Part shown: one piece after another, positions 1 to 64,000 of the stretch
Numbering within the stretch: position 1 is the first letter of the stretch
Layout: each line of letters begins with the position of its first letter
DNA from: Deltaproteobacteria bacterium
GTDB taxonomy: Bacteria > Desulfobacterota > Desulfarculia > Adiutricales > Adiutricaceae
Direction of reading: 5' to 3'
DNA: 64,000 bases
Assembly (NCBI GenBank): GCA_031264145.1
Contig: JAISEK010000138.1
Coordinates: 1 to 64,000, forward strand
Made by a program: the position numbers and the translations under genes
Notes under the pieces: model-generated
The model's input: only the letters and a program-made list of their open reading frames with translations
Databases searched by the model: none
Told to the model about the DNA's origin: nothing

Positions 1-1289
1 GCCAGGATGTCGCCAAAAAGCCTGGCGAACGCCATGGAGTCCCGGCCAGACACGGCGTCAAGGAACCGGGGGCCAAGGCCTTTCAGATATGCCGGGGAAC
101 GTCTGAAGATGGCGTCAAGGCAATCTGTCCTGTATGATCCCCTGACCTCCTTGTTCGGGAGCCTTAGGGAATACAGCTCGTGCTGGCCCAGGTCGTCGCC
201 TTCGCCCTCCTCCACCCATCGGCTCTCGTCGATGGTCAGATAGCCGGAGTTGAAGAGGACCGGGGCGGCCTCCAGCGTCCCGATCTCGGCTTTCGTCAGC
301 TCGCCGTCGGCGTAGCCGTCCAGCCTGGGCTGGACAAAGTCCAGCGGTTTTTCCTGGATAAGGGCGGAAAGGTGGCCAGGCTTGCCCGTCCTTGGCCAGT
401 AGGGGCCGAATTTCATGGCTTTGAAGAAATTCAGGATGGAGTAGGGGTTCAGGACGCGCTCCGGGCCGAGCCAGTTGTAGCCATCGTACCAGGCCATGAT
501 TCTTTCCCTCAAATCAAACACATGGGTACCTGGCCCCATCTGGCCCTTTTCTATCAACGCTTTTAGTGTCCCCTCCATTCTATCCCCAAAGTAATTGTCG
601 AATTCCGAGATAGTGAAACCGCAGACACCGCCGAATTGCGGATCCAGGGAGAGGTCATAGAAATTATTCGGCCCTGAATCCATGGCGGTCAGGGCGAACC
701 TGGTGATGCCGGTGACCAGGGCGAAGCGGATGTGCCTGATGCTTTTTTTGAGTGAAGCGTAAAAACTGCGCAGCACCGCGCTGTTGGCCTGGGCCAAGGC
801 TTGATCCTCAATTAGTGCGGTCACGGGGGTGTCATACTCGTCCACGAGGACGACCGCCTTGGACCCGTGTTTCTCTGAAAGACCTTCGACAAGCTGCTCA
901 AGGATCTCGCCATACGAGTCTTCGGTTATTCTAACTTCCTCCTTGCCGGCTATTGACAGCAGATTATTCTTTATCCTTTTCTTGAGCTCGTCCGGAGAGC
1001 CCATTTCGCTGTAGGCCATCGAGAGAAGGACCACCGGGTGCTTCTTGAAATCATAATTGGCCTCCTTTGAATCAATCCACAGTCCCCTGAAAAGTTCACG
1101 ATTTCCCAAGAACAAATTCTCAATGGTGTCCAGCAGAAGGGTCTTTCCGAAACGCCTGGGCCTGGAAAGGAAACAACATCTGGTGGATGGCTTTATCATC
1201 TCGTAAATGTAGGCAGTCTTGTCGGCGTAGAGAAGATCTTGGGAAATGATGTCCGCGAAAGACGAGTCCGATACAGGCAGTTCCTTCAT
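1..1289 (-). CDS. AAA-ATPase-like / PD-(D/E)XK nuclease family protein (C-terminus beyond window)
   Basis: The minus strand is open from an ATG at 1287-1289 to the window edge, so about 429 N-terminal residues are seen and the C-terminal nuclease part is missing. Residues 43-50 read RPRRFGKT, the P-loop-like motif of the AAA-ATPase_like (PF09820) domain, and a Walker-B-like stretch (VVLVDEYDTP) lies near residue 140. Later blocks (YDGYNW, NPYSILNF, FNSGYLTI) are typical of this family, which usually ends in a DUF1703 PD-(D/E)XK domain. The protein at 31737-33380 is a paralogue with the same order of motifs. These proteins are very common in gut and sediment anaerobes, and their physiological role is unknown. 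Family is confident; function is not assigned. Confidence 0.9.
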   Translation of the reverse strand, partial: MKELPVSDSSFADIISQDLLYADKTAYIYEMIKPSTRCCFLSRPRRFGKTLLLDTIENLFLGNRELFRGLWIDSKEANYDFKKHPVVLLSMAYSEMGSPDELKKRIKNNLLSIAGKEEVRITEDSYGEILEQLVEGLSEKHGSKAVVLVDEYDTPVTALIEDQALAQANSAVLRSFYASLKKSIRHIRFALVTGITRFALTAMDSGPNNFYDLSLDPQFGGVCGFTISEFDNYFGDRMEGTLKALIEKGQMGPGTHVFDLRERIMAWYDGYNWLGPERVLNPYSILNFFKAMKFGPYWPRTGKPGHLSALIQEKPLDFVQPRLDGYADGELTKAEIGTLEAAPVLFNSGYLTIDESRWVEEGEGDDLGQHELYSLRLPNKEVRGSYRTDCLDAIFRRSPAYLKGLGPRFLDAVSGRDSMAFARLFGDIL

Positions 1290-1529
1290 GGTCAAGTCCT
1301 TTTTCCGCAGCCGTCAGGCGGAAACCGACATGGCTCGGGGGGATAACGGCCCCTGGTTCCGTAAACCCGCCACCAATTATCCCACATGCACGTCAAAATC
1401 GGCAATCATTTCCGACCGAGAATGGTTGTTTCGGCCAAGGCCTCCTAAGGAAGACTATATGCCCGCTATGCGGATGACCGACTGGAATCACCTCCTGGCA
1501 TGAACTCCTCCAGCCTTGCCGCAAGGCGG

Positions 1530-1656
1530 CCTAGTACCTTGTTTTTCTTGGAATGTCGGATAAAAACGGCTCAATTTCCTCAGTATCGACGTTGGCCTGG
1601 TCAGATTAATCCGAGGCATCTACAACCAGTCAAATCAAGAAAAACAAGGTACTAGG
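1530..1656. repeat. Mini-element bounded by 21-bp perfect inverted repeats
   Basis: Positions 1530-1550 and 1636-1656 are exact reverse complements (core CTAGTACCTTGTTTTTC), separated by 85 bp with no ORF. The stretch 1290-1691 has no gene and this is its only clear structure. The arms resemble transposon ends more than a terminator because the interior is long and neither arm is followed by a T run. No target-site duplication is evident. Confidence 0.55.
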
Positions 1657-1691
1657 GGCCGGCCGCGCCGGCCGTTGGGCGGGATGGCGGG

Positions 1692-2732
1692 TCAGGGCCT
1701 CAGGGCCGGCAATCCCAGGCCCAGGCACTCTGGCCTGCCGGTCATGAGGTTCAGGTTGGCCACGGCCTGGCCGGCGGCGCCCCGGCAGAGGTTGTCGATG
1801 ACTGAGACTATCTTGAAAAGGCCGCTCTCGGGGTCGTGGAAGAGGCCCAGGTCGCAGAAGTTTGTCCCCCTGACGTCGGCAGTCTGGGGATCGTGCCCCA
1901 GGGGCCTGGTCCTGACGAAGCGGGAGTCCTTGTAGAAGTCGAGATAGAGCTCCCTCAGGGCGGCCAGGCCGGCCCCGGGCTTGAGCGCCAGGTAGATCGT
2001 CGACAGGATGCCCCTGTTTATTGGCAGAAGGTGGGGGGTGAAGGCCAGCCGCACGTCTTGGCCGGCCAGGAGCGAGAGCTCCTGGATCATCTCCGGGGTA
2101 TGCCTGTGCCCCACGGTCTTGTAGGTCTTAAAGTTGTCCTGGACCTCGCAGAAGGAGTTGGAGATGAGGGCCCCCCGCCCGGCCCCGGTCACCCCGCTCT
2201 TGGAGTCGGCCACCAGGGGACGGGAAAGATCGGCCAGCCCGGCCCCGAGGACCGGGGCCAGGGCCAGGATGACGCTGGTGGGATAGCAGCCAGGGTTGGC
2301 CACCAGGGAGGCCCTGGCGATCTCTGGTCCATGGATCTCGGGGAGGCCGTAGACGGCCAGGGGGAGGAGTTCCGGGGCCTGGTGGGGGGCGTACCACCTG
2401 GCGAAGACCGCGGGGTCCTTGAGCCTGAAATCGGCCGAGAGGTCGATGACCTTGGCCCCGGAGGCCAAAAGCCCCGACGCGAGACCCATGGCCACGCCGT
2501 GCCCGGTGGCCAGGAAGAAGACGTCGGCCCGGCCGCCCAGATCCCTGGGCTCCTCGAGGACCAGATCGTCGTAGTTGGCCATGGACGAGAGGGCCGGGAA
2601 GAACGAGCACAGGGGCTGCCCGGCCTCCTGCCTGGAGGTGACCAGGACCACCTCGTCATCGGGCCGCCCGGAAAGGAGCCGCAGAAGTTCCAGACCAGCG
2701 TAGCCGCTGGCCCCGACGATGGCTAGTCTCAT
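1692..2732 (-). CDS. argC: N-acetyl-gamma-glutamyl-phosphate reductase
   Basis: ArgC performs the NADPH-dependent reduction of N-acetylglutamyl-5-phosphate to the semialdehyde, the third step of arginine/ornithine synthesis, in the cytosol. The 346-residue product has the usual length. The Rossmann start (MRLAIVGASGYAGLEL) is at the N-terminus, and the catalytic Cys lies in NPGCYPT, followed by the SKSGVTGAGR and HRHTPE blocks. An upstream in-frame extension to 2930 exists, but the ATG at 2730-2732 has a good GAGGAGG ribosome site and is where family similarity begins. The gene follows rpsI on the same strand but is separated from it by a terminator, so it is probably transcribed on its own. 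Confidence 0.97.
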   Translation of the reverse strand: MRLAIVGASGYAGLELLRLLSGRPDDEVVLVTSRQEAGQPLCSFFPALSSMANYDDLVLEEPRDLGGRADVFFLATGHGVAMGLASGLLASGAKVIDLSADFRLKDPAVFARWYAPHQAPELLPLAVYGLPEIHGPEIARASLVANPGCYPTSVILALAPVLGAGLADLSRPLVADSKSGVTGAGRGALISNSFCEVQDNFKTYKTVGHRHTPEMIQELSLLAGQDVRLAFTPHLLPINRGILSTIYLALKPGAGLAALRELYLDFYKDSRFVRTRPLGHDPQTADVRGTNFCDLGLFHDPESGLFKIVSVIDNLCRGAAGQAVANLNLMTGRPECLGLGLPALRP

Positions 2733-2771
2733 GGGATGCCTCCTCTGGTGGCGCGCCATCTTTGGGGCGGC

Positions 2772-2801
2772 CAAAAAGCAAAGCCCCCACTGGCTGGGGG
2801 C
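2772..2801 (-). terminator. Intrinsic terminator after rplM-rpsI
   Basis: On the minus strand a GCCCCC/GGGGGC stem with a 7-nt loop (2783-2801) is followed by TTTGCTTTTT. It lies between the rpsI stop codon and the argC start and would end the ribosomal protein transcript. Confidence 0.7.
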
Positions 2802-2895
2802 ACCGGCCGATGGGGGCGTGAAAGCCTTCGTGGCGGGGCCTGGTGGGGCCCCATTCCCGTGAGCGGCGGGGAGGCCGCCCGGCGCGAGGCCTTTG

Positions 2896-3288
2896 TCAGC
2901 GCTTGGAGTACTGGTAGCGGGCGCGGGCACCTTTCTGGCCGTACTTCTTGCGCTCCTTCTCCCTGGCGTCGCGGGTCAGGAGGCCGGCCTTCTTGAGGAC
3001 GGCCCGGTGGTTGGGGTCGTAGGTCTGGAGGACCTTGGCGATGCCATGGCGCACGGCCCCGGCCTGGCCGGTCACGCCGCCACCGGCGGCCAGGATGTAG
3101 AAATCGAACTGGCCGTGGGTATTGGTCAGGGACAGGGGTTGCTCGGCCACAATCTTGAGGGTGTCCCTGTTGAAATACTCCTCGATGGGGCGCTGGTTGA
3201 TCCTGATCTGGCCGGCCCCCTGGGTCATCCAGACCCTGGCCACGGCCGTCTTGCGCTTGCCCGTGGCGTAATGCTTGTTCGTGGACAT
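2896..3288 (-). CDS. rpsI: 30S ribosomal protein S9
   Basis: S9 is a small-subunit protein whose basic C-terminal tail reaches the P-site tRNA. The 130-residue product starts at the usual YATGKRKTAVARV block, carries GGGVTGQAGA and HGIAKVL in the middle, and ends in the conserved RARYQYSKR tail. It lies just downstream of rplM, the standard bacterial L13-S9 pair. The ATG has moderate upstream purines. The stop is followed by an intrinsic terminator. Confidence 0.99.
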   Translation of the reverse strand: MSTNKHYATGKRKTAVARVWMTQGAGQIRINQRPIEEYFNRDTLKIVAEQPLSLTNTHGQFDFYILAAGGGVTGQAGAVRHGIAKVLQTYDPNHRAVLKKAGLLTRDAREKERKKYGQKGARARYQYSKR

Positions 3289-3390
3289 CTACGATTGTCT
3301 CCTATTGAGGGTCCCTAAACCTTGCCCGCCAGGGCGGGCCTCAGGCCCGCCCTGGCGGTGAACTGCCTGGTTCGCCCGGGGGCTCCGGGC

Positions 3391-3837
3391 CTACTTGGCC
3401 GACTTGAACTCGAGCCTCTCGGGCTTCTGGGCCGAATGGGGATGCTCGCCGCCGGCGTAGACCTTGAGCTTCTTGAGCTGGCGGCGGCCCAGGCTGTTCT
3501 TGGGCAGCATGCCCCGCACGGCGTGCATCAGGACCTCCCTGGGCTTCCTGGCCAAAAGGTCCTTGGCCTTGGTCTGCTTGAGGCCGCCGATGTGGCCACT
3601 GTAGCGCGTGTAGACCTTCTGGTCCAGCTTGCGCCCGGTGAAGGCCACCTTGTCGGCGTTGACCACCACTATGAAGTCACCGGTGTCGTTGTGGGGCGTG
3701 AAGATGGCCTTGGTCTTGCCCCGCAGGCGGTTGGCCAGCTCGCAGGCCAGGCGTCCGACCACCTGGCCGGCGGCGTCCACCACGAACCACTTCTTGTCGA
3801 CCTTGGTCTCGTCGGCCATGTAAGTCTTGTTGTGCAT
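3391..3837 (-). CDS. rplM: 50S ribosomal protein L13
   Basis: L13 is an early assembly protein of the large subunit. The 148-residue product has the family blocks [17 protein letters not shown] near the N-terminus, then [24 protein letters not shown] and [13 protein letters not shown]. The reading frame is open to 3978, but the ATG at 3835-3837 has a GAGGAA ribosome site and gives a normal N-terminus; an internal ATG seven codons on (MADE) is a less likely start. It forms an operon with rpsI 102 bp downstream. Confidence 0.97.
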
Positions 3838-4004
3838 TTCCTCGTCCCCTTGCTTGCCGTAGCCCCCTTTGGGGACGGCCGCCTTTTTGTTGGCCAGGCC
3901 CTGGCCCTCGTCGCCAAGGGCGGACAGACCCAAAAAGGCTGAACTTGGGTTTATACCACAGATGTCGGGCGGCGTCAATCAAAACCGGAAATAAAAAACG
4001 GGGC

Positions 4005-5381
4005 CTAAGGGCGTCTCTCCAGGACGGCGTAGAAGAAGCCATCGGTCCCGTCCCTGTGGGGCCAGAGCCTCAGCTGACCTGGGGCTGAGAAGAGGCCCAC
4101 GAGAACGGGGGGGAAGACCTCAGGCCCCAGCGGGTGGAAGTCCGGCCTGGAAGAAAGGAAGGCGGCCACCACCTCCTCGCACTCGGCGGGCAGGAAGGTG
4201 CAGACGGAATAGACCAGCCGGCCGCCACTGGCCACGTGGCCGGCGGCGGCTGAGAGGAGTTCCAGCTCCAGGGCGGAGATCCTGGCCAGGTCGGCCTCGG
4301 CGACGTTCCACTTGACGTCAGGGTGTCGTCTGGCGATGCCCAGGCTGGAGCAGGGCGGATCGACCAGGACCAGATCGAATCCCGCCCCTGGTATGGAGGC
4401 CGTCCGCAGATCGCCCTCCAGGACCTCCGGGGGCCGGGGCAGGCCCAGGCGCCTGGCCTCGGCGGCGATGCGCGAGAGCCTCCTGGACGAGACGTCCAGG
4501 GACACGACGGAGGCCCCGGGGAAGACCGTGGCCAGGGCCAGGCCCTTGCCTCCCTGGCCGGCGCAGCCGTCGAGGACTCGCCTGGGCTCACCAGCCAGGA
4601 GGGGCAGAATCTGGGAGGCCTCGTCCTGGATGGCGAAAAGGCCATCCCCGAAGCCAGGCCAGGCGTCGGGGCGGCCCAAGGGCCCCGCGGTCGCGAGCCC
4701 GTAAGGCGAGAACCTGGTGGGGACGACCGGCCAGGGGAGGATGGCGGCCAGGTCCTCCCGGCTGGTCTTGAGGGGATTGGCCCTCAGGGTCGGGCCCGGG
4801 GGCAGGTTCCCGGCCACGAGGAGGGCCCTGGCCCCCCTGAATCCCAGAAGGGCCACCATCTCCCCTACCAGCCACAGGGGATGGCTGTAGAGGACCGAAA
4901 GCCTTTCCTCCCTGGAAGCGCCGCCCCGGCAGGTCTCGATGGGGAACGGGACCCCGCGGTCCCGTTCCGCCTCCTCCTTCTCGCGGGCCAGCCTGAGAAG
5001 GACGGCGTTGGCCACCGGGGCCAGGGCCGGCTGTATTCTCCTGGCCAGGCCCACGGTCTCGTTCACGGCGGCGAAGGCCGGGACACGGAAGAAGAGGAGC
5101 TGGGCCAGGCCTATCTTCAGGATCCCCATGAGCCTCCTGGGGGCCCGGCCCTTGGCGAGCCTGGAGGAGGCGATGGCCTCCAGCCTCATGCGGTGCCTAA
5201 GGCATGCGTAGACCAGCGCGGCGGCCAGCCTGCGGTCCCGCTCGCCCAGTAGGCGCCCCCTGGCCTCCAGGGCCGCCTCTGGGCGCTCCAGGCCCCCCTC
5301 CACCGCCAAAAGGACCTCGAGGGCCACCCGACGGGGGTCGCCATGGCAGGCGATCGTCTTGCTTCCGTGCGTCATGTCCAT
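4005..5381 (-). CDS. rsmB: 16S rRNA m5C methyltransferase, RsmB/Sun type
   Basis: The product is a SAM-dependent RNA cytosine-5 methyltransferase of the NOL1/NOP2/Sun family. An N-terminal NusB-like helical region (about residues 10-150) precedes the Rossmann methyltransferase domain. SAM-site motif LDGCAGQGGKG, motif IV DPPCSSLG and the catalytic Cys in VYSVCTF are all present, an arrangement that matches RsmB (which modifies C967 of 16S rRNA in E. coli). The start is ambiguous: ATGs at 5379-5381 and 5373-5375 both lack a strong ribosome site, and the frame stays open to 5582; similarity begins near HGDPRRVALEVL. The protein is about 458 residues. The gene lies 167 bp upstream of rplM on the same strand. 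Confidence 0.88.
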   Translation of the reverse strand: MDMTHGSKTIACHGDPRRVALEVLLAVEGGLERPEAALEARGRLLGERDRRLAAALVYACLRHRMRLEAIASSRLAKGRAPRRLMGILKIGLAQLLFFRVPAFAAVNETVGLARRIQPALAPVANAVLLRLAREKEEAERDRGVPFPIETCRGGASREERLSVLYSHPLWLVGEMVALLGFRGARALLVAGNLPPGPTLRANPLKTSREDLAAILPWPVVPTRFSPYGLATAGPLGRPDAWPGFGDGLFAIQDEASQILPLLAGEPRRVLDGCAGQGGKGLALATVFPGASVVSLDVSSRRLSRIAAEARRLGLPRPPEVLEGDLRTASIPGAGFDLVLVDPPCSSLGIARRHPDVKWNVAEADLARISALELELLSAAAGHVASGGRLVYSVCTFLPAECEEVVAAFLSSRPDFHPLGPEVFPPVLVGLFSAPGQLRLWPHRDGTDGFFYAVLERRP

Positions 5382-6123
5382 GTCCGAAGGCCAAAACGGG
5401 AGATTTGCCGGCCCTCTGGGCCGGCCCTGGCGATTGCCGGGAAGACGGATATGATTTGGCCAACAGCCTTTCCCGATTGGGCGCTCGGGCGTTTTTTGGC
5501 CGATTCCGGACCAAGCCGGGTCTGCCTGAGGGGCATTCCCATCGCGCCGGCCTAGACCATCTGGGAGGACGCGGGAACCCAAGACCGCGAAAGGGCCAAT
5601 TTTGGCCCCTGTGGAGTCTCACCGGCCCTATTGTCGGCCAAAACGACGCTGAATTAGCCTTGGCTGCCGGGACCACATGGGGCAAAGGCCACACAATTCG
5701 TCTAGGACTGGCCGGAAAAAATATTTTTGGCCCTGTCGAGGCAATTTTCACCAACTCTGACGGCGGTTGCGTTAAGGTGGCTGGCAGTTGCTGTTCTTTG
5801 GACCTAAACTCTATCTCAAAGCCTTTTAAAAAAAAACAGGCCCAAGACTAAAAAACCATTTAACTTTTTTCGGCGGATGTCGATTAGTATAACAAAGCCC
5901 GCGCGGCCCGTCATGAGGGGACTGGCGCCACACACATGGTCCCCGACCGCCGGCCCGGGTTTTGGCATCAGATGACGTCGTCCATGTTTCCCAAGCTCGC
6001 ATTTCGTTCTCCCTAGCCAGCCAGACGAGGCCACGGCGGCGCCGAAGACGCCCGGTGGCCGACCTGACCAAGGAGCGCTGGCCCCTGATTTGCGCGCACA
6101 GCCTCAATCTTGGAGGGACCAGT
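5382..6123. other. Gene-free spacer between divergent rsmB and merR-like gene
   Basis: No supported ORF. The left part is GC-rich; 5810-5890 is AT-rich with an A9 tract at about 5827 and could hold divergent promoters. No recognisable RNA element was seen. Confidence 0.4.
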
Positions 6124-6447
6124 ATGGCGCAGATTGACCTGATAGACAAAATTGGCCTCAATATCGACCAAGTCTCCCAGATGACCGGAGTCAAGAAGAC
6201 AACGCTCAGATATTGGGAGAAGGAGTTCTCCGATTACCTCAAGCCGGTCAGGACCGACAGCCGGCGCCGCCAGTACTCCCTTGAGGAAGTCGAGAAGGTC
6301 TCCGTCCTCAAGCAGCTAATCGAGGAGGAGAAGTACAAGTCGGCCGGGGTCAGGCTCAAGCTTGGCCTGGGCGGCTTCGGGACCGGCGCCCCCAAGGAGG
6401 ATCCCGGCGGGAAACAGGCCGGGACCCAGGGCCTGCCGGACGGTTGA
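6124..6447 (+). CDS. Small MerR-family transcriptional regulator
   Basis: A 107-residue protein whose first about 75 residues form a MerR winged-helix DNA-binding domain: IDQVSQMTGVKKTTLRYWEKEF contains the helix-turn-helix and RYWE signature, followed by the wing RRQYSLEEVEKV. Only a short Gly/Pro-rich tail follows, so there is no effector domain or dimerisation coiled coil like that of metal-sensing MerR proteins. Such short single-domain proteins resemble the DNA-binding part of HspR/RacA-like or B12-class regulators, but the target is unknown. The ATG at 6124 has a GGAGGG site; an in-frame extension to 5962 is not supported. It converges on ispDF. Confidence 0.85.
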   Translation: MAQIDLIDKIGLNIDQVSQMTGVKKTTLRYWEKEFSDYLKPVRTDSRRRQYSLEEVEKVSVLKQLIEEEKYKSAGVRLKLGLGGFGTGAPKEDPGGKQAGTQGLPDG

Positions 6448-6517
6448 CCCCCTCTGGGGGACGGCCCCGGGGACAAAAGCCAGGGACGGCGCCCTAAGCC
6501 AGGGACGGCCTCGCGTG

Positions 6518-6555
6518 AAAAAGGGGAACGGCCTCGACAAGCCGTTCCCCTTTTT
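6518..6555. terminator. Bidirectional intrinsic terminator
   Basis: A 15-bp perfect stem (5' arm AAAAAGGGGAACGGC, 6518-6532; 3' arm 6541-6555) with an 8-nt loop carries a T run on both strands. It sits between the convergent merR-like gene and ispDF and can terminate both. Confidence 0.92.
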
Positions 6556-6561
6556 TCGTCA

Positions 6562-7734
6562 TCACCCGGCCGAGGAGAGAAGCACCGTGGCCGCGGCGGC
6601 CAGGCCCTCTCGCCGGCCTATGAAGCCCAGGCCCTCGGTCGTCTTGCCCTTTAGGTTCAGGAGCCCCTCCGGGACGCCCAGCGCCTCGGCCATGGCCGCG
6701 GCCATGGCCTGGCGGCGTCCGGCCAGCCTGGGCCTTTCCCCTATCAGGGTCAGGTCGGCGTTCTCCAGGACGAAATTCCCGCTTTCGACCAGCCCCATGG
6801 TCAGGGACAGGAGCCTGGCCCCCGTGGCCCCCTCCCAGCGCCCGTCGTGAGGGGGGAAATGCAGCCCGATGTCGCCCAGGCCGGCCGCCCCCAGGAGGGC
6901 GTCTATCAGGGCGTGGGCCAGCACGTCGGCGTCGGAATGGCCAGCCAGGCCGGGCTCGCCGGGAAAATGGACGCAGCCGAGCCACAGGGGCCTCCCTGGG
7001 CTTATCCTGTGGAAGTCCCAGCCCTGGCCGACCCGGAGGCCGCCTGGGCCCATGAGTGTCCTGGCCATGGCCATGTCCTCCGGTCCGGTGATCTTTAGGT
7101 TGGAGGGGCTCCCCTCGACCAGCCTCACCTTGAGGCCCAGGGCCTCGGCCAGGCCGGACTCGTCCGTGACCCCAGGGGCCCAGGGCCCGTCGAGAACCAG
7201 GCGCACGACGTCGGCCCTAAGGCCCTGCGGCGTCTGGGCCTGCCACAGGTTGGCCCGGTCGATGGTCCTGGCCACGTTCCCCTGGCCGTCCGAGAGCTTC
7301 AGGGTGTCCCTGACCGGCACGGCCAGGATGGCGGCCCCGTCCTGGAGGGCCGCCTCGGCCACCCGCAGGATCTGGTCAGGGGCCACCAGGGGCCTGACCC
7401 CGTCGTGGACCAGGACCACGGCGGCCTCGGGGCTGGCGGCCTCAAGGCCCAGCCTCGCGGAGTCGCAACGGTCCGGGCCGCCCGGGACTATCCTGACCTC
7501 CCCCGGCAGCCCGGCCAGGCCCCCGAAGACGTCGGCCATCTCCGGCGGTGCGACCACTATCGTCTCGCCGACCCAGGGGCAGGCCCGGAAGGCGGCCACG
7601 GTCCGGGCCAGGACGGTCCCCCGGCCCAGGGGCATCAGCTGCTTGGGCCTGTCCCCTTGGCCATGGCCGTAGCGGAGGCCGCGGCCGGCGGCCACGATGA
7701 CGGCCGAGGCGAAAACGTCGGTCCCCCATGGCAT
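6562..7734 (-). CDS. ispDF: Bifunctional IspD/IspF (MEP pathway)
   Basis: Two isoprenoid (MEP) pathway enzymes are fused in one 390-residue protein. Residues about 1-225 are 2-C-methyl-D-erythritol 4-phosphate cytidylyltransferase: VAAGRGLRYG and KQLMPLGRGTVL form the CTP site, followed by HDGVRPL and the QTPQGL block. Residues about 232-390 are 2-C-methyl-D-erythritol 2,4-cyclodiphosphate synthase: GWDFHRI supplies Asp/His zinc ligands, with GHSDADVLAHA and the LKGKTTEGLGFIGR end. The fusion is known in several proteobacterial groups. The ATG at 7732-7734 has a strong GGAGGGGG site. It is the first gene downstream of rnpB on the same strand. Confidence 0.96.
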   Translation of the reverse strand: MPWGTDVFASAVIVAAGRGLRYGHGQGDRPKQLMPLGRGTVLARTVAAFRACPWVGETIVVAPPEMADVFGGLAGLPGEVRIVPGGPDRCDSARLGLEAASPEAAVVLVHDGVRPLVAPDQILRVAEAALQDGAAILAVPVRDTLKLSDGQGNVARTIDRANLWQAQTPQGLRADVVRLVLDGPWAPGVTDESGLAEALGLKVRLVEGSPSNLKITGPEDMAMARTLMGPGGLRVGQGWDFHRISPGRPLWLGCVHFPGEPGLAGHSDADVLAHALIDALLGAAGLGDIGLHFPPHDGRWEGATGARLLSLTMGLVESGNFVLENADLTLIGERPRLAGRRQAMAAAMAEALGVPEGLLNLKGKTTEGLGFIGRREGLAAAATVLLSSAG

Positions 7735-7831
7735 GGCGGCCCCCTCCGGCCCCCGCCGTGGCGGCGGCCCCTGGATGATGTTCGTTGACTAGGGGACCCC
7801 GGCCGTCCCCCAGGAGGGCGGCCAGGGCCTT

Positions 7832-8227
7832 GGCGGCGGCCAGGGGGCCGGTAAGCCGGGTTCTGTGCCCCGCCACCGGTTACGAGGGCGGTGGGGGGCG
7901 GCGGCCATTCCTCTAGGCGCCGGGTTGCCCCGGCGCTCAAGCGACCAACCCGGGGACTAGACGGGCAGCCTGCGTCCCCCTATTTGGTCTTGCTCCCGAT
8001 GGGGCTTGCCTGGCCCGGTTGGTCGCCCAACCGGCCGGTGAGCTCTTACCTCGCCGTTTCACCCTTACCGGCCCTTGGGCCGGCGGTCTGCTTTCTGTTG
8101 CGCTTGCCCGGGGTCGCCCCCGCTGGGAATTGCCCAGCATCGCGCCCTGCGGAGCCCGGACTTTCCTCCCGGCCGGGGATTTCGCCCCGGCCCGGCGGCC
8201 GTCTTGGCCAGCCTGGCCGCCGCGCCC
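7832..8227 (-). ncRNA. rnpB: RNase P RNA, bacterial type A
   Basis: Read on the minus strand, GAGGAAAGTCC at 8158-8168 is the universal CR-I block and ACAGAACCCGGCTTAC at 7851-7866 is the conserved 3' end. The ends form P1: GCGGCGGCCAG near 8224-8214 pairs with CTGGCCGCCGC at 7843-7833. The total of about 395 nt fits a type A RNA. Exact termini are estimated from the P1 stem. It is the catalytic RNA that matures tRNA 5' ends. Confidence 0.96.
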
Positions 8228-8611
8228 CCTAATCAAACGAAGGCCCGAAAGATGGAAATCCCTCGGGCCAGCCCATTGTAGGAAAAAAGCGCCCCCGGGG
8301 CAAGGACAAATTTCGCCAGGGCGGCCGGGCGAGCCTAAAACCAGCTCTCTTTGGCCAACGCCCCCTCCGGCTCTTCCGCCGAGGCGGGCTCTCGCCGCCT
8401 GGCCAACGCCCAGGCCGGGCCCTATGAGGGGTGACATTTCCATTGTCGCCCGACATCTCCGACGGAGGGGAGCTGGAGCGACCTCGCCGGGGACGCTCCC
8501 GGCGCACAGGGGCGGCCCCGGCCCAAACCAGGACCGGGCCGCCCTTTTCGGCGTACCTGCCGGGATCTACCGTCAACCGCCAGGAAAAAGTCGGCGGCCG
8601 CTACAGCCATC
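8228..8611. other. Gene-free spacer upstream of rnpB
   Basis: This stretch would contain the rnpB promoter (minus strand) and the 3' end of the PHP-domain gene transcript. A GC-rich imperfect hairpin lies at about 8510-8550. No ORF is supported. Confidence 0.35.
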
Positions 8612-10900
8612 TCACTTCTCGACCCAGACTGGGTTGGTCCACAGCAGATCCAGCTCATCGTCCCCGGTCAGGATCAAATGGAACCAGCCGGGCTCAAGGT
8701 CAACAGGGAACACCATGTCGCCCTCGTGCATGCCTTCCGGCCACTCCAGGACGCTCGCCGCCTGGCCGTTGCTGATCAAGGTAGCCTTCCTGACCCTCTT
8801 TACCGACTCCAGCTTGAGCCTCACCTCGCCAGTCGCCTTGGCGACGGCCCCGAACTCGAAGCCGTCGGGGTAGACGAAGGGGCCCATGGTTACGTAGGTG
8901 TTCCCGTCCAATATGGCCTTGATGAAGGCGTCGATGTCCAGCTCGCCAGGGGAGTGGACGGCCAATCTGATCTCAGGCCAGGCGTCGGCCAAGGGATCGT
9001 GGAAGTCCGAACCGGCGCCCAGGTAGATCCGCCTGCCCTGGTCCCAGAACTCGTACATCTCTTTGAGGATCCTCTCGGTGTGCTCATAGATGTAGTAGCT
9101 GTTTAGCTCAACGAGATCGAAGCCGTTGGCCTTGCTGACGTCGACGTAGCCGCCAGGGATCTTCCCGGCGTCCCTTGAGTTCCAGTAGCCGTAGGTCTCA
9201 AAGGGATGGTTGACCTGGAAGATCTTGGCCCCGATCTTCTTGGAGTCAGCGAGGATCTCCTCCATGGTGGCGACGCCAGGGTTCACGGTCAGCTCGGCCC
9301 CGATCGGCTGGCCCAGAATGTTGAAATGGGCCCAGGAGGGTGAGATCTCTATCCCGGGAATGAACCCCATGCCCCGGAGGCCGGACTGTTCCGCGACCAC
9401 GCCCTGGCTGGCGACGCTGTCGTGGTCGCTTACCACCGACACGTCCAAGCCACGGGACGAATGCCAAAGGCTGACCAGCTCGGGGCTCGTGTTCCCGTCG
9501 AGGATGTTGGAGTGCTGGTGGAGGTCTACCGTGAGCCAGCCCTTGTCGGCTGGCGAGAACCTTCGGACGATCCCGACGGCCCGCTCGGTCGTCGCGCCCG
9601 AGGCCAGGCTGACCGCCAGGGAGGATGGCTCGCTGAGGAACCCCGCCCCGCTCCTGGCCTCCAGGACGTAGTCGCCCTGGGCCAGCTCGATCTCGGCCTG
9701 GCCACGCTTGGCCAGGTCCAAATCAGTGAAAAAAATCTTGCGGCCCAGGTACATTACCTCTGGCGAGTAGCCCTCGACGATGGCCAGCTGGGCGTCCATG
9801 GGGGCCTTGGTGGCCTGGTCCGTCACCTGGACCTTCAACACGGAGCTGGGGGAGACGTCGGAGAAGTCCGCGGCGACCTTCTCGCCGGCCACGGCCTTCA
9901 CCTTGACCGAGGAGCTTGGCCCGAACCCCGAGGCTACGGCGTAAAGCTCGTAGTCGCCCCCTGGGAGCTGGATCGTGTAGCGGCCCTTCTCCCCCGTGGC
10001 CCAGAAATACAGCTTAGAATCCTTCTTGACCACCACTACGGGCTTGTCCAACGCCTCGCCCGCGGCGGTCTTGACCAGTCCTTCCACCGTCGCCGGGGCC
10101 GTCCCATCGAGAGTCATCTCAAGGGCCACGACCGGGGCCAGATCGCCGCTGTCGAGGATCTGCAGAAAACCCTGGAACTCAAAGCTCTCACCTGGCTTGA
10201 GGGTCATTCTCTTGTGAAGATCCTTTCCCTCGTAGTTGATCACGTCGACGTAGGGCGCATGGAGGGCAGTAAGCCAGGTCTCATCGTAGTTGGCCACCCA
10301 GTCCGCGAAGGCACCGGTCGGCGGGACCATGCCCGTGGCGCCGTCCCCGGTGCCGCCCCCGGTGCCGACCATCGGCAGGAAGTAGCCGCCCAAGGGCCAC
10401 ATGCAGAAACCAGACGTTATCCCCGACACCTCTTTGTCGGTGGCGTTGGTGAAGGTGGTCTTGAGGAGGACCACGTCGTCTCCGTCCCTGACAGTTATGT
10501 AGCCCTCGATTAGCAGGCCGTTCCAGTCCCTTCCGGTCTTGACGACGACCTCCTGCGAGGTTTGGGAGACTATCTCCACGGTGGTCCCCTTGGGCATGAA
10601 CTCCGACCAGTTGTCGGGCAAGAAGTCCACCCAAGCCAGTCGGTCTGGGTCGATCTTCCCGTCACGGACGGGGGCGCCGTCCATGATCCCTCCCTGGGGC
10701 ATACCCCATGGGCCAGGTGTCTCCACGTTTATGCTGATGGCCAGCTTGCCGTTCTGGATGGTCAAATCCTTGTCCGAGGTCGCGGCTCCGCTGGGAATCG
10801 GCGTGGGGCCGAAGTCCACCTTGACCTCCGCCGAGGCCAAGGTGGCCAAAGAGACGAAAAAGGACAAAGCTATAGCCGCAATCAAGCCTTTTTTTGACAT
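8612..10900 (-). CDS. Secreted PHP-domain metallohydrolase (CehA/McbA-like)
   Basis: A 762-residue exported protein. A Sec signal peptide (basic start, hydrophobic core, LASA) covers residues 1-24. The N-terminal half is beta-rich, and two carboxypeptidase-regulatory-like stretches follow (around KGRYTIQLPGGDYELYA and AELAQGDYVLEA-type repeats). The C-terminal about 300 residues form a PHP phosphoesterase domain: VDLHQHSN, VSDHDSV, GIEISP, QVNHP and GAGSDFHDP supply the His/Asp metal ligands. The order matches the CehA/McbA-type metallohydrolases, but the substrate is unknown. The ATG has an AGGAGG site 5 nt upstream. It appears monocistronic, flanked by long spacers. Confidence 0.85.
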   Translation of the reverse strand: MSKKGLIAAIALSFFVSLATLASAEVKVDFGPTPIPSGAATSDKDLTIQNGKLAISINVETPGPWGMPQGGIMDGAPVRDGKIDPDRLAWVDFLPDNWSEFMPKGTTVEIVSQTSQEVVVKTGRDWNGLLIEGYITVRDGDDVVLLKTTFTNATDKEVSGITSGFCMWPLGGYFLPMVGTGGGTGDGATGMVPPTGAFADWVANYDETWLTALHAPYVDVINYEGKDLHKRMTLKPGESFEFQGFLQILDSGDLAPVVALEMTLDGTAPATVEGLVKTAAGEALDKPVVVVKKDSKLYFWATGEKGRYTIQLPGGDYELYAVASGFGPSSSVKVKAVAGEKVAADFSDVSPSSVLKVQVTDQATKAPMDAQLAIVEGYSPEVMYLGRKIFFTDLDLAKRGQAEIELAQGDYVLEARSGAGFLSEPSSLAVSLASGATTERAVGIVRRFSPADKGWLTVDLHQHSNILDGNTSPELVSLWHSSRGLDVSVVSDHDSVASQGVVAEQSGLRGMGFIPGIEISPSWAHFNILGQPIGAELTVNPGVATMEEILADSKKIGAKIFQVNHPFETYGYWNSRDAGKIPGGYVDVSKANGFDLVELNSYYIYEHTERILKEMYEFWDQGRRIYLGAGSDFHDPLADAWPEIRLAVHSPGELDIDAFIKAILDGNTYVTMGPFVYPDGFEFGAVAKATGEVRLKLESVKRVRKATLISNGQAASVLEWPEGMHEGDMVFPVDLEPGWFHLILTGDDELDLLWTNPVWVEK

Positions 10901-11754
10901 TTCTGCCTCCTATGACTGAGAAATTACTCCGTTCGGCGTTGTCGCCGGGCAGGATTGAGGAATCTCCCCGACGGGCGCCGTGGCCCACGGGCCAAGGTCC
11001 GAGGCCCATGGGGCCCCTAGTGGTCTCAGGCCCGGATAGGGACTGCGCGCCTTACGGGCCGAGAACGAAAAAACCTGGCCCCAAAATCGATTTGAGGACA
11101 GGCCAACGTGTGGGAGCCAGGGCCCAAGAAAAGGCCGCCATGCGTCGAGGATGGATTTCTAGCGCCACCGTTACCGCAGAGGGAGAGAATGTGCGCATGC
11201 AGCGAAATAGCCAACAATGCGCCAATTGATAATCTTATTGCCTTAAATGTGCCAATTGACAATCTCATTGCCTCAATAGCTCAAAAAGACACAAAATTGT
11301 CCATAAGATGGATCGGGCTCCAGTTGACCTGGCAAGAGCAGGTGCTTGGCATAAGGGGCCTTCTCGTCGGCAGCACTGCCAGAGACCGGGGCAAACACAA
11401 CGACCGAGCTTGAGCTTAACCATAATTATATAGCATATCTGTCAAACTCTTCTCTTCTTGCATTGCCACATGGCAGCAAGGGCCCACCCAAAAGACCGTC
11501 AGCCCTGCTTGGCCGGGCCGGCGGCTTTTCCGGAAGCCCACAAACCGACCGAGACTGTTGGCAACTACCATTTATATAACACGCATTATAGCTACGGTGG
11601 TATCATCTGACGAACAAAATTCTTGCAAGAAAAGAAACCAGGACGCCTCATGGTGGTCGGGCCATAGAAGCGAGAAGGCCATCGCCGGGAAATGGCCGCT
11701 CAGGGCAACGAGGACGTGGGGCACTGCATGAGAATGACGGGTGCCTGGGCCAGG
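10901..11754. other. Gene-free spacer with 30-nt tandem duplication
   Basis: No ORF here shows protein-like features. Two imperfect 30-nt copies (11221-11250 and 11251-11280, each starting GCCAATTGA) are in tandem, and 11400-11620 is AT-rich. This spacer separates the PHP gene start from the HDOD gene end (both minus). Confidence 0.4.
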
Positions 11755-12696
11755 CTACCTCAGGAGGGACGAGAGGTTCCCGCCCTCCTTTGGGGCCGGC
11801 TTGGTCCCGTTCAGGACCTGCGACCAGAGAGGCTCAACCTTGGATATCGAGGCGATGATGTTCTTGACCAGGGCCTGGAGCCTCTCGACCTTGAGGCCCA
11901 GCGTCTCCAGGGTCCTGGGCAGATCTATGCTCAGGCTCTCCAGCTCGAGCCCGAAGCCGGCCCGGTGGGCCAGGTTGTCGGCCAGGGTTATGACCGTGAC
12001 GATCTTGGGGAAGGCCGGGGCCAGGTGGGGGAAGTGGTGGAAAAGGATGCTCTCCTGGAAGACCTGCGGCAGGCCCCAGTTGTGGGCCAGGTTGTAGCCG
12101 ATGGCCTCATGGCGGAGGCTAAGGGTGGTCTCGGCCTCGACCAGTTCCCGGCCGGAGTTTAAGAGATCCAGGAGCTGCTGGAAGTGGATCGGGAACTTGG
12201 AGACCAGGATGATCACGCCCAGGTCGTGCAGCAGGCCCCCGATCATGCACTCGCCTGGATCGCCGGCCTTGGTGGCCAGGGCCAGCTCTCTGGCGATCCA
12301 GGAAACGGCCAGGCAGTGGAGCCACAGGGACCGGCCGTCGAAGCCGAGGGGCACCTTCTTCAGATCGAAGGTCTCGGTCAGGCCGATGCCCAGGGCGATG
12401 ATCTCCAGCTCCTTGAAGCCGATGATGGTGATTGCCCTGTCGATGGTGGAGACGGGATCCCTGACTGAGTAGATCGCGGAATTGGAGAGGCTGATCACCT
12501 TGGCCGCCAGCCCGGGGTCCTGCTCCAGGACCCCCTGCAGCTCCCTGGAGCTGGTGTTCTCGCTCATCAGTAGGCTCAGGAGCCGGAAGGTGGTCGGGGG
12601 CAAGCTGACCAGCCGCCCTATGTCCGTCAGGCGGCTCTGCACCTGGAGGTCAATGGGCAAATCGGGACGCGCTGGTCTATTGTTGCCGGTTTCCAT
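11755..12696 (-). CDS. HDOD-domain signalling protein
   Basis: The 313-residue product is dominated by an HDOD domain (residues about 25-230), a degenerate HD-type fold found in signalling and motility regulators. Recognisable blocks are [49 protein letters not shown] and [12 protein letters not shown]. The His-Asp of GLLHDLG is kept, but most HDOD proteins are not active phosphohydrolases. The frame is open to a TTG at 12792 that abuts the rho stop; the ATG at 12694-12696 is chosen because similarity begins soon after, though its ribosome site is weak. It follows rho on the same strand and may be co-transcribed with it. Confidence 0.85.
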
Positions 12697-12792
12697 GGCG
12701 TTCTGGCCTGGGGCGAGACCTTTTGGATCGCCCTCCTGGGGCTGTGGCCTTGGCGGATGGGCCAAGGTCGCAGCCACCCCCGAAAAAAACAA

Positions 12793-14055
12793 TCATGAAC
12801 TCATCGAGTCAAGAAACTCCTGGTTGGACTTGCTGCCCCGCATCTTGTCCAGGAGGAACTCCATGCTGTCGACCGGGTTCAGGGGGCTCAGGAGCTTTCT
12901 GAGGATCCAGATCCTGTTGAGCTCCTTGTCGCTCAAAAGGAGATCCTCCTTGCGGGTGCCGCTGCGGTTGATGTCCATGGCCGGGAAGACGCGCTTGTCG
13001 CTCAGCTTGCGGTCAAGATGGATCTCCATGTTGCCCGTGCCCTTGAATTCCTCAAAGATGACCTCGTCCATGCGGCTGCCGGTGTCTATGAGGGCCGTGG
13101 CGATGATGGTGAGGGAGCCGCCCTCCTCGACGTTTCTGGCGGCCCCGAAAAAGCGTTTGGGCCGGTGCAGGGCGTTGGAATCGACGCCGCCGGAGAGGAT
13201 CTTGCCCGAGGGCGGGACCACCGTGTTGTAGGCCCGGGAAAGCCTGGTGATGGAGTCCAGGAGAATGACGACGTCCCTCTTGTGCTCGACCAGCCTCTTG
13301 GCCTTCTCGATGACCATGTCGGCCACCTGGACGTGCCTGGTGGCCGGCTCGTCGAAGGTGGAGCTGATGACCTCCCCGGTGACCGACCTCTGCATGTCGG
13401 TCACCTCCTCCGGCCGCTCGTCAATCAGCAGCATTATGAGGGCCACGTCCGGGTGGTTGCGGGTAATGCTGTTGGCGATGTTCTGCAAAAGGATGGTCTT
13501 GCCGGTGCGGGGCGGGGAGACGATGAGGCCCCTCTGGCCCTTGCCTATGGGCGTCATCATGTCCATGATGCGCATGGAGAAGTTCTTGGTGTCCGTCTCC
13601 AGGCGGATCCGCTCGTCGGGATAGAGGGGCGTGAGGTTGTCGAAGAGAATCTTGTCCCTGGTGACCTCCTCGGGGTCCTCGAAGTTGCATTGCTCGACCT
13701 TCAGGAGGGCATAGTAGCGCTCGCTCTCCTTGGGCGGACGGATCTGGCCAGAAACGGTGTCCCCGGTCCTGAGGTTGAAGCGGCGGATCTGGCTGGGTGA
13801 GACGTAGATGTCGTCTGGGCCGGGCAGATAATTGGACTCCGGGGCCCTCAGGAAACCAAAGCCGTCCGGCAGGGTCTCCAGGACGCCCCCCCCGAATATC
13901 ATGCCGTTGTGCTCGGTCTGGGCCTGCAGGAGAGAGAAGATCAGCTCCTGCTTCCTGAGGCCGGTGGCGTTTTCAATCTTGAACTCTTTGGCCATGGCCG
14001 TGAGATCGGAAATCTTCATCTGTTTTAATTCTGACAGATCCATCTTTTCAGTCAT
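12793..14055 (-). CDS. rho: Transcription termination factor Rho
   Basis: Rho is the hexameric RNA-dependent ATPase that ends untranslated transcripts. The 420-residue product matches the usual length. An N-terminal helical domain ([12 protein letters not shown]) precedes the cold-shock-like RNA-binding fold ([30 protein letters not shown]). The RecA-like core has Walker [21 protein letters not shown], Walker [11 protein letters not shown] and the Q/R-loop [10 protein letters not shown]. The ATG at 14053-14055 gives a normal N-terminus; the 72-codon upstream extension is AT-rich and not family-like. The leader is long and AT-rich, which would suit the autoregulation known for rho in other bacteria, but no specific element was identified. 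Confidence 0.98.
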
Positions 14056-15163
14056 AAATACACTCGAAAAAACTGGCTGAGCTAAATCAGCTGCGTTTTG
14101 CCGGAATATTCCAGCTTTTATACTAAAATTAGCGAATCTCAAAAGAGATTGCTTATCAAAATCCCAAAAAGGGAAGTAATTTAGTTTGAAATTAACTAGT
14201 CTTTTAAATTGGACCAGAATCAAGAAGTTGGGGCAACAGAGGGAATTAACGATTACGAGAGGAAATGCCAAGATTCTAATAAGATATTAATGCCATACAT
14301 TAACCAACATTCAATAATTTAAACTTACCCATACAGATAAAAAACAGATTTCCAAGCCTTTGATTTATATAACCTAAAAATTAAACTTGTAATACAATAT
14401 TCAATAAAAACGGTTTACTTTTTATTCATTAAATACCATAAAAATTTAATATGCACATAATATTACAAGCAAAACTACTGCTTTGTGGCTTATAGCCTTA
14501 GGCTAGGCCGAGACGATTTTTCAGAGAAATGGAGGAATAGACACCAACTCGGGCGCGATGCGGGTTTTGAACAGGCTTGGGATATTATTTAATCTTGTCG
14601 AAACGACTTGGATTGAAGCTCGGTGAAATCAAGGAAAACATGTCAGCGTCTCAATCAAGGGCAAGAAAACCATCCTACCCTCAAGGGAGGGTCGAAAAAA
14701 GATGGCTATGCTTGGGAGGGCAGGACAATGGTACAAGAGGCCGCTAAAAATGTCAAGCCAGGGAACAAGGGAACAAGGGCCGAGGACGCCCAGGTCACCC
14801 AGGAAAGGCCAAGAAGGGGGCCGCGGGCCCAGGAAAAGACCACAACGGGCCACGGGGAGAACCGGGGAAGCCGGCCGGCCCCGAGGGATGAAAAACCCAC
14901 TCGGAATCCGACGTCAGGGCCGGGCAGTGGTCAGAAAGAGCCAAACCCCGGCCAAGCGAAACAAGGGTTTTGCGTGAATTGTGTATATAATATTTTGTCC
15001 AGGATGTCAAATTATTTTTGGCTCCGGGGACAAATTTCTGTTCGTCGCCCACAGGCCATAGCCCAAAGCCGGATTTCCGGGCCAAGGCGCGCCCATTGGC
15101 CTCCTTTTTGACGAAAATGAACGACGCGTCGGCCCAAAAGAGGCCCGCTCCTTCCTCCCCGCA
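14056..15163. other. Long gene-free spacer, AT-rich rho leader
   Basis: 14056-14500 is strongly AT-rich compared with the flanking genes and is the 5' side of rho. 14620-15160 is mixed; one 162-codon frame on the plus strand (14623-15111) is Gly/Arg/Pro-rich with no recognisable domain and is treated as non-coding. Confidence 0.45.
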
Positions 15164-16642
15164 TCACCCCAGGCCGCCCAAGTCCAGGATCCTGGTGGCC
15201 ACCCGTCCCAGAAAGGCCAGGTCGTGCTCGACGACTATCAGGCTGGGCCCCGATTCCAGGACCAGATCCTCAATTTGGGACCGGCAGTGTAGATCCAGGA
15301 AATCCAGGGGCTCGTCCCATATGTACAGGTGGGCCTCCCTGGCCAGGCTCAGGGCCAGCCAGACCTTTCGCGCCTGCCCCTGGCTCAGGTCCTCCAGCCT
15401 GGAGGAAAGGGACTCGCGGCCAAGGCCCAGGTAGTGGAGCATGGTCCTTACCCTGGAGACGTCGAGGCCCATACCCTGGCAAAGCCCGGCGATGGAGCCC
15501 GTCCCCAGGGCGGCCCTCTGGGGGACGTAGGAGACGGAAAGCCCCGCGGCCAGGCGAAGGTTCCCGGAGAGGAGCCTCCCGCCGGCCCCGGCCAGAAACT
15601 CCATTAGGAGCGTCTTCCCCGAGCCGTTGGCCCCCCTGACGGCCAGGCGCTCCCCGGCCTCGAGGACCAGGTCCAGGCCCTCCAGGACCGCCCTCCCATC
15701 GTATCCCAGGCACAGGCCCCGGCCCTCGACCAGCGTCCTGGAGCGATGGGCCAGGGGGGACATGGACAGGGCCAGGTTCATCTCGGCCGTGAACCTCATG
15801 GCCCCCTTGGCGTCGGCGGCCCTTTGGCGCCTGTCGGCTATGGCCTTGGCCCTCTTGGCCGCCTTTGCAGCCTTGTGGCCTATGAAGCCCCGGTCGACGG
15901 GGCCCTGGCCGTACTTGCCCCTTTCCGTCTTCCCGGCCCAGGCCGTGGCCCTCCCGGCCGCCTCGGACAGCCTGACCATCTCCCCGGAGAGTCTCCTTGA
16001 AAGCTCCTCCTCGGTCTTGGCCCTGCGCGCCCGCTCCTCCCAGAAGGAACCAAAGGAGCCCTTGTGGAGTTCCGGGCCCTGGCGGCCGAAGGACAATATG
16101 TGGTCGGTGGCGGTCTCAAGGAGAAGGCGGTCGTGGGAGACCAGGATGAAGCCGCCCTTCCCGGCCAGATAGGCGGCCACCTTTTCCCGGCCAGCCGCGT
16201 CCAGGCCCCCGGTGGGCTCGTCAATCAGCGGAAAGACCCCATCCAGGGCGAAGAGGGCCGCGAGCCTGAGCTTGGTCCGCTCACCGGGGCTCAGGGTCCC
16301 GGCCGGCCGGGCCAGGGTCTCGGGGGCCAGGCCGACCAGGCCCGCCTCCTCCTCCAGGCGCCAGGGCCGGAGGCCCGGGAAGAGCCCCATGAGCTGGCCT
16401 GGGCCGGCCGCCCCCGGATCGGGCAGGCCGAACGGAAAATAGACCATGGTGGCCTTTGAGGAAATAGTGCCCGAGAAGGGCAAATCGCCGGCCAAGATTC
16501 TCAGAAGGGTGGTCTTGCCGCTCCCGTTGCGGCCGACCAGGCCGAGGCGCCAGTCGGTGGAGAGGCCCAGGCAGAGATCCTTTATCAGTTCCGGGCCGCC
16601 CCCGTAGGCAAAGCCCAGCTTGTCAATCACGATGGAAGTCAT
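15164..16642 (-). CDS. ABC-F ATPase, Lsa/Vga-like ribosome-protection type
   Basis: A 492-residue protein with two ABC ATPase domains and no membrane segment, the ABC-F layout. Domain 1 has Walker A GRNGSGKT (residues 37-44), signature LSPGERTKLR and Walker B LIDEPTGGLD; domain 2 has GANGSGKT (337-344), LSQGQARK and IWDEPLDFLD. The interdomain linker contains DRGFIGHKAAKAAKRAK, a block typical of Lsa-type ABC-F proteins that bind the ribosomal E site and displace antibiotics. Whether this copy confers resistance or is a housekeeping ABC-F cannot be read from sequence. The ATG at 16640-16642 has a GGGGAA site; 16654 is an alternative. It stands alone between long spacers. Confidence 0.88.
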   Translation of the reverse strand: MTSIVIDKLGFAYGGGPELIKDLCLGLSTDWRLGLVGRNGSGKTTLLRILAGDLPFSGTISSKATMVYFPFGLPDPGAAGPGQLMGLFPGLRPWRLEEEAGLVGLAPETLARPAGTLSPGERTKLRLAALFALDGVFPLIDEPTGGLDAAGREKVAAYLAGKGGFILVSHDRLLLETATDHILSFGRQGPELHKGSFGSFWEERARRAKTEEELSRRLSGEMVRLSEAAGRATAWAGKTERGKYGQGPVDRGFIGHKAAKAAKRAKAIADRRQRAADAKGAMRFTAEMNLALSMSPLAHRSRTLVEGRGLCLGYDGRAVLEGLDLVLEAGERLAVRGANGSGKTLLMEFLAGAGGRLLSGNLRLAAGLSVSYVPQRAALGTGSIAGLCQGMGLDVSRVRTMLHYLGLGRESLSSRLEDLSQGQARKVWLALSLAREAHLYIWDEPLDFLDLHCRSQIEDLVLESGPSLIVVEHDLAFLGRVATRILDLGGLG

Positions 16643-17498
16643 CCGTTTCCCCATGCGCCATGTGCCAGCCTGGGCCCAGCTGGACGGCGGACAAACCGAC
16701 GCGCGGGCTCAGGGTAGGCTCGTTTTCCGGAAATGGAAAGAAGGGCGGCTAATGGCAGCCAGTATGGGGAGTCAGTTCTTCACTTCGATGGTTCTGCGGT
16801 TAGGATGGATGGGGCAGGGAAAGGGCATGGCCCCCAAAAAAGGGCCCGGTCTTTCGGCCTTGCTGGCATTGTAGGCCAAACCATGGGAAAAAACAACAAA
16901 ATTCGGACGGATGCCGGGAAACCTGGTCTAGGGGCGGCGACCGGCCTCCCCCCGCCAGGGAACATTGGCCGGGGGCCGAAATCCCGATGGCCGTCCTGCC
17001 ACCGCGGAACGAACCGGGAACCCGCTGTGGAGTGGCCGCATCCAGGGAACGACCGGCGACCCCGAGATACAAGACTCTCGGCTAACAGCGCCCACCTGTC
17101 ATGGTTTGGGGATAGTGGACGACATGGTATCGCCATTTTTCTCTCCCCGAAACCCATCCCGGCCCAATCATTTCAGCGCACGGCGTCGGTTACGCTTCGG
17201 CATTGGACTTTTTGATCTGCTGGCCTAGAAATACTGGGCACCCTCTCGCTTTTTGTGGGGCAATCTTTGACCCATTTCCGGAATTGGCCCAAGACGCTCT
17301 CGACATACCGGACGTGGCCGGACGTTTTGCTGGGGGAGCTGCTTGGAGCCGGGAAGGGCGGACAAGCAGTGGGCACACGTGGTTTTTTTGGCCACAGCCC
17401 GCACTCGTCCATGGCCTTGCGGGGCACAGTAGATTTTGGCCATGCCCTAAATGGGCCAATGGGTTGCCTATTCCACTTTGAAGCGTCAAAAATAATTA
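16643..17498. other. Gene-free spacer
   Basis: About 850 bp with no supported gene. Short frames exist on both strands but none has a ribosome site with recognisable protein features. It would contain the ABC-F promoter (minus strand). Confidence 0.35.
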
Positions 17499-17526
17499 TT
17501 GACACTGGATCTGGAAAGGATATAGT
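17499..17526 (+). promoter_or_regulatory. Orphan sigma-70-type promoter
   Basis: TTGACA (17499-17504), a 16-bp spacer and TATAGT (17521-17526) form a near-consensus promoter pointing right. No coding gene follows until 18320, and a strong terminator lies at 17771-17812. Confidence 0.5.
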
Positions 17527-17532
17527 ATGCGC

Positions 17533-17812
17533 ATAGTCTGGATTTCGTCCCAGTTTAACGGAAAGGCCCCGGCCCAAACGCCTTTTCCCATTGGGCTCCA
17601 TTGATGCCTTCCTTGGACGTATTTCCGCCTTCTAGATTGGCCAGAATTTGAACAACTATATACAGACATGTTCATCCAACGCTTTCTTAAACATTCCAAA
17701 CTACTTTTTTAAATAGAATTCTGGCCTAATTCGAGAATATTCGGACATAAATATATAAAATTAACCATGAAGGTTGCACGATATACAATATGTATATCGT
17801 GCAACCTTTTTT
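17533..17812 (+). ncRNA. Candidate structured small RNA
   Basis: A good promoter (17499-17526) and a perfect hairpin plus T run (17770-17812) enclose about 280 nt without an ORF. Inside, GGCCAGAATT (17639-17648) can pair with AATTCTGGCC (17717-17726), giving a long-range stem. No known RNA family was recognised. The call rests only on the paired signals. Confidence 0.35.
17770..17812 (+). terminator. Strong hairpin terminator
   Basis: An 18-bp perfect stem (17770-17787 with 17791-17808; core GGTTGCACGATATACA) with a 3-nt loop is followed by a T run. No coding gene lies upstream on this strand. Confidence 0.75.
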
Positions 17813-18037
17813 ATTTATATTTTGATTATATTATACAATCATTTTATATATAATTATAAATATTTAATATATAATAAGATAATTTATTTATTTATGTAAT
17901 TATAAATACTGTTGATCTAAGCCTTTGATAGAACAAAATCCGTTCCGGAGGATTGAAGATCAATGCCGCTCTCCCTGGCACTATGTAGTTTTAGCCATAT
18001 TTCCATCGTGTCCATCACGGACCACGGGAAAGACGGC

Positions 18038-18082
18038 AAGGCCCAACGCCAAGGGATGCTAGCTTTGTGTTGGGCCTTTTTC
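18038..18082 (+). terminator. Terminator-like hairpin in the TonB-receptor leader
   Basis: AAGGCCCAAC (18038-18047) pairs with GTTGGGCCTT (18069-18078), followed by further T residues. It lies about 240 bp before the receptor start codon, so it may isolate that gene from upstream transcription or act as an attenuator. No upstream riboswitch was recognised. Confidence 0.55.
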
Positions 18083-18319
18083 CGTGCTTCTCCTGGCCCA
18101 TGGATGGGCATTGAGCCAGAAGCCCAAGGGACCCGCGAACCATCAAGAGATGACCGTACCGTCTTGACCGGAGAAGAAAAGGACCCAAACGCCTTGGGAC
18201 AATATCCCTGAACGGCCGTGAACGCGTACCAAATCAGACAAGGACACGGTCGACTGCCAAACATCCGGGTCTGGCTGGCACCAGACAGATCAAACCCATG
18301 CCAACTCGAGGAGAAACCA

Positions 18320-20416
18320 ATGGGTCGCATTGCAATTTTTTCATTGGCGTTGCTGCTCCTGCCGCTTTCGCCGCCCTTCAACGAGGCGATGGCCCAGATG
18401 ACGCCTCAACCAAAGATATCACAGGAGTCCTTGGAGGCCATTGACGTTAAGGCGGAAAACCGTCGCGACGAGCTGTTGAGCACGACCGCCGTGATGGTCA
18501 CGAACAAGGAGTTCTCCAACAGGATCGTCAACTCCCCCCTGGAGGCCGTGCGCTTCATCCCAGGCATCAGCATGGTCGGCTACAACGAGGGCGGGGTCCC
18601 GTGGGAAATCAAGATCCGCGGCTTCACGGGGGGTCACTTTAGCGGCGTCTCGTTCAGCCTCGACGGGGTCCAGCTAAACGGCCCAAATGGAAATTTCGAC
18701 GCCCATTTCATCAATCCACTGGAAATTGAGAGCGTCGAGGTAGTCAAAGGCCCATCGTCTATATATTTCGGGCTCAACTCCATGGGCGGATCCGTGGCCT
18801 ATACCAGCATCAAGGAAGGAGATTTCACCCGCCTGCGGGCCAGCTATGGCAGCTACGGTGATATCCAGACCGCCGGCATCCTGGCCAGGAGGACAGGCAA
18901 TTTCGACCACGTCTACGCCTTCCAGGCCAGCCACTCCGATGGCTGGAGGGACAATTCCGGGCATGACAAGAAGAACATCTCGGCCCAGTGGCGCTACAGC
19001 CCCAACGAGCGGCTGACGCTCAACCTTAACCTAAGGGGCTATGAGCATCGCTGGGATCAGGCCGGCTTTCTCTGGTCGGAGGAAAACGTCTCGCCCAGAA
19101 CGGCCTATAACCACGACAACGGCGGAGAAGCCAGCCGGTCCCTGGCCAGGTTCTCGGCGGACTACAGACTCGACGACCATTCCCTGCTGTCCCTGCAGGG
19201 CTATTACACCGAGCTTGACTTCACCAGATACCAGAGGGCCTACATGAGTCTGCTCTGGGGCAACGGTAACGAGAACAACACCCAGTCCAGCAATTTCGGG
19301 TTCAGGCTCATGTACAACTACAGGGGCCCAGTCTGGGACCGGGAACTGTCCATGGCCCTGGGGCTGGAATACCTGCACGAGGATCAGGAGTTCAAGGAAT
19401 GGAGTTTCCTTCCCGGAACTGGCAAGACGAGAGGGGCCATAAACAACCACTACCAGAACGCCCTCACCGGCGTGGCAATCCTGGGCGAGGCCAACTACCA
19501 GGTCATGGAGCCCTTGAGAATCAGGACCGGCCTCCGCTACGACCGCTATGACGGGGATAGGGAGGTGTATTACGCCAGCGGCGTGTTGGCCAACAACCAT
19601 TTTGACGCCAAGGCCAGAGAGGCACTGAGTCCCAAGCTGGGCCTGCTGTTCACGCCGCTGGATTATCTGGAATTATCCGCCAACTATGGGAAGACATATG
19701 ATCTCCCGTCGGTTTCCGGGGGCAATTTCTTTTCCGATCCCAGCGCGGAAATGCCCAAAAGCGAGCAATACGAATTTGGAGCCAAGGTCTACCCGACTGA
19801 TTGGCTCGCCCTGGGGGCCGCCTATTTTCTCATAAACACCAAGAACGATCTATCGACCAACGTGACTACCCAGCGGCTGGAAAACATCGGGACCACCAGG
19901 AGGAGCGGCCTGGAGCTCACGGCCGCGGCCGAGTTCCGCCAAAACTGGCGCTTTCTCGCCAACTACACCTATCAGACCGCCGAATACAGAAACACCTTCA
20001 AATCCCAACGGCTGTCGGGGCAAGATCTGGTCATGGACATGGATGGCCGCCGCCTCGACGACACGCCCAGGCATATCGCCAACGCCAAGCTGGCCTACGA
20101 GCCTGAGAGCGGCCTGGGGGGCTGGATGTCGTTCTGGTGGTATGGCGACATGGTGAGAAACGACTTCCCGGCCAGGGAACTCGAGAGAGCGAACCGTCCC
20201 GACTACCGTCTGGCCAAGCCGGACACGGCCAGCCTGGACTTGCGCCTGGATTACCGGTTCAACGAAAACTACCGCCTGACGCTGGATGTCCTTAACGTCC
20301 TTGACCGCAGGAATATCGGCTTCGCCGCCCCCACCCCGACCAACAACGTCGGCTACGTCTACTCTCTGCAAAACCCGAGGGTCTTCTATCTCGGCCTTGA
20401 GGCCGACTGGCATTGA
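18320..20416 (+). CDS. TonB-dependent outer-membrane receptor
   Basis: A 698-residue outer-membrane transporter that would import a scarce ligand using TonB energy. A signal peptide covers about residues 1-26 (ending AMAQ). The plug domain follows, with blocks NSPLEAVRFIPGISMVGYN, KIRGFTGGHFSGVSFSLDGVQLN and IESVEVVKGPSSIYFG. The barrel repeats run to a C-terminal aromatic strand (VFYLGLEADWH). The ATG at 18320 has a GAGGAG site, and the frame extension to 18218 is not family-like. It is followed after 17 bp by a DUF4198 gene. That pairing suggests a metal or metal-complex ligand, by inference; no ligand-specific motif or riboswitch was seen. Confidence 0.93.
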   Translation: MGRIAIFSLALLLLPLSPPFNEAMAQMTPQPKISQESLEAIDVKAENRRDELLSTTAVMVTNKEFSNRIVNSPLEAVRFIPGISMVGYNEGGVPWEIKIRGFTGGHFSGVSFSLDGVQLNGPNGNFDAHFINPLEIESVEVVKGPSSIYFGLNSMGGSVAYTSIKEGDFTRLRASYGSYGDIQTAGILARRTGNFDHVYAFQASHSDGWRDNSGHDKKNISAQWRYSPNERLTLNLNLRGYEHRWDQAGFLWSEENVSPRTAYNHDNGGEASRSLARFSADYRLDDHSLLSLQGYYTELDFTRYQRAYMSLLWGNGNENNTQSSNFGFRLMYNYRGPVWDRELSMALGLEYLHEDQEFKEWSFLPGTGKTRGAINNHYQNALTGVAILGEANYQVMEPLRIRTGLRYDRYDGDREVYYASGVLANNHFDAKAREALSPKLGLLFTPLDYLELSANYGKTYDLPSVSGGNFFSDPSAEMPKSEQYEFGAKVYPTDWLALGAAYFLINTKNDLSTNVTTQRLENIGTTRRSGLELTAAAEFRQNWRFLANYTYQTAEYRNTFKSQRLSGQDLVMDMDGRRLDDTPRHIANAKLAYEPESGLGGWMSFWWYGDMVRNDFPARELERANRPDYRLAKPDTASLDLRLDYRFNENYRLTLDVLNVLDRRNIGFAAPTPTNNVGYVYSLQNPRVFYLGLEADWH

Positions 20417-20433
20417 TATTGAAAGGAGAACGC

Positions 20434-21210
20434 ATGAAGAAGACGATTCTTTCGGCATTGGCGGCCATGGCCGTCCTTTGGCCGCTGTCCGCAGTGGCGC
20501 ATGATTTTTGGCTCTCGCCGGTCAAGGCGATCGAGGGAGAGCCGGTTGTCCTGACCCTCGGTTATGGGCACAACTTTCCCGAGGGAGAGGACATACCGGC
20601 CGAAAACCTAGCCGACAGGTTCGGGCCCATCGTCCTGGAAGGCCCTGACGCCCCCCACGGGCTCACTGGGGGGAGCGACAGCAGGATCCTGGTCGGGGAC
20701 AAACCGCTGTCTGGTGGCGGATATCTGGCCCATGGCAGCACCACTCCCCTCTTTTTGACGCAAACGACCTCAGGTTGGGTGATAAAGCCCAAGGATGAGG
20801 TCCAGGGGGAAGGCCTTGTCCCCGTCAACAGCAACCTCAGCGTCAAACATGCCAAGGCCGTGTTCGTGGTCGGCGACGGCCCCACGGGGATACTTGACAG
20901 CGTGGTGGGGCAAAAACTGGAACTGGTTCCCCTGGCCAATCCCGCCAGGCTCGTCGTGGGCGACCATTTGCCGGTCAGGCTGCTCTTTGAGGGGAAACCC
21001 TTGGCCAAGGCGACGGTCGATGTGTTCGGCGTCGGCGAGGAGGTTCCCTCGCAAAGCGTCATGACCGATGACTCAGGACTGGCAAGAATCGAGGTTGCCC
21101 GCCAGGGAGTCTGTAGGGCCATGGTCAACCACCTTGTCCCATACGGGGGAGACCGGACCAAGGCGGAGAACGAGCTCAACATCGCGACCTTGGTCTACAT
21201 CATTGACTGA
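20434..21210 (+). CDS. Periplasmic DUF4198-domain protein
   Basis: A 258-residue exported protein. The signal peptide (residues 1-22, ending SAVA) is followed directly by HDFWL, the N-terminal motif of the DUF4198 (PF10670) family, which is linked to nickel/cobalt uptake systems. Cleavage there would leave an N-terminal His, a possible metal ligand (inference). The C-terminal part contains a beta-sandwich region (LPVRLLFEGKPLAKATVDVFG) seen in family members. The start has a GGAG site and lies 17 bp after the TonB receptor, so the two are very likely one operon. Confidence 0.85.
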   Translation: MKKTILSALAAMAVLWPLSAVAHDFWLSPVKAIEGEPVVLTLGYGHNFPEGEDIPAENLADRFGPIVLEGPDAPHGLTGGSDSRILVGDKPLSGGGYLAHGSTTPLFLTQTTSGWVIKPKDEVQGEGLVPVNSNLSVKHAKAVFVVGDGPTGILDSVVGQKLELVPLANPARLVVGDHLPVRLLFEGKPLAKATVDVFGVGEEVPSQSVMTDDSGLARIEVARQGVCRAMVNHLVPYGGDRTKAENELNIATLVYIID

Positions 21211-21507
21211 ATTGAGCACTTCGGCTGGGACGAATCTTGTGGCCACCTGGCGATTTTGAACCGCTTGGCGACCATTCCCTCTTCCAGCTTTAACGCCCGA
21301 TGGCTCTTCCAGGGTCTGGAACCACTCGCTATCGTCGGCCCGACCTCTCACTTACCCGGGTAGATGGCGGGCCTGAGGCCGACATGGGGGAGGCGCCGGA
21401 GGAGTACCGGCGTTCCCACGCATCAGCCGTTTCCCCGCCCACCAGGGCACGGTTGAGCCAGATGGCGGATATTCGCCTGGGGCCGGTCTTACCTGGGGAA
21501 ATTTCCC

Positions 21508-21560
21508 GCCAGGGGATTGCCCATGGCCGGCCTATGGCGGGCCATGGGCAATCCCCTGGC
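21508..21560. repeat. 21-bp perfect inverted repeat between convergent genes
   Basis: 21508-21528 and 21540-21560 are exact reverse complements with an 11-nt loop (core GGGGATTGCCCATGG). It lies in the 418-bp gap between the DUF4198 gene and the convergent membrane-protein gene. There is no T run, so it is not a standard intrinsic terminator. The rest of 21211-21628 holds nothing recognised. Confidence 0.6.
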
Positions 21561-21628
21561 CTGGTGCCGGGCGGCAAACTCCTTGGCCCAATACCGGCGG
21601 CCCCCTCCATCGCCAGGCCGATGAAGGC

Positions 21629-22810
21629 TCAGCCTTCCCCGGCCTGGCCCTCTGGCTGGCTGGCCTTGGCCAGTGGCTTGCCTGGCTGGCCGTCCTGAGC
21701 CCCGGACATGCCGGCCATCAGGGCCCTGATCTGTTCCCTGGGCCCGGGCCAGGAGCTGTAGAGGCGACGCCACCAGGAGGACTTCCAGGAAACGAGGTTA
21801 TAGCGGGACATGGTCTCGATGGCCTTGACCAGGGGCATTACCTGTCCCAGGATCGTCGCCGTGGCCAGATTGAGGCGGTGGAAGAGGATCCTGTTGATGA
21901 GGTTCATGACCAGGTTGGAGACCCTGAAGCTCAGCCAGCAGCCCATCCAGACCAGGGCGACGTGGTTGGGCCTGACCATCATGGGGTAGCCCAGGAGGAG
22001 CCCCAGGCTGTACAGTAGCATCATCGAGGCCGGGATGGCCATGCTCAGGGCGACCAGCCTCAGGACCACGCAGTTGCGGTTCAACTTGAGCATCTGGGAG
22101 ACCATGGCCATGACTATGCCGGCCTTCAGGGCCTCAGGGGGGAAGGCGGCCAGGGCCTTCTCGGTGACTATGAGGTTGCGGCCAAGGTAGGAGGGCATGG
22201 ACAGGCCGGGCCCGAAGTTCTGGAGAACCATGAGCTGCCCGTCCCGCCGCCTGCCCTCCTGGCCCTGCCACTTGTCGAAGAAGCCGAACAGGCCCGCGGG
22301 CACCTCCTCGTCGGCCATCGGCCTGAGCCTGGCCTTGGCCGTCAGGTACCCGGAAATGGCCCCAAGGAAGACCAGGGCCCAGAGGGAAAAGGCCAGCATG
22401 AAGGTCCAGAGGACCAGCTGGCCGTTGCGCATGACCATGAGGAGAATCCAGGAGACCAGCCACAGGTACACGAAGCCGAAGATCCAGTAGGGAAGGACCA
22501 GGGCCAGCTTGACCCAAAGGCTTCTGCGGTCAAGACCGCAGGCGGAGCGCAGGTGCGATCTCAGGGCCGGGACGAGGGAGGCCACCAGGAGCATGGCCAG
22601 GGCCACCGGGGCCAGGAGCAACAGGTCGAAGAACCTCTCCGAGACCGAGGCCGGAAGCAGGCGGGACAGCCGGTCGGCCATGCCGCCGGCCAGAACCAAC
22701 AGCGCCAGGAGCTCGATCACCAGGCCCAGGCTGGCCAGCAGAAAATCCAGGAGGCCATAGAGGTCGGATTTTTCCTCAAAATTGGCCTTGGAAAACAACT
22801 TTTTTAGCAT
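21629..22810 (-). CDS. Membrane protein resembling an M48 peptidase without the zinc motif
   Basis: A 393-residue integral membrane protein with hydrophobic segments near residues 18-42, 62-82, 98-128, 132-155 and 245-300. Residues 205-245 (PSYLGRNLIVTEKALAAF, then PPEALKAGIVMAMVSQ) align by eye with the block just before and including the HExxH zinc site of Ste24/HtpX-type M48 peptidases, where the usual sequence is PPEEL-AVLAHELGH. Here the His-Glu-His residues are absent, which would make it a non-catalytic homologue. That relation is an inference. The ATG at 22808-22810 has a GGAG site; TTG at 22813 is the alternative. An AT-rich promoter-like region lies upstream. The C-terminal tail is Gly/Pro/Gln-rich. 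Confidence 0.7.
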   Translation of the reverse strand: MLKKLFSKANFEEKSDLYGLLDFLLASLGLVIELLALLVLAGGMADRLSRLLPASVSERFFDLLLLAPVALAMLLVASLVPALRSHLRSACGLDRRSLWVKLALVLPYWIFGFVYLWLVSWILLMVMRNGQLVLWTFMLAFSLWALVFLGAISGYLTAKARLRPMADEEVPAGLFGFFDKWQGQEGRRRDGQLMVLQNFGPGLSMPSYLGRNLIVTEKALAAFPPEALKAGIVMAMVSQMLKLNRNCVVLRLVALSMAIPASMMLLYSLGLLLGYPMMVRPNHVALVWMGCWLSFRVSNLVMNLINRILFHRLNLATATILGQVMPLVKAIETMSRYNLVSWKSSWWRRLYSSWPGPREQIRALMAGMSGAQDGQPGKPLAKASQPEGQAGEG

Positions 22811-23047
22811 CAACGCTCCATATACGATATATTAAATTTCGCTATAATAACTATATTATATAATATTAAGTCAACATAAATATAAAATAAGGCATACAAA
22901 ATAAACACTATTGTTCAAAATTTTAGATTGGCTTCCAAAAACAAAAATGAAACGCCGGCCGGCACGGCCAAATCCATTATAGCCTCAAGCCTGGTGATAA
23001 AAAAGGGAAGGACGGGGAGAACCTGGGAGACGCCCCGGCGGCCGAAA

Positions 23048-24532
23048 CTAGGGGAGCGCCTCCCCGTCAGCGGGCACCGCCGGGTCTCCCCCCTGGCCGA
23101 CGGCCCCGGCGCGCAAGCCGCCCTTGGGGCCGTCAAGGCCGTAGAGGGCTATCTTGGTGATGAGGGCCCGGCGGCTCAGGCCCAGCACCTCGGCCGCCCT
23201 TGTCCGGTTGCCTCCCTGGCTTCCCAAGGCCCGCCCGATGATCTCCTTCTCCGTCAGCTCGGTCACGCTCCGCAGGGCCGACTTGAGATCGGTCCAGTCC
23301 CTGGGGAGCCTGACGACCGGGAGGCCGTCCTCGGACTGGGGCTGGCCGGCGAATGTGGCCGGGCTGAACGGCAGATCGTCGGGGCCGATGATCGGGCCGT
23401 CGCTCATGATGGCGGCCTGCTCGACCACGTTCTTGAGGGCCCTCACGTTGCCGTTGAAGGTCTGGACGGCCATAAGGCGGATGGCGGCCGGGGACAGCCT
23501 CTTGGGGCCCAGGTTGTTCTTGGCCACGGCCTGGGCCAGGAAGTGGGCGGCCAGCATGGGGATGTCCTCGGGCCTTTCCCGAAGCGGCGGCATCCGGAGG
23601 GCGATGACGTTTAGGCGGTAATAGAGGTCCTCCCGGAAACGTCCCTGGGCCACCTCGTCCTTGAGGCTCTTGTTGGTGGCGGCCAGCACCCTCAGATCGA
23701 CCTTGCGGGGCGTGTTCTCGCCCACCTTCTTGACCTCCTCCTCCTGGAGGACCCTCAGGAGCTTGACCTGCATCTCCAGGGGCAGCTCGCTTACCTCGTC
23801 CAGGAAGAGGGTGCCACCGTCGGCCTCGGCCACCAGGCCGGTCTTGGCCCGGTCGGCACCCGTGAAGGCCCCCCTGACGTGGCCGAAGAACTCGCTCTCC
23901 ATCAGGTTCTGGGGGATGGCCCCGCAGTTGACGGCCACGAAGGGGCGTTCGGCCCGGGGCCCGTTCTGGTGTATGGAGCGGGCGGCCAGCTCCTTGCCCG
24001 TGCCGCTCTCGCCGGTTATGAGCACGGTGGCCTTGGTCTCGGCCACCTTGGCGATGGTGTCGAAGACCTTGGTGATGGCCGGGCTCTGGCCCAGGAAGAC
24101 GTTGGCGTCCCTCCTCTCGCCTATCTCCCGCCTGAGGCGCTTGTTCTCGTCCAGGAGCCGGCCCCGCTCCAGGGCCTTCTCCAGGACCAGGGCGATCTCG
24201 TCGTCGTCGAAGGGCTTGGCGATGTAGTCGTAGGCCCCCTCCTTCATGGCCTGGATGGCCGTGTCGACCGAGGCGAAGGCGGTGACCATGATTACCAGGG
24301 TGTCCGGGGCCTCGGCCCTGAGCCGGGCCAAAAGTCCCAGGCCGTCCAGGCCAGGCATGTTCAGATCGGTGAAGACGACGTCGAAGGTCTCCCTGGCCGC
24401 CAGGGCCAGGGCCTCCTGGCCGGAGGCGGCCGTGCGGCACTGGTGCCCCCTCTTGGAGAGCATTATGGACATGATCTTGCGGATGTGCTCCTCGTCATCC
24501 ACGATAAGGACCCGCCCGGGAATCTTAGCCAT
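23048..24532 (-). CDS. NtrC-family sigma-54-dependent response regulator
   Basis: A 494-residue two-component activator. The receiver domain (residues 8-120) has the acidic DDEE pair, phospho-acceptor Asp56 in FTDLNMPG and Lys106 in AKPFDD. The AAA+ domain (about 145-380) has Walker A GESGTGKE (174-181), the sigma-54 contact loop GAFTGA (221-226), Walker B GGTLFLDEVSELP and the sensor RFREDLYYRLNV. A Fis-type helix-turn-helix (GGNRTRAAEVLGLSRRAL) is near the C-terminus. The usual WPGNVREL block reads FNGNVRAL, an unusual substitution. The start at 24530-24532 overlaps the kinase stop by 8 bp, so the pair is translationally coupled. Confidence 0.95.
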   Translation of the reverse strand: MAKIPGRVLIVDDEEHIRKIMSIMLSKRGHQCRTAASGQEALALAARETFDVVFTDLNMPGLDGLGLLARLRAEAPDTLVIMVTAFASVDTAIQAMKEGAYDYIAKPFDDDEIALVLEKALERGRLLDENKRLRREIGERRDANVFLGQSPAITKVFDTIAKVAETKATVLITGESGTGKELAARSIHQNGPRAERPFVAVNCGAIPQNLMESEFFGHVRGAFTGADRAKTGLVAEADGGTLFLDEVSELPLEMQVKLLRVLQEEEVKKVGENTPRKVDLRVLAATNKSLKDEVAQGRFREDLYYRLNVIALRMPPLRERPEDIPMLAAHFLAQAVAKNNLGPKRLSPAAIRLMAVQTFNGNVRALKNVVEQAAIMSDGPIIGPDDLPFSPATFAGQPQSEDGLPVVRLPRDWTDLKSALRSVTELTEKEIIGRALGSQGGNRTRAAEVLGLSRRALITKIALYGLDGPKGGLRAGAVGQGGDPAVPADGEALP

Positions 24533-26234
24533 CGGCCAGCGCGCCCCCCTCCGGCCAGTAGATGGAGAACGACGACCCGGCCCCGGAGGCGGTCGACAGC
24601 TCCAGCCGTCCATGGTAGCTGTCGACGATCCTCTGGCATATGGCCAGGCCCAGGCCAGTGCCCTGGCCAGGCCCCTTGGTCGTGAAGAAGGGATCGAAGA
24701 CCCTTTTGCGCACCTCCGGGCTCATGCCCGGGCCATTGTCGGCCATGGTCATGAGGACCCAGCCGGCCTCCTGCCCCAGGCCCAGGGAAAAGGCCGGCTC
24801 CGGCTCGGTCTGGCCGGCCATGGCCTGGGCGGCGTTCATGGCCACTATGATGACCACCTGGGCCAGATGGTCCCGATCCATCGTGACCAGGTGCGGCCTC
24901 TCGAAGCCGTCTCCGTAGACGATCCTTATCCTGGAGATGGCCCTCTGGCTCTCGAGCATGCCCATGATCCTCGGGAGGTGCTCGGCCAGGTCCAGGGTCT
25001 CCGAGAGGCCCCTCGAGGGCCTGGAATAGTCCAACAGCTCCCTTAGGATCTTCTGGATGCGGCCTGTCTGGTTGAGGATGGCCGTGAGGTATTCCAGGCG
25101 CTCGGACTCGCTGTCGACCCCGGCCTCCAGGATCTGGGCGTACCCGGAGATGGCCGACAGGGGATTGCCGACCTCGTGGGCCACCCCGGCGGCCAGAAGG
25201 CCGATGGAGGCCAGTTTCTCGGAATGGAGCAGCTGGCGCTCCAGCTGGCGGCGCTCGGTCAGATCGCTGACCATGATCATGAAGGTCTGGTCCGCCCGAC
25301 CCAAGTCGTCCAGGCCAACGCTGGAGGTGGAGATGAGGACGGTCCGGCGCTCCCCGGCCGGGGTCAGGAGAATGGCCTCCAGGAACCGGTCCACGGGCGG
25401 GGGGCTATGGGCCGGCCATTCCTCCAGGCGGGGGTCGTCCTCCAGAAAGCCCCGGAACTCCCGGCCCAGGAGCTCATCCTTGGTCCAGCCCCACTGGCCG
25501 GCCTTGCGGTTCGAGTAGGTGACCAGGCCCTGCCCGTCCAGGGTAAGGATGGCGTCGTTGGCCGTCTCCAGAAGCCGCTCGAGGTACTCGGAGCTCTCCC
25601 TGGCCCTCCTCTCGGAATCGATGAGGCGGTTGTTGATGCGGTTAAGCTCGTCGAAGAGCTGGACGTTGGAGAGGGCGGCGCTGGCCTGGTCGGCCATGAT
25701 GGAGAGCATGTGCTCGTTCTCGATGGAGAAGGGCTGGGATTGGGGCCTGGAGAGGACCAGGAGGCCAAGGAAGCGTCCGCGGACCAGGAAGGGGGCCACC
25801 AGGATGGTCCTGGGGCTCTCGGCCTCCTCGCCCAGTGGGTCGGCCCCCGGCGGGGCCTCCATGACCGTCATGGGCTTGGCGATCTCGACCTCCTCGTAGC
25901 CGGCACCCAGGGAGGCCACGGACCAGACCAGCCCCTGGCCCTCTGGATGGAAGACGAACTCCTCCCGGTCGGCCCAGTAGGCGGCCCTAAGCCTCAGAAG
26001 GGGGCCCTCCTTGAGAATCATGGCCAGGCGGTCCGCCACGACCTCGTGGGCCACGGTGGCCATCAGGGCCGAGGCCAGCGACTCCACTGTCATGGTGGTG
26101 CGCAGGGCGTCACCCACCCGACGGACCAGCGACAGCTCCTCCAGCTTCTGGGTGTAGCGGTCGTAAATCTCGGTGAGGGTGCTCTTGTATATCTCTAGCT
26201 TGGCCTCAAGTTCCTCTAGGCGCTGGTTGTCCAT
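24525..26234 (-). CDS. Sensor histidine kinase (GAF-PAS-HisKA-HATPase)
   Basis: A 569-residue kinase with no obvious transmembrane segment, so probably cytosolic. A coiled coil (residues 1-35) leads into a GAF domain (about 40-195), then a PAS domain (about 215-325). The phospho-acceptor His353 is in [10 protein letters not shown]; the ATP-binding domain shows the N box around Asn467, DNGPGM (499-504) and GTGLGL (525-530). It pairs with the overlapping sigma-54 response regulator downstream. The gene begins 54 bp after purA on the same strand, so it may share purA's transcript. The stimulus is unknown; a GAF domain suggests a small cytosolic ligand. Confidence 0.94.
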
Positions 26235-26288
26235 GCGGCCCCCAAAACTGAGTTTGTCCCCTGGCGATCGCCCTTCCGGCCTGCGTCC

Positions 26289-27578
<1,290 letters not shown>

Positions 27579-27925
27579 CGCCTTCCAGCCTGGAAACCCC
27601 CTGGCTTTGGCCCGGGGAGGAATGGCCCTCCCCCTGGGCGGGAAGCGGGCCTGATTGGATGTTCGCTGCCGTCGCCGCCTCGCGGCCGACGACGATTAAG
27701 GAGGTGCCACCTGGGATGGCCGCCCGGCCTCGCCGGCCCCCGCCTGCCCGGGCCAAACGGTGGATCTTGGCCAGAGAATGGCCCCTGGCGGGTCTGAGAC
27801 TTGGCCCGGACGAAGAAGCCAAGAAAAAAACCTGCCCTTGCGGATTTAGGCACCCTGATGCCGATACATTATAATGGCTGCCCGGCCCGAAATCAAAAAA
27901 ACCGCCGCCGCCACAGGCCAGGGGA
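27579..27925. other. Gene-free spacer upstream of purA
   Basis: 347 bp, GC-rich, without a supported ORF. It would contain the purA promoter; no motif was convincingly identified. Confidence 0.35.
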
Positions 27926-29362
27926 TCAGCCTGGCCTGGCCTCGGCGAAGGAAGGGTCGGCCAGGGCCGAGGCGGCCAGTTCCAGGGCCTCCTGGCTGGT
28001 GAGAATCTGGCCGCTGTCGAAGGCGGCCGTGACAACCTCCATAAGTCGGCCCACGGTCGGCCCGCCGGAGAGGCCCAGCCCGGCCATGAGCTCCCTGGCC
28101 TCCAGGGGAATGACCCCCGGGCCCCTCTGGCCGCCGACAGGCACCAGGAACTCATCCAGCGTCCAGGGGAAACCGTCGGGGCAGGGACTGCGGCCGTTCC
28201 AGTCGGCCCGGGCCAGGGCCCAGAAATGGCCAAGATCGCAGAACGGGGACAGCCTTCGGGCCAATATCTTGAGGTTTAGGGACGTCGGCTCCCTGAAGGA
28301 CATGTCCATGTGGCGCTCGATGATGCGCAGGACGGGCTTCGAGACGGAAAAGGGGGCCATGACGGACTTGAGGAACTTCTGGGCCAGCGAGAGCCCCGCC
28401 GGTCCATGGCCCTTGGTGACCACCCTGCCGTCTGCCCGCCGGAAGGTCACCTTGGGCTTGCCGATGTCGTGGAGGAGGCTGGCCATGGTCAAGAACACCC
28501 GCCCCTCCGAGACCGGGAGGTCCAGCTGGCCCATGGCCTGGACGACCAGGACCGTGTGGTTCCAGGCGTCCCCCTCGGGATGGAACTTCGGAAACTGGGG
28601 CGAGCCGATGAGGGCCTGGAGATCCGGCCAGAAGGCCAGGGCCCCTCCCTCCCTGAGGTACTCGAGGCCAAAGCGGGGCCAGGCCGACAGGGTCCACTTG
28701 CGCCACTCGGGCCACAGGCGCTCGGCCGGGACCCAGCCCAAAAGCGGCCAGTCCCTCATGGTGGCCTTGAGGAGCCCTGGCCCGGGGGTGAAGCCCAGCC
28801 TGGAGACGAAGGCCATGGCCCTGAGAATTCGAACCGGATCGTCGGCCAGGCCCGCTGGGGCGCACAGCTCAAGGCGCCGCGCCTGGAAGTCGTCGGCGGC
28901 CCCCAGGGGATCGCTAAAGGACTCGCCCAGGGGATCGTAGTAGACGGAGTTGACGGTGAAGTCCCGGCAGAAGGCGTCATCGGCGAGGCAAGCCCCGGGG
29001 TCAAAGATGCTCTCCCCCGCCCCGGGCCTCCTGGAAAGTGAGAGGCTGAACTCCGACTCGCCAAGGCGGACCTTGACCAGGGCCGGCTCCTTGGTCTTCC
29101 GGTGGGACAGGACCCGGTGACCTATGATCCAGGAGGGGCCCAGGGGAGAGACCGCCTCCCTGATCTGCCCCAGGTCCAGCCCAAAGCAGACCAGGTCCCT
29201 GTCGCCCAGGCCCGCCTGCCTGGCCCGGCGCGTTTGGCCATGCACGAGCCGGATCATGGTGTCCCTGGGCAGGCCACCCACCACGTAAAGGCGGCCACCC
29301 CGATCGCTAACGCATTGGGCCAGCCTCTTGAACCTAGTGTCGTTGATTTCCTGAATAGTCAT
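27926..29362 (-). CDS. CCA-adding enzyme / poly(A) polymerase family protein with HD domain
   Basis: A 478-residue class II nucleotidyltransferase. The head-domain G motif reads VGGLPRDTMIR where the usual form is GGxVRD, and the metal-binding pair is DRD in GDRDLVCFG. The ERhxxExxx-type block RDFTVNSVYYDP and the DDPVRILRAMAFVSRLGF motif identify the family. An HD phosphohydrolase domain lies in the second half (WNHTVLVVQ, ASLLHDIGKPKV, RHMDMSF), as in many bacterial CCA-adding enzymes. Tail-specificity (CCA versus A) cannot be decided here. The ATG at 29360-29362 has a weak ribosome site. Confidence 0.88.
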   Translation of the reverse strand: MTIQEINDTRFKRLAQCVSDRGGRLYVVGGLPRDTMIRLVHGQTRRARQAGLGDRDLVCFGLDLGQIREAVSPLGPSWIIGHRVLSHRKTKEPALVKVRLGESEFSLSLSRRPGAGESIFDPGACLADDAFCRDFTVNSVYYDPLGESFSDPLGAADDFQARRLELCAPAGLADDPVRILRAMAFVSRLGFTPGPGLLKATMRDWPLLGWVPAERLWPEWRKWTLSAWPRFGLEYLREGGALAFWPDLQALIGSPQFPKFHPEGDAWNHTVLVVQAMGQLDLPVSEGRVFLTMASLLHDIGKPKVTFRRADGRVVTKGHGPAGLSLAQKFLKSVMAPFSVSKPVLRIIERHMDMSFREPTSLNLKILARRLSPFCDLGHFWALARADWNGRSPCPDGFPWTLDEFLVPVGGQRGPGVIPLEARELMAGLGLSGGPTVGRLMEVVTAAFDSGQILTSQEALELAASALADPSFAEARPG

Positions 29363-29782
29363 GGGTTGCCCGAAGTTGCCCCTCCCTGTCGGGCGATTGG
29401 CCGTTCCAGGGCACCGCCGCCGTAAAGAAGGCCGCTCCCCATGAGGGCCAGACCCTGGGGACGGAGAGGCCCTTTTCTCCAGCGCCCGCCATGGGACAGG
29501 GGAAGAGACGGGCCGATGGGGCCCTTGGCCAGATTATACCATTTTCCGAGCGTCTTTTGGGCCAGGTCGGCCTGGGAAGAACAAAGGAGGCTATTTTATA
29601 TGTCAGTTAAAGAAATAAAAATATGCCAAAGAATAAATTTTATATAAATTAATAGCTAAAACAAACCAATAGTTCCCAGTTCAGGAAGAAGCCCGGCCAG
29701 CCTCAAGGCCCCTCGCGGGGCGGCCCGCCACCCCGCGGAACACTCGCCCCCAGGGGGGCACCGGCCAGGAGCCCAAGAGCGC
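29363..29782. other. Gene-free spacer with AT-rich patch
   Basis: No ORF is supported. 29590-29670 is AT-rich against GC-rich flanks and may hold the promoter of the CCA-adding-type gene (minus). Confidence 0.35.
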
Positions 29783-31084
29783 TCAGAGGAGCGCGGCCGT
29801 CCAGAAAGAGGAGGTCATCTTGAGGGCGAAGATTATCCCGACCACCCAGACGGTGGCGGTCAGCTCCCTCCGCCGGCCCGAGGCCACCTTCATCAAGATG
29901 AATACGATCCAGCCCACGGCCAGGCCGTCGGAGATGCGCCAGCTCAGGGCGATGACTATGAGGACGACGAAGGCCGGGAACGACTCGGTGTGGTCGCCGA
30001 AGTCTACCTTGGTCATGGACTGGAGCATCAGGAGGCCTACCATGACCAGGGCCGGGGCCACGGCGGCGAAGGGGACCATCATGAAGAGCGGCGAGATGAA
30101 GAGGGCGAGGAAGAAGCAAACGGCCACGACCAGGGCCGTCAGCCCGGTCCGGCCGCCGGAGGCTACCCCCGCCCCGCTCTCGGCGTAGGTGGTGTTGGGG
30201 GAGAGGCCCAGACAGCTCCCTGCCACCACGCCCAGGGAATCGGCCACGAAGGCCCGGCCCATCTTGGACCGATAGCGTTCACCGTCCGGCCCCATGACCC
30301 CGAAGAGGCCCAGGAAGCCGGCCAGGCCGTCGACCACCTCCATGAACAGGAGGGTCAGGACAACGCTCCAGAACTCGATGGATCCCAGGACCGAAAAATC
30401 GAACTTGAGGGCGATGCCACCGATGGCCGGGGGCAGGCTGACGAACCCGCCGGAGAGGCCCGAGTAGTCGGTGACCCCCAGAGGGATGCCCAGGATGGTG
30501 GTAATTATGATGCCCAGAAGGATGGCGAAACGTACCTTAAGGGCCAAAAGGAGACCCAGGACGATGAGGCCGACAATGACCAGGAGGGCCGGCCCGCCGG
30601 CCAAATCGCCCAGGGAGGGCCCGGAGCCGCCCAAAACTATGACCCCGCCGTTGTGGAGGCCTATGTAGCCGATCATGATGCCGATGCCGGCGCAGACACC
30701 GTGCTGGAGGTTCTTGGGCACCTCCCTTAGGACCTTTTCCCGCAGGGGCGAGACGGACAGGAGCACGAAGAAGGCGCCCGAGACCAGGACGGCGGTCAGG
30801 GCCTGCTGCCAGGAAAAGCCCATCTGGGTCGCCATGACGACGAAGAACTGGTTCAGGCCCATGCCCGGGGCCACGGCGAAGGGCAGGTTGGCCCCGAAGG
30901 CCATTATCAGGGTAGCCACGATGGTGCCGACGGCCGTGGCCGTGAACAGCGCCCCCATGGGTAGGCCGGCCTTGCCCAATATGCCCGGGTTGGCGGCCAG
31001 GACGTAGACCATTGCGAAAAAAGTGGTCAGCCCCGCGCTGACTTCTACCAGAGGAGAGGCATTGTGGGCGTCAAGCTTGAACAT
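29783..31084 (-). CDS. NCS2-family purine permease (AdeQ/GhxP/PbuG-like)
   Basis: A 433-residue inner-membrane transporter with about 12-14 hydrophobic segments. The start GLTTFFAMVYVLAANPGIL and blocks GMGLNQFFVV, GIGIMIGYIGLHNGG, FMEVVDGLAGFLGL and GLSPNTTYAESGAGVASGGRTGL are characteristic of the AzgA-type NCS2 group, whose characterised members carry adenine, guanine or hypoxanthine with protons. The start is ATG 31082-31084 with GGAGAAAGGA upstream. A cobalamin riboswitch lies in its leader (31238-31435). A base imported under B12 control could be a cobamide lower ligand rather than a nucleotide precursor; that is inference. Confidence 0.94.
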   Translation of the reverse strand: MFKLDAHNASPLVEVSAGLTTFFAMVYVLAANPGILGKAGLPMGALFTATAVGTIVATLIMAFGANLPFAVAPGMGLNQFFVVMATQMGFSWQQALTAVLVSGAFFVLLSVSPLREKVLREVPKNLQHGVCAGIGIMIGYIGLHNGGVIVLGGSGPSLGDLAGGPALLVIVGLIVLGLLLALKVRFAILLGIIITTILGIPLGVTDYSGLSGGFVSLPPAIGGIALKFDFSVLGSIEFWSVVLTLLFMEVVDGLAGFLGLFGVMGPDGERYRSKMGRAFVADSLGVVAGSCLGLSPNTTYAESGAGVASGGRTGLTALVVAVCFFLALFISPLFMMVPFAAVAPALVMVGLLMLQSMTKVDFGDHTESFPAFVVLIVIALSWRISDGLAVGWIVFILMKVASGRRRELTATVWVVGIIFALKMTSSFWTAALL

Positions 31085-31237
31085 AGCGTTTCCTTTCTCC
31101 CCAAACCCGGGAGACCGGACGCCGGGCCTCCAGGAAGCCCTTGGACCGTCCGGCTTGAATGGTTAGAAAGGAGGTCTTTGCCATCGACTTCCTGGGTCCT
31201 GGGCCACGGGCGGGGCGCCGCCCCTCAAGGCCCCGGG

Positions 31238-31435
31238 TCCGACCGGTCTTCTGGCTCACGGATCAGCCGACGCGCCGCGGCCTTCCCGGGCCCCCAAGGC
31301 CCAGTGACCGGCCAAAGGGCGAGGCTGGGCCCCTTGGCCAAAAGCGGCGTGCCGTCCCCGTTCACAGCGGCGGGTCCGCCACGGTTTCTACCGTAGTTCC
31401 GGAAGGTCGAACCGCGACTAAACTACTACCTCGCG
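31238..31435 (-). promoter_or_regulatory. Cobalamin (AdoCbl-class) riboswitch
   Basis: On the minus strand the conserved core elements appear in order: GGTTC...CCGGAAC (about 31412-31392), CGGTAGAAACCG (about 31390-31379), GGCGGACCCGCCGCTGTGA (about 31380-31362), then CACTGGGCC and CCCGGGAAGG (about 31304-31281), TGATCCGTGAG, and the B12 box AGCCAGAAGACC (about 31255-31244). These match the cobalamin riboswitch consensus, including the CACTG/GGGAAG receptor. The next gene downstream is the NCS2 permease at 29783-31084. The stretch TCCTTTCT (31165-31172) could pair with the permease Shine-Dalgarno. Confidence 0.9.
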
Positions 31436-31736
31436 GCTTTTTTTTCAACCTGGGCCGGGCTGGCGGGGGCCCAGCGGTCAACGGGAACAGCGGTCGCAGG
31501 GATGACCGGCGGCCCGCCTGGGAGGACGACAACCCCGACCGCCCAGACCAGGTTTCGCGGCAGGGAACGCCCTTTTGGGCACCCCTCCCCGCAAAGCCCC
31601 TGGTGCCGTGGTGACGAACCAGTAGTAAAAACTAAATTTTAAGTCTGGTTCATTGTTTCTAATAAATCTCAGAAAGTATTATAAATTTTTAATAATTATT
31701 AACAATATTTGTTATTTATTTTATTAGTCGCTCTTG
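31436..31736. other. Gene-free spacer before the riboswitch
   Basis: GC-rich at left, AT-rich at 31620-31735. No ORF is supported. It should contain the promoter for the riboswitch-permease transcript. Confidence 0.35.
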
Positions 31737-33380
31737 TCAGCCGCCGATTAAGGCCTGACACTGCCCTCCCAGCGTTACCCCAAGCCCTATTCCGACAAAT
31801 TCCTTCGAATAACCTCGGTAGGGTCTCCAATGTTCCTTAGCGTCTATGGCCTTTAGGGCTTTTTTTGCGATTTTTTCCAGAAGTTTGCCCTGACCGCTAG
31901 ATTTGCTTCCAGCCGAGAATTCCACCTCAATGACCACAAACAACCCTGGAAAAACTATGGCCAAATCTGACGTCCCAACCGTCCCTGGGGCCTCAGGCAG
32001 GAATGTGCGGCCAAATTGGCGGCAGTAGGCATACAGTACCCTGTGGTACCAGGACTCGCTATCCCCATGGTGTGCGGCCGGAAGGGCATCAAAGACCGAT
32101 GAGATTATCTTGGTCAGTCGGTCAGAGTCCCGCTCACGCACAGCACCCATAAAAGCATCCCTTTCCTCCTGCGGGCTGCGGCCCAACTTCCAATACAACT
32201 CGTCGGTAAAGAATTCATAAATGCTATCCTGGACCTCCCAGTTGGGTATCCGCAAGGAAAACAATCTGCCTTCCGAAGGATCGCTGATACTCCGATCCAC
32301 TGTCAGATATCCTGTCTGGAACAGGCCAGGCACAGTTTGGTGACTGCCAAAGCCCGTAAAACCAAGGGTCTTCTGGGAATGATAGTCAAATTTTGTATCA
32401 AGGAGACTAAAAGGATTATCGTTATTCTCGTCAATGAAATCCATAAGAAAAGTTATTGGTGGATATGTTTTAAACCAATAATTTGAAAAATCAGATCTTT
32501 CTAGACATTTCAATATCGAATATGGATTAAGAACCTTGTCCTCCCCACCCCAGCTATAACCACTAAAATATTCTTTAATTTGAGCAAGCAGATCAGACAC
32601 GCTAGCATCATTAACTATGGCACCATTAGTTTTCATTTTCTCCAAGACAATCGGCATATAATTTTTAAAACAATTTTCTAACTCAAATTCAGTAAAACAA
32701 CATATATTATTATAGTCTGGATCAAATGTAATATCATTTAAACTGTTAAGCCCAGCAGATAAGCCAGGAAATCCATAATATGTTGTCCCAGTAACAAATA
32801 TAAAGCGTAGATATTTGTCACAAGATTTTAATTTTGAATAAAAATTTTTTAAAATAGTTAGTAATTTTTGTGGATGTCTAGAATTTTCAATATTATAATT
32901 GATAACTGAATCATAATCATCAATAAGTAATACTATATTAGAATTATATTTTTCTTTTAGAGACTTAAATAGTCTAACAAGCAGCCCTCCAAGAGAAGCA
33001 GCTTCAACATCGAGGCCGTGTAGGAAAGCCGCATGACATATAACGCCCTCGATATCATTCCTCAATTTTTCCGGCGTACCGCTTTCCAAGTTCATATCCA
33101 GGGTCACGACAGGGAATTTCTGGCTGAAATCATAATCCGACCGACCAATCCATAGATCCCTGAAAAGACCCTGAGGAGGCCCGTCAGGATCAGGCGGACC
33201 GCTAAACAGTGATTCAAAGGTGCTTAATAGGAGAGATTTGCCGAAACTACTGGGCCTCGAGAGGAAATAGGCCTTGCCCGTGCTGGCCATCTTGTAGACG
33301 AACCTCGTCTTGTCGACATAAACATAGCCGCCCTCGATAATTTTCTTGAAAGTCTGCATGTCGAACGGAATTTTCTTCAT
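31737..33380 (-). CDS. AAA-ATPase-like / PD-(D/E)XK nuclease protein
   Basis: A full-length (547-residue) paralogue of the truncated gene at the window start. Residues about 10-230 form the AAA-ATPase_like domain with a P-loop-like RPSSFGKS and Walker-B-like IVLLIDDYDS. The C-terminal about 120 residues are the DUF1703 PD-(D/E)XK domain: SDLAIVFP and VVIEVEF carry the acidic active-site pair, although the usual EFK/ELK triad appears as EVE, so catalysis is uncertain. The middle of the gene (about 32400-32960) is much more AT-rich than its ends. Start chosen at ATG 33378-33380 (MKKIPFD); the frame extends 8 codons further. Role unknown. Confidence 0.88.
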   Translation of the reverse strand: MKKIPFDMQTFKKIIEGGYVYVDKTRFVYKMASTGKAYFLSRPSSFGKSLLLSTFESLFSGPPDPDGPPQGLFRDLWIGRSDYDFSQKFPVVTLDMNLESGTPEKLRNDIEGVICHAAFLHGLDVEAASLGGLLVRLFKSLKEKYNSNIVLLIDDYDSVINYNIENSRHPQKLLTILKNFYSKLKSCDKYLRFIFVTGTTYYGFPGLSAGLNSLNDITFDPDYNNICCFTEFELENCFKNYMPIVLEKMKTNGAIVNDASVSDLLAQIKEYFSGYSWGGEDKVLNPYSILKCLERSDFSNYWFKTYPPITFLMDFIDENNDNPFSLLDTKFDYHSQKTLGFTGFGSHQTVPGLFQTGYLTVDRSISDPSEGRLFSLRIPNWEVQDSIYEFFTDELYWKLGRSPQEERDAFMGAVRERDSDRLTKIISSVFDALPAAHHGDSESWYHRVLYAYCRQFGRTFLPEAPGTVGTSDLAIVFPGLFVVIEVEFSAGSKSSGQGKLLEKIAKKALKAIDAKEHWRPYRGYSKEFVGIGLGVTLGGQCQALIGG

Positions 33381-34150
33381 GATTGCTCCCAGCCCGTAAC
33401 CCACGGTCTCAGGCTAAAATGATTCTTACTGGTCACAGGCTGATCGTCGCATAATTTTCTAATATTGGCGACGGACCTCATAGGTTCCTGGCAGGAATGC
33501 TGGCACCTTGACCTTACTGATAAGGCACCGATCAAGGTGAATTCCAGGCTTTTTGAGGAGTCCGTCAAGAGACGCCCCAGTGTTTTGCCATATCTGCACG
33601 TATGGACTATAGCAAAACAATCAACGATGGGCAATGGGCCTTTGTTTGGGCCTTCGGCCTTCGATGTCTTCACCATGGCGCAAGCTACAAGTTTTGGTAA
33701 TGAGCCTAAAGGTCGGATAACCTATACTCAAATTGACAAGGCAACGTGACTTCCATCTTCTTGAAAAACATCCGATCGCAGGCAAATACCTGTCGATGGA
33801 GATGATCTTCTGCGGGGTACCAAGATCGGTGTTGCCATAAAGCCCGTCGTCTATCCCAGATGCGGAACCGGTATGATAAATGAGTTCAATCATGCCGGCA
33901 TGGTCACGGGACGCCGCTATTTTCTTTGGAATTTCGACTTTTTATCGAAACAAAGCATTTTGGCTTGGTTGGCACGGGTATTTTGGAGCCTTTTGGGGTT
34001 TTGGACAAAAACTTGGTGCTCAACACCTTGTCCCGTTTCTTATCCTGGTCATATATGGCCTGCCGCTCAAGAGCTATAGATGCCACCGCTCTTCTGCGTG
34101 CTGTGGACGATACCGGGTTTGAGCTTTCCCGATGCTTTTGCAGGCAGCCA
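33381..34150. other. Low-coding region with possible decayed ORFs
   Basis: No intact gene. On the minus strand 33465-33676 encodes a peptide with GPLPIVDCFA and SLEFTLIGALSV, faintly like the N-terminus of DUF4277/IS1634-type transposases; other frames nearby (33621-33893, 33904-34086) are interrupted. The transposase reading is weak. Overall the region looks like mutated former coding DNA. Confidence 0.3.
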
Positions 34151-34205
34151 ATCAGCTCCTAATTGAGCATATGTTGTCATAACATATGCTCAATTAGGAG
34201 CTGAT
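34151..34205. repeat. 25-bp perfect inverted repeat with 5-nt loop
   Basis: 34151-34175 and 34181-34205 are exact reverse complements (core CTCCTAATTGAGCATATGTT). There is no T run on either side, so it is not an ordinary terminator. Two abutted transposon ends, or a cruciform/hairpin DNA site, are possibilities. Confidence 0.65.
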
Positions 34206-35003
34206 GCCAAAATCAGCAAAAAAGAGGATTTGGAGATCTAGCTAATCGCTATTCCGGATTATACCGTTTAGAGTATAGATAATCAGGCTTTCAGGGCAAT
34301 GAAATAATCAACGGCACTTGCTTGATGGCAATGTCAACAACTTAAAGCGTCCAACCTCAGGTATGAAAAAATGGCACTCGTCCATGGCCCGTCAACTAAG
34401 GAGCAACACGTCTTATTTTTTTTACTGGATACTGAGACTGGGTGCCAAGATTGGCTTAATTGGCTTGATGGACCAACCAAATAGCCTCCAGGCGGCTCCT
34501 GTCCTCTCACGCCGCTGACGGACTGGGGGGACCATCCTGTCTCACCGCCAAGATTTCCGGCCTTCCAGCGGGCGACGCGCTGGATCCGCCCAACCGCTAA
34601 ATTCTCCCTGAAATGTCTCCCAGTGGCCAGGAGAACGCCGCTGGCCGGTCGTTTGGAGGGAGGACCGACGTCGGCACGGCCAGGAGGTCTGGGGAACCAT
34701 AGCCGGCCCACCCTGCCTCCCTGGCCGCTGCGGCCTCCGCCTGGCCAGGCGGGCCAAGCATCTCCCCCCTGACGGCGGCTAGACCTGCCGTACACTGCCA
34801 GGTGCCTTGGCCCTGGATACGGTGCGGCCTCCTGGGGCCTGCCATGGCCTTCCCGACGACTCCGCTGGCCTGCGCTGCTGGCCCCGCAATGGATAAAGAA
34901 AAACATATTTTTATAGATAAAAGTAAATAATTTTTATTTTTGGAATTTAAAATCTAGAAACAATGGAGAACATACCGCAATATCAAGAACCTACAAAAAA
35001 TAT
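34206..35003. other. Gene-free spacer upstream of the ABC importer
   Basis: 34500-34870 is GC-rich, and 34900-35000 is AT-rich. A 190-codon minus frame (34334-34906) is Gly/Arg-rich without recognisable features and is treated as non-coding. Confidence 0.35.
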
Positions 35004-35031
35004 TTGACTCCCCTGGCCGCGTATGTTATAT
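35004..35031 (+). promoter_or_regulatory. Probable promoter of the potABC-like operon
   Basis: TTGACT (35004-35009), 16-bp spacing and TTATAT (35026-35031) form a good sigma-70-type promoter about 230 bp before the ATPase gene. Confidence 0.5.
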
Positions 35032-35259
35032 CACTCATTCAATCCCTATTTGGGGGGATTATAACCGGTCCGGAATTACTCGACCCCGGAACCATGTTTG
35101 GACGCGTAGCGCCTGGCTAGCGCTCAAAAAAGCCCCAACCCGACCTACCCGGCCTTACCGGGCAAGGCACCCCCACGTGCGTCCCTTCATGCCCAGTGTC
35201 GGTCCCTAAAAAAAGTAGTTCCTAGACTTGTCGGGTTGAAGGGAGGCATATGAGAGGAA

Positions 35260-36351
35260 TTGACAGACCAGATTGACAAAGGGTTACTTTGTTGCGGCGT
35301 TTCCAAGACATTCGGTAACCACGAGGCCTTGCGTGATTTAGACCTTTCCGTTGAAAAAGGCGAGATTTTTACCATTCTTGGACCTTCTGGATGCGGTAAG
35401 ACAACCCTTTTACGTATAATCGCTGGGCTGGAATTGCCAGATTCCGGCCGTATTTTCCTAAATTCCAAAGAAATCACCAGACTCCCCGCCTCTGGAAGGC
35501 CGGTCAATACCGTCTTCCAAAGCTACGCTCTTTTCCCCCACCTAGACGTCTTCTCCAACGTAGCCTTCGGCCTCTTGGCCCGCAAGACCCCCAAGTCCGT
35601 GGTCGAGGCGAAGGTCGGCGACATCCTGTCCCTCATGCGGATGACCGGCCTGGAGAGAAGGCTCCCCCACCAGCTCTCCGGAGGCCAGAAGCAGAGGGTG
35701 GCCCTGGCCCGGGCCTTGGTCAACGAGCCCGAGCTGCTCCTCCTGGACGAGCCGATGAGCGCCCTGGACGCCCACCTTAGGACCCAGGTGCAGGACGAGC
35801 TGAGGGCCCTGCAGAAAAAGCTGGGCACCACCTTCGTCTTGGTCACCCATGACCACAACGAGGCCAAGATGCTCTCCAACCGCCTGGCGGTGATGGACGA
35901 GGGCCGGATAATCCAGTTCGGCTCCACCCAGCAGGTCTTCTCAAAGCCCCGTAACAAATTCGTGGCCGAGTTCCTTGGAGCCACGAACATCATCGACGCC
36001 TCGCTCCTGAGCGGCAACGCCTACGAGACTCCCTTCGGCACCATGGACATCTCCGATAAGCCCAGCTGGGACAAGGGAAAGATGCTCATCTGGCCAGACC
36101 GCATCCAGATCCACGAGGAAGCCAAGGCCGACCAGCACAACTGGTTCAACGGCCTGGTCCTGGACCAGGTCTTCAACGGGCAGGGCCTGGACGTCATGCT
36201 GACCAAGGACTCCGGCGGCGTCTCGCTGGGCAACCCCACCCTTTCCGTGAAGGCCAGGACCCCCAAGAGCATCCAAAGCGGCCAGAAGGTCGGGGTCTAC
36301 TTCCCGCCCGAGCACCTGGTCCCTCTGGACAGGAATTCCCTCAGCCATTGA
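35260..36351 (+). CDS. potA: ABC importer ATPase, PotA-like (spermidine/putrescine family)
   Basis: A 363-residue ATPase energising an importer with the two permeases downstream. Walker A GPSGCGKTTL, Q-loop VFQSYALFPH, signature LSGGQKQRVALARAL, Walker B LLLLDEPMSALD and switch His in VTHDH are intact. A C-terminal TOBE-like regulatory domain occupies about residues 240-363. The likely start is TTG at 35260, because no in-frame ATG precedes the family N-terminus. An 8-codon ATG frame at 35250-35276, with its own GGGAGG site, overlaps this start in another frame. Polyamine specificity is inferred from the subfamily only. Confidence 0.9.
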   Translation: MTDQIDKGLLCCGVSKTFGNHEALRDLDLSVEKGEIFTILGPSGCGKTTLLRIIAGLELPDSGRIFLNSKEITRLPASGRPVNTVFQSYALFPHLDVFSNVAFGLLARKTPKSVVEAKVGDILSLMRMTGLERRLPHQLSGGQKQRVALARALVNEPELLLLDEPMSALDAHLRTQVQDELRALQKKLGTTFVLVTHDHNEAKMLSNRLAVMDEGRIIQFGSTQQVFSKPRNKFVAEFLGATNIIDASLLSGNAYETPFGTMDISDKPSWDKGKMLIWPDRIQIHEEAKADQHNWFNGLVLDQVFNGQGLDVMLTKDSGGVSLGNPTLSVKARTPKSIQSGQKVGVYFPPEHLVPLDRNSLSH

Positions 36352-36472
36352 GCGCCAGTACATACCCATCGTCGGGCCCGGGCTGGCTTGGCTGACCCGG
36401 GCCCGGTCCGTTTGATGAGGCCATCCCCTCCCCGGGCCAGACGGCCCCGGCGTTACCAGGCTGGAGGCGGGC

Positions 36473-37441
36473 ATGGGCAAAAAGACCAAAGGCAAACCCG
36501 GACCAAGGTCCGGGCACGTCGTCTGGCGCGGCGAGCTGACCAGCTCCCTGGCCCTCAGGCTAAGGGCAGTTGGCCTGGCCGGGCCGCCCCTCTTGTGGCT
36601 GACCCTCCTTCTGGCCGTGCCCTGCCTGATGCTGGGTGCCCTGGCCCTGGCCACCAGGGGCCAGTACGGGGAGGTCGTCTTTTCCTTCACCCTGGAAAAC
36701 CTTAAACGCCTGGCCGGCTTCGGCCTCTACGGCTGGAGCCCCAACTTCCTCTACATCATCCTCAGAAGCTTCTGGGTGGCCACGGCCACCACGGTCCTGT
36801 GCGTCCTTCTGGCCTACCCGCTGACCTTCCACGTGGCCACCAGGCCGGGCAGGACCAGGGTCTTCTGGCTCATCCTCATCATCGTGCCCTTTTGGACCAA
36901 CGTGGTCGTGCGGGCCTACGCCTGGCTCCTGATCCTGGGCCCCCAGGCCCCGCCGGCCAGGCTGGCCGCCGCCCTGGGCCTAATCCGGGACGGTGCCGCC
37001 CTCTACCCCGGCCCCCTGGCGGTCTACCTTGGCATGGTCAGCACTTTCCTGCCCTTCATGGCCCTCCCCCTGTACGCCAGCGTAGAGCGGCTTAACTGGG
37101 AAATCCTGGAGGCGGCCAAGGACCTCTACGCCTCAAGGGTACAGATATTCATGCAGGCCATCCTGCCACAGACCAGGCCTGGCTTGTCGGTCGGGGTAAT
37201 CGTGACCTTCGTGCCCTCCATGGCCATGTTCGTGGTGACCGACCTCCTGGGCGGGGCCAAGACCATGCTCATCGGCAACCTCATCCAGCAGCAGTTCGCC
37301 CAGGCCCGCGACTGGCCCTTCGGGGCGGCCCTGTCCCTGGCCCTGATGGCCATGACCCTCCTGTGCCTGGCCCTCCTCAGGCGCCGCAGGCGCCAGAGGC
37401 CCGGCGGCCATGCCGAGGGCGTCCTGTCCAGGCTTGGCTGA
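36473..37441 (+). CDS. potB: ABC importer permease, PotB-like
   Basis: A 322-residue inner-membrane permease with six expected membrane segments and a basic cytosolic N-terminus. The ATPase-contact EAA loop reads EAAKDLYASRVQIFMQAILP followed by TRPG, as in PotB/type I spermidine permeases. The block RSFWVATATTVLCVLLAYPLTFHVA and WTNVVVRAYAW are typical. The ATG at 36473 has GGAGGCGGG upstream. It lies 121 bp after potA and 13 bp before potC. Confidence 0.92.
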   Translation: MGKKTKGKPGPRSGHVVWRGELTSSLALRLRAVGLAGPPLLWLTLLLAVPCLMLGALALATRGQYGEVVFSFTLENLKRLAGFGLYGWSPNFLYIILRSFWVATATTVLCVLLAYPLTFHVATRPGRTRVFWLILIIVPFWTNVVVRAYAWLLILGPQAPPARLAAALGLIRDGAALYPGPLAVYLGMVSTFLPFMALPLYASVERLNWEILEAAKDLYASRVQIFMQAILPQTRPGLSVGVIVTFVPSMAMFVVTDLLGGAKTMLIGNLIQQQFAQARDWPFGAALSLALMAMTLLCLALLRRRRRQRPGGHAEGVLSRLG

Positions 37442-37454
37442 GGGAGGAGGAGCC

Positions 37455-38246
37455 ATGAAAGAGAAAAGGCCCATGGTGGCCATCGTCGCCGTCGCCAGCC
37501 TGGCGCTGATGTACCTCCCGTCGGCGGCCGTGGCCCTCTTTTCCGTCAACAACGCCCGCTACGGACTGGCCTGGCGCGGCTTCACCCTGCAGTGGTATGC
37601 GAGGCTTTTCGGGAACAGGGACATAATCGAGGCGGCCATAAACAGCCTGGTGCTGGCCGTCGTCTCCACCCTGGTCGCCACCATCCTGGGAACGGCCCTG
37701 GCCATCGGCCTCCGCAGGGCCCCCTGGCCGGCGGCCCTCCTCCGGGTCTTCGATCTCCTAATAAACCTGCCGGTGGTCGTCCCGGACATCATCATGGCGG
37801 TGGCCCTGGCCATGGCCTTCAACGTCCTCAGGCTCCTGTCGTCGGTCTTCGAGATGGGCCTATTTACCCTGATCGTCGGCCACGTGACCTTCCAGATTTC
37901 CTTCGTGACCCTGGTCGTCAAAAGCCGCCTGGAGGCCCTGGGCCAGGACACCGACGAGGCGGCCATGGATCTGTACGCCTCCCGCCTCTTCCACTTCCGG
38001 CACGTGACCCTGCCCCTGATCCTCCCCGGGGTCCTGGCCGGGGCCATGCTGGCCTTTACACTCTCGCTGGATGACTTCATCATCAGTTTCTTTACCCACG
38101 GCCCGGAGTCAGTCACCCTACCCATCTACATCTACGCCTCGATAAAGAGGGGCCTCAGCCCTGAGATCCACGCCCTATCCACGCTCATGCTGGTGCTCAC
38201 GACCATTCCCATAATCATCGCCGAGCGTCTGACCAGGAGGTTCTAG
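37455..38246 (+). CDS. potC: ABC importer permease, PotC-like
   Basis: A 263-residue second permease subunit. Segments such as NSLVLAVVSTLVATILGTALAIGL and LPVVVPDIIMAVALAMAF and the EAA loop EAAMDLYASRLFHFRHVTLP then LILPG identify a PotC-type protein. The FTLSLDDFIISFFTHGP block is diagnostic of the polyamine group. The ATG at 37455 follows GGAGGAGGAG. No periplasmic binding protein (potD) follows: the next gene is a convergent UroD-family gene, so the binding protein must be encoded elsewhere or be absent. Confidence 0.92.
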   Translation: MKEKRPMVAIVAVASLALMYLPSAAVALFSVNNARYGLAWRGFTLQWYARLFGNRDIIEAAINSLVLAVVSTLVATILGTALAIGLRRAPWPAALLRVFDLLINLPVVVPDIIMAVALAMAFNVLRLLSSVFEMGLFTLIVGHVTFQISFVTLVVKSRLEALGQDTDEAAMDLYASRLFHFRHVTLPLILPGVLAGAMLAFTLSLDDFIISFFTHGPESVTLPIYIYASIKRGLSPEIHALSTLMLVLTTIPIIIAERLTRRF

Positions 38247-38299
38247 CCACACGCCAGGCCAATGATGGCCATGGCCACGCCATGGGGACACACGGCCAA

Positions 38300-39280
38300 T
38301 CACCGCCTGGCGGCGTGGCGGACCCATTCCAGCCGCTCGTAGGGGATGCCCTGGGGAATGGTGCAGTCAGCCCCGATGATGACCCCTTCCCGGCCGGCCT
38401 CCTCCAGGAGGCGCCTGGTGAAGTCCTCTATGGCCCTCCGATCCCCGGTCTGGAGTAGGGAGCCGCTGGTGTTGGGGAAGCCACCCAGGACGGGGCGGCC
38501 CCCGAAAAGCCGCCGGCCCTGGCCCAGACTGACCTCCTCCACGTTGGCGGCCCAGCTGAAGACGTTGGCCGGAAAGTCCCGGTAGACGGCCAGGTTGTTC
38601 CTCACGCCGCCGTAACCGCAGATATGGAGGATGCTGCGGCCCTTGGCCTTGTTCGCGCCCTCCAGGATGTCCAGCTCGCCAGGGGCCAGGTGCTCCAGGT
38701 AAAACCCGTCCCCGAGCCTTCCCTGGTCCGGGTTCTGGACGCTCAGGTAAAGGCCGTCGGCCTGGCCTTCTCGGATGACGGCCTGCGACAGGGCCTTGAG
38801 CCCCTCCCCGATCCGGCTGATGGCCCCCAGGACGGCCCGCCTGTCCCTCCCGAGCCACTCCAGCAGACGTGGCCGGCCGATCATGAAGCGCAGGGTAGTG
38901 GCCGGACTGAAGACGTTATAGAAATAGAAGGTCCCTGGCTTGATGGCCCTGACCTCCTGGACCAGCCTGACCTGATCCCTTATCCAGACGTGGCCCTTGC
39001 CTATGGCCTCCAAGGCACCCAGGTCCCCGATTTCTCTGATGTCCATGGCCCCGTCCGCGAGAGGGTAGGTAAAATAGCCGTCGCTCATTATCTTGACAAG
39101 ATCGGGCCCGAAGCCGGTCAGGTACTCCCGGTGGCCTTGGACGTTGCGCTCCAGGATCGTGTGGTCTGAGAGGCCGTTCCCAGTCTCGGCATCGGCCAGG
39201 AAATGGAACCAGAAGCCCACCGGTACCCTTTCCACGGACTCGCAGTTGAGGACCTTTTCGACCAGTTCCCTGTCAGTCAT
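38300..39280 (-). CDS. UroD-family (MtaA-like) methyltransferase homologue
   Basis: A 326-residue TIM-barrel protein of the uroporphyrinogen decarboxylase (PF01208) superfamily. It starts DRELVEKVLNCESVERVPVGFWFHF and has HICGYGG (the His-x-Cys position used for zinc in MtaA/MtbA-type methyltransferases), ANVFSWAANVEEVSLGQGR and IIGADCTIP near the C-terminus, the second Cys. The retained Cys residues favour corrinoid methyl transfer over porphyrin decarboxylation, by inference. The start at 39278-39280 has GGAGGT; an 18-codon extension is unlikely. It is convergent with potABC and 53 bp away. Confidence 0.82.
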   Translation of the reverse strand: MTDRELVEKVLNCESVERVPVGFWFHFLADAETGNGLSDHTILERNVQGHREYLTGFGPDLVKIMSDGYFTYPLADGAMDIREIGDLGALEAIGKGHVWIRDQVRLVQEVRAIKPGTFYFYNVFSPATTLRFMIGRPRLLEWLGRDRRAVLGAISRIGEGLKALSQAVIREGQADGLYLSVQNPDQGRLGDGFYLEHLAPGELDILEGANKAKGRSILHICGYGGVRNNLAVYRDFPANVFSWAANVEEVSLGQGRRLFGGRPVLGGFPNTSGSLLQTGDRRAIEDFTRRLLEEAGREGVIIGADCTIPQGIPYERLEWVRHAARR

Positions 39281-40026
39281 GATAACCTCCGTTTGGCCGC
39301 CGCCCGGCCCGACAAATATTGCCGAATTTACCACGTCCTGGGGCCAGGGGACAACCTGGCCTTGAGCCGAGGGAGCAAGGGAACAGGCCCTGATAAAGTA
39401 TTACCAGTACATGCTGCGGCTTTTTTATATTCTTTTAGATATTTATCAAAAAATAATATCTTATGAACACAAATATATTATTATTTAAATATTGTTTATA
39501 TATTTTAATAATTTAATTTTTATACCGAGTGTCGTCTTATTTGTCCGCCGAGATAATACGCATAGGCCTCGTTCCATTTCGACTTCCGGGTCGAGTTCGG
39601 CGGTGTATGGCATAATGATTCCCACCACGCTCAACGGCGAACCCCGCAACGTCAGTGTCGTCAGCATGGGCGCAGGAAAGCCGCAAAGACATATGAGGTA
39701 TTATCGCAAGGCAACCGGGAGATACCGTCCGCCGCGATACGGGAGGTGGATTGACGCTTTTGCCAAGAAACTACCAATACAGCCGCGAGAGCTACCGGGC
39801 AGTCAGCGGGAAACGTCCAGGCAGCGACGTTTTGCCAGGCACTTCTTTTCGCACCCGAGCAATGGCCAAAGGCCGTTTGGGCCCGAGAGAGAGAGAGACA
39901 CACACACAGCATGGAGCCATTACCGAAGGAAGCCGCGCCGGCTACACCTATCGCCGCGCTTGGGCTATCGCGGCCAGGAACGAGCCGGATTAGGAGCAAC
40001 GCATCTGGCATTGTTGGGGTGACACA
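39281..40026. other. Gene-free spacer, AT-rich left half, simple repeat at right
   Basis: 39410-39530 is very AT-rich. A GA/CA simple repeat lies at about 39890-39910. Plus and minus frames across 39490-40020 have no recognisable protein features. This is the left edge of a segment with composition unlike the flanks. Confidence 0.4.
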
Positions 40027-40935
40027 GTGAACATATTGATTATCGGTGGCACCGGGTTTGTCGGGCTTGAATTGTCAAAGCGTCTCAAGGACGCGGGACA
40101 TATTATCACGCTCTTTCACAGAAACCACGCTGCGGGCTTGCCGTTCAAGCAAACGCTGGGTGACTGCGACAGCCCCGATGAACTGAGGATCAGCATCGGC
40201 AATGCCGAGCCCGACTGCGTAATCCATACGACGGCGATGAATAAACGGCACATCGCCGCCCTCGAAAAGGCTCTTACGACAACGATGCGCACAGTCATCA
40301 TCTCAAGCGCAGACGTGTATAAAGCGTTTGAGGTGTTTAACAGGCTGTCAGATGCGCCGATACAGGATGTTCCCCTGGTTGAAACGTCACCGCTCCGGGA
40401 TGTCCGCCACTTCTGCCGCTTTAACGGGGATGAGTACGAGAAAATCGATGTAGAAACCGCCGCGCTTGGAAGCAAGGTGATTGAGCCTGTCATCCTCCGC
40501 TTGGGCATGGTATTCGGCACGAACGATCCAAACCGCAGATTTCATGATAGAATCGAAGCCGCTCAAGACGGCTGCATAGCGCTTTCAGCGGATGCCGCCG
40601 CATGGAAAACATGCTACTGCGGCGTGAAAAATGCCGCTCTCGGCATAGAATTGGCCGCAGAGAAAGGAAAAGCCGGAGAGATATACAATCTTGCGGACAA
40701 AGATGCGTTCGCAGAATCGGAATGGTCCGCCAAAATTTGGGCCCTTTTGAATCATAATCCAAAAATAATCTTAATAGATGAAAAATCAAACACGGCAAAC
40801 TTTGCGCAGCACCTAATCTTGGACACAACAAAGATTAGACGGGAATTGGGATACGATGAACAGCATACGGCAGAACAGCATTTGGCCGAAATGATAGACT
40901 GCCATGCCGATTATTGGGAAGGCTGCCAGCCATGA
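40027..40935 (+). CDS. NAD-dependent epimerase/dehydratase family protein
   Basis: A 302-residue extended short-chain dehydrogenase. The N-terminal Rossmann motif is GGTGFVG (residues 7-13); a Ser-rich strand (VIISSADVYKAF) lies where the SDR catalytic Ser/Tyr are expected, and EIYNLAD resembles the epimerase C-terminal substrate-domain block. The start is GTG at 40027. Substrate unknown. Base composition and codon use are visibly less GC-rich than the surrounding genes, and together with the next three genes it looks acquired, possibly from a Firmicutes-like donor. Confidence 0.8.
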   Translation: MNILIIGGTGFVGLELSKRLKDAGHIITLFHRNHAAGLPFKQTLGDCDSPDELRISIGNAEPDCVIHTTAMNKRHIAALEKALTTTMRTVIISSADVYKAFEVFNRLSDAPIQDVPLVETSPLRDVRHFCRFNGDEYEKIDVETAALGSKVIEPVILRLGMVFGTNDPNRRFHDRIEAAQDGCIALSADAAAWKTCYCGVKNAALGIELAAEKGKAGEIYNLADKDAFAESEWSAKIWALLNHNPKIILIDEKSNTANFAQHLILDTTKIRRELGYDEQHTAEQHLAEMIDCHADYWEGCQP

Positions 40936-41433
40936 CTGCATCCTATCGGACATTTCCCCCGGCGAAATGCCCATCCGCTGGACAAACGTCTGGCTTGTGT
41001 ATGAAACGATGGCACCTGTGGCAGGGGGTATCATAACTCCCCGTCACCGTACCGGCCGGGAAAGAAGCCATGGCATCCATATCGCCATGCGGTGGCGGCA
41101 ATGCGGCACTTCCCCCCTATCGAGACATTTCCACGGCGTATTCCATTCCGCCCCGACAGACAAATTCAGCGTGAACTGGAACATAGTCGCCGGGGAAGCG
41201 GCCAAGCGGGAGTAACAACAGGGGCCAGGACCGATTCCACTCCCGACGGGATTTCCGAGGCCATCCACGCCGTAAACTCGACCATCGGCTAGAGCGGGCA
41301 AGCGCATTTCCCAAGCTCCTCAGGGCAACGCCGCAACACACGCTGGCGGAACGCCAGGCTAAGCCGCCGCGAATTTCCTGAGACTTGACGACACATGGGT
41401 CAGCGCAGGCGAGAGAAAAAGAGGTTAAACGAT
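40936..41433. other. Gene-free stretch inside the atypical island
   Basis: Frames at 40904-41215 (+) and 41117-41473 (-) lack recognisable features. Possibly decayed coding DNA; nothing assignable. Confidence 0.3.
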
Positions 41434-41712
41434 ATGGCGGCGAAAAAACCGAACAAGAAGCCCGTCTGCCCATACTGCGGGCGCAAAATGGTTCAGCAGT
41501 TTATTGGCTTGAAACATTGCAAATGCGGCATGAGCTGGAAGAAGGGCACGGGCTATTTCGAGCGTACCCAGGACATGGCGTTCATCTTGCTGCGGCAGAC
41601 CGTCAAAAAAGGCAAAAACGCAGTAAAGACAAAGCAAGTCCCAAGCATCCGATACCTAGACAACGACAAAGACGCCCAGTTCACCGGCAAGGAAAGATCT
41701 GGCGAACCGTGA
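41434..41712 (+). CDS. Small zinc-ribbon protein
   Basis: A 92-residue basic protein. CPYCG (Cys12, Cys15) and HCKCG (Cys29, Cys31) form a four-Cys zinc-ribbon-like site, followed by a charged tail. ATG at 41434 (MAAKKPN) is preceded by AGAGG; an ATG 13 codons upstream is possible. Its stop overlaps the GTG of the next gene, so it is probably co-translated. No function can be named. Confidence 0.6.
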   Translation: MAAKKPNKKPVCPYCGRKMVQQFIGLKHCKCGMSWKKGTGYFERTQDMAFILLRQTVKKGKNAVKTKQVPSIRYLDNDKDAQFTGKERSGEP

Positions 41713-42074
41713 CCCGCCGCGAGCTCATAGACTTCTGCCTGACGTTCCCCGCCGCTTATGAGGATTATCCTTTTGACACGGTGGCGGACGAGAACGCCAC
41801 CACGGTCATGCGCCACAGGGGGAACAAAAAAAGCTTCGCCCTCATCATGCGACATGCTGCCGAGTTGTGCCTAAATCTCAAATGTTCCCCAATAGAGGGC
41901 GATTTCCTGCGGAGAGCGTTCAAGAGCATCGTCCCCGGATGGCACATGAACAAGATCCACTGGATTTCCGTTGTCATGGGTGGCGACGTGCCGGACGATT
42001 TGACAAAGGCGTTGGTCGGGCAAAGCTACGACCTGATAAAACCGAAACTACGGAGAAAGGCGAGGGCAAAATGA
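41709..42074 (+). CDS. YjbR/MmcQ-family protein
   Basis: A 121-residue protein matching the small YjbR/MmcQ (DUF419) fold in length and motifs: N-terminal TRRELIDFCLTFP, PFD, a mid strand with KSFALIM, LCLNLKCSP, then PGWHMNKIHWISV and the end QSYDLIKPKL. Members have a CyaY-like fold and are often annotated DNA-binding, but function is unclear. The start is GTG at 41709, overlapping the preceding stop; the longer frame from 41385 is not homologous before that. The stop overlaps the start of the next gene (ATGA). Confidence 0.82.
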   Translation: MTRRELIDFCLTFPAAYEDYPFDTVADENATTVMRHRGNKKSFALIMRHAAELCLNLKCSPIEGDFLRRAFKSIVPGWHMNKIHWISVVMGGDVPDDLTKALVGQSYDLIKPKLRRKARAK

Positions 42075-42766
42075 AAATATCCGACCATATTGAAACGCTC
42101 AAACTGAGAACTAGTAACGGCGTGATTTACCCGACGCTGTTGCTCGATGGCGACCACCTGATTCTAGTGGACGCGGGATTTCCGGGACAAACGGGGCAGT
42201 TCGAGACGGCCTTGGCGGAAGCGGGGTTTGCGTCGGAGCAGCTGACAGGCATTGTCATCACGCATCAGGACATCGACCATATCGGCTGCGCCGCGGAACT
42301 GTCAGGACTTGCGCCAAACGCCGCCATTATGGCGCACACGACGGAAGTGCCGTATATCGACGGCAGCAAGACCCCTGTCAAACTGGCCGCGTTGGAAAGC
42401 CGCTATGATGAGCTGGATGGGACGATGAAGGCACTCTGCGACAATATGAGGCGAGGCTTCGCGAAGTGCCATGTCAAGATTGGGCGTCCACTGAATGACG
42501 GCGACGTCCTGCCCTATTGCGGCGGCATAGAGATCATACACTCGCCAGGGCATACGCCGGGGCATATCTGCCTCTTTATCCGTGGCGCAGGGGTGCTGAT
42601 AGCTGGGGACGCCTTGAATATCACAGATGGGCAGTTGACAGGCGCAAACCCCGTTCACACTTTGGATTGCGAACTGGCGCTGCAGTCGGAAGCCCGTTTG
42701 AGGAGCTATCCATGCAAACAGGTTATCTGCTACCACGGCGGGGTGCTGAAACTGACGGAGAATTGA
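42071..42766 (+). CDS. MBL-fold metallo-hydrolase
   Basis: A 231-residue metallo-beta-lactamase-fold protein. The metal motif reads THQDIDHIG (residues 64-72): the second His of the usual HxHxDH is Asp, a variation seen in some MBL subfamilies. SPGHTPGHICLF and IAGDALNI supply the next His and Asp ligands, and CYHGG the last. Substrate unknown (glyoxalase II-like, lactonase and thioesterase roles all occur in the family). The ATG at 42071 overlaps the yjbR-like stop, completing a tight three-gene cluster. Confidence 0.85.
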   Translation: MKISDHIETLKLRTSNGVIYPTLLLDGDHLILVDAGFPGQTGQFETALAEAGFASEQLTGIVITHQDIDHIGCAAELSGLAPNAAIMAHTTEVPYIDGSKTPVKLAALESRYDELDGTMKALCDNMRRGFAKCHVKIGRPLNDGDVLPYCGGIEIIHSPGHTPGHICLFIRGAGVLIAGDALNITDGQLTGANPVHTLDCELALQSEARLRSYPCKQVICYHGGVLKLTEN

Positions 42767-43486
42767 CCGGGGATGGATTGACCCGTGGAGTTGACTTCGG
42801 TGGCCGGGAAGGGCAATATGGCAGAATCGTGCTAATCTCTCCAGAGGTAGGGGGCCTTATCTTGATCCAGACCCCTCCCTACCCATGGACATCGAGGCTA
42901 TCGGCCAGCACATGTGGCCTAGGCAGCGTTTTGGACGCCCGAACAGGATCTCGCCGGGTGATCCCAATCACCATCTCCGTCAATGCCCCAGGACGATCCC
43001 GCGTCTGTTCGCCTATGAGGCCGGAACCAACCGGTGAGACCCGGAACTGCCACTTTTCCAGTTCCGGGCCCCCCTGCCTTCGGCGGGTGAGGACGCCGAC
43101 AAGCCGTCAGACTTTCAACTTTGATGATGCCGTAAATACCGCCCTTGAAAACACCAAAGCAGATAAGACATTATATCCGTTACCAGGGTTTTAGTTTAAC
43201 CTAACTCAAAAAACTGTGTTCCTGCATGACCATCAAAAATCATCTCCGGAAACCGGGACTTACGACAACCAGGTAAACTCACTTGTTTTTTATACAAAGC
43301 ACTGGTGCCAGGAATCCTCCCCGAGGACGCCTGGAAAACGCTTCTTCGCTATAGGCCAGGAACCGGCCAAGTCCACCTCCCGGCAAATTCGTAACGCTGG
43401 GCAACCTTTTTACTTAAAACTGGTCCGCGCCTTTTCCGGCAGTCCGACGAACAGGCGCGCCATTTGGCAGGTTGATGGAGTCCGCT
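42767..43486. other. Gene-free spacer
   Basis: No ORF supported. A hairpin CCCGGAACTG / CAGTTCCGGG at about 43035-43065 is present without a clear T run. 43110-43300 is more AT-rich and may contain the promoter of the vWA lipoprotein. Confidence 0.35.
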
Positions 43487-45004
43487 ATGAGATCATTGAA
43501 TTTTGGGGTTCTCCTGGCATTCGGGCTCCTGGGGCTGTTACTGACGGCGGCGGGCTGCGGCCAGCAAAGACATTATGCCGGGATGGGCGAGAGCTTCCGA
43601 GGGCCGGAGGCCCACAATACCGAGGAATACGCCGCCATCAACGAGACGGGCTTCACTTCCCCGATAATCAATCCCCTCTCTACTTTTTCGATCAACGTCG
43701 ACACGGCCTCCTACAGTCTGGTCAGGGCCAAGCTGGCCAAAGGCGACAAAATCACTCCAGACATGGTCAGGCTTGAGGAATTCGTCAACTATTTCAGCTA
43801 CCATTACCCTGAACCGGCCGATTCCGAGCCTATCGCCGTCTCCACCATGCTCTCCTCCTGCCCCTGGAACGGTTCCCGGAACCTTCTCCAGATAGGGCTC
43901 TCCACAAAGGACCTGGACATGTCCAAGGCCCCGCCCTCCAACCTGGTTCTGCTCCTTGACGTCTCAGGATCCATGGACAGTCCCGATAAAATCGGGCTAC
44001 TGCGCAAATCGTTCGCCCTTCTGGTCGAGAACCTGAGGGTTTCCGACAGGATCTCCATAGTGGTCTACGCCGGAAATGAGGCCACCTTGCTGGACGGGGC
44101 CACCGGGGCCGAACGGGCCAAAATACTGGAGGTCATAAATTCCCTCTACGCCGAGGGTTCCACGCATGGTGAAGCCGGCATCAGGGCCGCCTATGGCCTG
44201 GCCAGGAAAAACTTCATCAAGGGCGGCATCAACAGAATCCTCTTGGCCACCGACGGAGATTTTAACGTCGGCATCTCCAGTGAGGGCGATCTGGCCAGGT
44301 TCATCGGGACGATGCGGGACTCCGGCGTCTATCTATCCGTTCTGGGTTTCGGCATGGGCAATTACAAGGACAACAAGATGGAGGCCCTCTCCAAGAACGG
44401 CAACGGGAACATGTACTACATCGACGGCCTTCTGGAGGCCAAGAAGGTCCTGGTTGAGCAGATGGGTGCCACCCTGAACGCCGTGGCCGACGACGTCAAG
44501 GTCCAGGTCGAATTCAACCCGTCCTCGGTCAAGGCCTACCGCCTGCTCGGTTACGAGCACCGGCGCCTGGCGGCCGAGGATTTCGCCAATGACAGGGTCG
44601 ATGCCGGGGAAATTGGCAGCGGGCACAGCGTCACGGCCCTCTATGAGATTATCCCGTCCGACTCGGACGAGGAGGTTCCCGAGCTGGAGCTCAAGTACCA
44701 GAAGAAACCAGTCACGCAGAAATCCGCTGACCTGGGATCGGTCGCCATCCGCTGGAAGGACCCTGGCTCAAGCCAAAGCCGGCTGGCCGAGCATCGGGTG
44801 TTGAACGGCTCTTTTCTGGACAATCCACCTGACGATTTCCGCTGGGCGGCGGCGGCGGCCGAGTTGGCCCTGGTATTGGGCGAGTCCAGATACGCCCCAA
44901 AAGCCACGCTCAATGGTGCCCTGAAGATGGCAAAATCAACCGACTACAAAGAAGACGAGTACCGCAGGGAATTCGTGGCCTTACTTGAGAGAATGATCAA
45001 GTAG
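43487..45004 (+). CDS. YfbK-type von Willebrand factor A lipoprotein
   Basis: A 505-residue lipoprotein: signal peptide with lipobox LTAAGC, lipidated Cys24. A vWF_A N-terminal-type domain (SINVDTASYSLVR, EFVNYFSYHYPEP) is followed by a VWA domain whose MIDAS motif is DVSGSMDS from residue 158, and the C-terminal DUF3520-type region (KPVTQKSADL, GS-AIRWKDP). This is the YfbK architecture. The role is unknown; a metal-dependent envelope adhesion or assembly function is only a family guess. The ATG at 43487 has GGAG 7 nt upstream; an ATG at 43475 is in frame. Confidence 0.9.
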   Translation: MRSLNFGVLLAFGLLGLLLTAAGCGQQRHYAGMGESFRGPEAHNTEEYAAINETGFTSPIINPLSTFSINVDTASYSLVRAKLAKGDKITPDMVRLEEFVNYFSYHYPEPADSEPIAVSTMLSSCPWNGSRNLLQIGLSTKDLDMSKAPPSNLVLLLDVSGSMDSPDKIGLLRKSFALLVENLRVSDRISIVVYAGNEATLLDGATGAERAKILEVINSLYAEGSTHGEAGIRAAYGLARKNFIKGGINRILLATDGDFNVGISSEGDLARFIGTMRDSGVYLSVLGFGMGNYKDNKMEALSKNGNGNMYYIDGLLEAKKVLVEQMGATLNAVADDVKVQVEFNPSSVKAYRLLGYEHRRLAAEDFANDRVDAGEIGSGHSVTALYEIIPSDSDEEVPELELKYQKKPVTQKSADLGSVAIRWKDPGSSQSRLAEHRVLNGSFLDNPPDDFRWAAAAAELALVLGESRYAPKATLNGALKMAKSTDYKEDEYRREFVALLERMIK

Positions 45005-45507
45005 GAATCGGCGTCGATTGCCAGCCATGGCGGCACCTTGGCCCCGCGATTGGGCCATCTTTCTCTTGATAACGCTTGCAGCGGGCAAGACTTGCGGGCA
45101 AATCGCAGCCGGAAGGATTTCAAACACTTGGGGTCCATCGACAAAAGATATCCTGACCTTGGCCAGTCAACGTTATTCGGACCGCATGACATTAACTGCT
45201 GCCTAGACGAGGACACGCTGGTCAACCTTAGGATGGATTTTTTCCTCAATGATGGCGAAAACATCATGTGTTTTCGCCGTAAACTGGCGTCTTGTTTATT
45301 TTTGCTTTACGGTGGACAGGACCCTGGTGACGGGATGGACCTTGAGCTGGCCGCCGCTCGTCAAATAGCTATCTGCGATTTTACTTTTTTCTGATGTTCC
45401 CGGCTATAAATCAGCATTCCTATTTAAAAATGTAAATTCATATGCAATTCTATCTGAATATTTATGCTATATTGTCGCATAATTAACCCAGTTGGGCGAA
45501 TTGCTAA

Positions 45508-45789
45508 AGACCTGTCGCTGATTTGACGCCTCCCGAAATGTGGCTGGTCTTTCTAAAATACGCCCACATCGCCGAATGCGGTCCTCTAATCAAACGGATC
45601 GGCAACGCGAAGGGAAAAATCAAGATGGCCCATCAAGCTCTCTTGGATATCGACAGGAAAGAGCTGGAACTGATCGGGAGTCTGTCCGGCTAATGGGCCA
45701 GGAAAGACAAAGCTCCAGAAAGACTCGCCAAAGCCAACAACGCCAGAAATAATCTCCAAGTCGCCAGGCAAGGCCTCTATGGGCAATGA
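45508..45789 (+). pseudogene. Remnant of Rpn/PD-(D/E)XK nuclease-family transposase C-terminus
   Basis: The frame reads DLTPPEMWLVFLKYAHI, then a helical region and KMAHQALLDI, similar to the LT-LE-WL-FLKYA block that ends Rpn-family/PDDEXK_2 proteins. A stop at 45691-45693 interrupts it, and the frame then continues with a charged helical tail (RKDKAPERLAKANN) as expected for these proteins. The N-terminal nuclease part is missing; a stop at 45505 precedes it. The rest of 45005-46400 holds no recognised gene. Confidence 0.45.
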
Positions 45790-46400
45790 CCAAAATCATA
45801 AGCTCCCGCCATATGAAAATAACGGAAAACCCTTTTCAGCCGTCCGCATTCGCCTCAGTGGACAGTAAGGCGGACAGCCAGCCCTGATTCCTGGCGACCC
45901 TTTGCCAGTCTCCAAGCCCTTGTGGCCAAATTGTCTTCCCCATTGCCTTTCGTCTGTCATTGCGCCCAATCCGGGTCAAACGCCATTTTTCCGCTTGTTT
46001 TCCCGCCTGCCTGAGGCCCATTCCAAATCAAGGGATCCTCAAAATCGCCTCCACGTGGGCTCCAATGCCTTGCCCTCCTCATTTGCGGCCAGGCCGCATG
46101 TCAGGCCAGGGCCAGTCGGGCGGCCGGAAGACAAACTCCCCTGGACGTTCCCCGCAACGTCCAGACGCCGGCGGCCCAATAGACTTTTTTACCCTTCTAA
46201 TCTATAATCCAGGCAGGCAACGACTGGATCATGGAAGTTCCCCCGGGCCAGGCACCAGGCTCTTGGGATGGCCATTGATAGGCATGCGTCAGCCTTCAGT
46301 CGCGAGATACCACCTTGCCCCTAGAGGCCACCACATGGCCCGGCCATGGCCCGGGCGACATCCAGGCCATGGCGGACAGGGGGACGAAGAGGAATCACCC
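45790..46400. other. Gene-free spacer
   Basis: No recognised gene or RNA. It contains the leader of the isopropylmalate-type dehydrogenase gene. Confidence 0.35.
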
Positions 46401-47528
46401 ATGGATTACGACATAGCCGTCATCGCCGGTGACGGCATCGGCCCCGAGGTGACCGGCCAGGCCCTCAAGGCCCTCAAGGCCGCGGCTAGCCGCTTTGGCT
46501 TCGGCCTCAGGCTCAACGAGCTTCCCTACGGGGCCAACCACTTCCTGGCGACTGGCCAGATATTGCCGGAAGAGGCTTTGTCCGAGATTGGATCGGCCCG
46601 GGCCCTCCTGTTGGGGGCCGTGGGCGATCCCAGGGTACCCATGGGCCCGCTTGAGCAGGAGCTTCTGCTGGCCCTGAGGTTCCATTTCGACCTCTACGCG
46701 AACCTAAGGCCGGCCAAGTCATGGCCCCAGGCCAAGGTACCCATAAATACCGTGCCCCCTGGGAAAGACCTTGACATCCTGGTGGTCAGGGAGAACACCG
46801 AGGACTTCTACATGGGCCTCGGCGGCCGGGGCCAGGGCGGCTGGAGCGGCCAAATCTCGGCCAAGAGGGGCCAGTACCTCCTCTCCGGCCAGGTCGGGCT
46901 GAGGGTGGACCCGGGCCGGGACATGGCCGTGGCCCTGGGCATCCTCACGGCCCCCGCTGTCGAGCGCATAGCCCGGAAGGCCTTCGGTCTGGCCACGCTC
47001 AGAGGCGACGGACATATCCACGTGGCCAGCAAGGCCAACGCTGTCCCCCAGCTCTACGGCTTCTGGGACGAGCAGGTCGGGCTGGCGGCCAGGGACTATC
47101 CCGGGATATCCCCAAGGCGCATGAACGTGGACAACCTCTGCTACCAGCTCCCCCGGGCCCCCATGGACTTCGGGGTCATCCTCTGCCCCAACCTCTTCGG
47201 CGACATCGTGAGCGACCTGGCCTCCTCCCTCATAGGCGGCCTGGGCCTGTCTCCCTCGGCCAACATCGGTGACGGCCTTTCCATGTTCGAGCCGGTCCAC
47301 GGCTCGGCCCCGGACATAGCCGGGACCGGAAGGGCCAACCCGCTGGCGTCCATCCTCTCGGGAGCCCTCATGCTTGGCCATCTGGGCGAGGGGGAGGCGG
47401 CGGCGGCCATAGAGGGTGCCGTCAGGGAATATCTCCGGGAGGGCCAGGATCTGCCATTCGAGATCGGCGGCCAGGCAGGCTTTGAGCAAGTCGGCCAGTT
47501 GGTGGCCCAGAGGATCTCGGACAAATGA
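46401..47528 (+). CDS. Isocitrate/isopropylmalate dehydrogenase family protein
   Basis: A 375-residue NAD(P)-dependent beta-decarboxylating dehydrogenase. GDGIGPEVT, RENTEDFYMG, a central Lys in SKANAVP, NLFGDIVSDLASSLIGGLG and the nucleotide loop FEPVHGSAPDIAG are all present. The NTEDFYMG substrate loop resembles tartrate/homoisocitrate-type members as much as LeuB, and there are no leuA, leuC or leuD genes nearby, so leuB is not assigned. The ATG at 46401 has GAGGAA upstream. Its stop overlaps the gmhB start (ATGA). Confidence 0.88.
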   Translation: MDYDIAVIAGDGIGPEVTGQALKALKAAASRFGFGLRLNELPYGANHFLATGQILPEEALSEIGSARALLLGAVGDPRVPMGPLEQELLLALRFHFDLYANLRPAKSWPQAKVPINTVPPGKDLDILVVRENTEDFYMGLGGRGQGGWSGQISAKRGQYLLSGQVGLRVDPGRDMAVALGILTAPAVERIARKAFGLATLRGDGHIHVASKANAVPQLYGFWDEQVGLAARDYPGISPRRMNVDNLCYQLPRAPMDFGVILCPNLFGDIVSDLASSLIGGLGLSPSANIGDGLSMFEPVHGSAPDIAGTGRANPLASILSGALMLGHLGEGEAAAAIEGAVREYLREGQDLPFEIGGQAGFEQVGQLVAQRISDK

Positions 47529-48124
47529 CGGACCTCCCAGCGGGCCTCGGGCCCGAGCGCAAGGAGCCCAGGCCAGCCGTCTTCATTGACCGCGACGGCA
47601 CCCTCAACCATGACAGCGGCTATCTTTACAAATTCGAGGACTTCAGGTGGATAGAGGGCGTCCCCGAGGCCCTCTCGCGGCTCAAGGCCGCCGGCCTGGC
47701 CCTGGCCGTGGTGACCAACCAGTCCGGCGTGGCCAGAGGGATATACTCACTCGCCGACGTGAGGCTCATCCACGAGAGGATTGACCAGGATCTCCGGGCC
47801 AGGCAGGGCATGGCCCTTGACGGCTGGTACTTCTGCCCACACCACCCTGACCGAGGCCAGTGCCAATGCCGCAAACCAGCCCCCGGCCTTTTGCTCGCGG
47901 CGGCGGCCGATCTAGGCCTGGACATAGCCCGCTCCTACATGGTCGGCGACAAGTCGCTGGACGTCCAGGCCGGCCTAGCGGCTGGGGTCCGGCTGGCTAT
48001 CCTGGTCTTGACGGGATATGGGCCACAGGCCAGAAAAAACTTGCCCGAGGGCACCATGGTGGCCGATAGCTTCCCCCAGGCCGCCGAGCTGATCCTCAGT
48101 GACTTTTCCGCCGGCCAGCCGTAG
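47525..48124 (+). CDS. gmhB: D-glycero-D-manno-heptose-1,7-bisphosphate 7-phosphatase
   Basis: A 199-residue HAD-superfamily phosphatase for ADP-heptose synthesis, used for LPS inner core. The nucleophile motif is FIDRDGTLN, TNQSGVARG is the second motif, and the zinc loop CPHHPDRGQCQCRKP is the GmhB hallmark. GDKSLDVQAG gives the last acidic motif. It overlaps the preceding dehydrogenase stop by 4 bp, so they are translationally coupled although functionally unrelated. Presence of gmhB implies a heptose-containing outer membrane. Confidence 0.94.
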   Translation: MTDLPAGLGPERKEPRPAVFIDRDGTLNHDSGYLYKFEDFRWIEGVPEALSRLKAAGLALAVVTNQSGVARGIYSLADVRLIHERIDQDLRARQGMALDGWYFCPHHPDRGQCQCRKPAPGLLLAAAADLGLDIARSYMVGDKSLDVQAGLAAGVRLAILVLTGYGPQARKNLPEGTMVADSFPQAAELILSDFSAGQP

Positions 48125-48547
48125 GCCTGGCCGGCATCCTCCATCGCTGCCAGCCTAAGACCAATCATTACCGTCCACATGGTTCTTTTTTTGTGTCTTT
48201 TTTATATTGATGACAGCATCTAAAAGGACTTCACAGCCGCTATGCCTTGAATTTGTGCTGGACCTCAGGGGCCGTTTGTGGTAGATTCCGTGGTCATGCT
48301 TGACCGGCCAGCCTCTGGCCATCAATTTTTCCATCCAATCCCTGCCGCCTGACCCACCCTGGTCCTCAATGCCTGGCGCCAGGCCCTTGAGCCCTGGCCT
48401 TTCCCATGGCGGCACCGTCCGCCAGGCGAGGCCCAGAGGCCATCCCGGCGGTGCGACCCCAGGCTGGTGCCCATGGCCGGCACATGCGGGAGCGAGATAG
48501 ACCACCACCACCGGCCTTGCCCCGGTGCGTCACCTGACGAGGTTCCC
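48125..48547. other. Gene-free spacer before trpB2-like gene
   Basis: A T-rich stretch at 48180-48210 follows gmhB and could aid termination, but no clean hairpin was found. No trp leader peptide was recognised. Confidence 0.35.
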
Positions 48548-49834
48548 ATGCCACCAGTCGAGAACAAAATCATCTTGCCCAAGAGCGAGCTGCCGACCAC
48601 CTGGTACAACGTCCTGCCGGATCTGCCCGAGCCCATGGGACCGTACATGACCCCTGGGGGACAGCCCGTCTCGCCCTCCGATTTGGCCGGCATATTTCCC
48701 CAGGCCCTGATCGATCAGGAGGTGAGCACCGAGCGCATCCACAGTATCCCCGAGCCAGTCCTGGAGGCCCTCTCGATCTGGCGGCCCACCCCCCTGGTAA
48801 GGGCCAGGAGGCTGGAACAGGCCCTGGGCGTGAGTTCCCGCATATACTACAAAGACGAAAGCGTCTCACCCTCCGGAAGCCACAAGAGCAACACCGCCAT
48901 GGCCCAGGCCTTCTTCAACCGCCAGGCCGGGATTACCAGGCTGACCACAGAGACCGGGGCCGGCCAGTGGGGCACGGCCCTGGCCATCGCCGCCAAGCAG
49001 TTCGGCATAACGGCCCGGGTCTACATGGTCAAGGTGAGCCTGGAGCAAAAGCCCTACCGCAAGGTCATCATGAACCTCATGGGGGCCGAGGTGCTGCCCA
49101 GCCCCAGCCAGGAGACCCAAGCTGGCCGCAGGGCCCTGGAGGAGAATCCCAAGGCCCTGGGCACCCTGGGCCTGGCCATCAGCGAGGCCGTCGAGGAGGC
49201 TGCCTCAAGGCCGGACACCAACTACGTGCTGGGGAGCGTCCTAAACCACGTCATCCTGCACCAGACGGTCATAGGCCAGGAGGTGAAGAAGCAGCTGGCC
49301 CTAGCAGGCGAGAAGCCTGACTTCCTCATCGCCTGCCACGGGGGCGGCTCAAACTTCGGCGGCCTGGTGTCCCCCTACGTCAAGGACATCCTCTCCGGCC
49401 AGAAGATCAGGGCCATAGCCGTCGAGCCGGAGTCATGCCCCTCCCTGACCGCAGGGGAGTTCAGGTACGACGCCGGCGACAGTGCCGGCTTTACCCCTCT
49501 GATGCCCATGTACACCCTGGGGACCTCCTTCCAGCCACCGGCCATCCACGCCGGTGGCCTGCGCTACCACGGGTCCTCGCCCATCGTCAGCGCCCTTTTG
49601 AAGTCCAAGGTCATCGAGGCCGCCGCCGTGAGCGCAGCCGACTGCTTCAAGTTCGCCCAGATGCTGGCCTGGTCCGAGTACGTCATCCCCGCCCCCGAGT
49701 CGTCCCACGCCCTGGCCCTGACCTGCCTGAAGGCCCTGGAGCTGGAAAGCGCCGGCAAGCCGGGCTGCCTGGTGTTCACGCTCTCCGGACACGGTCTTCT
49801 GGACCTGGCGGCCTACCAGGCCCACCAGGACTGA
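48548..49834 (+). CDS. TrpB2-type tryptophan synthase beta-like PLP enzyme
   Basis: A 428-residue PLP enzyme of the TrpB2 group. The PLP lysine is in SGSHKSNTA and the phosphate-binding Gly-rich loop is CHGGGSNFGGL. The long N-terminal part (TTWYNVLPDLPEP, GRPTPLVRA) and the insert lengths are those of TrpB2 rather than TrpB1. It would make tryptophan from indole and serine, either free-standing or with a TrpA encoded elsewhere. No other trp gene is in the window. The ATG at 48548 has GAGG upstream; the frame extends to 48467 without support. Confidence 0.9.
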   Translation: MPPVENKIILPKSELPTTWYNVLPDLPEPMGPYMTPGGQPVSPSDLAGIFPQALIDQEVSTERIHSIPEPVLEALSIWRPTPLVRARRLEQALGVSSRIYYKDESVSPSGSHKSNTAMAQAFFNRQAGITRLTTETGAGQWGTALAIAAKQFGITARVYMVKVSLEQKPYRKVIMNLMGAEVLPSPSQETQAGRRALEENPKALGTLGLAISEAVEEAASRPDTNYVLGSVLNHVILHQTVIGQEVKKQLALAGEKPDFLIACHGGGSNFGGLVSPYVKDILSGQKIRAIAVEPESCPSLTAGEFRYDAGDSAGFTPLMPMYTLGTSFQPPAIHAGGLRYHGSSPIVSALLKSKVIEAAAVSAADCFKFAQMLAWSEYVIPAPESSHALALTCLKALELESAGKPGCLVFTLSGHGLLDLAAYQAHQD

Positions 49835-50129
49835 CCAAGACGCCAGAATTAATGCCCGCAGTGGTCCGGCCAGAGGCCCCCGTCATGGCCCAAGGGCGAC
49901 TTTCGGGATAGCCACGGGATAGGCCGAAAAGTGGACCGCCCTGACACCCTGGCCCCTCTGGGGACATGCCGCTAACCCGGCCATGGCTCCCGAGGGGCTT
50001 TTTTTGCCCAGACTCAACCATGGCCTGGGGGCGCTCCTCCTGCCCAGCTCAGGATGTTGGAACCAATCCCGAACACGGCCTTGGTCCACGGCACATCGGT
50101 GCCGTCAATTATCCGCGAGACAGGGACCG

Positions 50130-50778
50130 GATCCACGTCAGCCCTTGGATGTTTTGGCTTCCGGCCAATCACGCCCCGGTCCAGCGGGGATACCGAAGGC
50201 CGTTGGGGTGAACAAGCGGTCATCACTATGGACATCCACGAAGTACCAGGCGCCTTCCGGCAAGGAGTCTATGAACTTTGGGTCGTGGCCGAACGCCGAG
50301 CCATCCCAACCTGCCTGCCTGGGCGTGAATTTCCCTTCTCCACGAGTGAACGAATCATTTCAACTGTCTGCCCATTTCTCGTCTTGAACCCGTTGTCATC
50401 TGGAACATCGCTTTTATCCCATCGCCCCTCGTACTCGTCCGAGAACCAAATCGCCGGCATATACAGCCTATAACCGATCAGACCGAACCCCTGGTGCCGG
50501 AAATGCCGGCAATCTCGTGGCCTGGCCGTTATCTTTTTTTCCGTCGCCTCGACGTGCATCCTTGACACTCCAGGGGACATGGTGCCTTTCTTCGGATTGC
50601 CACAGCCATCCACCGTGAGCATCGCATCACCATGTGACACCAGGCCGGCAAGCTTGCGTCGATAGATCGTGCCAATAGTCTCCAGCGACCATGGCGATCT
50701 TTTCATGAAAAACTGCAAGGCCCTGGGCAAATCCCTGAGCCCTCGGTCGTCATGCGGCTTCAATGCGATGTGTTCCAT
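50130..50778 (-). pseudogene. Decayed IS701-family DDE transposase
   Basis: On the minus strand the frame from 50778 encodes LQFFMKRSPWSLETIG, TVDGCGNPKKGTMSPGV, YRLYMPAIWFSDEYEGR and GFKTRNGQTVEMIRSL, in the order of the IS701/DDE_5 transposase (the Asp of TVDG is the first DDE acid). Near 50320 the frame shifts, and AGWDGSAFGHDPKFIDSLPEGAWYFVDV continues the match in another frame until a stop at about 50135. The N-terminal part is missing. No terminal repeats were recognised. The surrounding spacers 49835-50129 and 50779-51129 have no gene. Confidence 0.72.
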
Positions 50779-51129
50779 TGATTGTCTTTAGTGGATAATA
50801 ATCCAGAAAAATACTGCTGGGAATGAGTAAGCTGTGCGTCATGGATAAAACAAGGCCTATACATGGATAAATATGACAAAAGTTAACTTTACATATTGTC
50901 ATTATTTTCAGGCGTCAAACCAAATGGCCCGTCAATTTCGGGTACGCCGTCCGGGATAATGATCAGCATCTCGACCATTTCCCCTTATCGCTTTAATCGT
51001 GGAGAGCATAAAATTTCAAGGCTATCCGGCTCCAACGATCTTGGCAATGGCCGAGCCCGGAGAATTTGTCCTGTTTATTCTGCCCGTTATTCTGGTCTAA
51101 AACCGACGCAGTCCATGGGCGTTGTAGGA

Positions 51130-51486
51130 TCAACAGCTGTAGCAAACCTGACAACAATCATGCAGGGCCCATAGACCCAAACCGGCCAGAGCAAAAAGCA
51201 CCAAAGGACCTGGGCCAGTCTCGCCCGCAAAAAAACGATGCCCCCCAGACACCCCAAATACCAGCACAGGAGCGGGAAGAAGGCTTTGCTTGTGGCGGGA
51301 TGGCTCCAAGGCCGTCATTTCCGGAGAGGGCTCATCGGGGACAGGCGGTTCCGTTTGGCCGTCTAGGCCAGGCACCGTGAGGGTCTGGGACAGGCGTTTG
51401 ATCTGGCCGCAGGCAGGGCAAGACAGATCCTGGACGGAGACGCTATTGCCACACTTGGCGCAAAAAGCAATGCACTGGGCTCCCAT
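51130..51486 (-). CDS. Zinc-ribbon plus TM2-domain membrane protein
   Basis: A 118-residue protein. CAKCG and CPACG near the N-terminus form a zinc ribbon, then a linker, then a TM2-type hairpin (VSGGHRFFAGETGPG and ALAGLGLWALHD, matching the GxxGIHRFYLG and LIDG blocks). The usual charged end after the second helix is absent; the frame stops at YSC, so the gene may be slightly truncated or frameshifted. The ATG at 51484-51486 lacks a strong ribosome site. Function unknown. Confidence 0.6.
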   Translation of the reverse strand: MGAQCIAFCAKCGNSVSVQDLSCPACGQIKRLSQTLTVPGLDGQTEPPVPDEPSPEMTALEPSRHKQSLLPAPVLVFGVSGGHRFFAGETGPGPLVLFALAGLGLWALHDCCQVCYSC

Positions 51487-51999
51487 TAATTTTAAATATC
51501 AATCTTTCTTTAAACATGGTAATAGGAAGCCGTGCCCTTTGGCCCTTCCCACCGGTCCCAGAGGCCAATGAGTCCCCCGGCGAGCGAAGCCTGGCCCATG
51601 GCCAAAAAGCGGTTGGGGCTCCCGCCCAATTGTCGCCTTCCGGCAAAGAAGGCTCTCAGGCAGGATAGCCGCGATCCCCGGTCCAGGAACTTCCAGTAAC
51701 ATCGCAGGCCGCCTTGGCCGGAATTCGCCCAGGCTCCGTCGGCGCTTTGGGAGCCGACTGCCAAATTGGCCGTTGAAATCGCCCCCTGGAGGCAAAACCT
51801 GGGCGGGGATAAAAATTAGCTCTCAAATCGCACCAGCTGCCCGCAATCAAGAAGCGGACGACCCTAAACAAGACAGGGGCCAATCGCCCTTTCTCATACT
51901 GGCAGGACTGGACGGACCAGATGCCGGCGCAAGAGCATGCGGGACCCTCCGGCGGACAGGCCCGGGCCTGGGAGATTCAGCTAGGGTCATGGCCTGGGG
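51487..51999. other. Gene-free spacer
   Basis: Frames on both strands overlap each other and none has recognisable features. Nothing assignable. Confidence 0.35.
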
Positions 52000-52662
52000 T
52001 CAAAATATCTCCACCTTAAGGCCGGACGGCCGCCACTGGCCGTCTTCCAGATTCAGGACCAGGGTGAAGCCAAGGGCGGTCTTGTTGACCCGCCATTCAC
52101 CCCTGACCAGCCAGGGCGTCTCGGGGCCGATGTTGTCCCTGATGCTGGGGCTGCCCTCGGCCACGTCCAGGCCCTCGGCCGTGAAGGGCCTGGACTCCAG
52201 GAGGACGAGCTTGCCCCTGGAGGGAAAGAGCTTGAGATTCTCGCGGAAGGGGGCCAGTACCCCGTAGGAGGCCTTGAGCCTGGCCGGGTCGTCCTTTTGG
52301 CGCCAGGCGCTGTATAGCGTCTGGTGGAACTGTGAAAAATCCCCCTTGACCAGGGCAGCCACCCAGGACGCCATGACGTTTTCCAGGATCCTCCGGACCG
52401 ACGAGTCCCCGGCCGACTCGACCAGGGCAGGATCCAGGGGAACTGGGTCCGGCCCGGCCGGGTCCGGCTCTGGGAGGACCACAGGTGTTTCCAGGCCCTC
52501 CGGGCGGGCGGACGGTGGCTGGCCGGAATCAGGGGCCGGCCTGACCAGGGGCCAGCCAAACCAGCCGATGATTCCGAGAAGAACCGCCACAATCAGGATG
52601 AAGAGGGGCTTCCGGCCGGACCTTTTCTGGCTAAACCTAAGCCTTCTGACTCCTGAAGCCAT
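52000..52662 (-). CDS. Membrane-anchored protein with NTF2-like C-terminal domain
   Basis: A 220-residue protein. A basic N-terminus (RRLRFSQKRSGRKP) and one hydrophobic segment (about residues 21-38) anchor it, followed by a Pro-rich linker. The C-terminal about 120 residues (VMASWVAALVKGDFSQFHQTLYSAW through the end) have the pattern of an NTF2/Cds6-like alpha-beta cone used in some envelope proteins. No function can be assigned. The ATG at 52660-52662 has an AGGAG-type site. It follows a 90-residue anchored protein by 13 bp. Confidence 0.7.
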   Translation of the reverse strand: MASGVRRLRFSQKRSGRKPLFILIVAVLLGIIGWFGWPLVRPAPDSGQPPSARPEGLETPVVLPEPDPAGPDPVPLDPALVESAGDSSVRRILENVMASWVAALVKGDFSQFHQTLYSAWRQKDDPARLKASYGVLAPFRENLKLFPSRGKLVLLESRPFTAEGLDVAEGSPSIRDNIGPETPWLVRGEWRVNKTALGFTLVLNLEDGQWRPSGLKVEIF

Positions 52663-52675
52663 AACCTTGCCTCTC

Positions 52676-52948
52676 CTAAATTGCCTGGACGGGCCGGCCA
52701 GAGGCCGGCCCCGCGGAAGACCCTGACGGCATCCTGGTGGGGAAAGTGGCGGGCGACTGGGCCGCCGGGGCCACAGCCCGGGCCGCCCCCACCGTCGTCC
52801 GCCCTTGCCTGAGGCGGTGCTGGCCGGCCTTGTAGAGGAAGAAGAAGGCCAAGCCCACCATGAGCAGGATGGCCAGGAGCAGCAGCGGACCCCGAGGGGA
52901 TCTTGACTTGCCGGGACCATCGCCCATCAGGTTTAGCCAATCGTCCAT
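52676..52948 (-). CDS. Small single-pass membrane protein
   Basis: A 90-residue protein with an N-terminal cytosolic stretch, one hydrophobic helix (LLLLAILLMVGLAFFFLY, about residues 22-39), a basic stop and an Ala/Pro-rich tail. It is directly upstream of the NTF2-like anchored protein, so the two probably form an operon. No family recognised. Confidence 0.55.
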   Translation of the reverse strand: MDDWLNLMGDGPGKSRSPRGPLLLLAILLMVGLAFFFLYKAGQHRLRQGRTTVGAARAVAPAAQSPATFPTRMPSGSSAGPASGRPVQAI

Positions 52949-53412
52949 TGCTCATTCCCAAAGACAGCGGTCGCGGCTGGCCGGGACGACCAGCGTCGCG
53001 GATCGCCGGCCCATGCCCCAGACACGGGCCCCAAAAAGCCGGGAGAGAGGGGGCCCTGCTGTCGGCCCGGCACCTCCTGGCCAGATCGGCGGCCGATTTG
53101 GGCCATCATATCACAAACATTGGACATCCGGGCAAAGAAACGGCCATCGGGAGGGGGCCAGCCAAGCAATCCCCCAGGGTCAAGGATATTTTAAGGGATC
53201 CCGCCCCATGAGGCCAGGTTTTTTTGCCCCCCTGGGGACGGGAACGGTCCTGGAGGGCCAGGGAAGCCAGAGGAAGATGGGCCCCAGGACGCCTCGGGGA
53301 CTACTTGGGGGACCCTGGACTATTAATCTTGGCCTGGGAATCGATTTTGGGCCCCAAGATGACTGAGCCGGCATAATCAAGGAGTTATGGGCAGGCACCC
53401 CCAAAATAAATC
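52949..53412. other. Gene-free spacer between divergent transcription units
   Basis: GC-rich, no supported ORF. Confidence 0.35.
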
Positions 53413-53440
53413 TTGACAGCCTCTCCGAAGGTATGATAAT
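53413..53440 (+). promoter_or_regulatory. Promoter of the TRAP/methyltransferase cluster
   Basis: TTGACA (53413-53418), 16-bp spacer, GATAAT (53435-53440): a near-consensus sigma-70-type promoter about 240 bp upstream of dctP. The -10 is embedded in a palindromic operator. Confidence 0.65.
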
Positions 53441-53453
53441 CAGATTATCATAC
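53431..53453. promoter_or_regulatory. Palindromic operator overlapping the -10
   Basis: GTATGATAATC, a single A, and GATTATCATAC form a perfect 11+11 inverted repeat over the -10 hexamer. Position and size suit repression by a dimeric GntR/FCD protein such as the one encoded at 56791-57537. Assignment to that regulator is inference. Confidence 0.6.
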
Positions 53454-53520
53454 TGACATGTCTTTCCTGGCCGAATAGGCAAGGTGGCGATGGGCCCCTG
53501 TTCTTTCCAAATTGCCCGCT

Positions 53521-53601
53521 TAAGATATATATACGCATATATATCTTAGTATATATACATATCTAGACCATAATGACATTTAAAAAAGCCATTATGGTCT
53601 A
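53521..53601 (+). promoter_or_regulatory. Tandem hairpins in the dctP leader
   Basis: Two perfect 12-bp stems lie in the leader: TAAGATATATAT with 53537-53548 (4-nt loop), and TAGACCATAATG (53564-53575) with 53590-53601 (14-nt loop). Neither is followed by a clear T run. They may be attenuator or stability elements, or further binding sites. Confidence 0.45.
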
Positions 53602-53684
53602 TGTTTAGAAATCATGGCCGCTGGATGTCAAAGCCAGACAAACATTGCGGTCGGCATCGTTTTTCCAAAAAGGAGTAAAGGGAG

Positions 53685-54719
53685 ATGCGGAAACTATTGC
53701 TAGGGTTTATCGTGGGCCTGGTCGCCCTTGGATTTTGCCAAATCAGCCAAGCCGCCGACGAGCCGATCGTCTGGAAGGCCCAGACCCTCTGGAACGCCGG
53801 GGAGATCCCCCAGAAGACCTTCGAGGACCTGTGCGAGAACATCAAGATCATGAGCGGTGGCCGCCTGATCATCGAGCCTTATGCCAGCGGGGCCATAGTC
53901 CCCCAAAACGAGACCCTGGACGCCCTCCAGAACAACGTCCTCCAGGTCATCCATGTCTGGCCTGGCTACGGCGCGCCCAAGAACCCCGCCTTCGCCGCGG
54001 TAAGCGATCTCATCTTCGCCTACGAGCATCCCTGGGAGCTGGACACCTGGCTCAACTACAAGGGCGGCCTTGAGCTCATGCGCAAGCTCTACGCCCCCTT
54101 CAACGGCTACACCGTCGGGGCCATGTTCTGGGGCGTGGAGTCCTGGCCCAGCCGCAAGCCCCTGAGAAGCATCGAGGACTTCAAGGGCCTCAAGATAAGG
54201 CTGTCCCAGGGCATGCAGGCCGAGATGATGGACAAGGCCGGCGCGTCCGTCATCCAGCTGCCTGGCAACGAGATCTTCCCGGCCCTCGACAAGGGCGTCA
54301 TCGACGCCTGCGACTGGAGCACGGTCGGAGTCAACGATTCCCTGGGCCTCTACGAGCTCAACGGGGTCGACTACGCCGTCTATCCGGGCTTCCATTCCAT
54401 GCCCATCGGCGACTTCACCGTCAACATAGGGGAATGGAACAAGCTCTCGCCCGAGCTCAAGGCCATCGTGGAGACGGCCGTCCGCCGCTGGTGCTGGGAT
54501 TCCATCGAGAAGATAGCCGTGGCCGACATCGACTTCGTGGCCAAGCACCGCGGGACCGACTCCAAGGTCACGATCATAGAGTGGAGCGACGAGGACAAGG
54601 CCAAGGCCAGGGAGCTGGCCATGGAGATCTGGCAGAACTGGAAGACCAAGAACGCCGACTGCAAGGAAGTCATCGAGTCCCAGGAAGCCTGGCTCCGCGA
54701 GCTTGGACGCATCAAGTGA
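53685..54719 (+). CDS. dctP: TRAP transporter solute-binding protein
   Basis: A 344-residue periplasmic receptor (TRAP DctP/TAXI-like superfamily) that would deliver a carboxylate to the DctQM membrane proteins. The signal peptide covers about residues 1-23 (ending SQA). Blocks KAQTLWNAGEIP, IMSGGRLIIEPYASGAIVP, SIEDFKGLKIRLSQGMQAEMM and GVIDACDWSTVG match the binding fold, and the conserved Arg (KIRLSQ) usually contacts the substrate carboxylate. Acids of the keto- or aromatic type bind related receptors, but the ligand cannot be named. The start at 53685 has GGAG and lies in a promoter/operator-led operon. Confidence 0.93.
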   Translation: MRKLLLGFIVGLVALGFCQISQAADEPIVWKAQTLWNAGEIPQKTFEDLCENIKIMSGGRLIIEPYASGAIVPQNETLDALQNNVLQVIHVWPGYGAPKNPAFAAVSDLIFAYEHPWELDTWLNYKGGLELMRKLYAPFNGYTVGAMFWGVESWPSRKPLRSIEDFKGLKIRLSQGMQAEMMDKAGASVIQLPGNEIFPALDKGVIDACDWSTVGVNDSLGLYELNGVDYAVYPGFHSMPIGDFTVNIGEWNKLSPELKAIVETAVRRWCWDSIEKIAVADIDFVAKHRGTDSKVTIIEWSDEDKAKARELAMEIWQNWKTKNADCKEVIESQEAWLRELGRIK

Positions 54720-54874
54720 TCCGCTGGTCCCCCCAGGCGCCGCTTCTCGCCTATGGCGCCCTGGGGGGCCAGGGCCTGCCCCCGACCTGGCCCCCCGGCC
54801 CGGCCCCCCGGCCCGGCCTGGGGGACCTGGCCGGGCAAAAGGGGACCGACGTCCCCCTTTGATGGAGGTAGTCA

Positions 54875-55471
54875 GTGAAAAAAGTACTTTCCCGCTTGGA
54901 ATCACTCGCGGACACAGTCGGGTACGTCGGCCCCCCGATGGAACTTGTGCGAAAGGGCAGCCACTACATGCTCAAGACCATCGTGGCCGCGATAGAGAAG
55001 ATATCGACCTTCTTCGGCTACATCGGGGCCCCGCTGCCTTTTCTGGCCGCCCTGATCATATTTTACGAAATCGCCATGAGGCAGCTCTTCGACAGCCCCA
55101 CCCGCTGGGTCTCCGAGACGACCGCCATGCTCTGCGGGATCTGCTATCTGCTGGGCGGGGCCCTGACGATGAAGAACGACGGGCACGTTAGGGTCGACAT
55201 CCTCTACTCCAGGTTCAGCAAGAGGGTCAGGGCCATTCTGGATTGCCTCAATTTCTGCTTCATAGCCCTTTACCTGGGGGTCATGCTCAGGGTCATTTGG
55301 CCCTACATGGTCCAGTCCATCAAGCTCGACGAGCACAGCTACACGGCCTGGAACCCCATGGTCTGGCCCATGAAGATCCTTTTGTTCCTCGGCTTCGTCC
55401 TAGTCCTTCTCCAGGCCATATCAAAACTAATCAAGGATTTGCACATGGCCGTCACCGGGAGGCCGCTATGA
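54875..55471 (+). CDS. dctQ: TRAP transporter small permease
   Basis: A 198-residue protein with four predicted membrane helices (around residues 55-70, 83-105, 122-148, 168-188). ALIIFYEIAMRQLFDSPTRWVSETTAMLCG is the typical DctQ block. The start is GTG at 54875 after GGAGGTA, and the stop overlaps the dctM start (ATGA). A cytosolic N-terminus of about 50 residues is longer than in many DctQ proteins. Confidence 0.92.
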   Translation: MKKVLSRLESLADTVGYVGPPMELVRKGSHYMLKTIVAAIEKISTFFGYIGAPLPFLAALIIFYEIAMRQLFDSPTRWVSETTAMLCGICYLLGGALTMKNDGHVRVDILYSRFSKRVRAILDCLNFCFIALYLGVMLRVIWPYMVQSIKLDEHSYTAWNPMVWPMKILLFLGFVLVLLQAISKLIKDLHMAVTGRPL

Positions 55472-56775
55472 GTATAGGTGTAATAAGCCTGGTTTTGGTA
55501 CTCTCCCTGATGATCATGCTCTGCATGGGCCAGCCCTTGTCCTGGAGCCTGGGCGCGGTCGCCATGGTCATCTGCCTGACGCAGTTCGACACCCTTGGGC
55601 CCGTCAGCAGCTTCGTCAACCGCATCTTCGACATGACCCAGAGCTCCACCCTCATGGCCGTGCCCCTGTTCGTCATGATGGCCAGCATCCTCCAGAGATC
55701 GGGCGTGGCCGAGAACCTCTTCAAGGCCGCCTACATCTGGGCCGGGAGCCTCAGGGGCGGACTGGCCATAGGCACCATATTCGCCAACATCGTCATGGCC
55801 GCCATGGTCGGGGTGGTCGGGGCCGAGATAGTCACCCTGGGCATGATTGCCCTGCCGCAGATGCTCAAGAACAAGTACGACGATACCCTCAGCCTGGGGA
55901 CACTGGCCGCCGGCGGCGGCCTGGCCACGCTCATCCCGCCATCCGTGGTCTTCATCGTCTACGGCATGACCGCCAGCGTCTCGGTGGCCCAGCTCTTCAC
56001 GGCCGGCATCATTCCCGGCCTCATTCTGGCCTTCGGCTACATCATGTTCGTCGTCTTCCACTGCAAGCGCCACCCGGAGGCTGCCCCGCTGCCGCCGGAG
56101 GAGCTCAGGAACATGCCCTTTCTGGCCAAGCTGGCCATCCTGAAGTCGCTTATCCTCCCCCTGTTCGTGACCTTCGGCGTGCTGGGCTCGATTTACCTTG
56201 GCGTGGCCACCCCAAACGAGGCCGCCGGGGTGGGCGTGGTCCTGGTCCTGATATGCGCCTTCATAATGAAGACCTTCAACCTGAAGATGCTCTGGGAGTC
56301 ATGTCTTGAGACCGTCAAGGTCAGCTGCATGCTAGCATGGATTTTTTTCGGGGCCCAGACGGTCATCGGGGCCTATACCCTGACCGGCGGGACACAGTTT
56401 GTCCGCGACACCATAATCAACCTTGACCTGGGGGTCTGGGGCACCCTGATCCTCATCAACCTCATCTGGATCTTCTTGGGGTGCTTCCTGGACTGGATGG
56501 GCATACTGTTCCTGACCATTCCCATATTCCTGCCCGTCATCCTGTCCTTCGGCCTCAACCCCGTCTGGTTCGGCGTCCTCTATTGCATGAACATGCAGGT
56601 CTCCTACCTGTCGCCCCCGTTCGCGCCCTCGTCCTTCTACATGAAGAGCATCGCCCCGGACCATATAAGCATGATGCAGATATACAAGGCCACCATGCCA
56701 TTTCTGTGCATAACGTTGATGGTCCTGATCCTGGTCACAGTATGGCACAAGCTGCCCATGTACCTCCTACAGTAA
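55468..56775 (+). CDS. dctM: TRAP transporter large permease
   Basis: A 435-residue sodium-coupled carrier with about 12 hydrophobic segments. AVPLFVMMASILQRSGVAENLF, TLAAGGGLATLIPPSVVFIVYG and ATPNEAAGVGVV are hallmark DctM blocks. The ATG overlaps the dctQ stop, so the pair is translationally coupled. Together with dctP and dctQ it makes a complete importer. Confidence 0.97.
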   Translation: MSIGVISLVLVLSLMIMLCMGQPLSWSLGAVAMVICLTQFDTLGPVSSFVNRIFDMTQSSTLMAVPLFVMMASILQRSGVAENLFKAAYIWAGSLRGGLAIGTIFANIVMAAMVGVVGAEIVTLGMIALPQMLKNKYDDTLSLGTLAAGGGLATLIPPSVVFIVYGMTASVSVAQLFTAGIIPGLILAFGYIMFVVFHCKRHPEAAPLPPEELRNMPFLAKLAILKSLILPLFVTFGVLGSIYLGVATPNEAAGVGVVLVLICAFIMKTFNLKMLWESCLETVKVSCMLAWIFFGAQTVIGAYTLTGGTQFVRDTIINLDLGVWGTLILINLIWIFLGCFLDWMGILFLTIPIFLPVILSFGLNPVWFGVLYCMNMQVSYLSPPFAPSSFYMKSIAPDHISMMQIYKATMPFLCITLMVLILVTVWHKLPMYLLQ

Positions 56776-56790
56776 AGGCTCTTTCAAAGC

Positions 56791-57537
56791 ATGCTAAAGC
56801 CCATAAAGAAGCTGTCGGCCGTGGACGAGGTCTTCAACAACCTCTTCGAGCAGATCTCCGGTGGCCATTTCCCGGAGGGCTACCGGTTCCCGACCCAGGA
56901 CGTCATGGCCGAGGAGTTCGGCGTCAGCCGCTCCACGATCAGGGAGGCCATAAACAAGCTCACCGTCCTGGGTTTTCTCACGGCCAAGCCAGGCGTGGGG
57001 ACCATCGTGGCCAGGAACTCCACGGCCGGGGTCCTGTCCAGCATCAGCCAGTATTACTTCATGAACGACATAAACGTCCGAGAGTTCATAGAGGCCAGGC
57101 TCTACCTGGAGAAGGCGGCCATCAAGCTGTCCGTCCAGAAGGCCACGGGCGAGGACATCAAGAAGCTCCACCATCTCCTGATGGGCCAGGGCCAGGCCAT
57201 AGCCGAGGACGACAAGGAGACCATGACCAGGCTGGACGTCGACTTCCACCGGGCCATAATCGAGAGCGGCCGGAACACGGTCATCCTGCAGTTCCTGGAC
57301 ATCATCTGGGACGGGCTGTACCAGTTCATCTCGGCGGTCACCAAGAATCTCAACACCTCGGCCTCCAGGGCCTTCAGTTTCCACAGCAGCATCATCAAGC
57401 ACATCGCCGACCGGGACCTGGAGAAGGCCGAGATGACCATGGTCAGGCACCTCCACGACGTCGCCTCGAACATCGAGACCCATTTCCCGGGCCACGCCGG
57501 GCTGACCGACATCTTTAGGCATGACCTTAAATCTTGA
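56791..57537 (+). CDS. GntR-family regulator, FCD subgroup
   Basis: A 248-residue repressor-type regulator. The N-terminal winged helix has GYRFPTQDVMAEEFGVSRSTIREAINKLTVLGFL; the C-terminal FCD all-helical domain (REFIEARLYLEKAAIKL, DVDFHRAIIES, and His in FHSSIIKHI) binds metal and a small acid in relatives. It lies 15 bp after dctM in the same operon, which suggests it senses the imported compound. Its likely site is the palindrome at 53431-53453. Confidence 0.93.
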   Translation: MLKPIKKLSAVDEVFNNLFEQISGGHFPEGYRFPTQDVMAEEFGVSRSTIREAINKLTVLGFLTAKPGVGTIVARNSTAGVLSSISQYYFMNDINVREFIEARLYLEKAAIKLSVQKATGEDIKKLHHLLMGQGQAIAEDDKETMTRLDVDFHRAIIESGRNTVILQFLDIIWDGLYQFISAVTKNLNTSASRAFSFHSSIIKHIADRDLEKAEMTMVRHLHDVASNIETHFPGHAGLTDIFRHDLKS

Positions 57538-57606
57538 TTTCTAACTATTATGCTTATTTAAAGCACAATACAATTTATTGACAAAATAATTCATCGAGAA
57601 AGAGAA

Positions 57607-58617
57607 ATGAAGTCTACACCTCACAATATAGCCATGTCATACATTTATGGTGGCCGCCAGGGCGACCGGCCGGCGGCCATAACGCCCACCTCCATAGCCT
57701 GCCAGGAACTGATGAAGGCCAGCGGGGCCTGGTTCCCGGAAGCCCACCTGAACCCCGTGACCATGGCCCGCCTGGCCCTGGCCGGGCACGAGCTCCTGGG
57801 CTTCGACTCGGTCATGCCGGAGTACTCAGTCCACCAGGAATCCGCCGCCTTCGGGGTGGAGATGGACTGGGGGGCCCCTGACATGATGCCTGACGGCAAG
57901 ACCTTCCCCCACAAGGACTTCAGCGAGGTCCAGATCCCAGACAGCATCCTGGAGAAGCCCTCCCTGGCCGTGGTCCTCCGGGCCCTCGAGATCCTCCGGC
58001 GCCAGGTAGGCGGCCAGGCCACCATCATCGGCAAGGTCATGGGCCCCTGGACGCTCTCCTACCACATGGCCGGGACCCAGAACTTCCTGATGGCCGTGGG
58101 CCGCAAAAAGTACGACCTGGTGAGGCGGATGGTCGAGTCCCTGGTCCCGGTCACGGTCGGCTTCGCCAACGCCCAGTTCAGGGCCGGGGCCGACGTCGTG
58201 GTCGTGGCCGACCACGCCACCGGGAACCTGGTCGGCCCCTACCACTACCGGGACCTTTTGCTGCCCATCCACAAGGCCATGTTCAGGGAGATAAACGGCC
58301 CGGTCATCCTCCACGTCTGCGGGCGGACCCTGGACCGGATGGATCTCTTCGCCGAGAGCGGCGTGGACGTCTACCACTTCGAGAGCGCCAACGACGCCGG
58401 TGAGGCCATCAGGAAGGTCGGGGGGCGCATAAGCCTGGCCGGCAACATCAACAACCCAGAGGTCCTCCTCGAGGGCAGCCCCGAGGACGTCTACGGAAAA
58501 AGCCGGGAGGCCATAGCGGCGGGCCTCAGGCTGGTCGCCCCCGAATGCGCCGTCCCCCTGACCACGCCCCTGGCCAACCTTAGGGCCATCGTCGAGGCGG
58601 CAGGAGAAGGATTCTAA
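57607..58617 (+). CDS. MtaA/CmuA-family corrinoid methyltransferase
   Basis: A 336-residue UroD-fold protein closest in motifs to MtaA-type cobamide:coenzyme M-like methyltransferases. HVCG (residues 236-239) and Cys314 in APECAVPLTTP supply the His-x-Cys...Cys zinc site that activates the thiol acceptor. QATIIGKVMGPWTLSYHMAG and ADHATGNLVGP are barrel blocks of this group. It follows the GntR gene by 69 bp and precedes a second UroD-family gene by 4 bp. Coenzyme M is unlikely in a bacterium, so the methyl acceptor is unknown. Confidence 0.88.
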   Translation: MKSTPHNIAMSYIYGGRQGDRPAAITPTSIACQELMKASGAWFPEAHLNPVTMARLALAGHELLGFDSVMPEYSVHQESAAFGVEMDWGAPDMMPDGKTFPHKDFSEVQIPDSILEKPSLAVVLRALEILRRQVGGQATIIGKVMGPWTLSYHMAGTQNFLMAVGRKKYDLVRRMVESLVPVTVGFANAQFRAGADVVVVADHATGNLVGPYHYRDLLLPIHKAMFREINGPVILHVCGRTLDRMDLFAESGVDVYHFESANDAGEAIRKVGGRISLAGNINNPEVLLEGSPEDVYGKSREAIAAGLRLVAPECAVPLTTPLANLRAIVEAAGEGF

Positions 58618-58621
58618 GATT

Positions 58622-59707
58622 ATGAACGTTGTCCCAGATTGGAACCGCGTCCTCAAGGCGGCTCGTTTCGAGGAACCCGACAGGGTTCCGCTTTCAGAGG
58701 TGCTGATTGCCTACGAGATCCAGGGCCAGTTCCTGGGCCGCCCCGTCGGCCCGGACGACCTGGCGGCCCAGGTCGAGTTCTGGTCCAAGGCCGGCTACGA
58801 CTATATCCCGCTCAACATCGGCATGATGGAGCCGGGCAAGGTCACCGAGGACTCCCACGTCTCGAAGATTCTGAAAAAGCTCCACGAGCCCGACGACCCG
58901 AATTCCCCCGAGGCCGCGGGCGACGACAGGAACTGGAACCTGGAGGTGTCGAGCTTCATCCACGACATGGGCGAGTTCGAGGCCTTCCCCTGGGACGAGC
59001 TGGCCAAGCTGGACTTCTCGAGGCTCACCGGCGTGGCCAGCCTGATCCCCCCGGGCATGAAGGCCATCGGCGTCTCGGGCAAGATCTTCACGATGACCTG
59101 GATGCTCATGGGCTTCAACAACTTCGCCATGGCCCTCGTGAAGGGGAGCCCCCTCCTTGAGGCCATCTTCGAGAAGGTGGCCCAAATCCAGCTTTCGGCC
59201 CTGGACGCCATCCTGGCCATGCCCCACGTGGGCGGCATCTGGGTGGTCGACGACCTGGCCTACAACAGCGGGCCAATCGTGAGCATCAAGCACCTCGACA
59301 GGTACGTCTTCCCCTGGTACCGGGAGATAGCCGCGAGATGCCACAGGGTGGGCAAGCTTTTCTTCCTCCACTCGGACGGAAAGCTCGACGCCCTGTTGCC
59401 CAGCTTCATCGACCTGGGCCTGGACGTCATCCAGCCCATCGACCCTACCTGCAACGACATAGCCTCGATCAAGGAAAAGGTCGCGGGGAGGCTCTGCATC
59501 GTCGGGAACGTCCCCAACGACATGCTCCAGGACGGAAAGCCCCAGGACGTGAGGAACTACGTCCGCTCGCTGATAAGGGACGTCGCCCCGGGCGGCGGCT
59601 TCATGCTGGGCTCCGGCAACTCGGTCCCCGACTGGGCCAAATTCGAGAACTACCAGGCCTTGAGGGTCACGGCCCTCGGCGAGGGGGCCTACCGCAAGGC
59701 GGTCTGA
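58622..59707 (+). CDS. UroD-family protein, possible methyltransferase partner
   Basis: A 361-residue TIM-barrel protein of the UroD superfamily. It starts with the family block VLKAARFEEPDRVPLSE and has HSDG (residues 250-253) at the position where zinc enzymes have His-x-Cys, and IVGNVPNDMLQDGKPQ near the C-terminus. The missing Cys argues against the zinc-thiolate chemistry of MtaA; it may act on the methyl donor side, as substrate-specific UroD-like methyltransferases do. It starts 4 bp after the previous stop, with GGAGAAGG upstream. Confidence 0.82.
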   Translation: MNVVPDWNRVLKAARFEEPDRVPLSEVLIAYEIQGQFLGRPVGPDDLAAQVEFWSKAGYDYIPLNIGMMEPGKVTEDSHVSKILKKLHEPDDPNSPEAAGDDRNWNLEVSSFIHDMGEFEAFPWDELAKLDFSRLTGVASLIPPGMKAIGVSGKIFTMTWMLMGFNNFAMALVKGSPLLEAIFEKVAQIQLSALDAILAMPHVGGIWVVDDLAYNSGPIVSIKHLDRYVFPWYREIAARCHRVGKLFFLHSDGKLDALLPSFIDLGLDVIQPIDPTCNDIASIKEKVAGRLCIVGNVPNDMLQDGKPQDVRNYVRSLIRDVAPGGGFMLGSGNSVPDWAKFENYQALRVTALGEGAYRKAV

Positions 59708-59759
59708 CGGCCCTAACCCGGCCCTGGCGCCACCCGCCCGGGCCAAGAGAGGGAGAACG

Positions 59760-61061
59760 GTGTCCGATTTGAGCGATCTGAGGCTTGGCCTCGTCAAGCA
59801 GATCTTCCCCGAGACCAGGCGCCCCGACGTCCCCCAGAGGCTCAGGGAGGAGTTCGCGAGGGCCGGCCTGGCCCAAAAGATAAGGCCCGGCCAGAGGGTC
59901 GTCATCACCAGCGGCAGCCGGGGCATAGAGAGCATGAACGAGGTCGTCAAGTCCCTGGTCGGCCTGGTCGGGGAGCTTGGGGCCAAACCGCTGATTCTCC
60001 CGGCCATGGGCAGCCACGGCGGGGGCACCCCGCAGGGCCAGCTGGAGGTCCTGGCCCACCTGGGCCAGACACCGGGAAGCATGGGTGCCCAGTTCATCAC
60101 CGACTACCGGCCGCGGATCATCGGCCAGGTCTTCGGCTATCTCCCGCTGAGCGTCGACTCGAACGTCCTCCCGGGGAACGCCGACCACGTCATCCTCGTG
60201 GGCCGGGTCAAGGAGCACACGGAATTCATCGGCCCCATTGAGTCGGGCCTCCTCAAGATGGCCGTGGTCGGCCTGGGCCGGGTCGAGGGGGCGACCATGA
60301 TGCACCAGGCGGCCGTGAGGCACACCTATTACGAGACCATCAAGGCCATGGCCAGGATAATCCTCGACGCCGCCCCCGTCCTGGGCGGGGTGGCCCTGGT
60401 CGAGGACCACCGGAACTTCCTGAGGCACCTCGAGTTCGTGCCCGCCGGCGAGATCTTCGCCAGGGAGCCCGCCCTCCTCCAGGAGAGCCAGAGGACCAAG
60501 CCCCGGCTCCCCTGGGACCGCCTGGACGTCCTTCTGGTGGACGAGCTGGGCAAGGACATCTCCGGAGCGGGCCTCGACACCAAGGTCATCGGCCGGATAA
60601 TGAACATATACGAGAAGGAGCCTGAAAGGCCCCGCATCACCAGGGTGGTGACCTTCAGGGTCAGCCCCAAGGGGGGCGGCAACGCCCTGGGTCTTGGCCT
60701 CAACGACTACGTGACCCGCGAGCTCCTCGAGTCCGTGGACCGGGCCATGACCGACCTCAACTCGACCGTGGCGGTCTCCCCGGAAAAGGGCCGCTGCCCC
60801 CTGGTCAGGGACAACGCCCGCCTGGCCATCCAGGGGGCCCTCGACACGGTCGGCCCCCACACGCCAGGCGATCTGGAGATGGCCTGGATCAAAAACACCA
60901 AGGACCTGGAATTCCTGGCCGTCAGCCCGGCCCTGTACGAAAAGGCCAGGGCCGACCCCAACCTGGCCTGCCTTTCCGAACCCAGGCCCATACCGTTCGA
61001 CCATAAGGACGACCTGGTCCATTTCGTCGACTTTGCCGCCGCCAGCGGCGTGAACATCTAG
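59760..61061 (+). CDS. LarA-like / DUF2088-domain protein
   Basis: A 433-residue protein with the LarA N-terminal domain: the block AMGSHGGGTPQGQLEVLAHLG (near residues 82-102) matches the SHGG motif of nickel-pincer lactate racemase homologues. RVKEHTEF (149-156) and SGLLKM (162-167) lie where LarA has its catalytic His and the Lys that holds the cofactor; the exact residue correspondence is inferred by eye. Such proteins racemise or epimerise 2-hydroxy acids using the nickel-pincer nucleotide. The cofactor genes larB, larC and larE are not in the window. The start is GTG at 59760 with AGAGAGGGAG upstream. Confidence 0.8.
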   Translation: MSDLSDLRLGLVKQIFPETRRPDVPQRLREEFARAGLAQKIRPGQRVVITSGSRGIESMNEVVKSLVGLVGELGAKPLILPAMGSHGGGTPQGQLEVLAHLGQTPGSMGAQFITDYRPRIIGQVFGYLPLSVDSNVLPGNADHVILVGRVKEHTEFIGPIESGLLKMAVVGLGRVEGATMMHQAAVRHTYYETIKAMARIILDAAPVLGGVALVEDHRNFLRHLEFVPAGEIFAREPALLQESQRTKPRLPWDRLDVLLVDELGKDISGAGLDTKVIGRIMNIYEKEPERPRITRVVTFRVSPKGGGNALGLGLNDYVTRELLESVDRAMTDLNSTVAVSPEKGRCPLVRDNARLAIQGALDTVGPHTPGDLEMAWIKNTKDLEFLAVSPALYEKARADPNLACLSEPRPIPFDHKDDLVHFVDFAAASGVNI

Positions 61062-61141
61062 CCCCGGGGAGCGCCATACTTGCGCTGTTTTCCATCCGTA
61101 GTTTGAGCCCTTAATTTCCATATCTCCAAAATGGTGACACC

Positions 61142-63061
61142 ATGAACATGCGCGATAGAGTCCTGGCCGCCGCCAGGGGCGAGATGGTCGATGTCTGGCC
61201 CTACGTCCCCCGGATAGATCTCTGGCACAACGCCAACCTCAGGTCCGGGACCACCCCCAGGGAACATGAGGGCCGCTCCATCGCCGAGATCTGCCGGGCC
61301 GAGGGCTGGGGCAGCCACCACCTGGTGCCGAGGTTCCTAAGGAGCGGCCAGCAGCCCCACAGGGCCCTGGGCCTCTACAACCTGCCGGAGCAGCCCTACA
61401 GGGTGGCCTTCGGGCCGGACGTGGAGGTGGAGACCATCCTGGAGGGCGACTACACCACCCAAATCTACCACACGAGAAAAGGCGACGTGCGCACCAGGAC
61501 CATGTACTCCGATGAGATGAGGGCCTCGGGGGCCTCCATTACCTGGATTGACGAGCACGTCATCAAGACGCCGGCCGACTACGAGGTCGTGGCCCACATC
61601 TTCGAGAACCTCGCCGTTACCCCCAACTATGAGGAGTTCCAGGACTGGCTGGAGAACGAGGTGGGCGACAACGGGGTGGGGGCGGCCTTCGCCTCCCTGG
61701 CCTCCTCGCCCATCCACCACGTGCAGAAGGAGTTCCTGGACGCCACCGACTTCTACTTCCACTACAACGACCACGCCAGGCACATGGCCAGGCTGGGCGA
61801 GGGCCTGTCGGTCTTCTACGACCGGATCTTCAGGGTCATCCTGGCCTCCCCGGCCAAGGTCATCCTGTGGGGGGCCAATTTCGACGACATGATCACCTAC
61901 CCCTCCTATTTCGTCAAGGAAATCCAGCCTTGGCTGAGGAAGGTCGGCCCGGCCTTCCGGGACAATGGCCAGGTCTGCATCTGCCACTGCGACGGCGAGA
62001 ACCACGGGCTGATGGACATCCTGCCCGATTCGGGATTCCAGGTGGCCGAGGCCATCTGCCCCTGGCCCATGACCAAGGTGAGGATAGGCGAGTATTACGG
62101 AAAGTGGAGGGATAGGCTGACCATCTTCGGGGGGATACCGTCCAACATCCTCCTGGACGATCTTACCTCCGAGGCCGACTTCGAGTCCTACCTCGACTCC
62201 ATGTTCAGGGACCTGACCCCCGGCGACAGGCTCATAGTGGGCATAGCCGACACCACCCCGCCCCAGGCCAACTGGGACAGGCTCAGGCGCATAGGCGACC
62301 GCGTGGCCAAGGAAGGTAGGCTCCCCCTGGCCTTCCGGGCCGTCCTGGTCGAGGCGCCCGGTGCCGAGACGCCACCCCAGGCCGCACAGGGGACGGGCTT
62401 CCCCAGCAAGCCACTGGCCGGCGAGGGTGATCCCTTCGCCAAGGCCAGGCAGATCGTCCTAGACGGCGACGACGAGTCGATCGTCGGGGAGGTCGACAGG
62501 CTCCTCGGCCAGGGCCACAAGGCCGCCGACATCATGAGGCTGGGCCTCATCGCCGCCATGGACATAATCAGCCCCCTGTTCAAGGCCGGCACGGTCTTCA
62601 TCCCCGAGGTCCTCCTCTCGGCCAGGGCCATGAACCTGGCGGTCGAGGCCCTGGAGCCGCATCTGGCCAGCGCCGGGGACAGGGCCGAGCCCAAGACCAT
62701 CGTCCTGGGGACGGTCTTCGGCGATCTCCACGACATCGGCAAGAACATGGTCGCCACCATGCTCAGGGGGGCCGGCTTCCAGGTCATCGACCTGGGCATC
62801 AACGTCCCGGACGAGACATTCGTCCGGAACATCAAGGACCACAAGCCAGATCTCCTCGGCCTTTCGGCACTTCTGACCACGACCATGCCCTCCATGACCA
62901 GCGTCATCGCCTCCCTGGCCGAGGCCGGCCTCAGGGACAAGGTGAAGGTCATGGTCGGGGGGGCCCCCATAACGCCCAAGTTCGCCGCCGACATCGGGGC
63001 CGACGGCTACTCGGCCGACGCCGCCGAGGCCGTCGAGCTGGCCAGGAGGCTGGTCTCCTAG
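61142..63061 (+). CDS. Fused UroD-type methyltransferase and corrinoid protein (CmuA-like)
   Basis: A 639-residue two-part protein. Residues 1-400 are a UroD-superfamily methyltransferase with CHCDGE (281-286) at the metal-site position. A linker of about 30 residues follows. Residues 430-510 are the four-helix cap domain of cobalamin-binding methyltransferase subunits, and 517-639 the B12-binding Rossmann domain: DLHDIGKN (528-535) supplies the lower-axial His530, with SALLTTTM and GGAP as the other B12 loops. Fusion of both parts is known from CmuA, the chloromethane methyltransferase/corrinoid protein. The substrate here is unknown. It follows the LarA-like gene by 80 bp. Confidence 0.92.
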   Translation: MNMRDRVLAAARGEMVDVWPYVPRIDLWHNANLRSGTTPREHEGRSIAEICRAEGWGSHHLVPRFLRSGQQPHRALGLYNLPEQPYRVAFGPDVEVETILEGDYTTQIYHTRKGDVRTRTMYSDEMRASGASITWIDEHVIKTPADYEVVAHIFENLAVTPNYEEFQDWLENEVGDNGVGAAFASLASSPIHHVQKEFLDATDFYFHYNDHARHMARLGEGLSVFYDRIFRVILASPAKVILWGANFDDMITYPSYFVKEIQPWLRKVGPAFRDNGQVCICHCDGENHGLMDILPDSGFQVAEAICPWPMTKVRIGEYYGKWRDRLTIFGGIPSNILLDDLTSEADFESYLDSMFRDLTPGDRLIVGIADTTPPQANWDRLRRIGDRVAKEGRLPLAFRAVLVEAPGAETPPQAAQGTGFPSKPLAGEGDPFAKARQIVLDGDDESIVGEVDRLLGQGHKAADIMRLGLIAAMDIISPLFKAGTVFIPEVLLSARAMNLAVEALEPHLASAGDRAEPKTIVLGTVFGDLHDIGKNMVATMLRGAGFQVIDLGINVPDETFVRNIKDHKPDLLGLSALLTTTMPSMTSVIASLAEAGLRDKVKVMVGGAPITPKFAADIGADGYSADAAEAVELARRLVS

Positions 63062-63173
63062 CCCCTCCCCGTTTTTTCTTTGATCGGGGCCCCAAAACGT
63101 CCTATCATGGGTGCCGCCGCCAACGCCGGGAGGGCAGGATCGGTCGCCCATGGCCGCCGGCCCGGGGTGCCAA

Positions 63174-64000
63174 ATGAAGATCCTCATCGCCCCAGACTCG
63201 TTCAAAGGGAGCCTCTCGGCCCTGAGGGCCGCCGAGACCATCCGCAGGGGACTGTCCAGGGTCTGGCCAGGGGCCGAGTTCGTCATCTTCCCCATCGCCG
63301 ACGGCGGCGAGGGGACGGTCGAGACCCTCGTGAGCCTCACCGGGGGAAGGCTCGTGACCCAGGAGGCCCAAGACCCCCTGGGGCGTCCGGTCATGGCCGG
63401 CTTCGGCTTTTTGGGCGACGGCGAGACGGCGGTCCTGGAGGTGGCCTCTACCTGCGGGCTCACCAGGCTCTCGGCCTCCGAGCTGGACCCCGCCGGGGCC
63501 AGTTCCTTCGGCCTGGGCCAGCAGATCCGCCAGGCCCTGGCCCTGGGGGCCAAGAAGCTCCTCGTCGGTCTGGGCGGCAGCGCCACCAACGACGGCGGGG
63601 CCGGCATGCTCTCGGCCCTGGGCCTCAGGTTCCTGGACCGCCGGGGCCGGCCCCTCCCGCCCGGCGGCCTGGCCCTGGCCGATCTTGGCGGCATCGACGC
63701 CCAGGGGCTCATAGCCGAGCTCTCCGACATCCCCATCACCATAGCCTCCGACGTCCAGAACCCCCTGGTCGGCCCCGACGGGGCCTCGGCCGTCTTCGGC
63801 CCCCAGAAGGGCGCTGGCCCCGACCTCATCCTCCGCCTGGACCGGGCCCTAGCCCGGCTGGCCGAGGTGGCCAGGGACCTGACCGGCCGCGACGTCTTCC
63901 AGTGCCCCGGCGCCGGGGCGGCCGGGGGCCTTGGGGCTGCCTTCAAGCTCTTCACCCAGGCCCGCTTCAGCCCAGGGGTCGAGGTCGTCCTGGGCGAGGG
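63174..64000 (+). CDS. Glycerate kinase (C-terminus beyond window)
   Basis: The open frame continues past the window edge; about 275 residues are seen of a family near 370-380. APDSFKGSLSA, ADGGEGTVETL, LGGSATNDGGAGML and SDVQNPLVGPDGAS identify a GckA/GlxK-type (PF02595) glycerate kinase, which phosphorylates D-glycerate to 2- or 3-phosphoglycerate. The ATG is at 63174. It is downstream of the corrinoid cluster on the same strand after 112 bp, which suggests glycerate is a product of that pathway. Confidence 0.93.
   Translation, partial: MKILIAPDSFKGSLSALRAAETIRRGLSRVWPGAEFVIFPIADGGEGTVETLVSLTGGRLVTQEAQDPLGRPVMAGFGFLGDGETAVLEVASTCGLTRLSASELDPAGASSFGLGQQIRQALALGAKKLLVGLGGSATNDGGAGMLSALGLRFLDRRGRPLPPGGLALADLGGIDAQGLIAELSDIPITIASDVQNPLVGPDGASAVFGPQKGAGPDLILRLDRALARLAEVARDLTGRDVFQCPGAGAAGGLGAAFKLFTQARFSPGVEVVLGE

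Follow-up and report, generated by a model that had tools for sequence, protein, structure and literature searches.

The window, by which we mean the whole 64-kb stretch of DNA analyzed here, carries a cobalamin riboswitch in the leader of a gene for an NCS2 base permease, and the pair is shared across the window's family of termite-gut 'Deltaproteobacteria' (f1 below). Control of this permease by cobamide is strongly supported by comparative sequence evidence. The best explanation of the locus, and in our judgment a probable one, is the cobamide-repressed import of a lower-ligand base, the substrate of the permease being presumably a benzimidazole or a purine. The leader riboswitch would sense cobamide and, at ample levels, switch the dedicated NCS2 transporter off. 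Under cobamide shortage the permease would be made and would bring in a free base, to be joined by CobT and CobS, as lower ligand, to the corrinoid that the cell makes itself. Import would be needed because f1 lost the genes for making the base.

The cobalamin riboswitch and the permease leader

The features of the locus, all on the minus strand, are as follows.

31224..31426 (-), cobalamin riboswitch aptamer, RF00174, by cmscan; upstream of the orthologous permease in 28 genomes
31174..31188 (-), conserved post-aptamer hairpin GUC-GAUGGCAAA-GAC, usual form GGUY-GAHGGYAAA-RACC
31165..31172 (-), candidate anti-Shine-Dalgarno segment UCCUUUCU (presumed role), directly 3' of the conserved hairpin
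31091..31098 (-), Shine-Dalgarno region AGAAAGGA of the permease gene, 6 nt from the ATG at 31084
29783..31084 (-), NCS2 permease of the AzgA/PbuG (AZG) group, 433 aa, riboswitch-controlled subfamily
30314..30343 (-), TM8 substrate motif, codons M248-F257 (MEVVDGLAGF), altered from the usual xDxFDTxGT
27926-29362 (-), CCA-transferase/HD protein gene, downstream of the permease; not a cobamide gene
26289-27578 (-), purA, downstream of the CCA-transferase/HD gene; not a cobamide gene

When the whole window was searched with cmscan, a single cobalamin riboswitch was detected, at 31224-31426 minus. It matches RF00174 over the full length of the model (positions 1-189) with 55.5 bits (E = 4.6e-11), where the curated gathering threshold is 31.5, and its 3' end lies 140 nt from the permease start codon. 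In an alignment of 22 leaders, 14 of the 29 predicted aptamer pairs were changed on both sides with pairing retained. A regular-expression scan of the aptamer core, which missed many Rfam-positive leaders, was dropped as a means of detection in favor of cmscan. The window element is thus full length, above the gathering score, and conserved in its core like other RF00174 cobalamin riboswitches, from which it is set apart by its target, a base permease of the NCS2 type. A search of the open-access literature turned up no cobalamin riboswitch reported ahead of a nucleobase permease.

These data confirmed the first-pass annotation in its placement of a conserved cobalamin riboswitch in the leader of an NCS2 permease. 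The covariance search that it had proposed gave the significant score stated above, and no B12 gene lies between the riboswitch and the permease reading frame, as it had claimed. It had also named a cobamide gene on the permease transcript, together with a separate promoter for the permease, as evidence that would speak against its reading. Such a gene was looked for at the locus and none was found, as far as can be read from the DNA; the permease, the CCA-transferase/HD gene, and purA are separated by gaps of about 420 and 350 nt.

The hairpin that follows the aptamer has a stem of 3 to 4 pairs and is present in 29 of 30 leaders, with compensatory forms GGTC/GACC, GGTT/AACC, and GGGT/ACCC. 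In most genera it continues into a GC-rich, T-tailed hairpin. Terminator-like hairpins, defined by at least five T in eight and a dG of -12 kcal/mol or lower, lie ahead of the permease start in 18 of the 29 leaders scored, by raw count. Because the terminator precedes the permease start, the controlled gene is the permease. This terminator is mostly absent from the window and its closest genera. A scan of the window yielded 3 terminators versus 3.5 expected, none above chance; we therefore assign no terminator to the window. The full leader of the window did not fold more stably than shuffled versions (z = -1.02). The segment UCCUUUCU is a perfect 8-nt complement of AGAAAGGA, and similar matches occur in several close relatives; this complementarity suggests translational control in the window. 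In the window's genus, the OFF state would probably be reached via a hidden ribosome-binding site, and in most genera via an intrinsic terminator. That cobamide binding leads to the OFF state would be expected by analogy with the riboswitch family.

Conservation across the termite-gut family

f1 is probably Adiutricaceae (Desulfarculia), which has been described as a termite-gut family with putative acetogens (PMC9137090). Permease orthologues (at least 56% identity) were found in 34 of 37 f1 genomes, 31 of which have readable DNA upstream of the gene (G005, G030, and G035 were excluded). RF00174 lies directly before the permease in 28 of these 31, so the riboswitch is shared by most orthologues, a point that the first-pass annotation had singled out for checking, and the arrangement spans ten genera. 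The three exceptions have a permease with no recognized riboswitch: a group II intron fragment lies upstream in G015, the permease of G018 sits directly behind another gene, and the upstream region of G027 looks like a decayed aptamer. One further genome, G023, has CobT and lacks the permease. The 37 orthologous permease sequences form one clade with a support of 1.0.

Outside this clade the sensor is a different one. No cobalamin riboswitch was found before paralogues and class homologues at 30-42% identity, nor before any of 17 more distant homologues of Bacillota type (Acholeplasmatales, Clostridia, and others), 8 of which have a purine riboswitch at the equivalent site. These data indicated that the sensor placed before this transporter family differs between lineages. 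The purine riboswitch (RF00167) of pbuG-type permeases is attached to the same permease family and occupies the same leader position as the cobalamin riboswitch of f1; the two differ in that one senses purine and the other cobamide, and in the taxa that carry them.

The riboswitch-permease unit is duplicated at L139, L140, L141, and L142 (genus g8) and at L129 (G017), and broken copies are present in some genomes. In some second permease copies the TM3 motif APGMGLN has become APGMGII. In G007, a gene for a TonB-dependent receptor resembling haem/B12 receptors (L152:6881-8959) lies behind the riboswitch-controlled permease on the same strand; with a gap of 760 nt, it is too far away to be relied upon as a cotranscribed cobamide gene.

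Supply of the lower-ligand base and substrate of the permease

The corrin-ring gene CbiC was found in 24 of 25 f1 genomes, CobS in all 25, and CobT in 30 of 37, and f1 is thus plausibly equipped for corrin assembly and for the attachment of a base. For synthesis of the base, BluB was not found above the cut-off in any of the 40 genomes searched, f1 included, and BzaF was not found in the f1 genomes searched. Members of the ThiC/BzaF superfamily (PF01964) are missing in f1 apart from two genomes: G019 has a single intact copy, placed with ThiC in the tree, and G023 has remnants. Presence of the nucleotide-loop enzymes together with absence of base synthesis is the gene pattern expected of lower-ligand salvagers. 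All f1 genomes but one are fragmented assemblies, which makes single absences weak. CobT is absent from G019, which retains the riboswitch-permease pair. ThiC itself is missing from nearly all f1 members, so their thiamine pyrimidine must be imported or bypassed.

In relatives of the same class (families f4 and f5), PF01964 is usually present twice, and the second copy falls into a separate clade. RF00174 lies just upstream of this second copy in 8 of 9 loci, and a second CobT adjoins it in three. Its position and phylogeny suggest that the second copy is BzaF; NCBIfam scored it as ThiC, under the cut-off for BzaB. Since the riboswitch sits on a base-synthesis-type gene in the relatives and on the permease in f1, synthesis appears to have been replaced by a base permease. 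As in riboswitch-controlled bzaF/bza-type genes for anaerobic benzimidazole synthesis, the supply of the lower-ligand base in f1 would be under feedback from a cobalamin riboswitch, the difference being import instead of synthesis.

The permease is an NCS2 protein by both profile and fold. It matched PF00860 (Xan_ur_permease) with 124.5 bits at a cut-off of 27, and its nearest solved structures by sequence are the Arabidopsis adenine/guanine permeases AtAZG1 and AtAZG2. A Foldseek search with the AlphaFold model (mean pLDDT of 85.9) likewise placed AZG1/AZG2 at the top, followed by UraA and UapA among others. In AzgA, N131, D339, and E394 serve the substrate and D342 serves translocation (PMC11527162); N78, D252, and E302 of the permease align with N131, D342, and E394, respectively. 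The place of D339 is taken by E in the window permease and by A, C, or V in some orthologues. Loss of this acid was considered as proof of a new substrate and rejected, since the E. coli carriers AdeP (N) and GhxP (A) have no acid there either.

While the PF00860 match, the AZG fold, and N78, D252, and E302 are shared with the AzgA/PbuG/AZG group (AtAZG1, AtAZG2, E. coli AdeP, and GhxP), the permease differs from it in an identity of no more than 30-42% to homologues beyond its orthologues and in having MExxDGLAGF for xDxFDTxGT in TM8, a rebuilt TM10, and a cobalamin instead of a purine riboswitch. The TM8 motif D[TSA]xGT of the characterized members compared is replaced by D[GS]LAGF in the riboswitch clade, where A255 is found in 35 and G256 in 36 of 37 proteins versus G in 70 and T in 68 of 72 others. 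In TM10, the permease reads SPNTTYAESG and the clade SPNTTY[AG]ESG, versus the usual S[TN]xTT[YF]VES. Positions specific to the clade are overrepresented in TM8 (9 of 20; Fisher p = 8e-5). Several of the changes at the site lead to smaller residues (T to G, V/I to A/G); speculatively, this might leave space for a benzimidazole. A distinct subfamily with a rebuilt TM8 motif suggests that the base may be benzimidazole and not adenine or guanine.

Thus, the scavenging of a lower-ligand base, with repression at cobamide sufficiency, as had been proposed in the first-pass annotation, is the best-supported explanation: BluB and BzaF are absent, the corrin pathway, CobS, and usually CobT are kept, the riboswitch-permease pair is family wide, and the riboswitch of the relatives acts on base synthesis. 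The part of that proposal that named adenine, guanine, or hypoxanthine as the base found no support, given the rebuilt TM8 motif and the absence of Apt. Because the class relatives lack Apt as well, its absence is not distinctive; the only f1 genome searched that has Apt is G018, a single case, in which both the permease riboswitch and CobT are absent.

A narrower version, in which the permease would serve specifically to import a lower ligand of benzimidazole type in free form, its TM8/TM10 site having changed from recognizing purine to recognizing benzimidazole once BzaF was lost, is a serious candidate that we place somewhat below an even chance. If true, lower-ligand salvage would be a regulated, transporter-mediated trait. 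Uptake and use of free benzimidazoles have been reported (PMC6461909, PMC6389850), and another anaerobe incorporates exogenous benzimidazoles into its cobamides (PMC6389850). Several points weigh against base import in general. Since all cells contain purine bases, it is not obvious why a purine lower ligand should have to be imported, and free benzimidazoles may pass through membranes unaided. The departures from the family pattern in G015, G018, G019, G023, and G027 also count against it.

Could the permease instead serve general purine salvage under B12 control, importing adenine, guanine, or hypoxanthine for nucleotides? A shortage of B12 would impair methionine synthase and the flow of one-carbon units through folate, and with them purine synthesis, and the permease would be switched on. 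Membership in the AzgA/AZG purine permease group, with the AzgA-equivalent N78, D252, and E302 kept, fits such a role, as does the fact that no second NCS2 protein was found in the window genome. We nevertheless regard it as unlikely, given that this genome has de novo PurF and no Apt in a search that covered Apt, that the substrate motif in TM8 and TM10 is unlike that of known adenine/guanine carriers, that homologues elsewhere are under a purine riboswitch, and that the riboswitch target in the class relatives is a base-synthesis-type gene.

Less probable still, at perhaps the level of a long shot, is the import not of a free base but of some other small molecule connected with B12, for example alpha-ribazole or another cofactor precursor. 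A B12-related riboswitch regulon and a binding-site motif in which TM8 and TM10 have acquired smaller residues would accord with it, whereas a nucleoside such as alpha-ribazole is much larger than a free base, and the nearest solved relatives, AZG1 and AZG2, carry free bases and cytokinins (see also AzgA, PMC11527162).

The import of a free lower-ligand base has a counterpart in alpha-ribazole salvage, in that both would supply a lower-ligand building block to a cell unable to make it; the alpha-ribazole transporter moves an activated nucleoside, unlike the free-base permease proposed here. That transporter is named CblT and, to our knowledge, its family is unrelated to the NCS2 permease. Lower-ligand identity determines which cobamide-dependent enzymes work, and it drives cross-feeding in gut communities. 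An alpha-ribazole transporter is mentioned in PMC9296465, and a named carrier for the free base was not found in the open-access text covered. The riboswitch-permease locus is a specific, testable candidate for such a carrier, and it would account for how a corrinoid-using family finishes its cobamide without a base-synthesis gene. A cobalamin riboswitch joined to an NCS2 gene could serve as a genomic marker for base salvagers, for which gene content does not at present allow the lower ligand to be predicted.

Other riboswitches and neighboring genes

The window genome (4.0 Mb, 198 contigs, 96% complete) contains eight RF00174 elements. That the window element scores lowest of the eight, together with the decayed look of the G027 upstream region, might make the riboswitch a relic, or one acting elsewhere, whose position before the permease has no regulatory meaning; this is very improbable, since the element is conserved over ten f1 genera with pair-preserving changes and is followed by a conserved leader hairpin and terminators ahead of the permease.

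Five of the other seven elements precede a recognizable B12- or TonB-type gene, the targets being two TonB receptors, CbiK with a periplasmic binding protein, ExbB/ExbD, and a DUF2162 transporter near CobN. The last of these is at L003/L121 (contig C47 of the window genome), where the riboswitch lies before the gene for the predicted DUF2162 transporter and a CobN-type chelatase gene is nearby; the DUF2162 protein is a candidate cobalt or corrinoid transporter. A tandem RF00174 pair lies after a lytic transglycosylase gene at C110:8432-9061 minus (L119, L225) of the same genome. No clear target gene was found within roughly 3 kb downstream of this pair, and CobT is located about 4.5 kb from it on the opposite strand.

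Immediately upstream of the riboswitch, the window contains a PF09820 AAA-ATPase-like gene (31737-33404 minus), and a similar gene is present in the same genome at L121:9932-11602. Genes for a PotABC-like ABC transporter (35260-38246 plus) are convergent with a URO-D family gene (38300-39334 minus), which possibly encodes a corrinoid-linked methyltransferase. The PotABC-like/URO-D neighborhood adjoins the permease again in many f1 members.
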